Part shown: positions 1 to 64,000 of the stretch, one piece after another
Position numbering within the stretch: the first letter of the stretch is position 1
Layout of the letters: the number at the start of each line of letters is the position of its first letter
Source of the DNA: Xestospongia bergquistia
Lineage: Eukaryota; Porifera; Demospongiae; Haplosclerida; Petrosiidae
Direction: 5' to 3'
Assembly (NCBI GenBank): GCA_963965975.1
Contig: OZ014417.1
Coordinates: 3,825,821-3,889,820, forward strand
DNA: 64,000 nucleotides
Translations under genes and position numbers: made by a program
Notes under the pieces: generated by a model
Database searches by the model: none
Told to the model about the DNA's origin: nothing
Seen by the model: the letters and a program-made list of their open reading frames with translations, nothing else

Positions 1-157
1 GTTGTTTACATCAGTGGGTTACTATGGAATATAAAATTTATGTGAATTACTCATTGTGTAATTTGTTGGCATGTAAAAGTACAACATACCAAGAAATTAC
101 ACAATGAGTAATTCACAAAAATTCTATATATCATAGTAATCCACCAATGTAAACTAC
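1..157. repeat. Palindromic MITE-like inverted repeat
   Basis: The stretch 4-66 is nearly the reverse complement of 91-154. Both outer ends read gtttaca(t/c), and both arms carry gtgaattactcattgtgtaa, so the two arms fold into a long hairpin with a loop of about 25 bp. No coding capacity is seen. It begins at the window edge, so a flanking duplication cannot be judged. A foldback MITE is the simplest reading. Confidence 0.7.
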
Positions 158-792
158 AAAGTAATTGTTAAAATAATTTAATTTTTACAATGTAACATCA
201 CTTGTTATGAAGAACTACACTACAGATAGACCCCACCCACAAATTAATCAGAGTCAATGCCTTAGGTCCTACAGCAGTTACATAATCTCTACATAATAGT
301 ACAGGCAAAGATATAATGTACCAATATATTGTCACTAATTGATTCATTTTATATTTATAGTTTTGTAATCAAATTATGATACTACCTCTTTAATAGTACT
401 TGATAAATCTACTATGACTGGAAGATATTCTGTATTAGATATGATGTAAAGTGAAATAATTAATGAGTCATGATGTAATGTGATAATGACTTTATTTATA
501 AATTAAAGTCAATATAATGGACTCTATATGATTATGTGCAAATTTGATTTAGGTCACATATGACATTCACTGGTAGCCTAGGAACTTACTATTAACTAAA
601 TGTTAAGTCCTTGTAATTACTGGTATAAAATGACAAAACACAGTGTCTAAAATAATATTTTTAATACTGAGCAATCAAATAAACAATCTACAATTATGGA
701 GAACTTTGTGCTTCTGTGAATGTTTTCTAATAACATAATATTAATGGGTAAGTATTAAAGTGTACAATGAAAAGTATCTACTCTATACAAAC
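158..792. other. Non-coding AT-rich stretch
   Basis: No exon-like open frame or recognisable repeat was seen. If the acidic exon at 793-978 is real, its following exons would be expected here or left of the window, but none is convincing. Confidence 0.4.
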
Positions 793-978
793 CTCAGGCT
801 CTGACTCCTCTGACTTGGAAGTTTCTGTTTGGGAGCTACTTGAATCATGTTCTGACATCTCAACAAACTCACCCTCTGAGTCTGAATTTTCTCTTTGGGA
901 GCTATTCGAGTCATCTTCCCGATAATGCTTGCTAGGAAAGAGGCCTTCAACAAAAGGAGAAGTCTTTCTCTTACTCAT
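793..978 (-). CDS. Possible first exon of an acidic, serine-rich protein
   Basis: An open frame starts with MSKRKTSPF at 978 and encodes about 62 residues rich in Ser, Glu and Asp (pieces such as SSSSQTETSKSEESEPE). It runs into a plausible splice donor, GAG followed by gtttgt, at 791-792 before the frame stops. A CpG-containing patch lies just upstream at 1035-1095, as expected of a promoter in otherwise CpG-poor DNA. No domain is recognised. The biased composition could also belong to the N-terminus of a transposon protein. No downstream exon was found, so this remains a candidate. Confidence 0.35.
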
Positions 979-1029
979 TTTACCGCATATATTGTGCTTT
1001 AATTAGAGTCACTTTAAAAATAACCTATT

Positions 1030-1100
1030 ATAGTCTCGTCCCCGGCGACCTTTCTCTCCAAGTGACGCAGGTCATGGGTCAATCGAAACATGCCATTCAC
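1030..1100 (-). promoter_or_regulatory. CpG-containing patch, possible promoter
   Basis: Within AT-rich surroundings this patch holds clustered CpG and GC-rich words (ctcgtccccggcgacc, gtgacgcaggtc). It lies about 60-120 bp upstream of the ATG at 978 on the minus strand. Its role as a promoter is inference from position and composition only. Confidence 0.25.
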
Positions 1101-2229
1101 TTCATGTCTTATTTCTAATTTAGTACTTTTCTAAATAGATAAAAATCTAGTTTAATAGACAATTTGTGGAGTTGCAAGGTCTAATGAATAGTCCAAACAA
1201 TTTCTCACTGGCTCATTCCTAGCCTGAGTTATAACATTGAATGTAGTTTCAAACTCAACATGAACAACTAGTGAATACTCACATTTACATATGTTGCAAT
1301 TACATGATATTATTATGCTGTCTATAAAGGATGATGATGAGATGAGAAGTTTCTATATATTGACTATGTTCATACAAACAACTCTAGTTCAAGTGCATTA
1401 TATTAGCATGCTGGAAGACAATGAAATTCCATGTTTAAATCAGTTCACAAAAATGTTTTTGTATATTGTAATATGATATTATTATTAATAAACTAATTAA
1501 ATAAAGCAATAACAGGAAAATAACTCTGAACTAAATACTTGGAATTATTCCATCCTGAGTCCTAGACAGCAAGGACTTTATTGATTTTTGTCATAATGAT
1601 TATTTTAATAACTTAATAATTATTATTGCTGAGATTTGCTAACAATCATCATTTTTAGTTAATTAACACAAGAAGAAGTGAATAGAATACAAGACTTGCA
1701 AGGAACAGTTAGTTTTCAAATCTTAGCTGCAGATTTTATAGAGTATCTATAGAAAAGTAATCTATCCTATCATTCCTATGGAAGTCCAATGGAACAGTTC
1801 CAGACCATCTATCATATTTTAAGATTTGTCATTATCATTAAACATTAAGTGTTAAAGTATGAAGTCAATGGTTTGGACTGTGTGATACCCAAAGATAAGA
1901 CTTTGACACTGAACATCTGTAGTATCCTGTAGCACAATTGTATTCCAATAATTTGTTTGAAGCTGTCTATACACATAGCTCACTATCAAGTGACGATCTA
2001 TTTGATCAAAGAATTATATAACAGCATTATATATTGATGATGATATTGAAGTAACATCACACAGTTATGACTACTTTCATAAGTCTTCATAATAAAACTA
2101 ATGTGATATACATGTTCATCATATTATATCATCATGTTGGTGGTGCTTCTGATCTACACAAAAATGCAACATTCCTAATCAGTTACATAATATGTATTAT
2201 GTATAATTAAAACTAACTATCACTGTGTT
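1101..2229. other. No gene seen
   Basis: AT-rich sequence with scattered short open frames without splice context or similarity. Nothing here can be supported as a gene. Confidence 0.4.
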
Positions 2230-4800
2230 TGTAAAGACCGTTCCCGCCATGGTGGTGGAATAGCTGTTTATATTAAATGTTCACTTTCATTCAAAGTAAT
2301 ACCATCCCCCTTGAATCTTGAACTTGTTCTTCTCTCTATCAGTATTTCTAATTACTCACTCATGCTTGACTCTTTCTATTGGCCTCCAAATGACAATGGA
2401 TCTCTGGACATCTTAATCAATTTCTTAACCTCTCTAAGCCATGATCGTATGAAAAACTTTTTTTCTCACTGGTGATTTTAACATACATTTTATGAGCCCT
2501 TCTCCCCTGTTAACCAAACTCCTTGACTTTACCAACTCGATTGGTCTTTCTCAAGTTGTCAATGAACCTACCCATTATTCTCACTTAGGAACACCATCAA
2601 TTATTGATCTTATCTTTGTTCCTTCAAACTTGTCATGACTTTCCTTTGTTTTTCCTCCATTGTCTTCTTCAGATCATAATTCATTATTGTTCATTGTCCC
2701 TCTGAGACAACATTACAAACCACCCTCTAAGAACCTTCATAATATTTGGCTTTATAGTAAAGGTGACTTTAAAGCAGCTAATGTAATTCTCTCTTCTCTT
2801 CCCTGGCACTCTCTATTATCTTCTATTGATGTCAATTACTCTTGATCCATATTTAAAGAAGTCTTTATTGAAGTAATGAATCGCACCTTCCTATCTAAAT
2901 TAGTGCCTATTAAAAATTCTCCACCCTGGGCTAACAGCCACCTCCTTTCTTGTATCCGCAAACGTAGTGCCCTATTTACTAAAGCCAAAAGAGCTAAATC
3001 ATCATCCCTGATGTCCCAATATCGCATTTGTAGAAATAAAACACTTTCCTATCAGCGTCACTTGAAATCTACCTTCTTCTTCTATAAGCTGTCCCCTTCT
3101 TCATCCTCCAAGGACTTCTGGTCTCTCTTTAAGAAATTGAATAAGAAGTCTTCCTCTATTCCCAATTTGTACTTTAATCGCTCCTCAGCTACCACACCCA
3201 AAGCTAATATGATTAACCAATTCTTTTGTAACTGTTTTAATCTATCTGTTCCTCCCCTTTCCACAGCTTCTGAAGACTCTTGTCCTTCTGAAGATTCTCC
3301 ATCTTATCTTTTATACTCCAATGTCAAAGTGCAAAGCTCCTTCTTCAGATTCCATCAAATACTTCTACAGGTCCCAATGGTATTTCAGCCCATATGTTAA
3401 GAGAAACTGCCTACTCCATTTCATCATCACTTACTTCTATCTTTAATCTTTTGATTAAGTCTGGTATCTTTCCTGACAATTGGAAAAACTCTCATATTAT
3501 CCCAATACCAAAGCACTCTTCAGCTCCATCTTCTCCCACAGGTTATCATCCTATATCTCTACTACCACTTATCAGCAAAGTTCTAGAAAGACCTATTTTC
3601 AACTGGTTAATGAACTTTTGCCAGACTCATAATCTTTTATCTGTGTCTCAGTTCAGCTTTAGACCTGGTTATTCCACAGAGTCCACCCTGATTACTGCCA
3701 CTAACTCACGGTTTACTCAGCTGCATAAAGGGTACTCTATATCTGTGCAACCTTTTTTGATTTAACTAAAGTATTTGACTCAGTTCCACATCAACCCCTT
3801 CTTGATGTACTTTCTTCATTTGACATCCCTCATCACCTTATCGTTTGGTTTCAAAGTTATCTCACACTTCGATCTCAGCAGGTTGTTGTTGATGGCTGTT
3901 CCTCTTCTAAGTCCTCCGTCCTATCAGGTGTTCCTAAAGGCTCGATTCTTGGACCACTTCTCTTCATTTTGTACGTGAACGACATATTCCAGTTACCTTT
4001 CTCCTCAACTTCTATCATCCTATATGCTGACGACATCCTTTTATCATGTCCCTTCATTCCTCGAATTTTCACTTGCATCTAACGTTAATATTCTCTCTTC
4101 CTGGAAAAATCTAAACACCTAACAATTAATCACTCAAAAACCAAATACATGATCATTTCCAGAAAGTCTCCTTCATCCTTTACTACACTTCCTTCTCTCT
4201 TCCTTGATGAATCACCTCTTGTATTACTCTCTTCATTTAAGTACCTAGGTGTTAATCTAACCTCTAACCTCTCCTGGTCTACTCACATCAATGAAACCTG
4301 TTCTAAGGCTAAGAAACTGCTTGGCCAAATCTATCATCAATTTTACTATAACTCTTCTTCTGTTCTTATTAAATTGTACATGACATTAATCCTCCCCATC
4401 CTTATGTACAGCTCCTCTGTTTGGGATCCATATTCCATTCTTATCATCAACAAATTAGAAAAAGTTCATCATTTTGCACTCTACTTCTACAACCCTTCAA
4501 TCTTCCTTCACTATCCTCCCGCAGAACAACATCTAAGCTTGTCCTTTTAGACATGTTATCTTTAGTAAGCTGTTCATTCCTGCTGGCTCTTTTTCATTTC
4601 AAAACCAGCCCTCTTATAATTTACGCTCTTCCCATCCTTTAAACCTGAATTTTGCCCTTCTCCAGATCTTCTGCTACCCTCAACTCCTTCCTTTCCACTG
4701 CTATTTCCCTGACTGTGTGGAATTCCCTTACCTCATCACTCAAAGATCTCAACTCTGCAAGTCAGTTCAAGCAAAATATTTCTTATTTACTTTAACATTA
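2230..4800 (+). pseudogene. Decayed non-LTR (LINE) retrotransposon, endonuclease plus reverse transcriptase
   Basis: Conceptual translation over several frames gives the end of an APE-type endonuclease (GGGIAVYI at about 2250, TGDFNIHF at about 2470, SSSDHNSLL at about 2662). A reverse transcriptase follows: GYHPISLLPLISKVLE near 3544, QFSFRPGYSTES near 3650, FDLTKVFDSVPH near 3755, SGVPKGSILGPLLF near 3925 and the catalytic YADD near 4021. The C-terminal block has FKYLGVNLTSNLSWSTHI near 4235 and WNSLTSS near 4722. Several frameshifts and stops break the ORF, so it cannot be active. The order and motifs fit the Jockey/CR1-like group of LINEs. ORF1 and the 5' end are not visible, and no poly-A tail is obvious. 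Two related minus-strand fragments occur at 40.6 and 42.4 kb. Confidence 0.9.
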
Positions 4801-5315
4801 TCAGGAATATTGCATACATGTTCATATTTATTCATTCATTCACCTGTTAATATCATCACTCTTCATAAATGATTCACCTCCTATTTCTATTGTTTTTTTG
4901 ATGTTCTTTATATTAGCTTTGCTATTGAGTGTCTTTTGTGTTTTAATAAGTAAAAAAATTCACATGTGAAAATTAATCGTTCATTTTTTAATAACTCCTA
5001 CAATATTCAAATCTAAGTTAATTGGACTATAGATACAGTTACTTTTATTTATTATAATTTCTCATGTTATATATAGGGGCCTGCTAGCTACCACTTTATG
5101 ACTGTCACATTCATATGCATAATAACTGTATGGCAAGGTGCACAAAGAATAACGACTTACAGGGTTGTAACATAGTTATGACAACCAGGTAATGAGGTTG
5201 ATTATGAAGTAGACATTTCTTTAGTTTACGTGTTGACATTACTTATACAAATAGCCAACAACTTACAAGAGATGGATCCTTGCAATAAGGCATCCTATCC
5301 ATGAAATAAGTACAC
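4801..5315. other. No gene seen
   Basis: Possible 3' tail of the LINE followed by AT-rich sequence without coding signals. Confidence 0.35.
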
Positions 5316-5955
5316 TCAACACACATTAATATACTGTCTTAGGTGTTCAGTACCAGAGGTACAATTGGAAATGTTTACACCAGAATTTGTTGTAATGCTT
5401 ACATGTTTATTACCATTGATCAAACCACTGTGTTCTTTTTCCTCTTTATCAATGGCACCAGATCTCCATGATGTAAATTCTTTATCTTGATGTTTGTCTT
5501 CACATGCTGTTTTCTCAATGTCCCTTTCATTCCTTATTACTGAGTGATTGTGTCCAGTTCCAAATTGATTGTATGCCAGGTTTATTGTATAGCTGAGTTA
5601 CTTGTATCACTGGATGATCAAATGCTTAGCTAAATAATATGAAATTAAATTCTAAAGCATTGCAGAGATACAATGGCATGGTGTTACCAAAGGGACTGTC
5701 ATAGTAACCAGTATAATTAAACTTGATAATTTCATTTTCAACAGAAGAGTCAGTTAGAAATATTTCTTGTTTGGAATTGTTTCAGATTGATTACTGAAAT
5801 GTTAACTGCTATGTCTTGTACTCCATACTGCTTTACCCCTATTAATATAAAAATTAATTTGGGAGAGCGTTGTACTGATTTTGTAGTGCCACAGCTACTG
5901 AAGAAGAGAAGCAGTTCCCACCTCCCACTACTGGATAGATATTAAACTCAATGAC
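5316..5955 (-). pseudogene. Coding remnant with an OTU-protease-like signature and a charged tail
   Basis: On the minus strand, about 5940-5880 reads YPVVGGGNCFSSSVAVALQ, and about 5760-5650 reads EIIKFNYTGYYDSPFGNT. OTU-family cysteine proteases have a D-G-N-C block near the start of the domain and an H-Y-D/N block near its end. Here the aspartate position is Gly and the histidine position Tyr, so catalysis would be lost. The middle needs frame changes. A further open stretch (5597-5316, over 90 codons) continues with AYNQFGTGHNHSVI and a hydrophilic tail ending at a stop. The OTU call is inference from short motifs. Host gene or transposon cargo cannot be decided. Confidence 0.35.
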
Positions 5956-7870
5956 TTAATTAAACCATGTATTTTGTTACCATCCCATGTAAAAATACAA
6001 GAGACAGAGGACGTAAGGGGTATATTTCTGAACTGATATAGAGGAGAATATTAGCTTGATCAGTGCATTTCTTTTGAGGTTTTCTAAGAGGTTATGCATA
6101 CTTTAGAAATATGCACACCTAAAAGATCATTGTTTGATATTTTTGAATCATCAGCTTCATCAGAAGTTCAGAGATGCTTAACTCTACTTCTTCTTCTTCT
6201 TGGGAATATTCTAGTATAAGCACCCATGATATGAGAGGCACTCTATTTTAACATCAACATGGTTTAATAATAATAAGGACACTCTTATAAAATTTCACTC
6301 TAGAAGTACTCAAAATCTAACCAAATTGAATTTGTTAAAAGAAGACTCATTCAATCTTTTAGAAAAAATTATTGAATCTTTTATTAAGAAAGGACCTTAA
6401 ATTTTATAAACTTTTTAAAAAAGAAATATTATAATTTTGACATTAATCTGTGCCTTTAAATATTCAATACTGTACAATGGACTACACTCTTAACTGTAAT
6501 TGTAATGTATTGCAATTTACAATTCACATTAAATATACATCTTCATAGTAAAAATGATGCAGATACCCAAACAACAATATAAACAATGACTGAAAGTACA
6601 TGTATTTATCACAGAAGATATGATTGTATTCACTTAATATACCATATTAATGACATCATCACTAAATATTTATAGTTATATAAAACAAATGCTGTTTCTG
6701 TCTAATTCCATATATTATTATGACATACAACAGACCTCTCAGTGAAGCTATAGCAGCATTATATAACAGTGATCATATATGGATAGATTGTGTATTCCAT
6801 TTGTCAACAATATTATTAAACACTAATACTTATATATTCATACATTCGTAGCAATCATCAATATTATCTACAACATCATAATACATTATATATTTATGAC
6901 AAACTAGACTGTACTAAATATTATAGTATTGAAAATGGTTTGTGAAGTTGAATACTGATGGTAATGAGATATTCCTATAAAATAAAAGAGAGAGAAAAAG
7001 AGGAATAGAAGTTACATAACATCATTATTGTTATTATTGAAATTAATTCACTGGCTATCTATTTGATAATGTCAAATGAAAGACAACATGTAAATTTACT
7101 ATATATAGGAACAGTCTTTATCAAGAGACATGTCAGGAGTGAGAAACAGTACAAGATCAAGACAGTATATGAAAAACAGGGAGACATTATAATGATAGTT
7201 GGGAAAGAACATATATAAAGGACAATTGAGTCTTAGTTCCTCAAATGAAAAGCTGGCATATATAGTGTCCTACTTTTGTTTCCCTTTGAAAGTCAGTTAA
7301 TCTGAGTTAGATTTTCTGTCCAATCAAGGCCATGTCATAGGTAATGCCTACACACTATTGGCCAAATAAAAGGGAAGGCACTCAAGACTAACTATTGTTA
7401 TTTGATTTTAATACATGTGCAGTATTATTCATTAGCAACATTTGATAAGAGATGACTACATTAACTGCTACTAGTAAATAGAGAGCTTTATTTTGTCTCC
7501 ACCTTAGCCATATCAATAAATTAGTCACTCCCTAGTGAAACTGTCATTGGTAGTTCTTAGTGATAGAAAGTACATGCAAGTTTTTTATGTAAACATATAA
7601 ACATATTATACACACAAGTGTACATTCTCATGTATTTTTTACTTGAATATATGTATGTCTATATCTACATGTGTGCATATATGTGAATGCTAGCATTATG
7701 AGAATTATTCATAACTGTTGGTCTATAACATTTTCAATTTCCCTTTGTCTATTCCTTCATACAGTAGGTAGTGAAGTACTCTCTGAAAATGACTACAAAT
7801 GATGTGTAATTTTAGCTGAATCTACTGCATTTGTGTATTTGTAACAACTATCGTCTGTGAAAACCTAGTG

Positions 7871-7871
<1 letters not shown>
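5956..7871. other. No gene seen
   Basis: About 1.9 kb of AT-rich DNA with only short open frames. I found no motif, large inverted repeat or splice-consistent exon set. Confidence 0.35.

Positions 7872-7912
<41 letters not shown>
7872..7912. repeat. (TC)n microsatellite
   Basis: An uninterrupted run of about twenty TC dinucleotides, followed by a short CA-rich segment (cacacacccgcacacac). Confidence 0.95.
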
Positions 7913-7916
<4 letters not shown>

Positions 7917-9950
7917 AGACTCACACACCCGCACACACTCCTGTGTACATGGTCAGACACTTGTAAAAACAAGATCAAAATGAATAGTCTACCTGAGTTT
8001 TAATCTATAGTCACATTGCTCTGTAAATTAAATATAGCATAACAACTACTGTAGCCACAAATTTTTTGGATGACATACTTCCCTCTATTAATCTGTTAAT
8101 CAACAATGATAAGACATATCTTTAGTGTCGTCCTTTAATTTTTTGCAAGATAAATGAACTGACAAACATCCAATTTAATGTAAAACACCTTTATAATATT
8201 ATTATAATTTTTGTTTTCATCTATAGGGACAGCATCCAAATATCAATTAACTATTCACAATGAGTTGAAAGACTACAAGACATGACATGAGAGACAATGA
8301 TATTTGTATGTGATTATTTCTATTTACTTTTACAATTCTTTTAAGGTTTTATTTATCTTTTTAACTGCTTAATTGTTTTATTATATTACAAATATATATT
8401 TAATAAAAGTTACACTAAGTACATAGCAAACCATTATATGATACATAGCATGTAGTGTATGTTGTATTATATGTGACATATACAACATAATATGACACAT
8501 ATAGTTATGATGTAGGTTTGTACAAGCAAAAATTGGAGAAATTCCATATATGCAAATTTTATATTGACATATACAATACATATTGATGTTTCTTTTATAT
8601 GGAATGCATGCAACCAATTGTCAGCACAGTACGTGGCAAGGTTAATAATTTTATGGAAACCATTTTTTGCACAAAATTTATAATTATTAGATAACTATAA
8701 AAAGAAAGTACATACAATATTAGATTGTAATCAGCTACTATTGTATAATATATGATCATGAACTTGCTTCAGTTTAATTATTATTCTTCCATGTCACCAC
8801 TTCCGAGTGACAATTTCTTTTAATGAGTAATTCAATAGAGGATGGCTGTACTAAAAGAAAATTCAATCTTGAAAAACTATAATGTAGATAGAACTATTGT
8901 CAATATATATATAATCTCTACCAAATGTCATCCCTATATCTACTTTAAACTTTTAAACATTTTTATTGCTTACCTTTTTGTTGAAACAATATTCATTTTT
9001 TACACTAAATTTTGATCTGATCAATATACATAGTGTTATATTTAGTTTATTGTTGTTTAGATCACAAAGTGATAATCACTGTAGCCAGTGCTTAATTAAA
9101 TGATATATGGTAATAAATGAACTATGTTTCAATCTAAGAGTTAGTGAAATGACTATGAGAACAAATTGCACAGACCTGTGGAATTGATACAGAACTAATT
9201 ATCTAAAAGCAACCACAGAATTTATAAAAATAGTGATATCCAACATGTGGTATGTACATGCTTAAAGAAACTTATAAATAAACTTCCACGTAGCATAATA
9301 GGATGATTAATTGAATAAGGTGAACATTTCTCTATACTTACTGACCATTACTGTGCTTAACGATTATTAAATTATTAAACAAAACAATAATATTATGTTC
9401 ATGTTTTAAACATATGTTTAATTTTTACATCAAAATAATTTTTATATATATGTAACCAATATAACCATAATTACATTGATTAATCGGATTAGAAACACTT
9501 TATTACCATTTATATTAATGAAAAAATCAGTATTATGTAGATATCAGCTCATTCTAAACTGAGTATGTTTGTAACTATTAGTAAAGCACAAGGTTGTTGT
9601 TTGACTTTTAATTTGACGAATTTATATTTACCAATATTTGCAAATTACTAATATTATTGTTATTATATATATATATATCTGATGCTGTTCCTTACTTTGA
9701 TAATTGCCCTGAACATCTGCATACTACAAAAGAGAGAAACTAAATATAGGAGTCCCTGTTAGAATACCACATGCTAAAAATCGAGAGGCATGAGAAATCT
9801 CGTACATATATTATTGAAATTTTTAAAATTCCAACAAACAGAACCCAAGTTAAGCCAACTTCACATTTATGGCCTCATATTTATTCCTTGATAATTTAAC
9901 TTATTATGACTCGCAAAATTTTAACCCATTAAGTTTAATACGACAACATT
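7913..9950. other. No gene seen
   Basis: Very AT-rich sequence. The open frame on the minus strand at 8381-8617 encodes a low-complexity peptide made of repeated ATA/CAT-type codons and has no support as a gene. Confidence 0.35.
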
Positions 9951-9957
9951 ATACAAT

Positions 9958-10025
9958 ATACAGTCGCTAACGTGAAGACCCCTTCTCCGCATCAACCAGT
10001 GAGCGTTTTGGGACGAGACTAACTA
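9958..10025. promoter_or_regulatory. CpG-rich patch, possible promoter
   Basis: The stretch gtcgctaacgtgaagac through gcgttttgggacgagac is CpG-rich relative to its surroundings. A possible plus-strand exon lies 0.6 kb downstream. No TATA box or start codon can be tied to it, so this is a compositional hint only. Confidence 0.2.
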
Positions 10026-10637
10026 TAGACATTACAGAAAGAAAATGGACTGGTTTTATGGTTGAATTGGAGTGGGACTCATAGGATTAAATTTTGATCA
10101 TATCTATTTGTATGAGTCCGAGAATGTGGAGCTGGCTTGATTGCATTGCTAACTACTCCAAGCCATCACCTAAGTTTCCTTTGTTGATGTTGTAACTTTA
10201 TTTCTACTCTACAAAAAATGCACAAATAACAAAAATCATACAAACAAATTGCTCTTATGAAAACATATGCATTAATAATAATGCTGATATATAACTTTGT
10301 ATACATGATGAAACTACATAGATGGTCAAAACTGCTCCTTACACTGTACCTTAAAGACTTTGATAATGATACATTATTCATAACCTAGGATGCTAACAGC
10401 ATCAATGCATGCAAACTGGATAGTATCACATGTTTCCAGTCCCTATTATCTTTCTATGTCTATGACTATACTAATGTTAGGGGACATACAATAATAATTG
10501 CATGTCAGTCATTACAAATATTATTACATGTGTTTTTAAATATTTACTGCAGAATACTGAGAGATTAGTACAAAAGACCAATGGGACAGTCTGAAATCAA
10601 TATATTTTAATGCTGATTCTTAACACTTGTGTTCCAG

Positions 10638-10774
10638 AATATTTTCTGTACTCCTGGAGATACAGCTACAAAGTGACTCATTTACCCTCGATGAAGTGAT
10701 ACCAGCGCTACAAGAATTACTATTAGCATTAGTATGCTCTGTTCATGTTGAACTTGATTGGTGGTTTGTGGAAT
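10638..10774 (+). CDS. Candidate internal exon, unknown protein
   Basis: Between a good acceptor (cttgtgttccag) and a donor-like gtagaa there is an open frame with balanced amino-acid use, including SDSFTLDEVIPALQEL and ELDWWFVEC. The amphipathic, leucine-rich character looks like folded protein, but the family is not recognised. The long-TIR element starts 25 bp downstream, so a gene may have been interrupted here. It could equally be chance. Confidence 0.3.
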
Positions 10775-10798
10775 GTAGAATACACTGATGAAAAATGT

Positions 10799-11388
10799 GC
10801 ATTATTAAGGTAAAAATATCTGAAATTTTTTTTTAGCTTTTTTTGATGGAATCATGTAAAGATACTTGTTCTAATAATTGATCATGCTTTAAAAAATTTT
10901 TTAAACCCTAGTACTTTGCAGAAATGTAGTTTGATTCCTTAATATTAGCAATGCTTTGGAGACATCAAATAATAATATTAAAGAACCTAGAGAGCTGAAA
11001 CTTTTGAAAATTAAAGATGAAGTCAATTACTACAATTATACGGATGGATTTATTTCTACAATAATATTTGACATTTTTACAAAGCTATAAATCTTCCCTA
11101 CTTTAATCACTATTATTATTATATGTTATACAAATCGTACAAAGAAATGCATCCGTAAAAGTACTAAAAATTGATCATTTTCGTTCTTGAACTTGTCAGC
11201 AGGTTGTTACATTATCCATAGAATCAAAAATCTCAACAACAGTATCTAACAGTGCAAAAGTCGCCATCTTGATAATGAATAATCGATTTTCATTAATTAA
11301 AGCCAATGAATACACTTAGTGTCAGGTTATTGGTAAGTGACTTTCGCGGGGTTAAAATAGTTAAATAAAATGTATTCATTATTATTGC

Positions 11389-11419
<31 letters not shown>

Positions 11420-11757
11420 GTTCGTAGTCTTACGTGCCTTCATTTCAAAGCAGACCATGCTTTAATAACAATAATAACAACAATAATAAAAATAGTAATA
11501 ATATATTTAACTATTTTAATTGTAGTAATTGACTTCATCTTTAATTTTCAAAAGTTTCAGCTCTCTAGGTTTTTTAATATTATTATTTGACGTCTCCAAA
11601 GTATTGCAGATATTAAGGAATCAAACTACATTTCTGCAAAGTACTAGGGTTTAAAAATTTTTTTAAAGCATGATCAATTATTAGAACAAGTATCTTTACA
11701 TGATTCCATCAAAAAAAGCTGAAAAAAAATTTCAGATATTTTTACCTTAATATAATG
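10799..11757. mobile_element. Long-terminal-inverted-repeat element with nested palindrome
   Basis: The left arm (10799-11040) and right arm (11519-11757) are inverted copies of each other over roughly 240 bp with few differences; both begin cattat..taaggtaaaaa at their outer ends. Between them a second inverted repeat flanks the centre: aaaatagttaaata at about 11356 and its complement ending near 11514, each followed inward by att/aat triplets, including an (ATT)n run at 11385-11420. No transposase is encoded. The structure fits a non-autonomous DNA transposon or foldback element. A target-site duplication is not clear. Confidence 0.8.
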
Positions 11758-12117
11758 TGGGTGTGGTTTTCTAACTTGAAAGTTCTATGACAAATGGAAT
11801 CGAAAATTTTTGTATTTTTTATTTGACCCTGTTCATTATTACTTTTAAGACAATTTTTTAAGAATATTCAACTTGTGGAAATAATAAAATGCACTTGTCT
11901 CACTTGAGATGAATGTCTACTTGAAGTATACATAACTGATACTAAAAGGAGCTGGCGAGTCTACCTACATTGAAATGTATATGTAATTAAATGGTTCACT
12001 CATAAATTTAATTAGTGCATGGGACATGAATACCATATAAATCTCCCACTTGGAAACCCAGCGGTATTGCAGGATAACACCTGTATGCATTAGTAGCTAT
12101 TGATATAGTAGTAGTAA
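11758..12117. other. No gene seen
   Basis: Spacer between the long-TIR element and the terminal exon of the kinase-tail gene. It would hold that gene's 3' UTR. Confidence 0.4.
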
Positions 12118-12867
12118 CTAAACTAGATCATTATTACTGATAATATTAGGACCAGGTTGATGCCAAATTTGGAGTTCAGGTAAGTCTACTATAGATCTGT
12201 TTTGATCTACAGCTATGTATATCCATTTTGTAACAGTATCATTACATGAGATGGTCATCTCTGGATATATATACTTTCTTCTTTCTCCTGTCTCCTATCA
12301 TCATGTAGTAGAAGAGCATTCTCCTTGATAACTGCAGCATTAATTAAACAACTAACACAAGCTTCATCTAGTAACATAATGGATCAATGTTCCTTTAAGG
12401 ATGTTGTGGTATACTTCATCTACCTCACCTATCTTCAGAAAGATATTATCACTCAGAATCAGTTACAGGATGCCTCCGAATTTGAACACTAAAAAAAATA
12501 ACAATTATTGTTGTCCTAAGGTCACCTCTCACATATAGTACATACAATAATACATTATTTAAAGTATCCCCATTTTTACTGATGCCTAGTATATTTTGGA
12601 CTTCCCAGTACTGGACTCTCTGGACTATAGGTCTTCTCTTCATTATACAATGGACTACTGAGGAGTTCAACATCAGGTTGAGATAGATCTGATACCAATT
12701 TGACAAATGTAGGATAACTAGAAGTTTCTGTATGCCTGTCAATGATGTAGAAACATTATCAAATAATAATAATAAGTAGTAGTAGTAACAATACTCTTAC
12801 CAACATTGTATCATCTTATAGATAGGTCTCAGGTAGTAAGAAGGAGGAGGAAGACAATAAATAGAAT
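12118..12867 (-). CDS. C-terminal exons of a tyrosine-kinase-like gene
   Basis: Four minus-strand exons join in perfect phase: 12867-12801 (67 nt), 12735-12580 (156 nt), 12351-12275 (77 nt) and 12212-12118 (95 nt, ending in TAG). Each intron has GT and AG ends, for example gtaagagta...ttgacag. The first two exons encode LPPPSYYLRPIYKMIQCWHT followed by SYPTFVKLVSDL. This matches the end of the catalytic domain of receptor tyrosine kinases, where a Cys-Trp and a Pro-[ST]-F lie in the last helices. The tail is rich in Tyr-containing sites such as SPLYNEEKTYSPES, typical of SH2-docking tails. Upstream kinase motifs (HRDLAARN, DFG, APE) were not found before the gypsy insertion at 15.9 kb. The gene may therefore have a very long intron or be a duplicated fragment. 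Confidence 0.6.
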
Positions 12868-13833
12868 CTGTTAACTTCAAACACTTAAATGACCTCAAGC
12901 TGGTTATCCACTTTATATTTTACCTCTAGCACTGCATGAAATAATGCATTTACTTCACATGTGATTTTTGATCACACCAGTCTCATATATGAGATCTAAT
13001 ATATGATACAGCTTTGATTGTATCACATATGTATCACACTTAAATGAGTATATAAGACACCTGTATGCACTCATCATATATATATATACTATATATGTAT
13101 ACAATATTTGAAATACCTGTATCCACTAATCATATATACATATATAATATCAAATAATCCATATGCTTTACTACAGGTATGATCATGTGATTGGAGATAT
13201 GGCCAAAAATATAAATCTTCACTTTACCCTATGACAACATACACTAGTCATTTACCACAGCTATGTTATTAACATTGGGAAATTCATTTTACCAAAATAA
13301 CGTACATACAATTTTATTATATTGCAAAGCATTAGTGTAGTTATTTAAATCCTGTTGCATTGTTATGCAAACAACACTTCCTCAAAACCAAGGAAAACAT
13401 CTTTCCTGATTAATACTGTTTTTTTAATTAGATTGTAAAAAATCCACTGAAGCACACTGACATGAAAATGGTAATAACAAAAAGGTATTTCATATTAATT
13501 ATTTATTTATTCCTTAACTGCTATATAGTTTGTACTATCTTTTGATACTTTCCTTTTTCCTACCCTCCATAGCATTACTATACCTATAACATCATGTATC
13601 AACTTTTAGTTTAGTGTAATTATAATTTAGTATAAATTATTATTATAATAAAGTCTTTATTTTAGTATATAACTGAGTAAATTCTCATTGTTCTTTGTTT
13701 CCTGTCAAGTATGTACAAAACAATTTAACACAACACTTCAGCATGAACAACATGCACAGAAAGTTTTACTGAATAATTTCAATGTTGAATTTCTATATGA
13801 TTATATCTCCATTTCAAAGTGCATACATACTTA
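12868..13833. other. No gene seen
   Basis: The expected preceding kinase exons, ending in phase 1, were searched for on the minus strand and not found. The stretch has short duplicated segments around 13070-13150 rich in ATAT. Confidence 0.35.
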
Positions 13834-14000
13834 TTAAAAGATTTTACATTTAAGAAGACAGATTGCAAAACCACTTCCAACAGGAGTGCAAAAATTTACT
13901 CTACGAACTGTACTAACATTTTTAATTGATGCAATAGAAATAAACAATGCTGATTCAATTGGCTCAATAATATCAGCAACAAACAACTCTATCAGTTCAC
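13834..14000 (-). CDS. Candidate exon, unknown protein
   Basis: After an acceptor-like cataatgcag at 14001, an open frame encodes GELIELFVADIIEPIESAL, then about 37 residues to a stop at 13834. Composition is protein-like. The upstream minus sequence (14190-14030) is also open in another frame (PKGTNEMVSLQ), suggesting one coding segment with a one-base shift. I do not recognise a family. It lies on the same strand as the kinase tail but does not join to it in phase. Confidence 0.25.
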
Positions 14001-14040
14001 CTGCATTATGTATGAATAAACTGCAATGAAACCATCTCAT

Positions 14041-15870
14041 TGGTGCCTTTTGGTATTTCCAAATATTTGTTACTAAGTAATACTCTGCTTAACAAAGTAG
14101 TCAACCATAGCACAGTATTAACTTCCTTTGTGACATTTCCTCTATGCCCAATCCAGAACAATATTTATATCAATCATTCTGACTTATTGCACTTTCAATT
14201 CTTTTTCCCCATAGGATGACATCAAGTACCACATAGTTCTTAAAAGGTTAGAAAAGTACTATTTGTCATAGTTAGTCTAGTGTTGCTAAACTTTACCCTC
14301 TAATTAAGACAAACAGTCGGATTTGCCAGACTAGGTCACAGTATATATTGATCACCCCACCACACACACATATTCAATTATAACACAAATATATATATTT
14401 ATATAATATAATGTCATTCATGCATCCATACAGTAGTTGCTATTGAACTAAATCTTTTTGTATTCTCAATTAACACAAAGAGGTGCATCAAAGTAGTTAT
14501 ATTTACATTTATGTACCCAATGCACACACACAAAGAGCATCCGGTTTATTCAAGTTTGAATAATTCTTCTGTCAATGATAGAGAAGGTAAGATGATATAT
14601 TATATAAATGTAAACAGTCTTTTTCATTTACAGAAATCAGCACTTGATCATCCCACACTTTAAGTGAGCTAAAACATGTTGTCTATATGTCAAACTAAGA
14701 TTGTCATTACTGTCATATTAATTATTGTTTATGATCTTCATTCCTTTGAATCAATTGTATAGAACTAAAAACTTCTTATAATGACAGGGAAAGGTAAAAA
14801 ATTGCTAACTATTATTTTACAAGGATTAAGAAGTACAACATAGATCTAGTCATAGTCAATCGTGGCCTGGTAAGTGGAACATACCTTAATCATTGTACCA
14901 GAGGTAAATACTATAAAATTACTTATATCACAATCTGTTACAACAGAGAGCAGTCATTTGACAACTACTTATGAAGAGGTAGGCGCTAACATCTTCATTT
15001 TACTCTAGGTTGTGACTATTAGCCACATTAGGATAATTCAATCAAATTAACAATAAGAGAGGTATATATTTTTTTATTTTGATGTGAAGTATCAATTGTA
15101 GATCAGTAGTAAAGTCAGCAGATCAAGTTCAATGTCTTAATAAAAAGAATGAATATATACTGTCATGACAATTATCCACCTAACATTTGTCCCACTGGAT
15201 AAAATTTTGCTGTGTTTTATCTTAGGATAAAATATTGTTTGTCCCACCAGCACAAAATGTATCCTAGGACAAAAAATTTTGCTTCAAACATTTTACCCTA
15301 GAATTAAAAATTGCTTGCGATATTTTATTCTAAGACAATAAATGGTTTACTTTATTTTAATCTATAAAAATATAACTTGTTATATTTCATTCTATAATAA
15401 TTAATGTTGAAACAGAGAAGAAAGAAGAAATTAAATCATAGATGAAAATCTAACAAATACATGTCATCAAAAGAGATCATCTGTTTTGTCTTGCCCCACT
15501 TGTGATAAAATTGGTGTATAATGTTCTACTTAAGTGCAAAAGTTTATTACATTTTTTGAAATATACAAGCATTATCAGCCCTCTAACATAGACAAGTATT
15601 AACCATGTTATCATAAAATACATGGTATGACAGCTCTAGTACCAAACATGAGTTCAAATGGTGTAGGATTCATGCTTGGATGTATTACATGCAAACACAA
15701 AGGTCTCTAAATATAAATCACATTCAGCTTTCTTGTAATGAGTAAACTTTATCAACATTCTGATCAAGAATTTGGTTTCACATTTCATCCAATCCATTTG
15801 CCTATTAAATTTTACTCATTATAATATATCACAAGCAACAGACTGTAATACCTGTGGATAATAGGGAGTG
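14041..15870. other. No gene seen; local diverged repeats
   Basis: AT-rich sequence. Between about 15185 and 15360 the words gataaaat, cctaggacaaaa and tgtcccac recur in a diverged, partly inverted pattern, possibly an old foldback element. No exon set is supported. Confidence 0.35.
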
Positions 15871-16081
15871 TGAAATAACCGAGACGCACGCAATCACAGT
15901 CGACAAGGAACTACTGAATAACATTAAATGACAACACAAATGACTCAAAAAAACAGTATAAGAATTGTACAAAAATGGGGCTAACAAAACTCACTCACTA
16001 ACTGACTGAAAATGCAAAAACAAAGGCTTAAATACAAAATATGTTATGAATATTAATAAGTTACGGAGGCCGGATATGACA
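15871..16081 (-). repeat. 3' LTR of the gypsy element
   Basis: On the element strand it runs from TGTCATATCC, directly after the polypurine tract, to CTCGGTTATTTCA, so it has TG...CA ends. It matches 20077-20288 closely. Confidence 0.9.
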
Positions 16082-16096
16082 CTCTTCCCCCTTTAG
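16082..16096 (-). other. Polypurine tract of the gypsy element
   Basis: The minus strand reads ctaaagggggaagag immediately before the 3' LTR. This is the usual plus-strand priming site in reverse transcription. Confidence 0.8.
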
Positions 16097-19000
16097 TTTG
16101 AAACCAGTGGAGCATATGTAGTAACTGGTCGACGTACCCTACTCGAGCGACGCAGTGTTTCACCTGTACTTGTAGAAGTAGCAACAGGCGTTTGATTTGG
16201 CACTAGAGGTGAGGATGGATGAATTTTCCAATCATCAAATAAATCTTCAAAATCTTCTGAATTGTCAAATGCATCTTCAGTATGACGAGAACGTAACTGA
16301 TCAACATGTCTTTTAATAACATTGCCTGCTTGAGTTTTAACTTGATATGATTGATACTGGGCCAGTAATTTTGACTACTGTAACTGGTATCCATTTCTGT
16401 GTTCCTGAATAATTTCTAGCAAAAAGAGCATCACCAATCGAAAATTTTCTAACAGTAGTTTGAACTACTTTCTCTTGTTTATCTCGAATTTTCTTGTAAA
16501 ATATCAGGATGTAGTAAATCAAATCTGGAACGTGGTCGTCTGCCCAATAAAATCTCTGCTGAGGCTAGCCCAGTAGTTGACTGAGGAGTAATCCTATAAT
16601 TAAATAAAAATTTAGAAATTTTTGACTCTAAACTGCCATCCATTTTTCTAATTGCTTGCTTAAATGTCTGCACTGCACGTTCAACTAATCCATTGGATCG
16701 AGGATGATATGGTGATGTTAATGTATGATTGATACCGTGGGTTTTGTTCCATAAATTGGCTAAATTCATTACTGGTAATGCTGATCCATTATCAGACACT
16801 AGTTGTTCTGGTATACCGTGGATACCGAAAATGTCACGTAATTTATTAATGGTCACTGAAAAAGAGGTTGATCCAACTATGTGTACTTCTAACCACTTAG
16901 AATGTGCATCTATTAGAAGTAAAAATTGTTTTCCATGAAATGGTCCAGTATGATCAACATGGACTCTTGACCAAGGTCTATTTGGATATTCCCATGGATG
17001 TATAGGAGCTTGAGCTGGGGCAGGTTGGTGAATTTGACAGGTGTTACAATGTGCAACAGTATTTTCAATATCCTTTTCTATTCCAGGCCACCAAATGTAT
17101 GATCTTGCTAGGTTTTTCATCTTAGACACTCCTGGATGAATTTCGTGAAGTTGTTGTAAAATAATATCGCGTCCAGGATGTGGAACAATGACTCATGATC
17201 CCTAAAGAAGAATACCATTAACAACACTTAATTCTGATGCCTTCTGAGAGTAAGGTCTTAACTCATCTTCAGTTTCAGGAATTTCACCATCACTTTGAAT
17301 CAATTTTCTAACTCTAGATAACACTGGATCTTTCTCTGTCCATAGCTTGATATGTTCAGCTGATATGATTCGTTCTGATAACTGACTAAATAGAAGAAGT
17401 AAATTTCCTGGTGTAGGTACATAATCAATAGTGCTTGAGAGTGGTAATCTGCTGAGAGCATCAGCGTTACTCATCTGTGTTCCTGGTTTGTAATGGATAC
17501 TGTAATCATAAGCTGATAATGTTAATGCCCAGTGCTGGACTCTTGATGATGACATGACTGGTATTGGTATAGATTCGTTCAGTATGTATTTCAATGGTTG
17601 GTGATCTGAGTATATGGTGAAGTGATGACCATTGAGGTAGTGATGCAATCTCTTGACTGCAAAAACTATTGCTAAGGCTTCTTTTTCTAATTGTGAATAA
17701 TTCTTTTCAGCAGGAGCTAAAGTGTGGGGAATGAAAGTTATTGGTTTGTCACTACCATCATTCATACGATGAGAGAGTAGAGCACCAATGCCATACGGAG
17801 AAGCATCACAAGCCAGCAGTAATGGTTTCTTGTCATCATAGTGAACTGAAAGAGAAGAGGATTGTAATAAACTTTTTACCTTTGTAAATGATTTTGAATG
17901 TTCAGTAGACCAATTCCAACGACTATTCTTACGTAGCAATGAATGTAATGGGGCCAGTGACGTAGACAGGTTAGGGAGGAACTTGTGGTGATAATTCACT
18001 AAACCAAGAAAAGATTTTAATTCAGTAACATTAGTAGGTTGTGGAGCTTGCTTTATTGCTTGTACTTTCGAAGGAGATGGGTGTAACCCATTTTTGTCGA
18101 TTACATGTCCTAGATATTCAACGGATGTTACTGTGAAAATACATTAATTTTGACTTTTTTAGTGTCAGTCCAGCTGATTCCAATCTTTGTAAAACAAGTT
18201 CGAGGTTATTTAGGTGATTTTGTTCATCTGTGCCAGTGACAAGAATATCGTCGATGTAAACACAAACGTATGGTAAGTCTCTAGAAGAGACTCCATGGTT
18301 CTTTGAAATAATGCAGGTGCTGTTTTAATTCCAAAAGGTAGTCTCTCGTACTGAAACAATCCGTGTTGAGTTGAAATGGTCGTAAATTTCTTGGAGTCTT
18401 CATGTAACCAAACTTGCTGATACGCATGACTAAGGTCTAATTTTGAGAAAACAACGCCTCCTGTGAGAGCGGAAAAAAGGTCTTCCACCCTAGGTAGTGG
18501 ATATGAATCTGGTTGTAGGGTTTTGTTCACTGTAACTTTGTAGTCACCACATAATCGTAATGTTCCGTCTGTTTTAAGGATAGGAACAATAGGGGCTGCC
18601 CATTCTGAAGAGGTAACAGGAGTCACAATATTTAGTGCTTGAAGGCGTTGAATTTCTTTTTCGACTTTTTCTCTAAGTAAATATGGAACTAGGCGGGGTT
18701 TGAAAAATCGTGGTTTCACTTGTGGGTCTACGAATAATTTTGCAGTGTAAGTATTTAAACATCCTAAGTCAGGTTTAAAAAGGGGTGCATATTTCTCTAA
18801 TAAATTGTTCAATGATCTCTTGGGTGATACGACATGAATTTTGGTCCAATTTAGTTTAATCTGCTCTAACCAATTACGTCCTAATAAACTAGGACCACTG
18901 CCATGAACAACAAGTAAAGGCAATGTAAACATGTTATCTTCATATGAAACATCTACCTCTAATGAACCTAACATTACAATACTCTCACCTGTGTAAGTGT

Positions 19001-19136
19001 GTAAAGTGAGATCAGTTGATTTAAGCTCTGGGGGAGTAATTAATGAAAGGTAGGTACTCTCACTAATAATGGAAAGGGAGGCTCCAGTGTCCACCTCCAT
19101 TGACAACTCTGACCCATTGATTTTTACAGTAACCAC
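16093..19136 (-). pseudogene. pol: gypsy pol: protease, RT, RNase H, integrase
   Basis: The protease carries VDTGASLSII near 19080. The reverse transcriptase has LCGDYKVTVNK near 18545, FSKLDLSHAYQQV near 18420 and YIDDILVT near 18250, the last reached only after a frameshift near 18275. RNase H shows LACDASPYGIGALLSH near 17800 and YSDHQPLKYIL near 17600. The integrase has IWWPGI and HCNTCQ of its zinc-binding part near 17100-17040, the DDE residues in HVDHTGPF, VSDNGS and NGLVERAV, and a C-terminal segment ending at 16093. Two in-frame stops lie between RNase H and integrase (about 17194-17206), and another frame change occurs near 16480. All catalytic residues checked are present, but the reading frame is not. 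Confidence 0.93.
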
Positions 19137-19383
19137 AATGGTTTGCCCTCCCTAGGAAAAGTAAACATTGGGTAGGCATTATTGGGTTGATTAATCTGGT
19201 TTGAGGCAAAAGGGGACTGGTCTAGTTTGGTTTTAGAGTGTTCTAAAGTGTGTGTTGGCTGACCTCTAGCAGTTGATGTGGTTGTGGCAGACTTTGATGA
19301 TTTGGAGCGAGTTCTGCAAACTCTTGCTAGATGACCTTTCTTGCCACATGATCTACAATCTGCAATGATGAATTTGCATATCA

Positions 19384-20031
19384 AATTGCATAATGATTCC
19401 CTCCACATCTATAGCACTCAATGGTTGTTGGAACTGTTCTTTGTTTTCTCTCTTTAGGCGGATTTAGGTGATGAACTGGTTGATGAGGTACCATGGTTGA
19501 AGAGGTTCTTTTTTGCATATCTGCGATATCCTTGGCAGCTAATTCCATAGCCTGAGCTGTGTCCAACGCATTTTGATAAGTTAGGTTCCTTTCTTGTAGT
19601 AACCGACTTTGTATTCTTGAGTTATTAATACCGCATACAATACGGTCTCGTCCCATTTTGTCTAACTTAGGACCATAATCGCAATATTCAGCTAGTGATT
19701 TTAAAGCAGCCACGTAACTTGCAACAGATTCTCATGACTCTCTAACACGAGTATTGATTTTATAATGCTGCACAATAGTGCTTGGTTTAGGATTGAAGTA
19801 GTCGGACAGGACTTTGACTAGTTCATCGTAAGATTTATCATTCGGACAGGTAGATTGCAGAAGATTCTTCAATAAATCATAGGTAGCTGCTCCGCTGCAT
19901 GACAGCAGAATTGATTTCTTTTTTGTTTCGTCTGTAATATCGTTAGCCGTAAAATAGCATCCCAATCTTTCGGAATATGAAGCCCACGATTCACTATGCT
20001 GATCGAAGGTGGAAAGTTTCCCATGAGCCAT
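19384..20031 (-). pseudogene. gag: gypsy gag with zinc knuckles
   Basis: The likely start is MAHGKLSTFDQHSESW at 20031, shortly after the PBS; the longer upstream frame runs into the LTR and is not used. The capsid-like region is interrupted by TGA at 19732-19734 and continues in frame with SYVAALKSLAEYC. Near the 3' end CYRCGGNH is followed, after a frame change, by CRSCGKKGHLARVC (about 19350), a CCHC nucleic-acid-binding knuckle. Gag packages the element RNA; here it is broken at two places. Confidence 0.85.
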
Positions 20032-20060
20032 CTGGCAAGTAAATGTGTCTTCAACTCTTT

Positions 20061-20074
20061 GACCCTCATCGCCA
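20061..20074 (-). other. tRNA primer-binding site of the gypsy element
   Basis: Two bases inside the 5' LTR the minus strand reads TGGCGATGAGGGTC. Its complement ends in CGCCA, as a tRNA 3' end does. The tRNA identity cannot be told from this alone. Confidence 0.65.
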
Positions 20075-20076
20075 AA

Positions 20077-20288
20077 TGAAATAACCGAGACACACGCAAT
20101 CACAGTCCACAAAGAACTACTGAATAACATTAAATGAAAACACAAATGACTCAAATAACAGTATAAAAATTGTACAAAAATGGGTCTAACAAAACTCACT
20201 CACTAACTAACTGAAAATGCAAAAAACAAAGGCTTAAATACAAAATATGTTATGAATATTTATAAGTTACGGAGGCCAGAAGATAGGA
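20077..20288 (-). repeat. 5' LTR of the gypsy element
   Basis: It matches the 3' LTR from tgaaataaccgaga through gttacggaggcc. Its outer end (20279-20288) is diverged from the other copy, so the exact boundary is uncertain by about ten bases. Confidence 0.88.
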
Positions 20289-22892
20289 AATTTATATGAA
20301 CAAATATTGAAATACGGATCAACTCAATAGTTGAGAACAATAATAATACAATGTTATGATTTACAATTCAAGAGTAATGAAATTAGTTAGTTGTAATTAC
20401 TATTGGATAATTTATTTTCATAGTTATTTTCAAATTCATTATTTCCATCAACTCTACACAGGCAACATTAGGACTATTTGTAGAGGCATCATTAGGGCTA
20501 ACCTCCTTCATCCTTGTTGCAATGTTCTCAGAAATTGACTTAATGACCACATTTCCATAAATTCTCTTTTTAGCCATGCTGTTATGGTGTTTTTCTTAGC
20601 AATTCATTGGTTTAACTTTTCAATGAATTTGCTCAAGCTTTGGAAGAGACATAACATTTAGTGTTGAACAAAATGCTCATTATCAATATTTGTGTCTTCT
20701 TCAGATATCACTTCAGATGTTACATCTTACAATAACTTTAGGTTTTTGGCTGGTTTCGCTCACCTTTTAAATTGATATAAAATAGCAGAAATATGATTTA
20801 TGAGTCTATATACGACACATGGTTATATGTTTTCACTCGTTGTTGTTGCTATTTTTTTAAGTGATTTCCAATAAAAAGAAACAAAGAAGAATCTGCAATG
20901 TCATCAATACTACGTGTACATCCAACATGTCTTTTTGAGTGTTTCTCTGTTCCAATTTTCTACATGATACTGTTCATGATTTGTCAGTCAATATCACTGT
21001 TTTTGAGATAAACATTGCAAGCAATTTTATGCCTTTCATTTGGTTGCAATTGTTATTCATCTTCCAAAGCAGCATGAACACTTCTGATTTCATGCTATAA
21101 TTATACTAAAAAGTATTAATATAATTCTCTTTAAAAAATAACACAGGAGGAGAACTTGTTGATAAGGATTTTTGTATGTGCCTACTATAAACCTGCATCC
21201 TGTTATTACCTTTCCTTGTAATTTCAATACAATTTGTTCCACTTCAAAGACTACTTGTAGCTAATATTTACCATGTACATACATAATAATTACTGAATTA
21301 GTGACACTACAAAAACATCATAAAATCAACAACAATAATAATAAATGATTGGTTTTACAACAATGATCAAATTGATGGATTAGTGAATGTTATGTCTATA
21401 TATATTTAATACAGTTGTTGTATTAGTGCAAGTTAATAACCATCACAAGTATTATTGTAGGACCAGAAAATAGGCAATGTATTATTTCCATTAATCTTAC
21501 ATCATTTTGTCATTAAATTAGGTTCATAGCCACCAAATATACAATTATAAGAAAAGTTCTTTTGCTGCTCTTATCTCTTACTGTGCAGACAGAGGACATT
21601 ACCTTTGTTGCTGTTCTCTCTTATACTGTGCTGACAAAGGATGATACCATGATTACATAATCCAAAAAAAGTGTTTAAAGGTGATGCATTACAAAACACC
21701 TGAATTGACTACCATCATAGGGATTTGTAACATTTCATTTTGTCATAACACAACTTTCTTCTTGTGCATTATTTTATATAATCATGTATTTATTGATGTA
21801 GAGTTGATCCTTGGAGGTCATTACATTGCTATTAAAGAGCAAGAATAGTATTCACACTTGGGACACTTTGTTATGTGTAGATCTAATGGACAGTAAAAGG
21901 TATGATGATGAATAAAGATGGTGCTTTTGTCATTTTTAATAAAGAAAGCCAACAAATCACACTATCTTTTCAAGGCAAGAGATAAATATTATAAGGAAAT
22001 ACTTCCATTAGAAAAAACGGTATTATGCAAACTATTGAATCAAGTATAGCAGCAATAAAAATTGAAGGAATGTACTCTGCAATTTATGCAAACCAGTTCC
22101 ATGAGATTCCGGTTTTAACTGAGCATGAGAGAATACACAAATTTGAATCAAGTTTCACAAAGAACTGAAGATATTCAAGGCAAGAGAGATAAATATTATA
22201 TGAAAATACTTCCAAAAAAAGACATGCATTCTGCAAGTTAAGCAGCAACGAAAATCAAAGGGAAAGTATTCTGCAATTTAAGTACATCATACAAACATGT
22301 TTCACTTGAGATTCTAGAGCTGTGGTTTTAATTGGAGACGAGAACAAACGAATTAGTCTCAGCTTTTGTACAGTAAACTATTGATATTCGGTCACCACAT
22401 ACATTCGGACGTCTTCCCTCTTCAGTAGAAAAGAGAAGCAGTGAAACTGGTATATATAAATGTAGGTCATAGATAGGTAAAACACTAGATGTGGAGAGCT
22501 GCTCTCTTCAACTTCGCTCTTAGCTACAACGATATGAAAACGAAGAATTTCGGACACATCTAAGTTCGGATAAAATATTCTATTGTAGTACACTTGGCTC
22601 TTTTCATTGAAGATTAAACGAAACCGTTGGAAACTAATAGTAAACAAATGTCCTACTAAACCTATACAGATTCTGCTACAGAACGTTTATTAATGGCTTT
22701 GGCGGTGCCCAAAAGTAGGAGGCGTGGCATGTATAGTCGTTCGCATTTAAACAGGAGTTGACACATGCTGAGTGAAAATGTAGAGATAGTCTTGGCTCAG
22801 TCGTGTTTTTAGAGTTCTCTATTTCAACTTACAGTACTAAGTCAACAACTTTTACCACTATTCAACTACTAGTATTGTTTTTATCATTTTAG
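20289..22892. other. Decayed coding traces and CpG-rich patch, no clear gene
   Basis: The minus strand at about 21080-20850 gives open, protein-like pieces (HEIRSVHAALEDE, CNVYLKNSDID, KRHVGCTRSIDDIADSS) broken by stops; the family is not recognised. The minus frame starting MAKKRIYGNVVIKS at 20577 may belong to the same decayed gene. Around 21970-22290 a ~120 bp segment with ggcaagagataaatatta is duplicated. The part 22380-22760 has more CpG than its surroundings and words cggacac and cggacg, and may be the 5' end of the Tigger copy that follows. Confidence 0.35.
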
Positions 22893-24241
22893 CCATCATT
22901 CAAAGTGTTGTCCACCAAAAAGGCCTAAATGTTACTGTTACAAAATGTTGGTGGGAGTCATCATTGTCTCTTAGAAATCCTGAACAATTTTCCTATATTA
23001 GAGCCGTGTGTACCTCACATGAAGCACTTGATCATTATTTTGATAGACTTTAAGAAACATTAGATCAAAATGACTTGTCCAGTAAACCTTGCCAAAAATA
23101 TAACTATGATGAAACTGGTATGCCACTAGACCCAGCACCTCCCAAAGTAATTGCTCTGAAAGGTCAAAAACAATCTCAATCCATTAATCATCTCATTAAT
23201 CAAGACATTCATCTTATTATACTCCATCTGTTATTAATAAAGCTGCAGAGTAATGAATAATTATGTTTTGTTTACCACCTCACTCTACACACTTGACTCA
23301 GCACCTTGATAAGGGATGTTTTTTTGGTTTTAAAGAGATATTGGCAAGAGGAGTGCCATAATTACTTAAGCTCAAACCCTGGAAAGGTTACCACGAGGTT
23401 TACATTTTGTCAGGTTTTTCAACGTACATGGACTCAAAGCATGACAATGGAAAATGTTATAAGTGGTTTTCGTACCACTGGAGTTTACCCAGTTAACAGA
23501 GCAGCTCTTTTTATTAAAACATCAGTAAAATATAAAATGGCAGATTTAGAAGCCTAGAAATGCATTACATTCGCCTTTATAGCCCATCTCTATCAAGACA
23601 TAATACATCTTCAGTACATAATACTACCTTCACTACTGAAGAGATATTACATTTTTAACAATGTTATGAGGAAGACTATGATTTAGAGACTGATGTACGA
23701 TATAACAAGTGGGTTGAAATGTATCATCCTCAAAGTACACCACAGTCTTTATCACCACATGTTGGGGAGCTTTTTCCTTTTTCTGTTTCATGATCACCTG
23801 ATACTTCTAGACCTGAAGTAGAAAAATGTCATGGATCTCAAAGTTGTCAACTTACCTCAGTCACCACTCTTTCTAAATTTTTAAATGAAATGCCAAATAC
23901 AAAACTTCCAAGAAAAGAAGCAAAGACATCTGCTCGTGTTTTGACAAGCAACAAAAATCGTAAGATGCTTGAAGAAAAAGAGAGGAAGAAAAGGGAAACT
24001 TTGGAAGAAAAGGAGAAGAAAAAATGTGCCCTAGAAGAAAGAAATAGGAAAAAAAAGAAGCTGAACTTAAGAGACTTGCAAGAGAAAGATCAAAAAGTAA
24101 TTGCATTAATATAATGAATATACTTAATCAATTAATACTCTTTGTATTTACTACATGCAGAGAATCATATGGCAATTGAAGAAAAAGAGAAAACAAAATT
24201 AGAAAAATTGAGAAAGAAAGAAGAGAAAAAAGAAAAAAGAA
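22893..24241 (+). pseudogene. Decayed Tigger/pogo-type transposase
   Basis: Translated pieces match the neighbouring minus-strand Tigger gene: KCWWESS, SHEALDHYFDRL, YNYDETGMPLDPAPPKVIAL with the first catalytic Asp at about 23110, then HSTHLTQHLDKGCFF with the third catalytic Asp and NVISGFRTTGVYPVNR near 23450. About 85 residues including the second Asp are deleted near 23200. The segment YNKWVEMYHP (about 23710) comes before the lysine-rich coiled coil LEEKEKKKCALEER (about 23900-24096), the reverse of the order in the other copy. An intron with gtaatt...tgcag (24097-24160) separates a further coiled-coil exon, which ends at gtatgt (24242). Several stops and frameshifts make it a pseudogene. 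Confidence 0.85.
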
Positions 24242-24778
24242 GTATGTAGAGGCGTGGCTCAATGATCGGACACTCTGGTGTTTTTACTGTTTTTAAATAA
24301 ACGGAGCGTTCGAAGCTAACTTTCGACACCAGCTTCGAGTGCCCCAATCCGTCATATAGTTATTGCAAAAAATATACTGAAAAAGAATGCTCTTTGCACA
24401 ATTTACAAGCATATATCCTGTACACTTGTGATAATGATAATACGGACATTCTTATGTAGATTCGAACGATGACCATATCTTGGTAACAATTATAGCTTGA
24501 ACGTTTTCTCTGCTTTTGAACACTATATAAGATGTAAAGAATTAACTGTCAAAATTTGGAGAAATTTCTACATACAGTTCTGAATATACATTTCTTTGAA
24601 AACATGAACTCATGGACGAATAAACGGACATTTAAGAGAAGTGCTTTTCTAAAGTAGGTGATAAGTTCTTGTTATTTATTAACTCAAATTTGACAATCAC
24701 AAATACTGTTTATTAATTAAACAAATTCACTGTGCATGAAGAAATAATTTTACAACAAAAAAGTCTAGCAGTTAATTA

Positions 24779-24933
24779 TTATATGTCACACATAAAACAA
24801 ACAAAATTTAGTGATTTTTCTTTCTTGATCCCAACACATATCATGTGGTACCACTGGAAACATTTTTCACATTCCACCCAATTAGTTGCTTTAGTATGAA
24901 AACATAAATTATTAGAACATGCTGATAGTTTTT
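24779..24933 (-). CDS. Terminal exon encoding a C4HC3 PHD finger
   Basis: After the acceptor ttctgtaat (minus: attacag) at 24934, the phase-1 frame gives KLSACSNNLC, then NWVECEKCFQWYHMICVGI and FVCFMCDI before TAA at 24779-24781. The spacing is C-X4-C-X10-C-X2-C-X4-H-X2-C-X12-C-X2-C with the conserved Trp two residues before His, a full PHD finger. PHD fingers usually bind histone tails. C-terminal PHD-like fingers are known in several metazoan Tigger-type transposases. The exon is too short and lacks Met, so simple ORF searches miss it. Confidence 0.75.
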
Positions 24934-27900
24934 CTGTAATAAAATACATGAATTGTATTATTATATTGTGAATATTTTCATACTGGTTGTCAGATTATTC
25001 TTTGACTGTTCTAGTGTAGTTTCTAAAATGGCAAGCCATTAGTCAAGGGTTAATTATAATATAATGTCACATACCATTATCACTGAGTCCATTCTTGTCA
25101 TATTCACTGAGTCCTATCTCTTCTTCACCTCTCTTGTTAGTACTTCTGGTACATCTCTTCCTCCCTGTAACAAGGATTATTAACTCATAAATACTTCAAT
25201 ATATATACATTACACATACTGGAAATTTGAGAATTTTTAGGTAATGTCTTTGACTGTTCTAGTGTAGTTTCTAAAATGGCAAGCCATTAGTCAAGGGTTA
25301 ATTATAATATAATGTCACATACCATTATCACTGAGTCCATTCTTGTCATATTCACTGAGTCCTATCTCTTCTTCACATCTCTTGCTAGTACTTCTGGTAC
25401 ATCTCTTCCTCCCTGTAATAAGGATTATTAAGTCATAAACACTTCAATTTATATACATTACACATACTGGAAATTTGAGAATTTTTAGGTAATGTCTTTG
25501 ACTGCTCTAGTGTAGTTTCTAAAATGGCAAGCCACTAGTCAAGGGTTAATTATAGTATAATGTCACATACCATTATCACTGAGTCCATTCTTGTCATATT
25601 CACTGAGTCCTATCTCTTCTTTACCTCTCTTGCTAGTACTTCTGGTACATCTCTTCCTCCCTGTAACAAGGATAATTAACTCATAAATACTTCAATATAT
25701 ATACATTACACATACTGGAAATTTGAGAATTTTTAGGTAATGTCTTTGACTGTTCTAGTGTAGTTTCTAAAATGGCAAGCCACTATTAAAGGGTTAATTA
25801 TAATATAATGTCACATACCATTATCACTGAGTCCATTCTTGTCATATTCACTGACTCCTATCTCTTCTTCACCTCTCTTGCTAGTACTCCTGGTACATCT
25901 TTTCCTCCCTGTAACAAGGATAATTAACTCATAAATACTTCAATATATATACATTACACATACTGGAAATTTGAGAATTTTTAGGTAATGTCTTTGACTG
26001 TTCTAGTGTAGTTTCTAAAATGGCAAGCCACTAGTCAAGGGTTAATTATAATCAAATGTCACACACCATTATCACTGAGTCCATTCTTGTCATATTCACT
26101 GAGTTCTATCTCTTCACTTCTCTTGCTAGTACTTCTGGTACATCTCTTCCTCCCTGTAACAAGGATTATTAACTCATAAATACTTCAATATATATATACA
26201 TTACACATACTGGAAATTTGAGAACTTTTGGGTGACTGTTCTAGTGCACTTTCTAAAATAGCAAGCCATAAATTCAAAGTATAATTAACCTCAGGCTGTA
26301 TCACTTACTATTCTCATCTACTTCACTGAGACTGATGTTTCCATCACTGGATTTACATGCTGTAGCATCTAAAGATAATTCTTCAGGATGGAATATTTTT
26401 TTCCATTTTTCATATCTGATGTCAGGTAGATCATAACCATTCTCATACCTCCTAGAAAACCGACTGTGCTCTTCTTCTGTAAAATCAAATTTTGATGTAC
26501 TCTGTTCACATTGTTTTTTTTCTTTCTTTTGTCTCTCTTTCTCGGCTTTTTCAACTGCTCTTTTATTTTTTCTCTCCTCTACTTCCTTCTTTTTCTGTTC
26601 TCGTTCCATTGCCTTCTTTTCTCGCTGTTGCTTTCTAAGATCTTTAGCTTTTAATTCATCTGCTTTCTTCATTTCTTTTTCTCTTATCAACTGAAGATTT
26701 TCAGAACTTGTTAAAACACGAGCACTGTGGTTTTTTTTCTCATTACTTGGTAGCTGAGGTAAAGTAAGAAAATCATGAAGAGTAGATGGCTGAACTTTTG
26801 TAATGCAATCTTCATCTGCAGAAAAGTTAACATAGTAACCACAGGTACTGTCTTCAGTACAAGTGTGTTCCTCATAATAATCAATGCTTTCACTATCGGA
26901 AGTAATACAGGTACGAGGATGAGACTTAGCTGGGCTATAAAGAGGAAGAAACAGTCCCATCTTGGAGGCTATCATATCTATTTTCCCATCCTCCTCAAGT
27001 TGCAAGTAACGTAATACTGCATACCTGTTGAAGGGGTATATACCAGTGGATCTAAACCCAGCAACAATATTGGCTGGTGTCATTGCCTTTGTCCAGGCTC
27101 GACTAAAAATTTCGGTGAAATTAAATCTATTAACGGCTTTACCAGGATTATAGGACATGTAGAGATGACACTCATTATTGTATGCCTTTTTTAAGGGGCT
27201 AAAACAAGACCTGTCCAGTGGTTGACACAAATGAGTTGTATGAGGTGGCAAGCAAAATAAGATGATCTGATTTGCAGCAGCTGTCCTGATCAATTGAGGT
27301 TGGTAATGTGAAGAATGTCCATCCAGGAGTAACAAGATGGGTCGTTGTGGAGGGATGTGAAGTAAGAAGTGATTAGTAAACCATTCCTGAAACAATTCGG
27401 AATCTATCCATCCATTTTTAGACAACCCATATGCAGTACCTGGGATTTCTCCTGTTGTGAAATTAGGCTTGAGTTTTTTCCGATCAAAAATTATCATCGG
27501 AGGCAAAAGGTAACCAGAAGCACTGCATGCTGACAAAACAGTAATTTGGGCTTTATCACCACTAGTAATACAGGAAATATCTCTCTGACCTTGTACTCCA
27601 ATTATTTTGCCAGGTTTATGTTGCAATGGGAACCCGCTCTCATCACAGTTAAAAATCAGCATTGGTGATTCAAGCAAATTATTAGACTTCAATGTTTCTT
27701 CAAGCAAGTCAAAATATCGATTTATGACATCTGGGTTAGCTGCAATAGCTCTACGATATGCTAATTTGGATCCATATCTTAATCGTAGTTTTGGATGCTG
27801 CTTCACAAATGAGCCCCACCAACCAGTAGTGACATTGACATCTTCAACTTCACATTGACGTTTCTTTGCTAGTGCTGCCCTAACAATACAAAGAACTTGT

Positions 27901-27939
27901 TCCTTTGTCCGAGCGAAGCCAATTTTAGCTGAACCTACC
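24779..27939 (-). CDS. Tigger/pogo-type DDE transposase with tandem-exon linker and PHD finger
   Basis: Predicted exons in coding order are 27939-26309, 26153-26067, 25908-25819, 25660-25571, 25412-25323, 25164-25075 and 24933-24779; all junctions are phase 1 and all frames stay open. The big exon encodes about 545 residues: the end of a CENP-B-type DNA-binding region (TTGWWGSFVKQHPKLRLR), then a DDE_1 core with NCDESG (D100), LLLLDGHSSH (D207) and CQPLD (D243), giving DD35D, and a Lys/Glu-rich coiled coil at about 410-480. The ATG at 27941 is probably not the start, because tttggtag|GT reads as a splice acceptor. The preceding helix-turn-helix exon was not found. A transposase cuts and pastes its own element in the nucleus. 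The open frame suggests recent activity or domestication. Confidence 0.8.
25075..26308 (-). repeat. Tandem array of five symmetric exons with their introns
   Basis: A unit of 248 bp is repeated, its exon starts lying at 25075, 25323, 25571, 25819 and 26067. Four exons are 90 nt and the fifth (26067-26153) 87 nt. Every copy has a TTACAG-type acceptor and a GTATGT donor (GTGTGT in the last). Every copy starts and ends in phase 1 and is free of stops. Each encodes a basic piece RKRCTRSTSKR, an acidic GEEEIG, and SEYDKNGLSDN. The end of the transposase exon (ISLSEVDENS, then GTAAGT) resembles the unit end, so the array probably grew from that boundary. Differences between copies are few and mostly in-frame. 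Confidence 0.9.
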
Positions 27940-27941
27940 AA

Positions 27942-28540
27942 AAATGTTACTATAAATAATGACTAGTAACTTTAACATGTTATCTGCCTACCCTTCCTCC
28001 TATTCTTGTGACTATAACATCATACCTACAGTATAATACATGGTCTATGACATATTTTAGTTTATGGGATGACTTTATCTTTTTTTCTCAAAGGTATTAA
28101 AAACAAATAATATTGTCATATAATTAATTGATTATCATTTAAAAGTTTATTTCACTCAGATTATTATAAATCAAATATCTATCACATGTTTACCTACTTA
28201 TAGTAAAGTTAGTCATAAAGTCAAGCAGCTATTAAGCCTTAGTACAACACTCTTATTATTAAAAAAGTGAACTGACTCTGTTATTACAGACATACTTACT
28301 AATCACTAAAATGGCCAGGGTTGACTAAGGTATTGCTAACACATAGCTCAAGCCATCAAGTCTTCCACATGGACATCTATACATTATCACAAATTACCAT
28401 GTTTGATTCTTTCCACAATAGTTAATATGAGAGAGTCCTGGCTAAGGTTTAACTTGAGGTAGATTTAGTTGATAGAAAGAGAAAGACTCAGAAACTGACA
28501 GAAAACTCCTAGCTAACGTTTAAACTTGAGGTTGTGTTGT
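27942..28540. other. Upstream intron or spacer of the Tigger gene
   Basis: Searched on the minus strand for a helix-turn-helix exon of pogo type; none was recognised. Sequence is AT-rich without coding signal. Confidence 0.35.
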
Positions 28541-28745
28541 CCGCCAAAACATACCACGTGTCCGCAAATACATTTAACTCCGTACAAGCACCAAAAACGG
28601 AGCTCATTCACAACACGGAGTTTAGTTAGGAAACTCTGCAAGGAAAGTGTATTCATTGAGCATAACCAAGAGCCACATTGTACGGAAGCAATAAGCTGTC
28701 TTCAAATTTTTAGAAGAAAAAGTGTCCGAAAATAGATTTGTCCGT

Positions 28746-30423
28746 CCATTGATTTTCGACTCTACAACTTACCTATCCATCAAAACTGTATAACAAAACA
28801 AGGCAATCAAAAGCCTCACCATTTTAGAGTTTGAGCACTAACTGCAATATTAAAATCTTATAAACTTTATTTAAACAACAGATATTTTTATTTTTAATTT
28901 AAAAAAAGTTTCACAAGCATTCCTAAAATGTAAGGGATGATTGTGCACAATATATAATCCTTACATTGTAGCCACATATGTTAACGTTTACCTTGAATGC
29001 ATATATTCAGAGTTCAATGTATTAGAATTAAATTTTAACTTTTTATTAAGAAAGTATCTCACCAAATTTGTGATGTTTCTTATGCTGCAATAAACGTGAA
29101 ACTTCCCCGAATGCAGGATACTAGTCAAGCAGTTATTGCTCTGCTACCATTGCAGACCTTACCTTGTATACTTGAAGCAACAATACTGTTTTTTGTAATC
29201 TTGTTGTAAGCTTCAATCTTAAAGGTATTGTTTGAATTCTTTTATTCATTACAACAGCAGAATAAATTGATAAAAATGAACAAACCTGTTGCAATATAAA
29301 GGAACAAAATGCAGAATTGTCACCACAGTATCTGTAGTTATGTTAGTTTGTTTGTAATTGCTGCTAGTGTATGAAAACTTATTAATAAACACCTAGAATA
29401 AAATATCTAACAGACTTTGTTATTTTATGCAGTCCATGTTGAAACCACAGGCATGGTAAGTACCAGCTTAACAATCAAAGTCAAGCGGGAATTTTGAGTT
29501 TAATATTTATTGTTTTCTGCCATTATGTTTCATTGGACAGTCCTGATCATAAGCACTGGTAACTTGTTACTGATATAATGTCCATTCTGTCCTAATCTCT
29601 TTAATGTTTATTGTTATTGTTTTATTAAAAGTAAATTTATTTTGAATCTATTAAGATTACTTTATTAATGTTGTATAGTTGGTTCAGTTGATTGACCATA
29701 AGTCAGTCTACCTGGCACCTGTATCAATGACAATCAATGTAGTAGCTGCTTAAAAAATACTTCATTCAAAGTAATGAACTGTTAAAATTTGGCTTAAATA
29801 AATTTTACTAGGCCTGAATGAATTACTTTCAAAGGAATTAGGCCAGCACATGTAACTTAAGTGAACCTTCAATCATTGTTTTGACATTACTGGTATTTTA
29901 ATAATATCAATAAAAGTATCTATCTTAATTGAAATAAAATGTTGCAACTTCATTAACATCATGAACCAAAGGCATGGTAGTGCAAACATCTAAACCATCA
30001 CAGTATATTTAGTAATTGTATTATAATAATTCTTACATATAACAACCATAGTAGAGTCTAAGTAAATATGCATAGAGTTTATGGTCTTTGGTATAAAACA
30101 TAATTTATTTTTCCAACGGAAGTTGTTACTTTGTTACTATGGAATCCTCTAGCTCGATACTGTCTTCTAATTATGCATAATTTATACTATTAATGAAAAT
30201 GTCAGACGACACTGAGTTCACACATGTTCAATCATCTAAACCAAATCTAGTGTACAGAATAAGTCTAACAGATAATAGATATTTTGTGCACATAGTGATT
30301 TTATTATAATCTCTCTATGAAACAGTATATTCACTGTAGAGTATGCAGACAAGACAGTGTTTACTAGTAGTATCTTTTAAAAAAATGAACATGACACATA
30401 TGTCAGTTTAATTAGTAATTACG
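28746..30423. other. No gene seen
   Basis: AT-rich sequence with no exon set, repeat or motif that I can support. Confidence 0.35.
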
Positions 30424-30470
30424 CGTAATATATTGATGTATTATGTTATATTCATGTAGTGTCTTTTAAT
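30424..30470 (+). repeat. Extra copy of the LTR start of the second gypsy element
   Basis: The words atattgatgtattatgttatattcatgta match the first ~45 bp of the 3' LTR at 32987, and the preceding taattagtaattacg matches the flank of the 5' LTR (agttaattacg). Flank plus LTR start are thus duplicated about 105 bp upstream of the true 5' LTR. Confidence 0.6.
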
Positions 30471-30529
30471 AAAATAAACATGACACATATGTTCTATACA
30501 CTACTGCACAGCTTAATTAGTTAATTACG

Positions 30530-30690
30530 TGTGGTATATTGATGTATCATGTCATTAATATTATTGTGATTATTGTATGGGGGCGATAAGGACACGCCTA
30601 GTTGTTCTGTTCTGTGTTTTGTTGTTGTGTTTTCTAGTCTATATATTTTTAAAGATGAATTAAGAACTATTAATACATTTAAAGCTAGAT
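30530..30690 (+). repeat. 5' LTR remnant of the second gypsy element
   Basis: Shares TGTGGTATATTGATGTA and TTATTGTATGG.GGCGATAA with 32987 onward. The right end is not sharply defined because the two copies diverge after about 80 bp. Confidence 0.6.
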
Positions 30691-30739
30691 TATAACTTTG
30701 TTCTGACACAAAATCTCGTTTCTTTTGTCCTCATCCTGT

Positions 30740-32960
30740 ACCATTTGCATACAAGACAGCGAAGAACTTTGAGAGATTAGTCAATGCTGGAATTCTCAAG
30801 AAAGTTACAAGTAGAGATTGGGTAGCTCCTATTGTCCCAGTCCCAAAGAAAGGCAGCAAAAAAATCCAAATATGCATTGACTATAAGATTACATTTAATC
30901 AGTCTCTAATTGAGGACTAGCACCCTCTCCCTACTCCTGAGGAGTTGTTTGTTACTCTTACTAGTGGTGAACAATTTTCGAAATTGGATTTGTCATGAGC
31001 ATATCAATAGATGATATTAGATGAAGATTATCGCAAGTATGCCAATTTTAATACTCATAGGGATCTATTCAGGTACATCTCGTTCCTTTTGGAGTGTCAT
31101 CTGCTCCTGCCCTGTTTCAATGAACTATGGACTCTATCCTGGAGGGCATAATAAATGTTTTATGTTACATTGATGTTTTTAAAATCACAAAAGTAACTTA
31201 AGAGACTCATTTAAAGAACCTTGAAGAAGTGTTACATCAGTTACAATTGTATGGAGTTCATGTGAAGAGCAGCAAATGTGAATTTCTCAGACTCTGGAAT
31301 ACTAAGACATTGTGTAGACTCTGTGGAATCCGCACATCAAAGAGTAAGTTGGATGCTATTTTAATGCTCCCTCTCTTGGGAATGTTCATGAATTACAATA
31401 TTTGTTTTACTTAATTACTACAGTAAATTTAATTGTAATTTAGCCTCAGATCTCCAATTTAATAACCTCCATATTGAGTCCCAAAAAGGGGATACCCTCT
31501 TTAGCATCTGCTATGCTCCAGAGATGGGCCATTTTGTTATCAGCATATTATTACAATGTACAATATGTTCCCATCAGCCAGCATAATAATGCTATGCCGA
31601 CATGTTATCTCATTTACCCCTAACAACACCCTCTAACATAGCTGTTTCATTAGAACCAACCATTTTTAATATAAAGCAAATTGACTGTGACAGCAACAGA
31701 GTTACAACAAGCTACTTGTTGTGACCGTCTATTAGGTCGTGTTTTCCATTATACTAAATCAGGTTAGCCTTCCAATTTTGATAATAGACTTAAGCCATTT
31801 TATAATTGTAAAGATGAATTTACTATTGAGAATAATTGTTTCCTATGGGGAATTCATGTTGTCATTCCTACTAAGTTGCAAGAACGTGTCTTAACTGAAC
31901 TACACAAAACTCATCTTGGTATATCTATAATAAAGACTATTACCAAAAGTCATGTTTGGTGGCCATCCTTAGATAAGTCTATTGAAGAACTATGCAAGAC
32001 CTGTCAAGTATATCAAGAAGTAAAGCCTTCTTCACCTACAGCTTCCATATATCTGTGATTATATATAGTCAGACAGACCTTGGCAAAGAGTTCATGCAGA
32101 TTTTGGTGGACTGTTTCAAGGCCATATGTTTTTTCTTCTTGCCGGTGCTCGTTCTAAGCAGCCTAAAATATTTTGTGTGTCATCCACCTAATGTACTAAG
32201 ACTATTGAAATTCTTAAACATGTTTTCTCTTCATATGATTTACCTAATCAACTAGTTTCAGACAATAGTATTCAGTTCACTTCTCAAGAATTTGCTCATT
32301 TTTGTCAAGAGAATGGTATCTGTTATATTCGTACCTGGTCATGCCATTCCTCTAATGGAGCTATTGAATGTTTTGTTCAAATCTTTAAGAGATCTATGAA
32401 AGCATCAGAGAAGGAAGATCTGTGGAAGATAGTTTATTCAATTTTCTCTTATGTTATAAATCAACACCACAGGTCACTACTGGTGTAACTGCTAGTGAAC
32501 TGTTTTTGAAATATGATTTGTGAAATAGGATAAGTCTTTTGAAACCTAACAATGAAGCTCAAGTGTTTGCTAAGCAAGCACAGCACAAAAAGAAACATGA
32601 TTCATCTAAGAAATGCAAATTGATATTGGAAATTAAGTGCTAACCAGCAATTACCAAGATGAACCCATATGGATATGACTTTGTAGTTCAAAAGAAATCT
32701 GGTCTCTTATCATATCTCATTCAAATGGATAATAGACAGTTATGGAGAAGACACATTGATCTAATTAGACTTTCGGATTCTTAATTAAGTTTTGCCTCCA
32801 ATGTTGATACTGACAATTATTTTAATAATCTCTTACCACCTTATAATTCCGAGCAAGTCGTCAGACCTCCAATTGTTATCAGTCGTCATTACTCACAACG
32901 AATTTGATGCCCTCCAGACAGGTACTTTTGATATTTCTAATTGTTTCATTCTCTTATTTA
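30740..32960 (+). pseudogene. pol: gypsy pol remnant: RT and integrase
   Basis: RT pieces are VPFAYKTAKNFERLVNAG (about 30740), SRDWVAPIVPVPKKGS (30812), FSKLDLS (30977) and CYIDVFK (31165, the YxDD site with the second Asp changed). Integrase pieces are VWWPSLDKSIEELCKTCQ (about 31955), a segment with QLVSDNSIQFTSQEF (32255), and NGAIECFVQIFK (32358). The end has GLLSYLIQMDN and a proline-arginine-rich tail. Multiple stops and frame changes are present. The element is dead. Confidence 0.85.
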
Positions 32961-32986
32961 TTATGTATTGTTTAATGGAGGAGAGA

Positions 32987-33140
32987 TGTGGTATATTGAT
33001 GTAGTATGTTATATTCATGTAATCAATGATCGTTATTGTATGGAGGCGATAACGTCAAGCACATGTTATTCTCTGACTCCTGAGTTGGTGTTTTGCTGTT
33101 ATGTTATCCTTATTAATATTGGCTAAGTATACAATATTAT
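32987..33140 (+). repeat. 3' LTR of the second gypsy element
   Basis: Begins TGTGGTATATTGATGTAG directly after a purine tract. It ends somewhere before about 33140; the end cannot be fixed because the 5' copy is diverged. Confidence 0.6.
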
Positions 33141-35284
33141 GTTATTGTTCCATTATGTCCAGATTTATAGTAAAAAACAGTGTCAGTTATAATAGAATAT
33201 AACTGAACTGATAATAAATCAGTTAAATAAACAATCTATTTATCAGTAACACATCAACTTTAGGGCTGTATTATTGTAATGTCCCAATACAGTACATACC
33301 CTTAGTACTTTTATAAGACCACCTAATTACATAATTAAACAAAGAGGGAAGACCTATTGTATATTAAATAGTGACAGCCATTAATAGTAGTACTACAGAT
33401 AGCATAACAACAGCCCTTGATGACAAACAAATTATGAGATAGACTTTATCCAGAATGTTTGATACTTTAATGATTAACTCAGGACATGACATTTAATCAG
33501 TATATTGTAGAAATAACCACTGTGTGATGTTAATAAGTATGCAGTGTCTCCTATTTTTATTGTATGCACACTGTTTTGATTGATTTAACTAACATATGTT
33601 TATACAGGTTGCATATGCAAAATGTAAACATAATACTATTTTGATTAATATGTATTATGACATTGATGGTTTTTTAGCTACATAAACAGTAGTACATTAG
33701 TAATAAAAACAGTATTATGCTTACTTTTTAAACAAAAATTAGTTTACAATTACAACTTATATAACCAAACACTTTTTACAGTGTGCAACACATGCATAAT
33801 ATTATACCAAAAATAATAACTTTTTATGCATGATTGCAGTCAGGACTTTTAAGAGTAGCTCTTGTATAATAATGAGCTAGCAGAGGAGAAACATTTCTTG
33901 TAGAACTAAACAATCAACTAACTTAGGACATGAATTTATGTCACAAATGAATGTCAAAGTTATTTGACGAGGTATTGATCATTAGTAAATGCATATATTT
34001 CTAGTATATGATACTGTGTAAAAAATAGAAATGAATTTCCACTGTTAGGCCTATGTTCTTCTGAGAGCTCAGATGAGGTGTAAGTGATAAAAGGGTTTGT
34101 TAATCCTTTAGCATATTTTCAAGTTTCTTGTTGTTTCTATTTAGATGTTATTGATGCTTTTGTCATAGTAGGAATACTTACAAGACCCATGTTAATTTAT
34201 AGTCAATACCATTATTTATATATTTATTTGTGTAAAATTGTAAACTATATTTTTATCTATATGTTTTAATTATATATAGCTATTGAGAACTTACAGCTGC
34301 TAGATTAATAGAACATATCATATACTCCACACAATATTCTACAGACAGCACAATGTGATAGCTGATACTCTTGATACTTATATTCAACGAAGATACAAGA
34401 GAATATCTAGTTTGTTTGTTTTATGGGTTTTAGCACAGACTCATTCAAACGGGACGAGCAAAGAAGTTTCTTTAGAGCTGTTCTGCGCTTGCATTGTACG
34501 AAACGCGCCTTTTGTATCAAGGAAGCCGAGAACTACGGAAGCCGCAGGCGGACATTCCAATTCCTATTTTTTATTTCTTTTTTATTTCTAAAAATCCCAA
34601 TTAGTTCAATTTCTTTTTCCTAATTCCATTTTTGTCACGTGCACCATTTCTAGGCTTTTTTGTTATTTAATAAAATGCGGAGCCCGTGTACTCAGAATCG
34701 AGCATCAGCGAGTTGTTTCTGTGTTCCTGAGTTTGGTTGTATAGTGCACCCGCCCATAAACTTCCAAAATTAAAGTTAAAATTCAAAAATTTATATCTTT
34801 TCAAGGGTTAACTTTTAACTATTGACAATATTAATCTACATCCAGACAGATATATTATTTGGCAATCACATCTTAGCATTAATTTCACTAAAAAAGTTTT
34901 TTTTTTAAATGTCTGCCCTTATCCGCTGTATGCATAATATATGAAAAATTGTATAATCTAATGAACTACTCTATTAAAGTTCCTCATTTCTTGAATACCT
35001 TGACTGTATACTTATATTATCTTATTTACAGAAGGTTTTGTGAAATAGTTTAGTATTTAAAATTCTAGAATTTTTTTATGAAATAAGAAAAATATATGAG
35101 CTCATATATGAAAAAAAGGAAAAAAATTGCAAAAGTATATCTTAAAAGTAAGGTTATTGCTAAGTAAAATTACAGAAGATTTTTGGAAAATTACACGTAC
35201 TGAAGGAAACACATTCGTTCTTGTTTTTTTACTCTTACTCAGTTACATTTATTTTTCGATGACACTTGTAAATTTTTTTGATCT
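33141..35284. other. No clear gene; CpG-rich patches at 34430-34560 and 34675-34755
   Basis: Most of the stretch is AT-rich. Two patches stand out by CpG content: acgaaacgcgcc with ggaagccgcaggcgg, and aatgcggagcccgtg with cagaatcgagcatcagcg. An E-box cacgtg lies between them at about 34635. A plus frame from ATG 34423 (MGFSTDSFKRDEQRSFF) crosses the first patch. This could be a promoter with a first exon, or the terminal region of the transposon whose transposase follows, but neither is proven. Confidence 0.3.
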
Positions 35285-36967
35285 ACTTTTCTAACTCAGG
35301 GCCAGCACCTAGACCTTCTATATAACCAAACATGTATTGCCTTGCCTTCCTAAAATAGTTTTTGATGTTTTCTAGTGTAACAGTATCTAAAGACAGTGGA
35401 ATGTTTTTACGTAGATTTGGAAAGGTATAATTAATATACGCTCTGGTGTATCTCTTTGATTGTCCCCAGCAATGTTCAATGGAACTTGCGAAGCATTATA
35501 CAGCAATCCTGACAATTGTGTATAAAGTGTTCCAATTTTGTTTTCTCATTAAGAAAGTCTTGATGTGATGAAATTTCTTTTCTCATGTCTTCCAATTTCA
35601 CTTTTGGGTGATATCTACTTCTTTTTTTAACACCTGTATCAGTCCCTTAGGAACACCTATGTTAAACACCATTCTTTGAGGTTTTCCATCCCAGATTGTG
35701 TCTCTCATAACAGCTTGTTTCCCCCCTGGCTTAGCATTCATGTGAGCTGCTACTAGAGCATCATCAGAGTAGGCATTGTGGCAACTGCTGTTGTCAAACA
35801 TCCAAATAACTTTGAAACCATCTTCAGGAGGATATTTTATATTTGCAATTTTAACAGCCTTGTCAATTTGTGCAAGAAATTTTTCAGACGTCCAATATTC
35901 TTCTTTATTGTCACCATATTCTAATAACTCTCTTGCCTCTTTCTTCACTGTTGGACCATATATTACCTTTGCTTGTTCAAACTCTTCATCATTAAGACGC
36001 AAATATCCATTGTGCTCATCTATAAAGTCTGAAACCATAATACCAGCACCTTTACCCTTTGGTTTTATCGAATGCATGTCAACACTACCCCACTGTGTTC
36101 TTTGATCTTCATTAGCCAGAATATTGATTCGTCATGAAATATGACAACAGTCTTGTTAAGAATAACAGTAGGTGGACCTTCAAGATCACTTGGAAGACAC
36201 TGAGCAGCTTCGATTGTCGGAGCATTGTCTTTGTTAATAAATCCCAGGGTAACCATTTTACGAATGAATTTCCACCTATACTCAACCACATCATCTCTTT
36301 CATGTCCGTCAATATATATAGTTTATATACCCTTCTTTTGGTCCAAGACATGAAAACCAAGCTCATGCAGTCACTTTCTAGAGGTTTCAACACTAACTCT
36401 TCGAGGAAAACATGGTTCCAAAGGCTCATTGGGCAGAAGCTCTTCATTGACCCAGTGGCAAAACGATCTTGCTGTCATGTTTGGTCGACCTTTTACTGAA
36501 GCATTTTCCAGCACAAACTGTCTAACACACTTATTTAATCGCTCATTGTGCCACAAAACACCTCTTCGTTGATATCTTCCCTGTAACGAATCTGGGAAAT
36601 TATTACTGTTAGTTAAAAACACTACTCTCCATTCTCTAACAGTTCGATCACTTTTCTTGACTGTCTCTCCAATCAATTTTGCTGCGTTTGTTAGAGAAAG
36701 GTGCATCCTGGTTACCAAAAAATTATGCAAGAGAAGAGTAAGAGACATAATGTCATATCTGTGCAAACTATTGAGCCACTCCTCAGCATGCAATCGCACA
36801 GCAGCATATTCTATTATTTCTGGAAGCCATGGACGGACATTCAAATCCGTATAACCCCGTTTAATTGGAATGTCCCTCTCGTAGAGAATCGACACTGGAG
36901 TGTAACAGTAGCTGTATGATATCACAGTACTCCCTTTTGATGCTAAATATAGAGCTGTTTTCTGACC
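35285..36967 (-). pseudogene. Broken DDE transposase of the KPKGxGxGIMVSDF type
   Basis: The N-terminal part (36925-36371) has an HTH-like stretch (MHLSLTNAAKLIGETVKKS, RTVREWR) and NMTARSFCHWVNEELLP. Then IDGHERDDVVEYRWKFIRK (about 36305) leads to VIFHDES (about 36130). After a one-base shift comes KPKGKGAGIMVSDF (about 36060), VIWMFDNSSCHNAYSDDAL (about 35810) and PQRMVFNIGVPKGLIQVL. Another shift leads to a C-terminus with YTRAYINYTFPNL and ends at a stop near 35288. The motifs match a transposase family I know mainly from fungal and some animal genomes, distantly related to Tc1/mariner. An in-frame TGA and a nine-base insertion with TAA near 36325-36380 also break it. Terminal repeats were not identified. 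Confidence 0.75.
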
Positions 36968-37740
36968 CTAGAGAAAGTACACAAGTAACTACGACTACTA
37001 CAGATATATTTACTAATTTATAAAGTTTAGTGATAAGATATAACTGGCAATATTATATTAATACAAGAATTAGTATAACAATTGTAATCTGGTCTGAAAG
37101 AGATGAGTATTAATTTATTTTTTTTATCATGGCTACCTACATTATTAACTACACAATATACAGGGTTTGTTTGTTTATTATTATGTAATGTCTCTTAAAA
37201 TATAACTCATAAGATAGAAATATGGTCATGTAATTCCTATAGACTTCTTAGTTTAGATTTGTATGCAATATATCATTACATAGGACATGAAAACACAATA
37301 GGTAATTAATATTAAAGAAGTATGAGGATATGCAGGGTTTTCCTCACACAGTCATATGTTAAATTTAATAACAAATGCGACTTATCTAATTAACTTGTAC
37401 TTTATATTACTTACCAACTAAGTTACTGGTATATCATGTATTCTATCACAAGATGTTAAGGGCGTCAGTTGATAATTATTGGTATGGCTCAAATGATTTC
37501 CAACTACCTCAGGGTTCACATTCAGAGGTAACACATGGATTAATCTAGCAAGCAGACCTTTCAACCTCACTTTTACATTGAGGTGTGTTCAACTCTGTAG
37601 TTCAAAACAGTAACAATGGTTCATCTTTTAAGACCAATGGTTATTATTTGACCCCACTCTCTAAATCTCAATAATACTGGTCTGATACCTATACTAGACT
37701 TGACTATTAATAATTTTATGCCAATTTTTGTTAATATTTT
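36968..37740. other. No gene seen
   Basis: AT-rich spacer between the DDE remnant and the next gene. It may include the transposon's 5' end. Confidence 0.35.
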
Positions 37741-39853
37741 GTGTTTTTTTGTAAAAGATATCTCAGCAATATGGCATCAAATGATCTCTTGTATAGAAAT
37801 CCCTCTTCATATTTCAATGTTACTAATATCCAAAGTTGTCTTGTCCCATTTAAGCAATTAAGGGAGAGAACACAGAAAATGAGAATAAACTTTTCTCCCC
37901 TCAGCATTCAAAAACAAGAGACAACATAGCCTATTCCAGCTCCCAGACGCAAATGTCCAATATCCTCTAACTACATCTCAAGATTTCTGGTACCAGGACA
38001 AGCAGAACCTGAATACCAGACACAGCAAAGACCATGCCCTTCTAGTTTCCATGGCAAAGATTCATTGAAGATAATTGAATGTCGATATCAAGAACCATCA
38101 GAATCACAGCCAACTAATGAACAAAATCCAGTTCTAAAACCACATACTAGTGGTTTTATATCAATAACACAGCTATCTTAAATGCAATTTGAACATAAGA
38201 TTTGTCAAGAGTCACCTGATGATGACAGAAAATATGTTTATTTAAAGGAAGTAAATAATACAAACTTGAAACATAAGAAAAATCAAGAACAATCAGGAAC
38301 AAAGGTCAATTTCATATACATTATATAACTCCATTCCTAGTCCAAGATACTGGCATGAGCCCATATGAGTCTGATCCTTCCATTCTCTTACCTATGTTAG
38401 ATTTAGCAACCGATGACTTTAAGTCAACATGTCATCATTATGTAAGATATAATAAAGAAGATACCAAAGAGAAAACAGGTTGTTATGTATCTTAAAGTCT
38501 GTCCATCCATTCATCTGTATATATCATTTGACATAGTTGGATGTAATGAAATATCTACTTGTGGTCTTCTGGGAGAACAAGAATCAACTCCAAAGACACT
38601 TAACTTTGAAATACCTGGTTTATTATTTAAAGAAGTGAGGATTTTCATAAAGTAATGTCATCATTGTTGTGTTCACTATCTGAATAGACTCAAGATGAAT
38701 TATCTCATATTACATCATCAACAGAAAAAAGAACATCTCCTAATAAACCTTCAAGGTAAAGAAAATATTTGAATACAATTTTATCTGTTCAATTAATGCA
38801 ACTATTACATATGTTTTATTCATAATTAATAAAAGAAATAGAAATAGAGATAGAAAGAAAAGTGCACCAGAATGTGATCAAATAACCTCTATATATTCTC
38901 TGTATATTCTACTGTCATTACAAATGGCTATTGACACAATGTAGTTTTATTAATAAAATAATGTAATTTGTTAGCATTTTTTGTTCATTTAGAGTCCTAT
39001 ATTTGGAAGGAAGAATAAGACTCCACCCACTACTACTGATATAACTGTTGATATTTGACCTAGAATGGATGGTGAAGAGAGTGTTATCAGTCAGGTATGA
39101 GATCAATAATTATATTGGTAATTTAAAGACTGCAAGTGGTTTGATGAGAACAAAGTAAGATGTCTTAATAATAACCTTTATTATATTCCTACTCTATTAC
39201 TACTGAATAAGAAAACAACAATATTTGTATTAAACAATATTTAATTGATGGTGTATTGTTCAAATTTAATCATCAAATGAAATGTCTTGTTATGTGATGT
39301 AATGTACCAAATACACAATGGATTGATGTGTAATGTTACTTTATTTACAGCCAGGAATTTCTAAGTCAATTTATCTCTTCTTTACAGAGCACTTTAAGTG
39401 TGAGTTTCACATTTTTTTCTTTTTTCCTTTTCTGACACATGGTCAATGTATTCTTTCTGTAACAACTACATGACATCTTTAAAGATAAGACTATAGACCC
39501 TAATATCAGAGATGATGAAGGATATTTTGCTCTTTATTTGTATGTACAGAAACCACAAAGACATAGTTATAAGTACTATTGTTTTTTCAATGTGGGTATG
39601 GCTTTGATATTGATGCAAGACATCACTATGACAACACTCCATTAAAGTTTACAGTTGAAGTACGTTTTTAAAAGAATTAAGTCTCTTGTTAGACCAATTA
39701 TATTTTTAATTGATCAGTATATTATATGTGTACATGTAAAAGTTGATAGTAATAATGAAACTAATTTATTTTATTTAGAAAAATGACTACTTGTACGGCA
39801 AAATTCTTGTTCCGTTTGGAGCTAATATATCAGTAAAGAACTACCAAGAATAA
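37741..39853 (+). pseudogene. Decayed multi-exon gene with proline-rich start and ankyrin-like end
   Basis: From 37741 one frame runs to 38181 with a single TAG at 37927 (a paralogous segment has CAG). It includes PIPAPRRK, an SH3-ligand-like motif, and NYISRF. Further exon-like open pieces with splice ends follow: 38338-38476 (TGMSPYESDPSILLPMLDLA), 38509-38632 (STCGLLGEQESTPKTLNFE), 38692-38755 (DELSHITSSTEKRTSPNK) and 38992-39094 (SPIFGRKNKTPPTT, one stop). Then come ankyrin-like parts: DPNIRDDEGYFALYLYVQ near 39500, YGFDIDARHHYDNTPL near 39595 and KILVPFGANISVKNYQE near 39800. The function of such a protein would be scaffolding, but this copy has stops and missing linkers. The segment 37868-38155 recurs at 39905-40190 in the next gene. 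Confidence 0.5.
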
Positions 39854-39897
39854 ATGCCTAAAGATTTAGCAAAACAGTATCAACAGTATATACTAAT

Positions 39898-41925
39898 GTG
39901 AGTGAACACGCAGAAAATCAGAAGAAACCCCCCCTCAGCATTGCAGCAGCAGGGACAACACAGCCTATTCTAGTATCCAGATGTAAATGTCTAGGACCCT
40001 CTAACTACATCTCAAGATCTCCAGTACCAGGAAGACCAGAGCCTGAGAACCATGCAGTCACGGCAAAGACCGCACTGATCTAGTGTCCTTGGCAAAGATT
40101 TATTGAAGATAATTGAACACCAATATCTAGAGTCATCAGAATCACAGTCAACTAATGAACAAAAACCAGTCCCAAAACCACATACTAAGGTACCAGGTAT
40201 GGATTCTATAAGAGATATTAAAATAGCTCCAGGGCAACTAGTCCCAAGGTTCTAGAGCCCTGTAACAGAATACAGTGTTACTGTAGCCAGTGGAGTAAAT
40301 GATATCAAGTTAACAACTCTAGCTAGTATTAAGTGTCCTTCTTGCCTATCTCAACTAGATGTATTAACTGACTCTGTCTAATGAAAGTTAGAATGATTGT
40401 TAACTTAGTTTTAATGATTGTTATGGTAGGTTTTTTTAGGTTTTTTCTTTTTATTGACAAAATGAATGTCCAATACCTCCTGCAAATTTTAAGGGCATAA
40501 ACAGAATAGAACAATAATAAACAAAATAGTATGAAATTATTAGATATAGTATGATTAATAAGATATAGATAGAAATAAATGATTGATGGTATCTGATAAG
40601 TTTTAGTGTAATAAGTGATAGCTAGTGGATGATTAGTAAGTAAGCATATTTACTTTAGATTTAAAAGTGATTAGAGATAAGCTAGATTTCACATGATAAG
40701 GAAGTGAATTCCACAGAGAGAGAACAGAAGGGACAAATGAGCTTTTTTAAGCAGATGAGTGAGAAAAAGAGATGGTAAAGGTGAGAGGATCAATGTGATG
40801 AGAAGCATGACTTGACGGAGGTTTGTGGATCCGAATAACAGAAGGAAAATAAAGGAGGTTGTTAGTAATTTTATAGAGAATAAATAATTTAGAAATAGAG
40901 TGACAAGTTGAGAGGGACAGAAGGCTAAAAGTTGAGAGAAGAGATGAGTAATCACTGTCCCATTTATGAGAGCACATTTTTAGACCAAAGGGTTATTTTA
41001 TGTGAGAATTTTAGAAATGGTGGAAAGATGCTGGTGGGTCCCAGACAGAGAAGCAATAAGTATAATAGGAAATGACAAGAGAGCAATACAAAGTGAGAAG
41101 AGTTTGAGGAGAAGCATGCTTATAGAAGTTACAGTAGATGACACCAATAATTTGACAAGCTTTAGAGTAGACAGATTGGATGTGAGAAGACCATAATAAA
41201 TTGAAGATGACAATAACACCAAGATAATTTAAATGAATTGACATGTTCAAGTTGGCCTTAGGATCATCAAGTCACGAGTGTCTTGAAGCAGCATAAAACA
41301 ACAGGAGAAATATTACCAACCTGTAGAGGGGAGGAGCCTTCATTTGAGAGCCTTGATTTACAAGTTGTCTAACGAGTTTTCCAGCTATTTGGAGATGATA
41401 ATAATCAATAATATGAAGACTTTGAAGGTTTAAAATTGAAGATGTGTAAGCTAGATTATATCAGTATTGTTAATATTGTTTTATTAATACAGCGGTGACA
41501 ACTCTTATTCAAGCATATCTATCCTGCTAATGAACTCTATGTATGGTATGGTGAACAATATGTAAGAGAACTTGGGATTACAGCTAGTTTTGAATAAAGT
41601 AAGATAATTCTTTTTGCAGAAATAACTTTACTATCTATTTTTAGATAATTGTCAAATCTTTTGTAAATTGTATCAGTTACAAGACCACATTTGTAAACAT
41701 GAGCTATTTAATGTAAAAGAAGAAAATCAAAAAACAAGGACTCATTTCTAATGATAAACTGGTAGTTGGAAATTCAGATAACATTTGTCATTATTGTGGA
41801 AAGAAATTTTTGCATCAGTTATCATTGAGGAATCATCTTCATACTGGCATTACACACTGGTAATAAACCTTACCAATGTCAGTACTGTGGGATTTAGTCA
41901 AATATATACTACAAAACTGGTATTA
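39898..41925 (+). pseudogene. Decayed PRDM-like gene: proline-rich start, PR/SET end, C2H2 finger
   Basis: The start (MSEHAENQKKPPL) matches the proline-rich segment of the preceding gene. The frame at 40195-40380 continues with DSIRDIKIAPGQLVPRF, a TAG, and EYSVTVASGVNDIKLT up to a stop. After an antisense LINE fragment (40570-41270), 41508-41597 encodes HIYPANELYVWYGEQYVREL, the end of a PR/SET domain as in PRDM proteins. Downstream, 41775-41850 gives ICHYCGKKFLHQLSLRNHLH, a C2H2 zinc finger, followed by a broken second finger (YQCQYCG). PRDM proteins are DNA-binding, sometimes histone-methylating regulators. Stops, the LINE insertion and the incomplete domain show a non-functional copy. 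The same-gene assignment of the two halves is inference. Confidence 0.5.
40570..41270 (-). pseudogene. 5'-truncated LINE fragment (RT C-terminal end)
   Basis: The minus strand reads LNYLGVIVIFNLLWSSHIQS, then TLYCSLVISYYTYCFSVWDPP, and near its end LWNSLPYHVKSSLSLITF. These are the blocks that follow the RT core in Jockey/CR1-like LINEs, and match the plus-strand LINE at 4235-4750. Only the last third of ORF2 is present, as expected of 5' truncation on insertion. It lies inside the PRDM-like gene. Confidence 0.8.
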
Positions 41926-42439
41926 TATATTATTAAGTTAATATAGTTATTGTGTAATTACTCCTGTAATATATCATTGTAAAAATGAATTGGTTGGTTT
42001 AACCATATCAATCGTCATTTTCATTGCATATAATACCATATGCCAGGAATTCTTCTCAGCAGAAGAATATTTTTGCAAGATGCGTGGCATTCCCAAATTT
42101 GATTTTCAGTACCACCCACTATTAATTTATTATTAGTCACTAGTCTCGCTCTCACATAATTGCCCTCCACAAGTCTTATGTAGCCAACGCTCCTTAAGGT
42201 AGGGGCTGACTATGTGAGACTATTTTTCATATGTGTTGATAATAATAAGCACAGGTCATTATTTACATAGTGAAAACTAATAAGATGAAATGTCTTAGTA
42301 AGGAAAAAGTTATTATGGTACTTATAATATAATAATTATTTAAATAATTTAGATTTAAAAGATGTCAATATAGATTGCTTTATTTGGGATTCACTTAATA
42401 GATTCCCTTGTCTAACAGTTGCTGGATAAATGAGTTATA
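41926..42439. other. No gene seen
   Basis: A short inverted pair (gtctcgctctcacata at about 42144 and tatgtgagac at about 42213) could mark a small foldback element. Nothing else is supported. Confidence 0.3.
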
Positions 42440-43420
42440 ATGATGCACTAGTGGAAAAGAAAAGTTAGTGATCTGAAAGAACAAAATTCATATGGTAATT
42501 CCATTTGAGCTTTTATCCCACCACTTGAAATAAATCATTTCATTCATTATTTTAAAGATTAAAGACAGCATTCATTGCATTTTGATGTATTTAATGATAT
42601 ATAGTTTTCTTCCTACAACCTGTCTATGGATGAAATATCATTTTGAACAAAAGTAAAGTCATTAATTGAGGAGATCCTCTGATACAACAACAAGTCATCT
42701 GCTAGAGTGTCAACTCTCCATTGAGTGTTAATTCATTTATGTTATTAATAAATTATAAATTAAAAATAGTATTAAATCCAAAATGATCTCTGAGGAACTC
42801 CTGAAAGAACTAGTGCAGTGTCTGTTTATACTACTATATTGACTACAACATCCTGTCTTCTGTTTTTGAGGAAGTTGATAATCCACTTAATGTAATAATT
42901 ATTTAAGTCAATGAGTCATATTTTGCTGAGTAGTGGAGCATGAAATGGACAGAGTATCTGAGAGTTAAAGGATTTTTAAAGTCAAAGAAATCAGCACAAA
43001 CTTCGTTCCTATTTTCAAGTGTCTATAACTATTCATCAGTTATAGACAATAATGTAGTAACAGTGGATTGACCTTTCATAAATCCCCATTGAAAGGAAGA
43101 GAGAGAGGGAGGAGTTGATATAAAGATTTCCAATAGTAGTATTTTATATGTCATGTTAAATCACAATACTTATATTGCTTAAAAATGACACAGATCAATA
43201 ATCATCTTGTGAATTGATGTTTGGAGGGCACAATATGACTAACTTTCCATTTTGTGGTATTTGACCTGATTTCATAATAAATTGTTTGTTATTGATGAAG
43301 TTGAAAAACCATGCAATTGCATGTATGTTTATTCTAGCTGAAAAGTCACTGGCTTTGGATGTCTCCAAGAGCTTAACTTTAGACAAATTTCACCTTTAAT
43401 GCAACAGGCTTCAAGATATG
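42440..43420 (-). pseudogene. LINE reverse-transcriptase fragment
   Basis: Minus-strand pieces are IKSGQIPQN-type sequence (here MKSGQIPQNGKLVIL at about 43270), QWGFMKGQSTVTTLLSI-like text at about 43090, FFDFKNPLTL-like text near 42980, VLSGVPQRSFW near 42810 and ADDLLLYQ near 42690. This is an RT core with the ADD catalytic site, interrupted by many stops. It may be the same insertion as the 40.6 kb fragment, separated by later events, or an independent copy. Confidence 0.7.
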
Positions 43421-43823
43421 ACTATGAATATTACTAATCCTTCTGATTCACATGATATTCAAGTAATAAACATGATTGATTAAAATATGATAACAAATGT
43501 ATTTAGTAAATTTGCCTTTTCCAGGTCTCTTCAGGGAATAGCACTATTTCCATCAGCTAATTTAGGTATAGAAGATTTAGTTTGTTGATATATTTAAATG
43601 GCTTCCAAACACTTCAGGAATCTGATGTAAACTACAGATAAACTTTATCTTTACTATTTGTAAATTGTTCAGTGTTTTGTTTCTCTGAATCTTGTACTTG
43701 GAGTAGTTACCAGTAAATTTTGCACAACAATACAGAATATTTTTTTCTTCATGTCTTTATTTTTTAAATATCGAAGATTTGAACTCTTAGAGATGATATT
43801 GTTAAGAATATGTCCAGACATAA
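43421..43823. other. No gene seen
   Basis: AT-rich spacer. The minus open frame at 43669-43896 overlaps the MITE that follows and is not supported. Confidence 0.35.
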
Positions 43824-44080
43824 TATATGACCTGATTTGCAATAAGGGACCACTTCTGGCAAAACATTTGTGACCTAATTTGTGAAACGGGACCACTGTT
43901 AAAACACCTCAATAAACAGTTTTGTATACATACAGTTGCTGTATAGGCACAATGTCTATTCATGGTAAATGTATCTATACAAAACTGTTTTTGAGATATT
44001 TTAACAGTTGTTCCTTTTCATAAATCAGGTCACAAAAGTTTTGACAAGAAATAGTCCCTTACTGCAAATTAAGTCACATA
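43824..44080. mobile_element. MITE, family copy 1
   Basis: Ends are inverted copies: tatatgacctgatttgcaat on the left and the complement of attgcaaat-like text on the right (actgcaaattaagtcacata). Inner arms gttaaaacacctcaa and aaacagttttgtata are mirrored near 44000. About 257 bp, no coding capacity. A second copy lies at 59574-59836. Confidence 0.85.
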
Positions 44081-44230
44081 TTCAAGAATTGTTTTTTTCA
44101 ATTAAGCCACTAATCGTTACATATTATCAGTTATCAATGAATCAAAGTCTGATTCAGCAATGAAATCACAAGCTTTCACCCAGTTTGCATAATTATTATC
44201 ATATCCTTAATTAAGTCTTTGACTTCATAA

Positions 44231-44620
44231 GGGTAGGAAAAGGGGGGGACAGGGGGGACTGATGCCTCCTACCAACTGCAAATCAGGGGGCTAAGCCCCC
44301 CCCGATTTGCACTCAATACTATGTACAGAACAACCTAATTAGACTGTATCTAACCATACCAATGACTTCTGCTACAGCGGAACGCACTTTTTCAACCTTA
44401 CACTGACTAAAAAATTACCTATGAAGTACTATGACCCAAGAATGTCATGCTGTTACATACATATAGGACCATACTGATAACATAAACTTATTAGAAAAAG
44501 CTAAAGAGTTTGCCTCCTTTAATGACAGGTGGATAAATTCTTTGGTCTTTTTTAATGTTTAATAATATAATGCAACTAAATATAAGGTCAGACCCCCCAA
44601 CTTACACTTCATTCCTACCC
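44231..44620. mobile_element. MITE-like element with G-run ends and central hairpin
   Basis: The left end gggtaggaaaaggggggg and the right end ccccccaactt...ttcctaccc are inverted matches. At 44277-44311 there is a perfect-armed hairpin (tgcaaatc..gggg / cccc..gatttgca). No ORF. A non-autonomous element is the likely reading; target duplication is unclear. Confidence 0.5.
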
Positions 44621-45247
44621 CTCTGCTTGGGTTAGTAGATATTGGTTGTTTGAGGTGTATAGTGAACTCCACTCTGTTTTCATTGCTAATATACTAATGA
44701 TCAGTCATTTATAGTTGATTGTCAGAGTCATGAGATGCTGCATAACCTCTCAATAGACAACAGCTATGACTGCTTTAATCTTTATGTACTATACAATCTA
44801 TTTCCCTGTTATCTTACACATACATTGTAGTTACAAGTAAGAACATCTGTTGCTTTCTCTTAATAGGGAAATCTGTTGCCTACATCTGTTTAATTACACC
44901 ATTACTATCACTAATGTTTGGCTAATTGCAATTGTAGTTTTTGTTTTAGCAATCAAATAAATGTACATCGAACAAGTGATATTTTACATTTATCACAGGT
45001 GTATTGTTTGTAGTTTTATATCCTGCTACAAACTCCTCTTACCACTAGTACTATATATCACACTGTACAAGTGAACAATAGTTGATTGCTTATTAGTGGT
45101 GAAGTTTTAATGAAAAGTAATTCTAATAGATTACTTTATACTGTATAGAAAATTTATTAAGCTAGGTAAACATCTAAGTAATAAAACAAGGAAAATATGT
45201 ATAATGCTGATACTATAATAATCATAATTGCAATGCATAAAGTAAAT

Positions 45248-46102
45248 TCATTCATCATTTTCTGAATCTGGTCCTTCGATTACATATTGTGTTATGGCAT
45301 TAGTTGATGCAGTGGTATATCTTGAGTAAACTGCTGTATCTGCTACTACTCTGTTGATAGAGAAAGGATTATGATGTCTCTGGTAACAACAAGACTTCTG
45401 TAGAAATGTGACATGAACTAGAAGTGCTAGTCCAGAGAAAAATCCCAACAGTCCATTTATTACTGAATGTACCATTACTAAATTATAACTCCCATGTGAA
45501 GATATAGCTCCATAGATCCGATCGACTATGGCAAAGAGACTTAGCGTATAGAATATAATTGGATATCCTAGCAATGGTAGGAGTTGTTTTAAAGCAGTCT
45601 TGTTACGATTTTGTTCTTGGTTAATTATCAATGATTCGCCCTCTGCTTCATGGTGTCTACAAGCTCTACAAGTTAAAACAAAAAGGATGCCAATGACCAT
45701 AAATAAACAAACAGTAAGAGAGACAAAGAGAGGTCCATACCACAATACAAATTGTTCAATAATGCCTTCTTTGTACTTGCTATTGGGACAGTTGTCATTC
45801 CAATTTCTTATCCAACACAATGCATTTTCTATGCCATATGAGTTATGAAGTTCATAGAAGTTTAATCTTGATGGAATATTAGTACCACTTGAAAAAACTT
45901 TCCTTTCTTCTATTAGTATACTTATCCTTATATCTCTACAGTCCAATATTTGTACTAAATTCTCAATATGACACATGGCAACTTCATAAAACTCTCCAAA
46001 TATGCACCAACATATTGTACTCCTGAGGAGATGGAAAAAGTCAAACAATTCTTTCAAGTAAGGCCAAAGTGCCAGTAAGACCTTTAGTAACTGGTCCTTC
46101 AA
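45248..46102 (-). pseudogene. Truncated tandem copy of the seven-TM receptor, chimeric ORF
   Basis: From about residue 86 (HNSYGIENALCWIRNWNDNC) to the end, the 284-residue frame matches the C-terminal half of the receptor at 46679-47731, covering the second extracellular loop and TM5-TM7 plus the acidic tail ending SENDE. The first ~85 residues do not match; they are the antisense reading of a PAE-like exon (45875-46108, plus strand). The junction lies at about 45850. TM1-TM4 are gone, so no functional receptor is expected although the frame is open. The copy may be expressed only as a by-product. Confidence 0.75.
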
Positions 46103-46108
46103 GACTTC
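45875..46108 (+). pseudogene. Fragment of a pectinacetylesterase (Notum-like) 3' part
   Basis: The plus strand matches 61922-62110 almost base for base (cagtccaatatttgtacta, gacacatggcaacttcataa, tgtactcctgagga.atgg). That is the PAE exon with the catalytic Asp (NSQYDTWQL in the better copy). It then jumps to the last block (gccagtaagac.tttagtaactgg, encoding ASKTFSNW), skipping the exon with the catalytic His. Here the frame is broken. It is a duplicated piece that replaced the 5' half of a receptor copy. Confidence 0.7.
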
Positions 46109-46678
46109 TGGAAAATCAAAAGAAATTGACTGTGTCTATCCATGTAATAAATCTTGCTGAACATAATTATTACAAAAATTATTGTTATGGTTGTTTGAGG
46201 GAAATAGTAAAATACACTATGTTCTCATTGTTAATATAGTAATGATCATACTGTTAACTTCTCAATATAGACAATAGCTATGACCACTTTAATCTTCATG
46301 TACTATACAATCTATTTCCCTGTTATCTTTACACAGATACATTGTAGTTATAAGTAAGAACATCTGTTGCTTTCTCTTAATAGGGAAATCTGTTGCCTAC
46401 ATCTGTTTAATTACATCATCACTATCACTAATGTTAGGCCAAGGTTGTTGTTTTAGCAATCAAAATTAACAAATGCACATCAAACAAGTTACATTTATCA
46501 CAGGTATAGTGTTTGTGGTTTTGTATCCTCCTACCACTACAGAATCCACTCTATACTAGTAGTAAACAATACTTAATTGTTTGCAGATGAAGTTTTATTA
46601 ATGAATAAAATTGAATGAAAAGTACTTCTAATAGATTAATACTATATACTGCATAAAAATGAATTAAGCTGGTAAATT
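46109..46678. other. 3' flank of the receptor gene, duplicated
   Basis: From about 46180 this matches 44640-45247, the flank after the truncated copy (catctgttgctttctcttaa, gggaaatctgttgcctacat). It shows that gene and 3' flank were duplicated together. No gene of its own. Confidence 0.7.
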
Positions 46679-47731
46679 TCATTCATCTTTTTCAGAATCT
46701 GTTTCCTCAGGTTCATATTCGGTTATGGCCATAGTGGATGTTATGGTGTATCTTGTGTAATTAGTTGTATTTGCTACTGCTCTGTTGACAGAGGAATGGT
46801 GATGTCTCTGATAATGAGATTTTCGTAGAAATGTAACATGAACTAGAAGTGCTAGTCCAGAGAAAAATCCTAACAGTCCATTTGTTACTAAATGAGCCAT
46901 TACTAAATTATAACTGCTATGTGAAGATATAGCTCCATAAATCCGATCCACTAAAGGAAGGAGAAGTAGCATATAGAACACAATTGGATATGCTAGCAAT
47001 GGTAGGAGTTGTTTTAAAGCAGTCTTGTTACGATTTTGTTCTTGACTAATCATCAGTGGTTCAGCCTCTGCTTCATGGTGTCTACAAGTTCTACAAGTTA
47101 AAACAATAAAGGTGCCAATGACCATAAACAAACAGACAGTAAGAGAGACAAAGAGAGGTCCATACCACAATACAAATTGTTCTATAATGCCTTCTTTGTA
47201 CTTGCTATTAGGACAGTTGTCATTCCAATTTCTTATCCAACACCATGCGTTTGCTATGCCATATGAGTTGTGAATAAATGGAATCCAGACATGAAGTAAA
47301 GGAAACAGCACAGATAGCAAAATGTAGATGACTTCTAGTTTCACAAAGTTTTTCAAACACACAGCCAGACAAAACAAATGAAAGACAAGACACAATGTAA
47401 ATAGAAGTTTTACCCACATTGTATATTGGATAAGAAAAGCTGTTGTTTTGCAGGCAATAGAATAAAATAGACTGCTTCTATAGTTCATATTTAATATAAC
47501 CAGACATTCAGTCATACTAAACAATAACGCAGCGACAACTTGGTAAATTGCCAATCGATAAACAAAATATTTGTATAACTTTAGACAAAGAACTATTACT
47601 ATTGTCACAATACACATCAGAGTTGATACAGCACTAATACTTGTCATTGCTATCAGCAAATGGTTCATTTGACTCTTTGTAAAAGATCCATTGCAATCAT
47701 TGGAAAGCGAGTTGGAAGGTAAGATCTCCAT
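46679..47731 (-). CDS. Seven-transmembrane receptor, cAMP-receptor/secretin-like GPCR
   Basis: An intronless 350-residue frame with seven hydrophobic segments at about 24-50, 57-81, 92-118, 131-151, 184-212, 238-260 and 276-302. The N-terminus is short with one N-glycosylation site (NGS at 14-16). The second extracellular loop has NAWCWIRNWN; the CWI motif and a partner Cys before TM3 (SIACK) form the usual disulfide of the cAMP-receptor, GPR157-like and secretin/adhesion groups. The tail is Ser/Thr-rich and ends with an acidic cluster (ETDSEKDE). It should sense an extracellular ligand and couple to G proteins at the plasma membrane; the ligand is unknown. The start at 47731 is the first Met and places TM1 correctly. 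A truncated copy lies directly downstream. Confidence 0.85.
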   Translation of the reverse strand: MEILPSNSLSNDCNGSFTKSQMNHLLIAMTSISAVSTLMCIVTIVIVLCLKLYKYFVYRLAIYQVVAALLFSMTECLVILNMNYRSSLFYSIACKTTAFLIQYTMWVKLLFTLCLVFHLFCLAVCLKNFVKLEVIYILLSVLFPLLHVWIPFIHNSYGIANAWCWIRNWNDNCPNSKYKEGIIEQFVLWYGPLFVSLTVCLFMVIGTFIVLTCRTCRHHEAEAEPLMISQEQNRNKTALKQLLPLLAYPIVFYMLLLLPLVDRIYGAISSHSSYNLVMAHLVTNGLLGFFSGLALLVHVTFLRKSHYQRHHHSSVNRAVANTTNYTRYTITSTMAITEYEPEETDSEKDE

Positions 47732-47860
47732 TTCAACTACGATCCAAAGCGGTTAGTCACAGGAATGAAACTACTTAATATTCATAATTTATTTGGTCGA
47801 TCACGTGAACACTAAAGTAACGTCATCTACCGTGTATTGCCTTATATTATAATAATGAAG
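47732..47860 (-). promoter_or_regulatory. Putative promoter region of the receptor gene
   Basis: Upstream of the receptor ATG lie a palindromic E-box, gatcacgtgaac at about 47799, and a CRE-like taacgtcatct at about 47817. These are transcription-factor binding words; their use is inferred from position only. Confidence 0.3.
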
Positions 47861-48301
47861 TAAATTCAAGGTAAGATAGTCTGTTAATGAAATTTCAATA
47901 GCATAAGAATTATATACAGTGTAGTAACAAATTCATTGTTCATATCACCACAGTAGCATCAAATGCTATCCTCAAATTTTTGTGCATAATTACACATGCA
48001 ACAGTTTTAATTTCATTGTTTACAGTTTTAATCTCATTATTGTATCTAAAAAGGTTGTGTATACAGTATTTGTTGAAAATGAACTATGTATAAGTTACTA
48101 CTTCCTATAACTGAATTAAGTAATTAAATTGAGTGATTGGAGTTTTAATAGAATTGACTGTTTTAGCTCAGGTTTTTGTTTGTTTGTTGGTTTAGTGATT
48201 TTTGTTCATGGAATTTTACAATGTTTTTGAAATTGAGAGAAGGATTTTTGTGGAGATAATGATTCGTTTGCTGGTTCATTTTATAGCCTGTTAAATCTAG
48301 A
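47861..48301. other. 3' flank of MULE remnant A
   Basis: From about 48040 onward it matches 51590-51840 (gtgtatacagt.tttgttga, gtttttgt.gagataatg), i.e. the common 3' sequence of the two MULE remnants. Confidence 0.5.
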
Positions 48302-48745
48302 TTATACTTCTATTATATTGACTTCAACAAGATTTAATGCTGCTCTTATTTGTTGCAGGATATCTTCATCTGTACATTGTTCTAATAAGACATATAGATG
48401 ATCCATATCTCTCTGTATGTCTTCTTTCATGGCAACTGTTGTAGTGTATTCCCTTAAGACTTTTACTTCACAGAATATTTCTTCATTCCCAATATTGAGT
48501 GACTTCACAGGGACATATGATGGTTCTACTGGAATATAATTCAGGTGAGAGTTTATGTACTTAATAACAAGTGGAATATCCCTACACATTGTTACATTGA
48601 GAAGAGAGTTGGGGACATGTACATGTATAATTGTGTATACAAACATTGCATTCCTTCCATCGTATAAGGCAATTTTGACAAATTGAATAACAATACAGTC
48701 ATTGGATTAGGTTATAAGTAAATAGCCATGACAAATACGATTGTA
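48302..48745 (-). pseudogene. MULE-type transposase C-terminus with SWIM zinc finger (remnant A)
   Basis: Reading from about 48690, ECNVCIHNYTCTCP is followed, after a one-base shift, by SLLNVTMCRDIPLVIKYI. Together these follow the SWIM zinc-finger pattern C-x-C-...-C-x-H found after the catalytic core of metazoan MULE-like transposases; the final C-x-H reads C-R-D. The frame then runs as an open 114-codon ORF with a helical tail (EDIQRDMDHLYVLLEQC). The catalytic core is absent here. The same tail, more decayed, follows the core remnant at 51.8-52.9 kb. Confidence 0.6.
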
Positions 48746-49654
48746 GGAAAAACAGTGTATCATTACAGTCATTATAACCAAGCCTGCATGTACGCTAACT
48801 TTCTGAGTAATGTCAATGTATGAGTCAAAAAATACCAGTGTATACATGTTATATGTCCCATCTACATACTTGCAAAGTTAATATATATAATATTGGATGC
48901 ATCATTTAAATAATTATCAAAATTTGATAATATTCATGACTTGAATTAATTATATAAAAGCAGTAAATCTGAATAAATGTTGTAGATATCATTATTATAT
49001 TAGATAAAATATTTATTATCTCTTTTAAAAAAAACTGTTTTGATCAAGGGTTTAAATATTAATCCAACACATTCTTTTGCCAATTTAATTTTCTGGGAAA
49101 AGAATTTGAAGTATTTACTAGCCACATCAACTGACATGCTGACATGAACTGATACATACTATAATGAAGAATGACCTAATAAAAGGAAATTAAAAAGTTT
49201 ATATCATCAATTATAAATAATTCGTTATAATTAATAATTATTAATCATATATATATATATATCAATTATATAAAAAGTCTTTAGTGTCTACATACATCCC
49301 ATTTAATCCTTAGATAAAGTATATACTACTTCATGTCATTAATTAGTATCATTTTCTGGAAGGTTGATATGTCTTGAGACATATATATGCTGGTAAGAGA
49401 TGTTATACAAAACAACAATAAATTACGGTGTAGATGTTAGTGTTATGAATGAGGTAACTCTTGACATTACGTAATATTTTCTTAAATACCATCAACTTGG
49501 ATGATATCAATAAAGTTTTATAATGGTCAACACAAAAAGATGGATGTTAGGATTGGACTGGTATATATGTTTCTGTACAAAGTCCATGGTGTGCTACATT
49601 ATATATATCTTGTAATTGATGAAAATATAAATGAGAGAGAGAGACACACACATA
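48746..49654. other. No gene seen
   Basis: Very AT-rich, including an (AT)n run near 49245. No coding signal. Confidence 0.35.
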
Positions 49655-50260
49655 TGTACATTATAGTTGGCAGTTGAGTGCTTTTTCGATTACTTTTGTT
49701 CTTTTACAATTTGTATGATTCGGTTTTATAGAACTTCAATATCTCTGCTGTCAATATTATCAATATCTTTTTAATGTTAGTCCTGGTAAGGATAGTGAAT
49801 GGATGGATAGATCGATACAAAGTAATCTGTATACTTTTCATCATTATAATAAAGTACTTCATTAGTAATAATTAATTTTTGTTGAGCTTTTCTAGCAATT
49901 TATAGACTTGTCAAATCAACTTGTGGAGGGAACAAAATAAATTTGCAGACATGGAGACTTCATGTATCATGTATGCCAACTTTAGACTTTCATTGCTACT
50001 ATGTCAGTGTATCCTAAAGTACAGAAGATCTGTTAAGACAACAGATTGATCTGAATATGTACCAGATTTTATTGTTTATGCATTTAATACTTGAAGAGTT
50101 CTCAGGGATTTACCCTTCACTACTTATGAGCTCTCCTGTGATCTGTACTGATTCAGGAGCTGAGGAAGAACTTGATAGTTGCTCCACCCATTGACCACCA
50201 ATTACTAAACTAAGTTGGAATTTTTCCAATACATTTGTTGTTATTTACAGATGTTCTTTT
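49655..50260. repeat. 0.6 kb duplicated segment, copy 1
   Basis: Matches 50650-51245 in the same orientation: ctctgctgtcaat.ttatcaat, ggatagtgaatggatg, acatggagacttcatgtatc, gacaacagattgatctgaat. The minus strand of this copy has a short open piece (GGQWVEQLSSSSSAPES at about 50225) that is broken in the other copy. Family unknown. Confidence 0.8.
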
Positions 50261-50649
50261 TTTAATTAGTGAAAGAATGTATAGATAACTGATCATATGA
50301 ATAGATGGTACTTGTACAATGTCTTGCTTTCATAGGTATGTGTCAATCCATTCATTCAACTCTTTATCATGACCATCCATCCATCCATTTGTTTATCTTT
50401 TCAATTGACCACTCTATCAATGTTGCTAGGAATATGTCAGTCTCAGCTATTTATGATGTGGAGGAAATCTTAATTAAAAAGACTTCATTTGCAATCAACA
50501 ACTGGTCATGTAAGTTGTTCTTTATTCTATAACTTCTGCTTTGAGGTAGCCATAATGTCAATTGCTAACAATAAGTGTGTTAATAGTTCAATACATGTAA
50601 GTCTGCATACTCAGTATTAATCATTTTACATTTATCAATACTGCATCAA

Positions 50650-51245
50650 CAATACATTATAATTGGTAGGCCAGTTCTTTCTTGATTAATTTTGTTCTTT
50701 CACAGTTTGTACAACTTGGTTTATGATAAAGAAGACTCCGTAATCTCTGCTGTCAATACTATCAATGTCTCTTTAATGTTTATCCTTGTAAGGATAGTGA
50801 ATGGATGAATAGCTATAGATACAAGACAAACTTGACCTTATCAAAGAAACACTTCATTAGTAATAATTTTGTTTAGTTTTTTAGAAATCATCAAATCAAC
50901 TCATGGAGCAAGCAAAACAAACTTTTAGACATGGAGACTTCATGTATCATGAATGCTAACATTGATTCTTTACAACTACTTCAGTGTGTTCTAAAGTATA
51001 GAATATCTATCAAGACAACAGATTGATCTGAATGATGTGCCAGATTTGTTGTTTATGTATTCAACACTTGGAGGGTTCTCAGGGAGTTATTCTTCACTAT
51101 TTATGAGCTTTTCTGTTAACTGTACTATTTTAGGAGCTCAGAAAGAACTTGATATTTCATCTACTCTTTGACCACACATTACTAAACTAAGTTTAGACTG
51201 GTGGAATATTTTAAATACATTTTTGTTATTTACAGATGTTTTTTC
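50650..51245. repeat. 0.6 kb duplicated segment, copy 2
   Basis: Direct repeat of 49655-50260 at a distance of about 995 bp. It lies between the two MULE remnants, so it may be an internal part of that element family. Confidence 0.8.
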
Positions 51246-51844
51246 TTTAATTACAATATTACATTTTCATAAACGTTTGGAAAAATTAAATTACAAATTT
51301 ACTGTGTTAATAATGCATTTGAAAATTTACAATGTTAATACAACAGTGTAAAGACGTTGTAACATTTACATGCAATACATTTACATACAAATTTACACCG
51401 TGTTATTACAATTAAAAATTCACAATTTTAATGCAGCAATTGTAATAAATCCATCATATATACATTATGTAAAAAATGGTGCAAAATGAATGGAATATTT
51501 ACTATTGTAAATTGTAGTATTAACCATTTCATTTACATCAATAAAACAATGAATGCATTCAATACTTAACTTTTTCCTGTGTTTAATCTCAATATCACAA
51601 CCAAAAATTTTGTGTATACAGTTTTTATTGAAAATAAACTATATAAGTTACTACTTACCTATAGCTGACTTAGGTAAATTGAGTGATTGGAATTTTAACA
51701 CAGTGACTGTTTTAGCTCATGTTTTTGTTTTTAATTGGTTTATTGATTTTTGTTGCTGGAGTTTTACGATGTTTTTGAATTGAGAAGAATGGTTTTTGTG
51801 GAGATAATGCTTTGTTTGCTGATTCATTTGATAGTCAGCTATTA
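51246..51844. other. AT-rich diverged tandem repeat and MULE 3' flank
   Basis: Between 51260 and 51545 the word aaatttac with variants recurs every few tens of bases, some copies inverted. From 51590 the sequence matches the 3' flank of MULE remnant A. Confidence 0.45.
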
Positions 51845-52870
51845 AATCTAGATGATACTTCTATTATATTGATCATGACTTCAGCAAGATTTAATACTGC
51901 TCTTATATAGTGTATTCCCCTAAATAAGACTTTTACTTCATGGAATATTTCCTCATTCCCAACATTGAGTGACTTCACAGGGACCATGTCTGTTGTTAAT
52001 GATACCTATTCGATAAAATGTCTTCCCCTTCTCTAATTATATTAGTCTTTCAAAAGCTTTGTCTTTTGCTATCTTCATGAGCAGATGAACACATTTATCA
52101 ACACCTTGATTGATTTTGCCTTTCAAATACTAACACTTCAGTGAGTGATGGAATGCTTGAACATACATTTTGGTGTTGATACCAGCTGTTTTTCATAAAA
52201 CATGTAGGTAGCCCACTGATGTTTGCGTTGACTGTACTCTTGCTTGAAGTACTTAGTGAAACATTGTGTACTCTTGTTATTGTTAATATGTGTTATAAAT
52301 GTGTTGAAAAGTAGTTCAAAGTTTAGTAATCCTCTTTGTCAAGAAGTGTGTCGAGAGTGTGGTATAGATTTGACACTTCTGCACCTTATCACTGATAAAT
52401 TTCGAGGTACCTCTCCAGGCATGATCCATATGTCATGAACATATGATTTTTGTGGATGCCTATTGAATACTAATATCCATGCATTATAGAACCCATCAAA
52501 GTTATCAAACATAAACCACTTTGGAGATATTGTTCCAGTCTTTTTCTTAATTATAAGGTTTTCAAAGTAATGTGTCAGTAGTATTTGATCCTCTCTGTTA
52601 CTTAGGCACCACGAAACTGGATAGATGTAAACCGTATATTTGTATATTAGTATAATTATAGGTCTGCTTTTCAAGATCTCACCAAGATCCATGTGGTATA
52701 TCATGAAGTAATTGTATTTTGTTGTCATCACTTGTACAGCCTACCAAGGAGTCATCCATCTTGTACCACCTTTTGTTCATTAAAATGTAGGAAACATAAT
52801 AACCTAGTATAGAAGATGGTCCAATGTGCTCTATCATTGCCATCAAGTCAAATTAAACATAACTGTAGCT
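51845..52870 (-). pseudogene. MULE-type transposase remnant B (core plus tail)
   Basis: At 52731-52339 the minus strand gives PVSWCLSNREDQILLTHYFE, then PKWFMFDNFDGFYNAWILVF and LRNLSVI-type text. This corresponds to the MULE core, where a P-V-W/C-S-N-R-E-D block is followed by K-W-F-M-S-D-D; the Asp pair is now FDN. After a frame change, 52260-52010 carries QWATYMFYEKQLVSTPKC, then DKCVHLLMKIAKDKAFERLI and RIGIINNRH. The tail at 51990-51850 matches remnant A. Many stops are present. Such elements encode a DDE transposase with a C-terminal SWIM finger. Confidence 0.65.
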
Positions 52871-54108
52871 CCCTAAATTGTATGTGTTATGATAACTTGT
52901 AATTTTGCTTTAAGCACCTGTGCATCACAATGATGTAAGTCTTCAGAAAAAGGTACTAGTGATGTACATTTTTGTGCTTGGCCATTATTTCAAAGGAATC
53001 TACATATGTAATTTGCTCTTTCATAAATTATACCTTCATAATTGAAGTATCAAAATTGATGGCAATGAATGCATATATCTTGTTTTACTATTGTTCAAGT
53101 TTGTTCGTCACATATATTTTTGGTAATGAAACTAATTATATTACATTGGACTAGTTGAAAATGTATTAATCACCTCTGATGTAACAACCCCCTTCTTCAT
53201 ATGACATCACTTTTTGGAATGAATTTTTGATTGCATCTTCTATGTTAGTTCCCTACATGATATGTGCAATGTATTATCAACATAGTACTGTTTTTATCAT
53301 ACCTGTACATTGACTTGTAAATTTGATTGTTTACTTTCAGAAGATCTAGACAATCCACATTCTAGATATTCTCACTGTTATCTGAAATATACATTTTATG
53401 TACATTATATGTTCTTACTAGTAGTAGTTATTGTAGTTTCAGTTAATTTGTGTACACTGATTTCACTTATGATTAAATTAATATATCAAAAGCACTAATG
53501 TTGGCTATAAAATCTCTCTTCAATTTGAAGAAGAACTTGAGTAAGAAACTCATGATCATTTTCCTGATCACCTGGAGACCAGTGTGGAATGAATTCTATA
53601 AAAATTGTAATTTATTTCATATTAGTTTTGTCAATTGTTGTTCAGTTGATTGTAGATCTCTGTTGGTTGTATTACCTTAGCCTCCTCCTCCATGCAGAGA
53701 TTCTTCAATCTTATTATCAAGTATATGCAGCATTATATAGCTAAGAGTACATTTATATTATTATGATATTGACAATAACAATTCTTACTGCATTCTTCAT
53801 GTTTATTTAAGAGGAATGTGAAGGATTGTCTTAAAAGTTGCATTTGCAATACAAGTGTTTCCTAGATTTGTTAATCCTGAGGGGAAGACTTGAGTCCATC
53901 ACAGTTCTCAGTAATCCAATTGAGCCCAATATCATGTACATTATGTTGTATTACTGTTTATAAAAAATAATTAATGAAAGACCAGCCCCACTATGAAATT
54001 AATTACTTGTTTCTCTGACTAGGAACAGTCTTAGAATTAGGGCAATTTCTTTAAGGGCGTTCCATAATCTGTGACATGATAGAAATGAAGAACTCTTATT
54101 CTTTATAG
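52871..54108. other. No certain gene apart from one candidate exon
   Basis: Contains the candidate membrane exon at 53341-53498 described separately. Otherwise AT-rich without recognised motifs. Confidence 0.35.
53341..53498 (+). CDS. Candidate terminal exon with one transmembrane segment
   Basis: After a good acceptor (ttgtttactttcag) the open frame EDLDNPHSRYSHCYLKYTF leads to a strongly hydrophobic run (MFLLVVVIVVSVNLCTLISL), then IKLIYQKH and a stop. It looks like the membrane anchor of a small protein. No family is recognised, and AT-rich DNA yields hydrophobic frames by chance. Confidence 0.25.
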
Positions 54109-54232
54109 TCCTTGCTTTACATCCGTTTTTGATAGCTGTGTACAGTGAACCAGTGAAGTTGATGCTCTTACAGGATGAACAAGAAGTTTTATGTCTAGAT
54201 GGTTCACCTCCAGGCTATTATTTTATACAAGG
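54109..54232 (+). pseudogene. 5' exon of a pectinacetylesterase (Notum-like) gene, cut by a MITE
   Basis: After an acceptor ctttatag the frame encodes LALHPFLIAVYSEP, probably the rest of a signal peptide, and EVLCLDGSPPGYYFIQ. CLDGSPPGYYF is the hallmark start of the PAE/Notum hydrolase fold. A MITE begins at 54233 within the codons that should follow, destroying the splice donor. The remaining exons lie 5.6 kb downstream at 59872-62320. Confidence 0.7.
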
Positions 54233-54465
54233 CATCGGCGAATCCAGAGTGTCAAAATAGGGGGTGAGCGCGACAAAATTTTTAACCTTAATAAATATTC
54301 ATAATATTCATTATTCACAGTACACCCTTTTAATTATAAGGTATGGCTGGAAAAATTTGCTATGAATTACTTAAAGTATAATTATGTACCACAGGGTGTG
54401 ACTGAATGATTGACTATCAAATCATTATAGAGTAAAAAGTGTTGCCCCCCTTAGATCCGCCAGTG
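54233..54465. mobile_element. MITE inserted in the PAE exon
   Basis: The left end catcggcgaatccag..aggggg and the right end ccccccttagatccgccagtg are inverted matches (consensus near CACTGGCGGATC followed by a G run), a terminal sequence common to hAT-like MITEs. Length is about 233 bp and there is no ORF. A clear 8-bp target duplication was not seen. Confidence 0.65.
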
Positions 54466-54559
54466 TTATATTTTGGTCATTATTTCTTGCCATACTGTAT
54501 TATATTAAATATAATGATTTCAAGATTTCTTAGCACTGATAGATTATTTGATATTATAT

Positions 54560-54866
54560 AATAGAATATATATAATATCAAATATCCTTTGTCTTTGGAG
54601 ACTGCAAAATGCACCACATTTTCTCTCTACTTTAAGGTCATTTTGAAATTATATTGATCTCAAAAGGTTCTGTGAATGAAACATGGCTTTCAAGTTTAGA
54701 TTGCTACATATTATAATAGGCTGGACATGTTAATATAGAATTTAGACAGTAAATATTGGGTAAACAATTACCCAGACATTCCAGGAACTACCTGTACTAA
54801 ACCATATCATGGATTATCATAGGCAATTTCACTAATATAATTATAGTTATATCAAACTAACTTAAC
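54560..54866. repeat. Dispersed repeat, copy 1
   Basis: Matches 58895-59275 in the same orientation: ggtcattttgaaattatat, ctcaaaaggttctgtgaatg, tggctttcaagtttagattg, cattccaggaactacctgta. The family is unknown. The two copies bracket the block of inserted elements inside the PAE gene. Confidence 0.8.
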
Positions 54867-55004
54867 ATTGGTTCTTTTTGAGTAAAACAAAATTTTGAGG
54901 GAATATAATCAATATCTTTAGGGTTCCTAGATGGTTTTGTAAAAGATACATACACAAGTAAAATACAATTCATCCCACATGATACAAAGTGCTCACTGCA
55001 AATT

Positions 55005-56479
55005 CGAGAGGTATTATAAGGACTATGTTTTACTTTTGGAGAAGTTATAAAGAAATTTTAACAAGACTGAGGGAAGTCCATGGTGTGAAGAGAAGGTAAT
55101 TACATTACTTTGTATTGTAATGTATCGTTATTTGTGATGATATATTTAACCATATCCTACTTAGCCTAAGTTGGCTGAAACTAACATTAAAAGGTTACAT
55201 TTGAAATGACGTTCACCTGACCCCAATTATGATGTTACAAAGGCATTGCTCAGAAAAATTCTGGAAACTTCAGATGGGCTGAGAGGATATAGAGGTGGTT
55301 GGAAACTTTTACGAGACAGATATGGCTACATTGTTAGAAGGTATGTTCATTTTATTTTGGTAATTATAATTACATATTTATAGGAGTACAGTGATGAAAG
55401 TTCTTCAAGAAGTGGATCCTGAAGGGGTGATGGCTCGAAAAAAGAGAAGGTTCAAACGAAGAATTTATTGTAACAAAGTATGATATCTGTTTATTAGTAT
55501 ACTAATAATGTTAATTGTACTTGACCTTTCATTAAAGGGACCTAACTATGTCTGGCATATGGATAGGTATGACAAATTGTCTCCGTATGGATTAGCCATT
55601 CATGGATGCATTGATGGGTACATATATGAAAAATGAGAATAATATATCATTTGGTATTGTTTACTCTATTAGTTTTTCTCGTAAAATCTTATGGTTACAT
55701 CTCTCACCTACAAATCATAATCCAAAAGTCATAGCTCGTTCTTATCTGGAAGCAGTTGAGGAGACAGCAGGAATGTACAATATAGATTATGTCACAAACA
55801 GAGTGATGGATGCATACATGTAGGTATTCCACAGTATCTAAGATCAGACTATGGAACAGAGAATTGTGTTGTAGCTTTTCTACATATTGCCTTTCATATC
55901 AAAAACGAATCACCTCTACATAAGCATTCTTATATTTAATAACCTTCAAAATCTAATGTTGTAAGTCTCACTCATGTACTAGCTATTTCAGTGTTCATAA
56001 TATCTGTTACAGAAAATTGAGGGATGGTGGTCACTGTTAAGACGACTGAAAACATCGTCTGGTGGATTAATTTGTTTAAGGTTGTAACACAATAATCTAA
56101 TATTTGAGTTATGTTTTTAATTTTAGGACTTTAAAGAACGTGAGTTATTTGATGGTTCACAACTGCACAAATATGCCTTAGCGTATGCTTCAGCTCATCT
56201 TATTAACAAGGAGCTAGAGGAATTTAAAGAGTACTGGAACTCTCATAGAATACGAGAGAATAGATCAGCGTCTCTTCCATCTGGTATTCCTAATGACCTT
56301 TATGAAATGCCTTCGGTTCATGGTATGTTAAAGTAAATATTACACACAATTTACTTTTTCTGTTAGATGCTCATGATCACATTCAGCCAGTAAATTCTTT
56401 GTTATGGATATATGCTATGTCACAAGAGAGCTTACCAAAACCAACATTTTATCCATCATCTTTCAAAGATGATGGATAA
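55005..56479 (+). pseudogene. Intron-rich transposase with retroviral-integrase-like (IS3/rve) core
   Basis: Exons at about 55005-55096, 55165-55340, 55384-55478, 55538-55617, 55673-55770, 55824-55960, 56013-56080, 56127-56322 and 56367-56479 join through short GT-AG introns. The N-terminal part is basic and helical (YKEILTRLREVHGV, RRFKRRIYCNK). The core reads GPNYVWHMDRYDKLSPYGL (first Asp), FSRKILWL, LRSDYGTENCVV (second Asp) and KIEGWWSLLRRL (Glu): a complete D,D,E triad. This matches a metazoan transposon-derived integrase family. Lesions are a TGA near 55205, a changed donor at 55771 (GA instead of GT), two stops near 55940 and a one-base shift near 56055. It lies inside the split PAE gene. 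Confidence 0.75.
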
Positions 56480-56590
56480 ATTTCAAGAGCCTGTATAATG
56501 GACAGAATATGTATGTGATCCTGAAAAATCATGATTTTAAATTTAAAAACACAAACATATTTAATTCATGTGAGTATTTGAAATACATAT

Positions 56591-56879
56591 TCAAGAAGTA
56601 CATACTTGCTTAGACGTTACACGTTTACTAAGTCTTTGCATGCAAGCATTTACAACTCTTCTGAAGACTTCGCCCATGTCTGGAGATATTGGGTCAATGG
56701 AAGAATCTGCTAATGTCAAAAAGTCTTCCGTGTTACTCCTTTGGTCCTCAGTAAATGTCACCTAAGCAATTGATGAGTAAAATAAAGTTATATACATTAA
56801 CAATACATATAATCACATACTAGGTCACAATCAGACCTATCTTTGTCATATGCCACAAGAGCAGAGTACGTTTCCAATA
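56591..56879 (-). CDS. Two C-terminal exons of an unknown gene
   Basis: Exons 56879-56821 and 56761-56591 join in phase 0 through an intron with gtatgtgatt...ttgcttag. They encode VLETYSALVAYDKDRSDCDL, then VTFTEDQRSNTEDFLTLADS, SSIDPISPDMGEVFRR and a short tail to TGA at 56593-56591. Composition is that of a real protein, and splice signals are good. It converges on the IS3-like pseudogene with 111 bp between stops, so it may be a second gene of that transposon or a host gene. The family is not recognised. Confidence 0.45.
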
Positions 56880-57669
56880 CTCAGTCTTTCTGATTCAACA
56901 TTTAAAGCTTATAGCTTCTACTTTTATCTTGGTCAACATACAAACAATTAGATAATAAATTGAGTGGTTTCAATCTCATGAACTTATGCAATTGACCTCA
57001 TGATATGGTAAATCTAGTTTGTAGAGCTACTTTATTCTCTTTTCAGCATAATGAGTGTTGGATTTACATTATGTCTTACTAGAAGATGTAGAGGATTGCT
57101 CTGATTAACAATTTGACTATTTTGTTTAACTGAGGAATGAAATTTATCAGCCAAGTATGTTCATAAGGGAAGTAACTATCATAAGCTTAAAACACTCAAT
57201 GTGGTGCTAAGACCATCAGTAACTTTATTGAGTGTGAAATAATATACCTAATAGTATTCATGTTTTGTTTAAACTTTTGTTTATTTGTTTTTTGTAAATA
57301 TATTCAAAGAAATAAACAAATCAACTATGTCTTTAAAAAATATGAATACAAGAAGAGTAAAGTATATAAAGATGATAACACAATTTACAGTGTTCAACGT
57401 GGCAAGCAGAATTATTTTTATCTTCTTTGTATTCTTGTTAAATTTTAAAAATTTTAAGATCCTGACTGGTATTTTATGACTACACTTACACAATAATGGT
57501 TATATGTATATATAATACAAAGTTTGGTGATCAGTTCAGTTTATTCAGTAGAGTATTACTGTTATTATATTAAATTTTGATAATTGCTAGGATAAATTTA
57601 AAAAGATTGTCAAAAGTTTCTAAACTTATCTACATTTGTTTTACTATTTTGGATAAGAACAGCTTTGGT
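56880..57669. other. No gene seen
   Basis: Upstream exons for the 56591-56879 gene should lie here on the minus strand but were not identified. The mutually overlapping open frames at 57260-57493 are low-complexity shadows. Confidence 0.35.
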
Positions 57670-58263
57670 GGGTTATCTTGTATGAATTGTAATTGGTAGT
57701 ATTTTCATTGTTCCTCTAATGTTTGTTACTATTCCAATATAGAACACAATAGTTAAGATTGTTGAAAACTGGTTTGATGCTTGTAATGAATCATTATGTT
57801 GTATTAGTTGCTGCACATATATATGTAAATGTTGTATCTGTTGCTGTTTAGGTATAATTGACTTTTGCATTCATTGGAGTAAAAGTAATTATGAAGATTG
57901 TAAAACAAATGTAAATGGCAGCCATTTTGCACGCATTGTGTGTGGTTTATATTACTTGTTTATGACTTAGCATTTTGGGGGATTATTCATTGTCATATTA
58001 CTTTTGCTTTAATGATTCCTTATTTGCAATGGCCCAATTAACTTAGAAATAAAGCATTTCAGCTGGTAATGTCCTATGTATTAACCATTGTTACAGTTTC
58101 AGGAATTTTTGCATGGCTTAATACTGATTTAGTAATACACCCTCAGAATAATGAAGAGAATCAAAATGAACACCAGCAGGACAATGAATATGATCAAGAT
58201 GAATGCCTATGGGACAATGATTATGATCAAAAAACACTAGTGGGACAATTAAGACAACATTAA
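57670..58263 (+). pseudogene. Cysteine-rich membrane-protein remnant
   Basis: One frame reads a hydrophobic segment (VIGSIFIVPLMFVTIPI), a TAG at 57738, NTIVKIVENWFDACNESLCC, then a dense cysteine run (ICKCCICCCL) and HFARIVCGLYYLFM before a stop. A second hydrophobic frame follows, and from 58069 there is an open frame MSYVLTIVTVSGIFAWL with an acidic Asn/Asp/Gln-rich tail containing two copies of a YDQ-type unit. The alternation of membrane helices with a cytosolic Cys cluster suggests a multi-pass membrane protein broken by stops. No family is recognised. Confidence 0.35.
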
Positions 58264-58894
58264 ATTAGTGTATTGCTTTTCTGCATGACTACACTATGAA
58301 CTTTTACACTTGTTTAATTTGTAAACAGCTTTTTTAGTTAAGCAAAACTTGTAAATGCATTGCTACAATAACATGATTAATTTTGTCTATATTTTTAAAT
58401 TCAAATTTGAATACAAAAAATAGTAGTCATAATCCTGGGTTATGATTTTGCTTGTGCAATGCAAAACTTTTTGTGGTCAGTTTAGTTGTAGATTATTTCA
58501 ACTAATGAAACTATTCTGTCATTGGCTTTACTGTATTCTCTCCAACTTACTTTGACACCTCATTCATGAAGTGTTAACAAGTTTTAAAGGGACCATTCAA
58601 TAAGTCTCGAAACCACACTTATAATTAAAGCATACAAAAAACTTAAGTATTAGTTCTTTAGGAAAGTAAAGAATCATTTATATCATATTCACATAATATA
58701 TAGTGAATACCTAAGCAGACGAATAGATTTTTAAAAACAAGCACATAAAAACATAAAATACAGGGATATGGTCTAGATCTATAACATGTCATTTACATTT
58801 GACATTTACTTCAATGTGTAATAATCCTCATTATTTATATGGTATAAATTAAACATATAATAGAATGTATATGACATAAATATCTCACTTTTTT
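58264..58894. other. No gene seen
   Basis: AT-rich spacer before repeat copy 2. Confidence 0.35.
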
Positions 58895-59275
58895 CTTTGG
58901 AAATTGCTAAAAGAACCTCATTTTTTTCTCTAATTTAAGGTCATTATGAAATTATATAGATCTCAAAAGGTTCTGTGAATGAAACATGGCTTTCAAGTTT
59001 AGATTGCTACACGTTATAATAGACTTCACATGTTAATATAGAATTTTGTCAGTAAACATTAGATAAATAATTAATAAACATTCCAGGAGCTACCTGTATT
59101 AAACTATATCATAGATTATCCTATCTATTGAAGAAGTAACATATTTGTCATACTTATATTTGTTCCTTTTGTCATTTACTTGTTCCTTAAAATAATCAAT
59201 CAGTTCTAATAATGAGCAGTAGAATTTATATTACAGACAATCTCACTAATAGAATTACAGTTATAGCAAACTAAG
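58895..59275. repeat. Dispersed repeat, copy 2
   Basis: Direct-orientation match to 54560-54866, with an extra ~90 bp insertion (about 59115-59230) relative to copy 1. Confidence 0.8.
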
Positions 59276-59573
59276 CGAGACCCACCTCACACATCTTTAA
59301 CTCTGTCTGTCATCATTAAAAGTTATAAATAATTCTGATGTAGATATTTCCTGTCAAAGAAGGATATAAATAAAAAGATGCTCGTAATAGAATACAGCAG
59401 AGTTTTCTGATATATTGGTATCTAATAAATCATAAATTAGAGTACCTTGATTACTGGCAAAGGTGTGGTTCTGGGTTGGACCCTTGTCATAATTTACTAT
59501 AATTATAAGATTTAAATGAAACAGATAATGAATTAATGATTAGACAAAAAGGTTAGTTGTGATACCAAAAGAT

Positions 59574-59836
59574 TGACTGACCGGATTTACAATAAGGGAC
59601 CACTTCTGTCAAAACATTTATCACATGATTTGTGAAAAGAAACCACTGTTAAAACACCTCCACATAAGTTTGTATATGTACAGTCACTATATATATATAT
59701 ATATATATACACAACTATTCATAATAACTATATATACAAAACTGTATTTGAGGTTTTTTAACAGTGGTTCCTTTTCACAAATCATGTGATGAATGTTTTT
59801 AAAGAAGTGACCCCTTATTACAAATGAAGTCACATA
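59574..59836. mobile_element. MITE, family copy 2
   Basis: Same family as 43824-44080: ggatttacaataagggacca, gttaaaacacctc and, inverted, ttacaaatgaagtcacata. An (AT)n run sits in the centre. It lies in the PAE gene 36 bp before an exon. Confidence 0.85.
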
Positions 59837-60915
59837 TAAGTGACACACTTCAACACATTACTTATAAGTAGGTTCAGAAACTGGTATAGTAAATGGATTA
59901 TTCATTTGGAAGGTAGAGGATGGTGTTATGATGAAGGAGCTTGTTTAGATCAAAGTAAATCCAGTCTTTAGTCATCAAACTTCTCGACAACTACTGCTGT
60001 GTTCTCTGGTTTTCTTTCTGACAGTCAAGACATTAATCCTGACTTTTACATTTGGAATCTAGCTTTTATTAACTATTGTGATGGAGCATCATTTACTGGC
60101 AATGTGTAAGTTATAATATAACATCAATGATTGTATATGCATGTATTATCCTATAGTGACCATCCAGTTGATGTAGAAGGAACTCCAATCTATTTTAGAG
60201 GCTTAAAATACTTTAATCAATAGTGGGTGCACTAATGACAGCTGGAAAGGACAAATCTGAGGACATGATTCTAACTGGTTGTTCAGGTTGTAACGTATAG
60301 TTGAGTTTGTCATAACAGTTATCACACAGTAGCAACACCATTCTTTTTTAATAAATTTTATTATAATGTTTATAACATATATTAACTAGTACTTTATACT
60401 GTCAATTCCAAAATACTATAACAATTGTAATAAAAGTAGTTATTATTATTACAGCTGGTGAATTAGCCACTTATTTTCATATTGATTATGTCCAAGATAT
60501 TCTTCCATCATCCACTAAGTATAAAACTATGTATGGCTGATGCTGGGTAAGTCATCTGTATATAAATAAATGCTATGTTTTAGTATAAATGTATGATTTT
60601 TGTTATTTGATAGATATATTATCGATGTTATAAACATTACTGGCTAAATGTACTTTGTCAGTATGGTTAGTACCAGCTGTTTTTCTGACTATATGGTGAT
60701 ATAAATAGTATGTATTTTTATAATAGATTAGTTCTTTTAAGCAAGTGCTGGTCATCAGGTGTATACATGTCTACAAAATACATCTATTATTTAAAAACAT
60801 AAATTGTTATGACTACTAATCACTACATGATTTGTCAAATGGTATATTAATTATAAAAACTGAATTGTATCCCATCATGTATTATTGTAGCTTAACTATA
60901 TATATATATATATAT

Positions 60916-61357
60916 CAGGGTTGGGTCAATTATACAAGTATAATTACGACTATGATTACACAGTGATTACACAAGGTGATTACAATTACGATTATAAGGA
61001 AAAAAGCATGGTTACGATTATGATTACGATTATGGATTATAGTCTAGCAGTGACAGTATATATAGGCTTTTTACATTCAGCTGCAAATATGCAAGGTGTA
61101 ATCAATGTAATCACATGTCCTTTCATGCATCATTTCTACATCAACAGATGCTAACACAGATAACACTTTTTTGCACTTGTTTCATGTACTACTTGCAAAG
61201 GCTACCGTAATCACTGTAATCACTTGTGATTACAGCAATTACTTTGTCTGATTATAATTATGATTACTGATTACACTGTTTCTGGAAAGTTGATTACGAT
61301 ACGATTACAGCAAAAAATGTAATTGATTACAATCGATTACAATTGTAATCAGCCCTG
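60916..61357. mobile_element. hAT-like non-autonomous element rich in GATTAC words
   Basis: Termini CAGGGTTGGGTCAATTA and the complement of TAATCAGCCCTG form imperfect terminal inverted repeats starting CAGGG. The flanks (tatatatat and acatatat) could be an 8-bp target duplication. The interior is packed with gattac/gtaatc words in both orientations, giving many small foldbacks. The plus open frame at 60921-61154 is only this low-complexity sequence. It sits in an intron of the PAE gene. Confidence 0.65.
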
Positions 61358-61819
61358 ACATATATTGGTTGAACAACTAATACATTTATAATTATGGTGA
61401 TATATGTATGCATGCATGCTAGGAACTATATATAATATAAAAAAATTGTGCCAATTGACTACCAATGTAATGTGCTTATACCCACTACGTTAGTAATAAG
61501 TAGGCACCATATACATGTGATGACTTTATATAAAGTGGTCCATGATTGTTCTGGTCTACATGTATATTTATACTCTGCATATCCCAAACATGACACCAAT
61601 TAATGGACATTGTCCAATGTAACCACATCTTTCAATTCTGTAATCAATCTTCTTATGTTCTATAGAGATAACTCTCTTCTTAGAAAGATCATAATTTAGA
61701 TGAAACTTTCATCCTTCTCAAACTGTAGTCAACAGTAACATTACCACATAAAGGCAATCATTTACAATCAAAACATTGTTATAATAATAATATCAAAATG
61801 TTTCCTATTTGTTTTTCAG
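61358..61819. other. Intron sequence of the PAE-like gene
   Basis: No further exon or element recognised. Confidence 0.4.
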
Positions 61820-62316
61820 TGTTTAAATGCAGAACAGTACTAGTGGAGTCAATCAGAAATGTATCATGGCTAACAGGAATGAAGTTTGGAAGTGTATTAT
61901 GGCTCAGGTACTTTACTGTTGAAGGAATATTGGTACAACACTTTCCTTTCTTCCATTAGTATACTTATCCTTACATTTCCAGTCCAATATTTGTACTAAA
62001 TTCTCAATATGACACATGGCAACTTCATAACACTTTCCAACTAAAATGCACACCACCTAATTGTACTCCTGAGGAAATGGAAAAAGTTGAACAATTCTTT
62101 CATGTAAATTTAACAACAATTAATCATGCTTTGTGTTGACAATTATATAGGATTTTCAAAAAGCTGCTTATCGTATCATTACATTTGAGAGTAATGGTGC
62201 TTTGCTTTTCTAGACTCTTGTTTGACTCACTGTCATTCTATGAGTGACAAATCTTGGAATTCAATATAAGTAGAAGGTCCATGTGCCAGTAAGACTTTTA
62301 GTAACTGGTACTTAAG

Positions 62317-63290
62317 TAAAGGACATCCTATGGCCTTCTCTAACATTGGCTTTAGTCCTGCTTATTCATCCCTCTCCCTTGCCCTAAGGGACTAATGAAC
62401 AGTAAAGGACATCTTTTGGACTCCTTTAACACTGCCTTTAGTCCTGCTTGACCATTCCTTCCCCTTGTCCCTAATGTACTAATGGACATTAAGTGAAGGA
62501 AATCCTATGGCCTCCTTCAACGTTGCCTTTAGTCCTGCTTGTCCATCCTTTCCCTTTGTCCATAAGGGACTAATGGACAGTAAAGGACATCTTTTGGACT
62601 CCTTTAAAATTTCCTTTACTCCTGCTTGTCTATCCCTTCCCCTTGTCCCTAAGGGACTAATGCACAGTAAGTAAAGGACATCCTATGGCCTCCTTCAACA
62701 TTGCCTTTAGTCCTGCTTGTCCATCCTTTCCCTTTGTCCATAAGGGACTAATGGACCGTAAAGGACATCCTTTGACTCCTTTAACACTGCCTTTAGTCCT
62801 GCTTGTCCATCCCTTCTCTTTGTCCATAAGGGACTAATGAACAGTAAAGGACATCTTTTGGACTCCTTTAACACTGCCTTTAGTCCTGCTTGACCATCCC
62901 TTCCTCTTGTCCCTAAGGGATTAAAGGACATCCTATGGCCTCCTTTAACATTACCTTTAGTCCTGCTTGACCATCCCTTCCTTTTGTCCCTAAAGGACTA
63001 ACGGACAGTATGTAAAGGACATCCTATGGCCTTCTTTAACATTGCCTTTAGTCCTGCTTGTCCATCCCTTCCCCTTGTCCCTAAGGGACTAATGGATAGC
63101 ATGTAAAAGACATCCTATGGCCTCCTTTAACATTGCCTTTAGTCCTGTTTGTCCATCCCTTCCCCTTGTCCCTAAGGGACTAATAGACAGTAAGTAAAGG
63201 ACTCCTATGGCCTCTTTTAACATTGCCTTTAGTCCTGCTTGTCCATGCCTTCCCTTTGTCCCCAAGAGACAAAAGTTTGTCCAGTGAAAT
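62317..63290. repeat. Dimeric ~90 bp satellite array
   Basis: About eleven units starting ggacatc lie at 62321, 62407, 62499, 62585, 62676, 62763, 62849, 62927, 63017, 63108 and 63199, spaced 78-92 bp. Two variants occur: A with ctatggcctcc and B with cttttggactcc. They alternate ABAB at the left and become AAAA at the right. The shared core includes cctttagtcctgcttgtcca and ccctaagggactaatgga. The minus frame at 62707-62931 is the array read in one frame, not a gene. A decayed unit continues to about 63360. Confidence 0.95.
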
Positions 63291-63519
63291 ACCTAAATAT
63301 TTTCCTCTGTCCTGCTTGCCTTTGTCCTAAGCAACTAATGAACAACAAGTACATCCTATGAACTATCATAAAGTCTATATTTTGTACCATCTATTAAGAC
63401 CACTTTTACAATGAGTCTGTATGTATATATTATCATATTTTTATGTGACTTCATTTGTTACAATAGAGTATATACATTGGAAAAAAATCATTTTGTCCAA
63501 TTTCATATCACATAAAAGC
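63291..63519. other. Decayed satellite edge and spacer
   Basis: Includes a weak satellite unit to about 63360, then AT-rich sequence. Confidence 0.4.
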
Positions 63520-63990
63520 AGCGTGAAGCAATTTCTTTTCCTCACGTATGGTCATACAAATTCAGCAAAAAGAACATAATGTGTGCTCACTCATCTTTTG
63601 TGATATGTGCTTATATTTTGAGAGCCACAGGAACACCTGTTCACAAACGTCTGTATCAACCTGATGTCATAGAGATCAAAGAAAAGTCGAAGGGTATTAC
63701 TTTGGTATAACGGTGTTCCAATTAGGCAGAGTCTTACCTTCTGTAATTGTAGAAAATTATGGGGTTCACAACTGTGTTTACACCACTTATCAGTGTGACC
63801 CCTCATTTGCATCTTATCAACTACAATTTTTATTGATGCTACTTGTTTTGTTTGTTCTGTAAGACCTACTCTTTTTTGCTCTCAGCAAACCTCTTCTGAT
63901 GGCAAGCATTGTCATAACAAATGAATTCTATTGAATGACACAAGCAAAATTTGATTGAATAAGGATAACTCAAGTGGCCATTAGTTACAT
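63520..63990 (-). pseudogene. KDZ-like transposase C-terminal remnant
   Basis: The minus strand from about 63925 reads ICYDNACHQKRFAE, then stops, then VDKMQMRGHTDKWCKHSCEP and HNFLQLQK up to a donor gtaagac at 63737. The next exon begins after gacatcag at 63660 with VDTDVCEQVFLWLSKYKH, in phase 0. The order Y-D-A-C-H, D-K-M-H-x-x-G-H, W-C, then V-D-T-E-V-C-E-Q is that of the KDZ group of DDE transposases. Internal stops show decay. The gene continues beyond the right edge of the window. Confidence 0.65.
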
Positions 63991-64000
63991 ACCAATAGAT

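Follow-up and report, generated by a model that had tools for sequence, protein, structure and literature searches.

Tandem arrays of phase-symmetric mini-exons between the transposase and PHD-finger exons of pogo/Tigger-like transposons in a sponge genome

In a 64,000-nucleotide stretch of the genome of the sponge Xestospongia bergquistia (contig OZ014417.1; hereafter the window), five phase-symmetric open mini-exons lie between an exon for a DDE transposase and an exon for a PHD finger, and at the level of sequence the reality of this array is confirmed. We propose, with a probability of roughly 0.65, that the array is a normal part of the gene of a pogo/Tigger-like transposon, and that it would encode an expandable linker from the catalytic core to a chromatin reader. 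The relevant features of the window, in the order in which they would be transcribed, are as follows.

24247..28764, minus strand: transposon copy of family A, delimited by the end of similarity to other copies and by its end sequences
28397..28399, minus strand: proposed start codon of exon 1, placed by eye, then a GTAATT donor
27953..27954, minus strand: deletion junction, about 718 bp missing by comparison with L040, among them the beginning of the long exon, where the HTH is encoded
26309..27941, minus strand: what is left of the DDE transposase exon, with no stop before its donor (PF03184, E 5.7e-29)
26303..26308, minus strand: donor of the transposase exon, GTAAGT, phase 1
26067..26153, minus strand: array exon 1, 87 nt, phase 1 to 1
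25819..25908, minus strand: array exon 2, 90 nt, phase 1 to 1
25571..25660, minus strand: array exon 3, 90 nt, phase 1 to 1
25323..25412, minus strand: array exon 4, 90 nt, phase 1 to 1
25075..25164, minus strand: array exon 5, 90 nt, phase 1 to 1
24779..24933, minus strand: PHD-finger exon with stop codon and phase-1 acceptor, preceded by TTATTACAG (PF00628, E 5.9e-6)

Tandem Repeats Finder placed a repeat at 24999-26233 (period 248, 5.0 copies, 95% match), in keeping with the low divergence among units remarked on in an initial sequence-only reading of the window. All five array exons are preceded by TTACAG, and their donors are GTATGT in exons 2-5 and GTGTGT in exon 1. The phase-1 frame is free of stops in all five, both alternative frames being stopped in every case (5/5), and when the transposase exon is joined to the PHD exon with 0, 1, 2, 3, 4 or 5 array exons, the product is always a single open frame to the PHD stop. 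The repeat scan and these joins bear out what the same reading had said of exon sizes, phase symmetry, open frame and the transposase and PHD neighbours. The first intron is 81-84% like the array introns over the part that matches, and, as judged by eye, a unit ends (LSEYDKN) much as the transposase exon does (LSEVDEN).

The window copy has imperfect terminal inverted repeats of 24 nt (17/24 matching) and is flanked at both ends by TA (a candidate TA target duplication, as read from the ends). Comparison of copies shows that, between the positions matching window 27954 and 27952, L040 carries some 718 bp; the stretch deleted from the window copy includes the start of the long exon, where HTH_psq is found in L053, also of family A. 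On this comparison the window copy is a deletion derivative without the N-terminal DNA-binding domain and, because these 718 or so bp with the HTH start are missing, it is unlikely to be a source of full transposase. Next to it lies what remains of a second pogo element (23401-24234, 90% identical to L068), and, judged by the TA end, the window copy was probably inserted inside that relic.

A search of 146.5 Mb of the genome (21 contigs) revealed at least 40 copies of family A. The array was present in all 37 that could be parsed, with 1-5 units each (one unit in one copy, two in 13, three in 11, four in 10 and five in 2), giving 110 units, 3 of them partial; these counts are minima, some loci stopping near the array. 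A further copy, L064, has eight units, three of them with GC rather than GT donors (2223, 2717, 3459). The expectation that unit number would vary between copies of the family was therefore upheld (1 to 8), and no copy without the array came to light among the 37. The idea of a unique insertion into a single transposase gene has to be rejected: the array is a standing feature of 37/37 parsed family A copies and of six more families. Exon lengths in the family A arrays are 66, 87, 90 and 99 nt (and once 91 nt), and the array introns are 156-164 nt long. Many family A copies are near-identical members of clusters, one on each of six contigs (C5, 4.57-5.19 Mb; C6, 3.37-4.24; C7, 4.74-5.19; C10, 2.43-2.68; C13, 3.30-4.15; C15, 2.44-3.10), mostly spaced at 100-220 kb, as though a very large and perhaps centromeric tandem repeat carried them. 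Unit number differs widely even among near-identical copies, and one stop in the last unit is common to 14 of the 18 parsed cluster copies and L051.

The six further families (B-G) came from searches with relatives, in which the DNA downstream of 21 DDE matches was examined (L064-L084, a subset of the matches listed). L064-L071 and L080-L084 were picked blind to their downstream content, and L072-L079 are more members of array-bearing families. A tandem array followed the DDE exon in all 21 loci, which represent families A-G, and the layout of families B-G is that of family A: an HTH and DDE exon, 2-20 phase-1 mini-exons and a PHD exon. HTH_psq and DDE_1 were both recognised by profile matches in L053, L065 and L070. 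Arrays of the six families are as follows.

Family B (L065, L066, L068, L077): exons of 66 or 84 nt, 2 to 16 units
Family C (L069, L070, L075, L076): exons of 60 or 84 nt, 13 to 20 units
Family D (L071-L074, L078, L079, L082): exons of 54 or 60 nt, 9 to 12 units
Family E (L067): exons of 54 nt, 3 units
Family F (L080): exons of 72 nt, 12 units
Family G (L081, L083, L084): exons of 57 nt, 8 to 12 units

The array introns of families B-G are 35-54 nt long. Between families, units could be clearly aligned only when B was compared with D, its sister (z 5.7); z was 3.5-3.8 for four other pairs. A PHD exon with a phase-1 acceptor is present in all seven families (read by eye in family E), and a PHD piece was found in every family, that of family C being only partial; none was found in the decayed L068 of family B. 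The PHD exon of family E (L067 2633-2752) contains a 30-bp repeat in four copies, coding for GLDDTEIDNV.

PF00628 exceeded the Pfam cut-off in three of eight PHD pieces (those of families A, D and F; 26.6 bits against a cut-off of 24 for family A), and matched the pieces of families B, C (partial), E and G and of the Amphimedon protein P0007 (see below) at scores below it. The type of PHD finger varies by family, being KDM5-like in family A (KDM5B, E 4e-6) and ING-like in family B (L066 3204-3376; ING1, E 8e-17) and, by eye, at the C-terminus of P0007; the PHD reader may have been exchanged. PHD fingers of ING and KDM5 proteins bind histone H3 tails.

With pogo/Tigger elements, family A shares DDE_1, HTH_psq, TA at the ends and short inverted repeats. 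In P0001, which is 93% identical, the second D and the third are separated by 35 residues, and this DD35D falls within the DD29-36D spacing given for Tigger in the available text of PMC7386202. Unlike pogo/Tigger elements, the sponge families have a C-terminal PHD exon and a mini-exon array; the available parts of PMC7386202 and PMC7325037 mention neither a PHD finger nor an intron. The predicted protein LOC100641974 isoform X2 of Amphimedon queenslandica (P0007) has a 54%-identical transposase and, between it and the PHD finger, eight full repeats of 19 residues flanked on both sides by diverged copies. The repeats of P0007 and of the window differ in sequence; the exons of family G, too, encode 19 residues. 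In a tree of close relatives only, from which F and G were left out, family A grouped with P0007 (support 100/100) and B, C, D and E in a second clade (96/97), both clades being array-bearing. Either the array is ancestral and its unit sequences have turned over, or it has arisen repeatedly at one site. In P0068, DDE and PHD lie in a single open frame, so a PHD finger can occur without such an array. Another match lies in a symbiont MAG from the sponge Iophon. With the Amphimedon tail as query, only the tail itself was matched; none of 20 pattern matches in GTDB genomes, or of 4 in IMG/VR, was confirmed as a relative, and a search for relatives of the transposase among solved structures found none.

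How much should be made of the open mini-exons themselves? That a single unit's open exon is remarkable on its own is not supported, as shuffled units often hold one: an open symmetric exon was present in 74% of shuffled window units if any AG/GT pair was accepted and in 27% with stricter sites, the corresponding ranges across families being 36-93% and 10-47%, and in families F and G the proposed exon fails the strict splice-site rule. The weight of the evidence is in the recurrence of the layout in 7/7 transposase families examined, rather than in any single unit, with the qualification that the seven families are not independent, because they have the phases of their DDE donors and PHD acceptors by common descent, nor are the units inside one array independent of each other.

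Retention of the frame was assessed in full-frame copies, in which a full-length transposase is uninterrupted (L003, L004, L065, L070-L076, L078, L079), and in other copies, among which L005 (605 or 542 aa), L069 (537 vs 583 aa) and L082 (613 vs 639 aa) were placed, their frames being shorter than their family's. The 137 units of the full-frame copies showed no bad lengths and no stops; the 204 complete units of the other copies showed 5 bad lengths, 21 stops and 11 changed splice dinucleotides. Of the stops, 15 represent a single inherited change and two more result from a frame break; all five bad lengths are in L041, L080 and L083, whose transposase frames contain stops; and, among the changed dinucleotides, three are GC donors and one belongs to a first unit of family C. 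Three first units of family C, in full-frame copies, have no AG at the aligned start, a later in-phase AG being used (as read by eye). When distinct length classes were counted by hand, 10/14 of those of exons and 4/13 of those of introns were in frame (one-sided p 0.04, the classes not being fully independent).

The residues themselves tell a different story from the lengths. Among 96 unit variants (from 11 family A copies, L065, four family C and seven family D copies), 75 were nonsynonymous, 20 synonymous and 1 a stop, against expectations of about 65, 28 and 2.6 (two-sided p 0.057 for nonsynonymous versus synonymous); the deficit of stop-making variants (1 vs 2.55 expected) was not significant. 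Values of pN/pS for units were 0.84-1.35 in family A, 1.2 in B, 4.6-4.9 in C, and 0.46 and 4.5 in D. These values and the variant counts lead us to reject strong purifying selection on the array peptide; the peptide is free to drift, and it is frame, symmetry and position that are held. Array residues drift almost neutrally, their composition being 21-47% S/T and 12-22% R/K. The earlier suggestion that the frame had been kept 'by selection or by youth' can thus be refined: residues are nearly free of constraint, whereas length and frame are retained in copies with a full transposase frame and lost in some others.

We envisage that a full copy would comprise an exon with the putative ATG, one long HTH and DDE exon, the run of tandem mini-exons and the PHD exon. 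As all junctions from the DDE exon onward are in phase 1, array exons could be gained, lost, skipped or included in frame, if spliced as predicted. The length of the array, which ranges from 1 to 20 units across families, would change through tandem duplication and loss, probably by unequal exchange or by gap-repair slippage after excision. The product would be an expandable linker rich in S, T, R and K, probably disordered, tethering the catalytic core to the PHD finger, which, to judge by its kinship with ING and KDM5, would keep the transposase on chromatin or direct it there. Should the first array intron be retained, a stop would be met after between a few and a few dozen codons, possibly giving a second transposase without linker or PHD finger. 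A bolder suggestion, put forward tentatively because it seems to us to fall short of probable, is that a clade of animal transposons keeps the array as a fast-evolving module, whose units turn over with position, phase and symmetry kept, so that the length and chemistry of the tether can be changed in each copy, and perhaps in each transcript, retuning targeting or escaping silencing by the host.

Near-neutral residues are also what might be expected if the array were a neutral by-product, its repeats arising by slippage or gap repair during transposition and its exons being spliced to no functional end, with frame-broken copies merely ceasing to spread. The wide variation in unit number among near-identical copies, and the accumulation of stops and frame breaks in decayed copies, also fit such an origin; nevertheless, we consider it unlikely, as place and layout recur in 7/7 families examined with units that are mostly unalignable, and the Amphimedon protein has repeats at the corresponding place.

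Another idea, in keeping with the early end of the transposase frame on read-through past the first donor, is that the array is a splicing switch, whose many small exons delay splicing or make it variable and so set the ratio of PHD-less to PHD-bearing transposase, the peptide (in line with its drift) mattering little; but an irrelevant peptide would have no need of exon lengths in multiples of three, which 137/137 full-frame units keep, and we regard this idea as improbable. Least probable is that the repeats act as DNA, as binding sites or a minisatellite with coincidental exons: the repeat unit does span introns as well as exons, and introns have diverged about as much as exons in families C and D, but multiple-of-three lengths are kept more by exons than by introns, no unit sequence is common across families beyond B and D, and certain copies have only one or two units.

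Returning to the array as a linker-encoding part of the transposon gene, tandem phase-symmetric exons encoding an extensible segment are familiar from titin PEVK and similar host genes. Those arrays are in single host genes, whereas the present ones recur across transposon families. The micro-exon genes of schistosomes have a coding region made up mostly of very small symmetrical exons that allow variable splicing, but these are host genes for secreted proteins, and the available text does not describe their exons as head-to-tail copies of one exon (PMC4350168). A literature search (with most subscription papers, and Repbase, outside it) found no mini-exon arrays in any transposase. Pogo elements and genes with small symmetric exons are thus both known, and their apparent combination across seven families is one for which we found no precedent.

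Tandem exon duplication is usually studied one gene at a time. The seven families of transposons described here, all from one genome and with numerous copies that differ by degrees in age, provide replicate cases of array growth, shrinkage, homogenisation and frame retention. If the linker reading is true, these would be transposases with chromatin readers on tethers of adjustable length, offering a new handle on integration preference, and the arrays would supply host genes with symmetric exons ready for use.

Finally, we draw attention to other features of the window. Open frames at 16479-20199 (minus strand) resemble, by eye, the pol of an LTR retrotransposon, and frames at 2876-4550 (plus strand) similarly resemble a decayed reverse transcriptase of a non-LTR retrotransposon. 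Two similar seven-helix receptor-like genes are adjacent to each other at 45248-47731, and a tandem repeat with a period of 178 or 91 (about 84-90% match) occupies 62313-63270.
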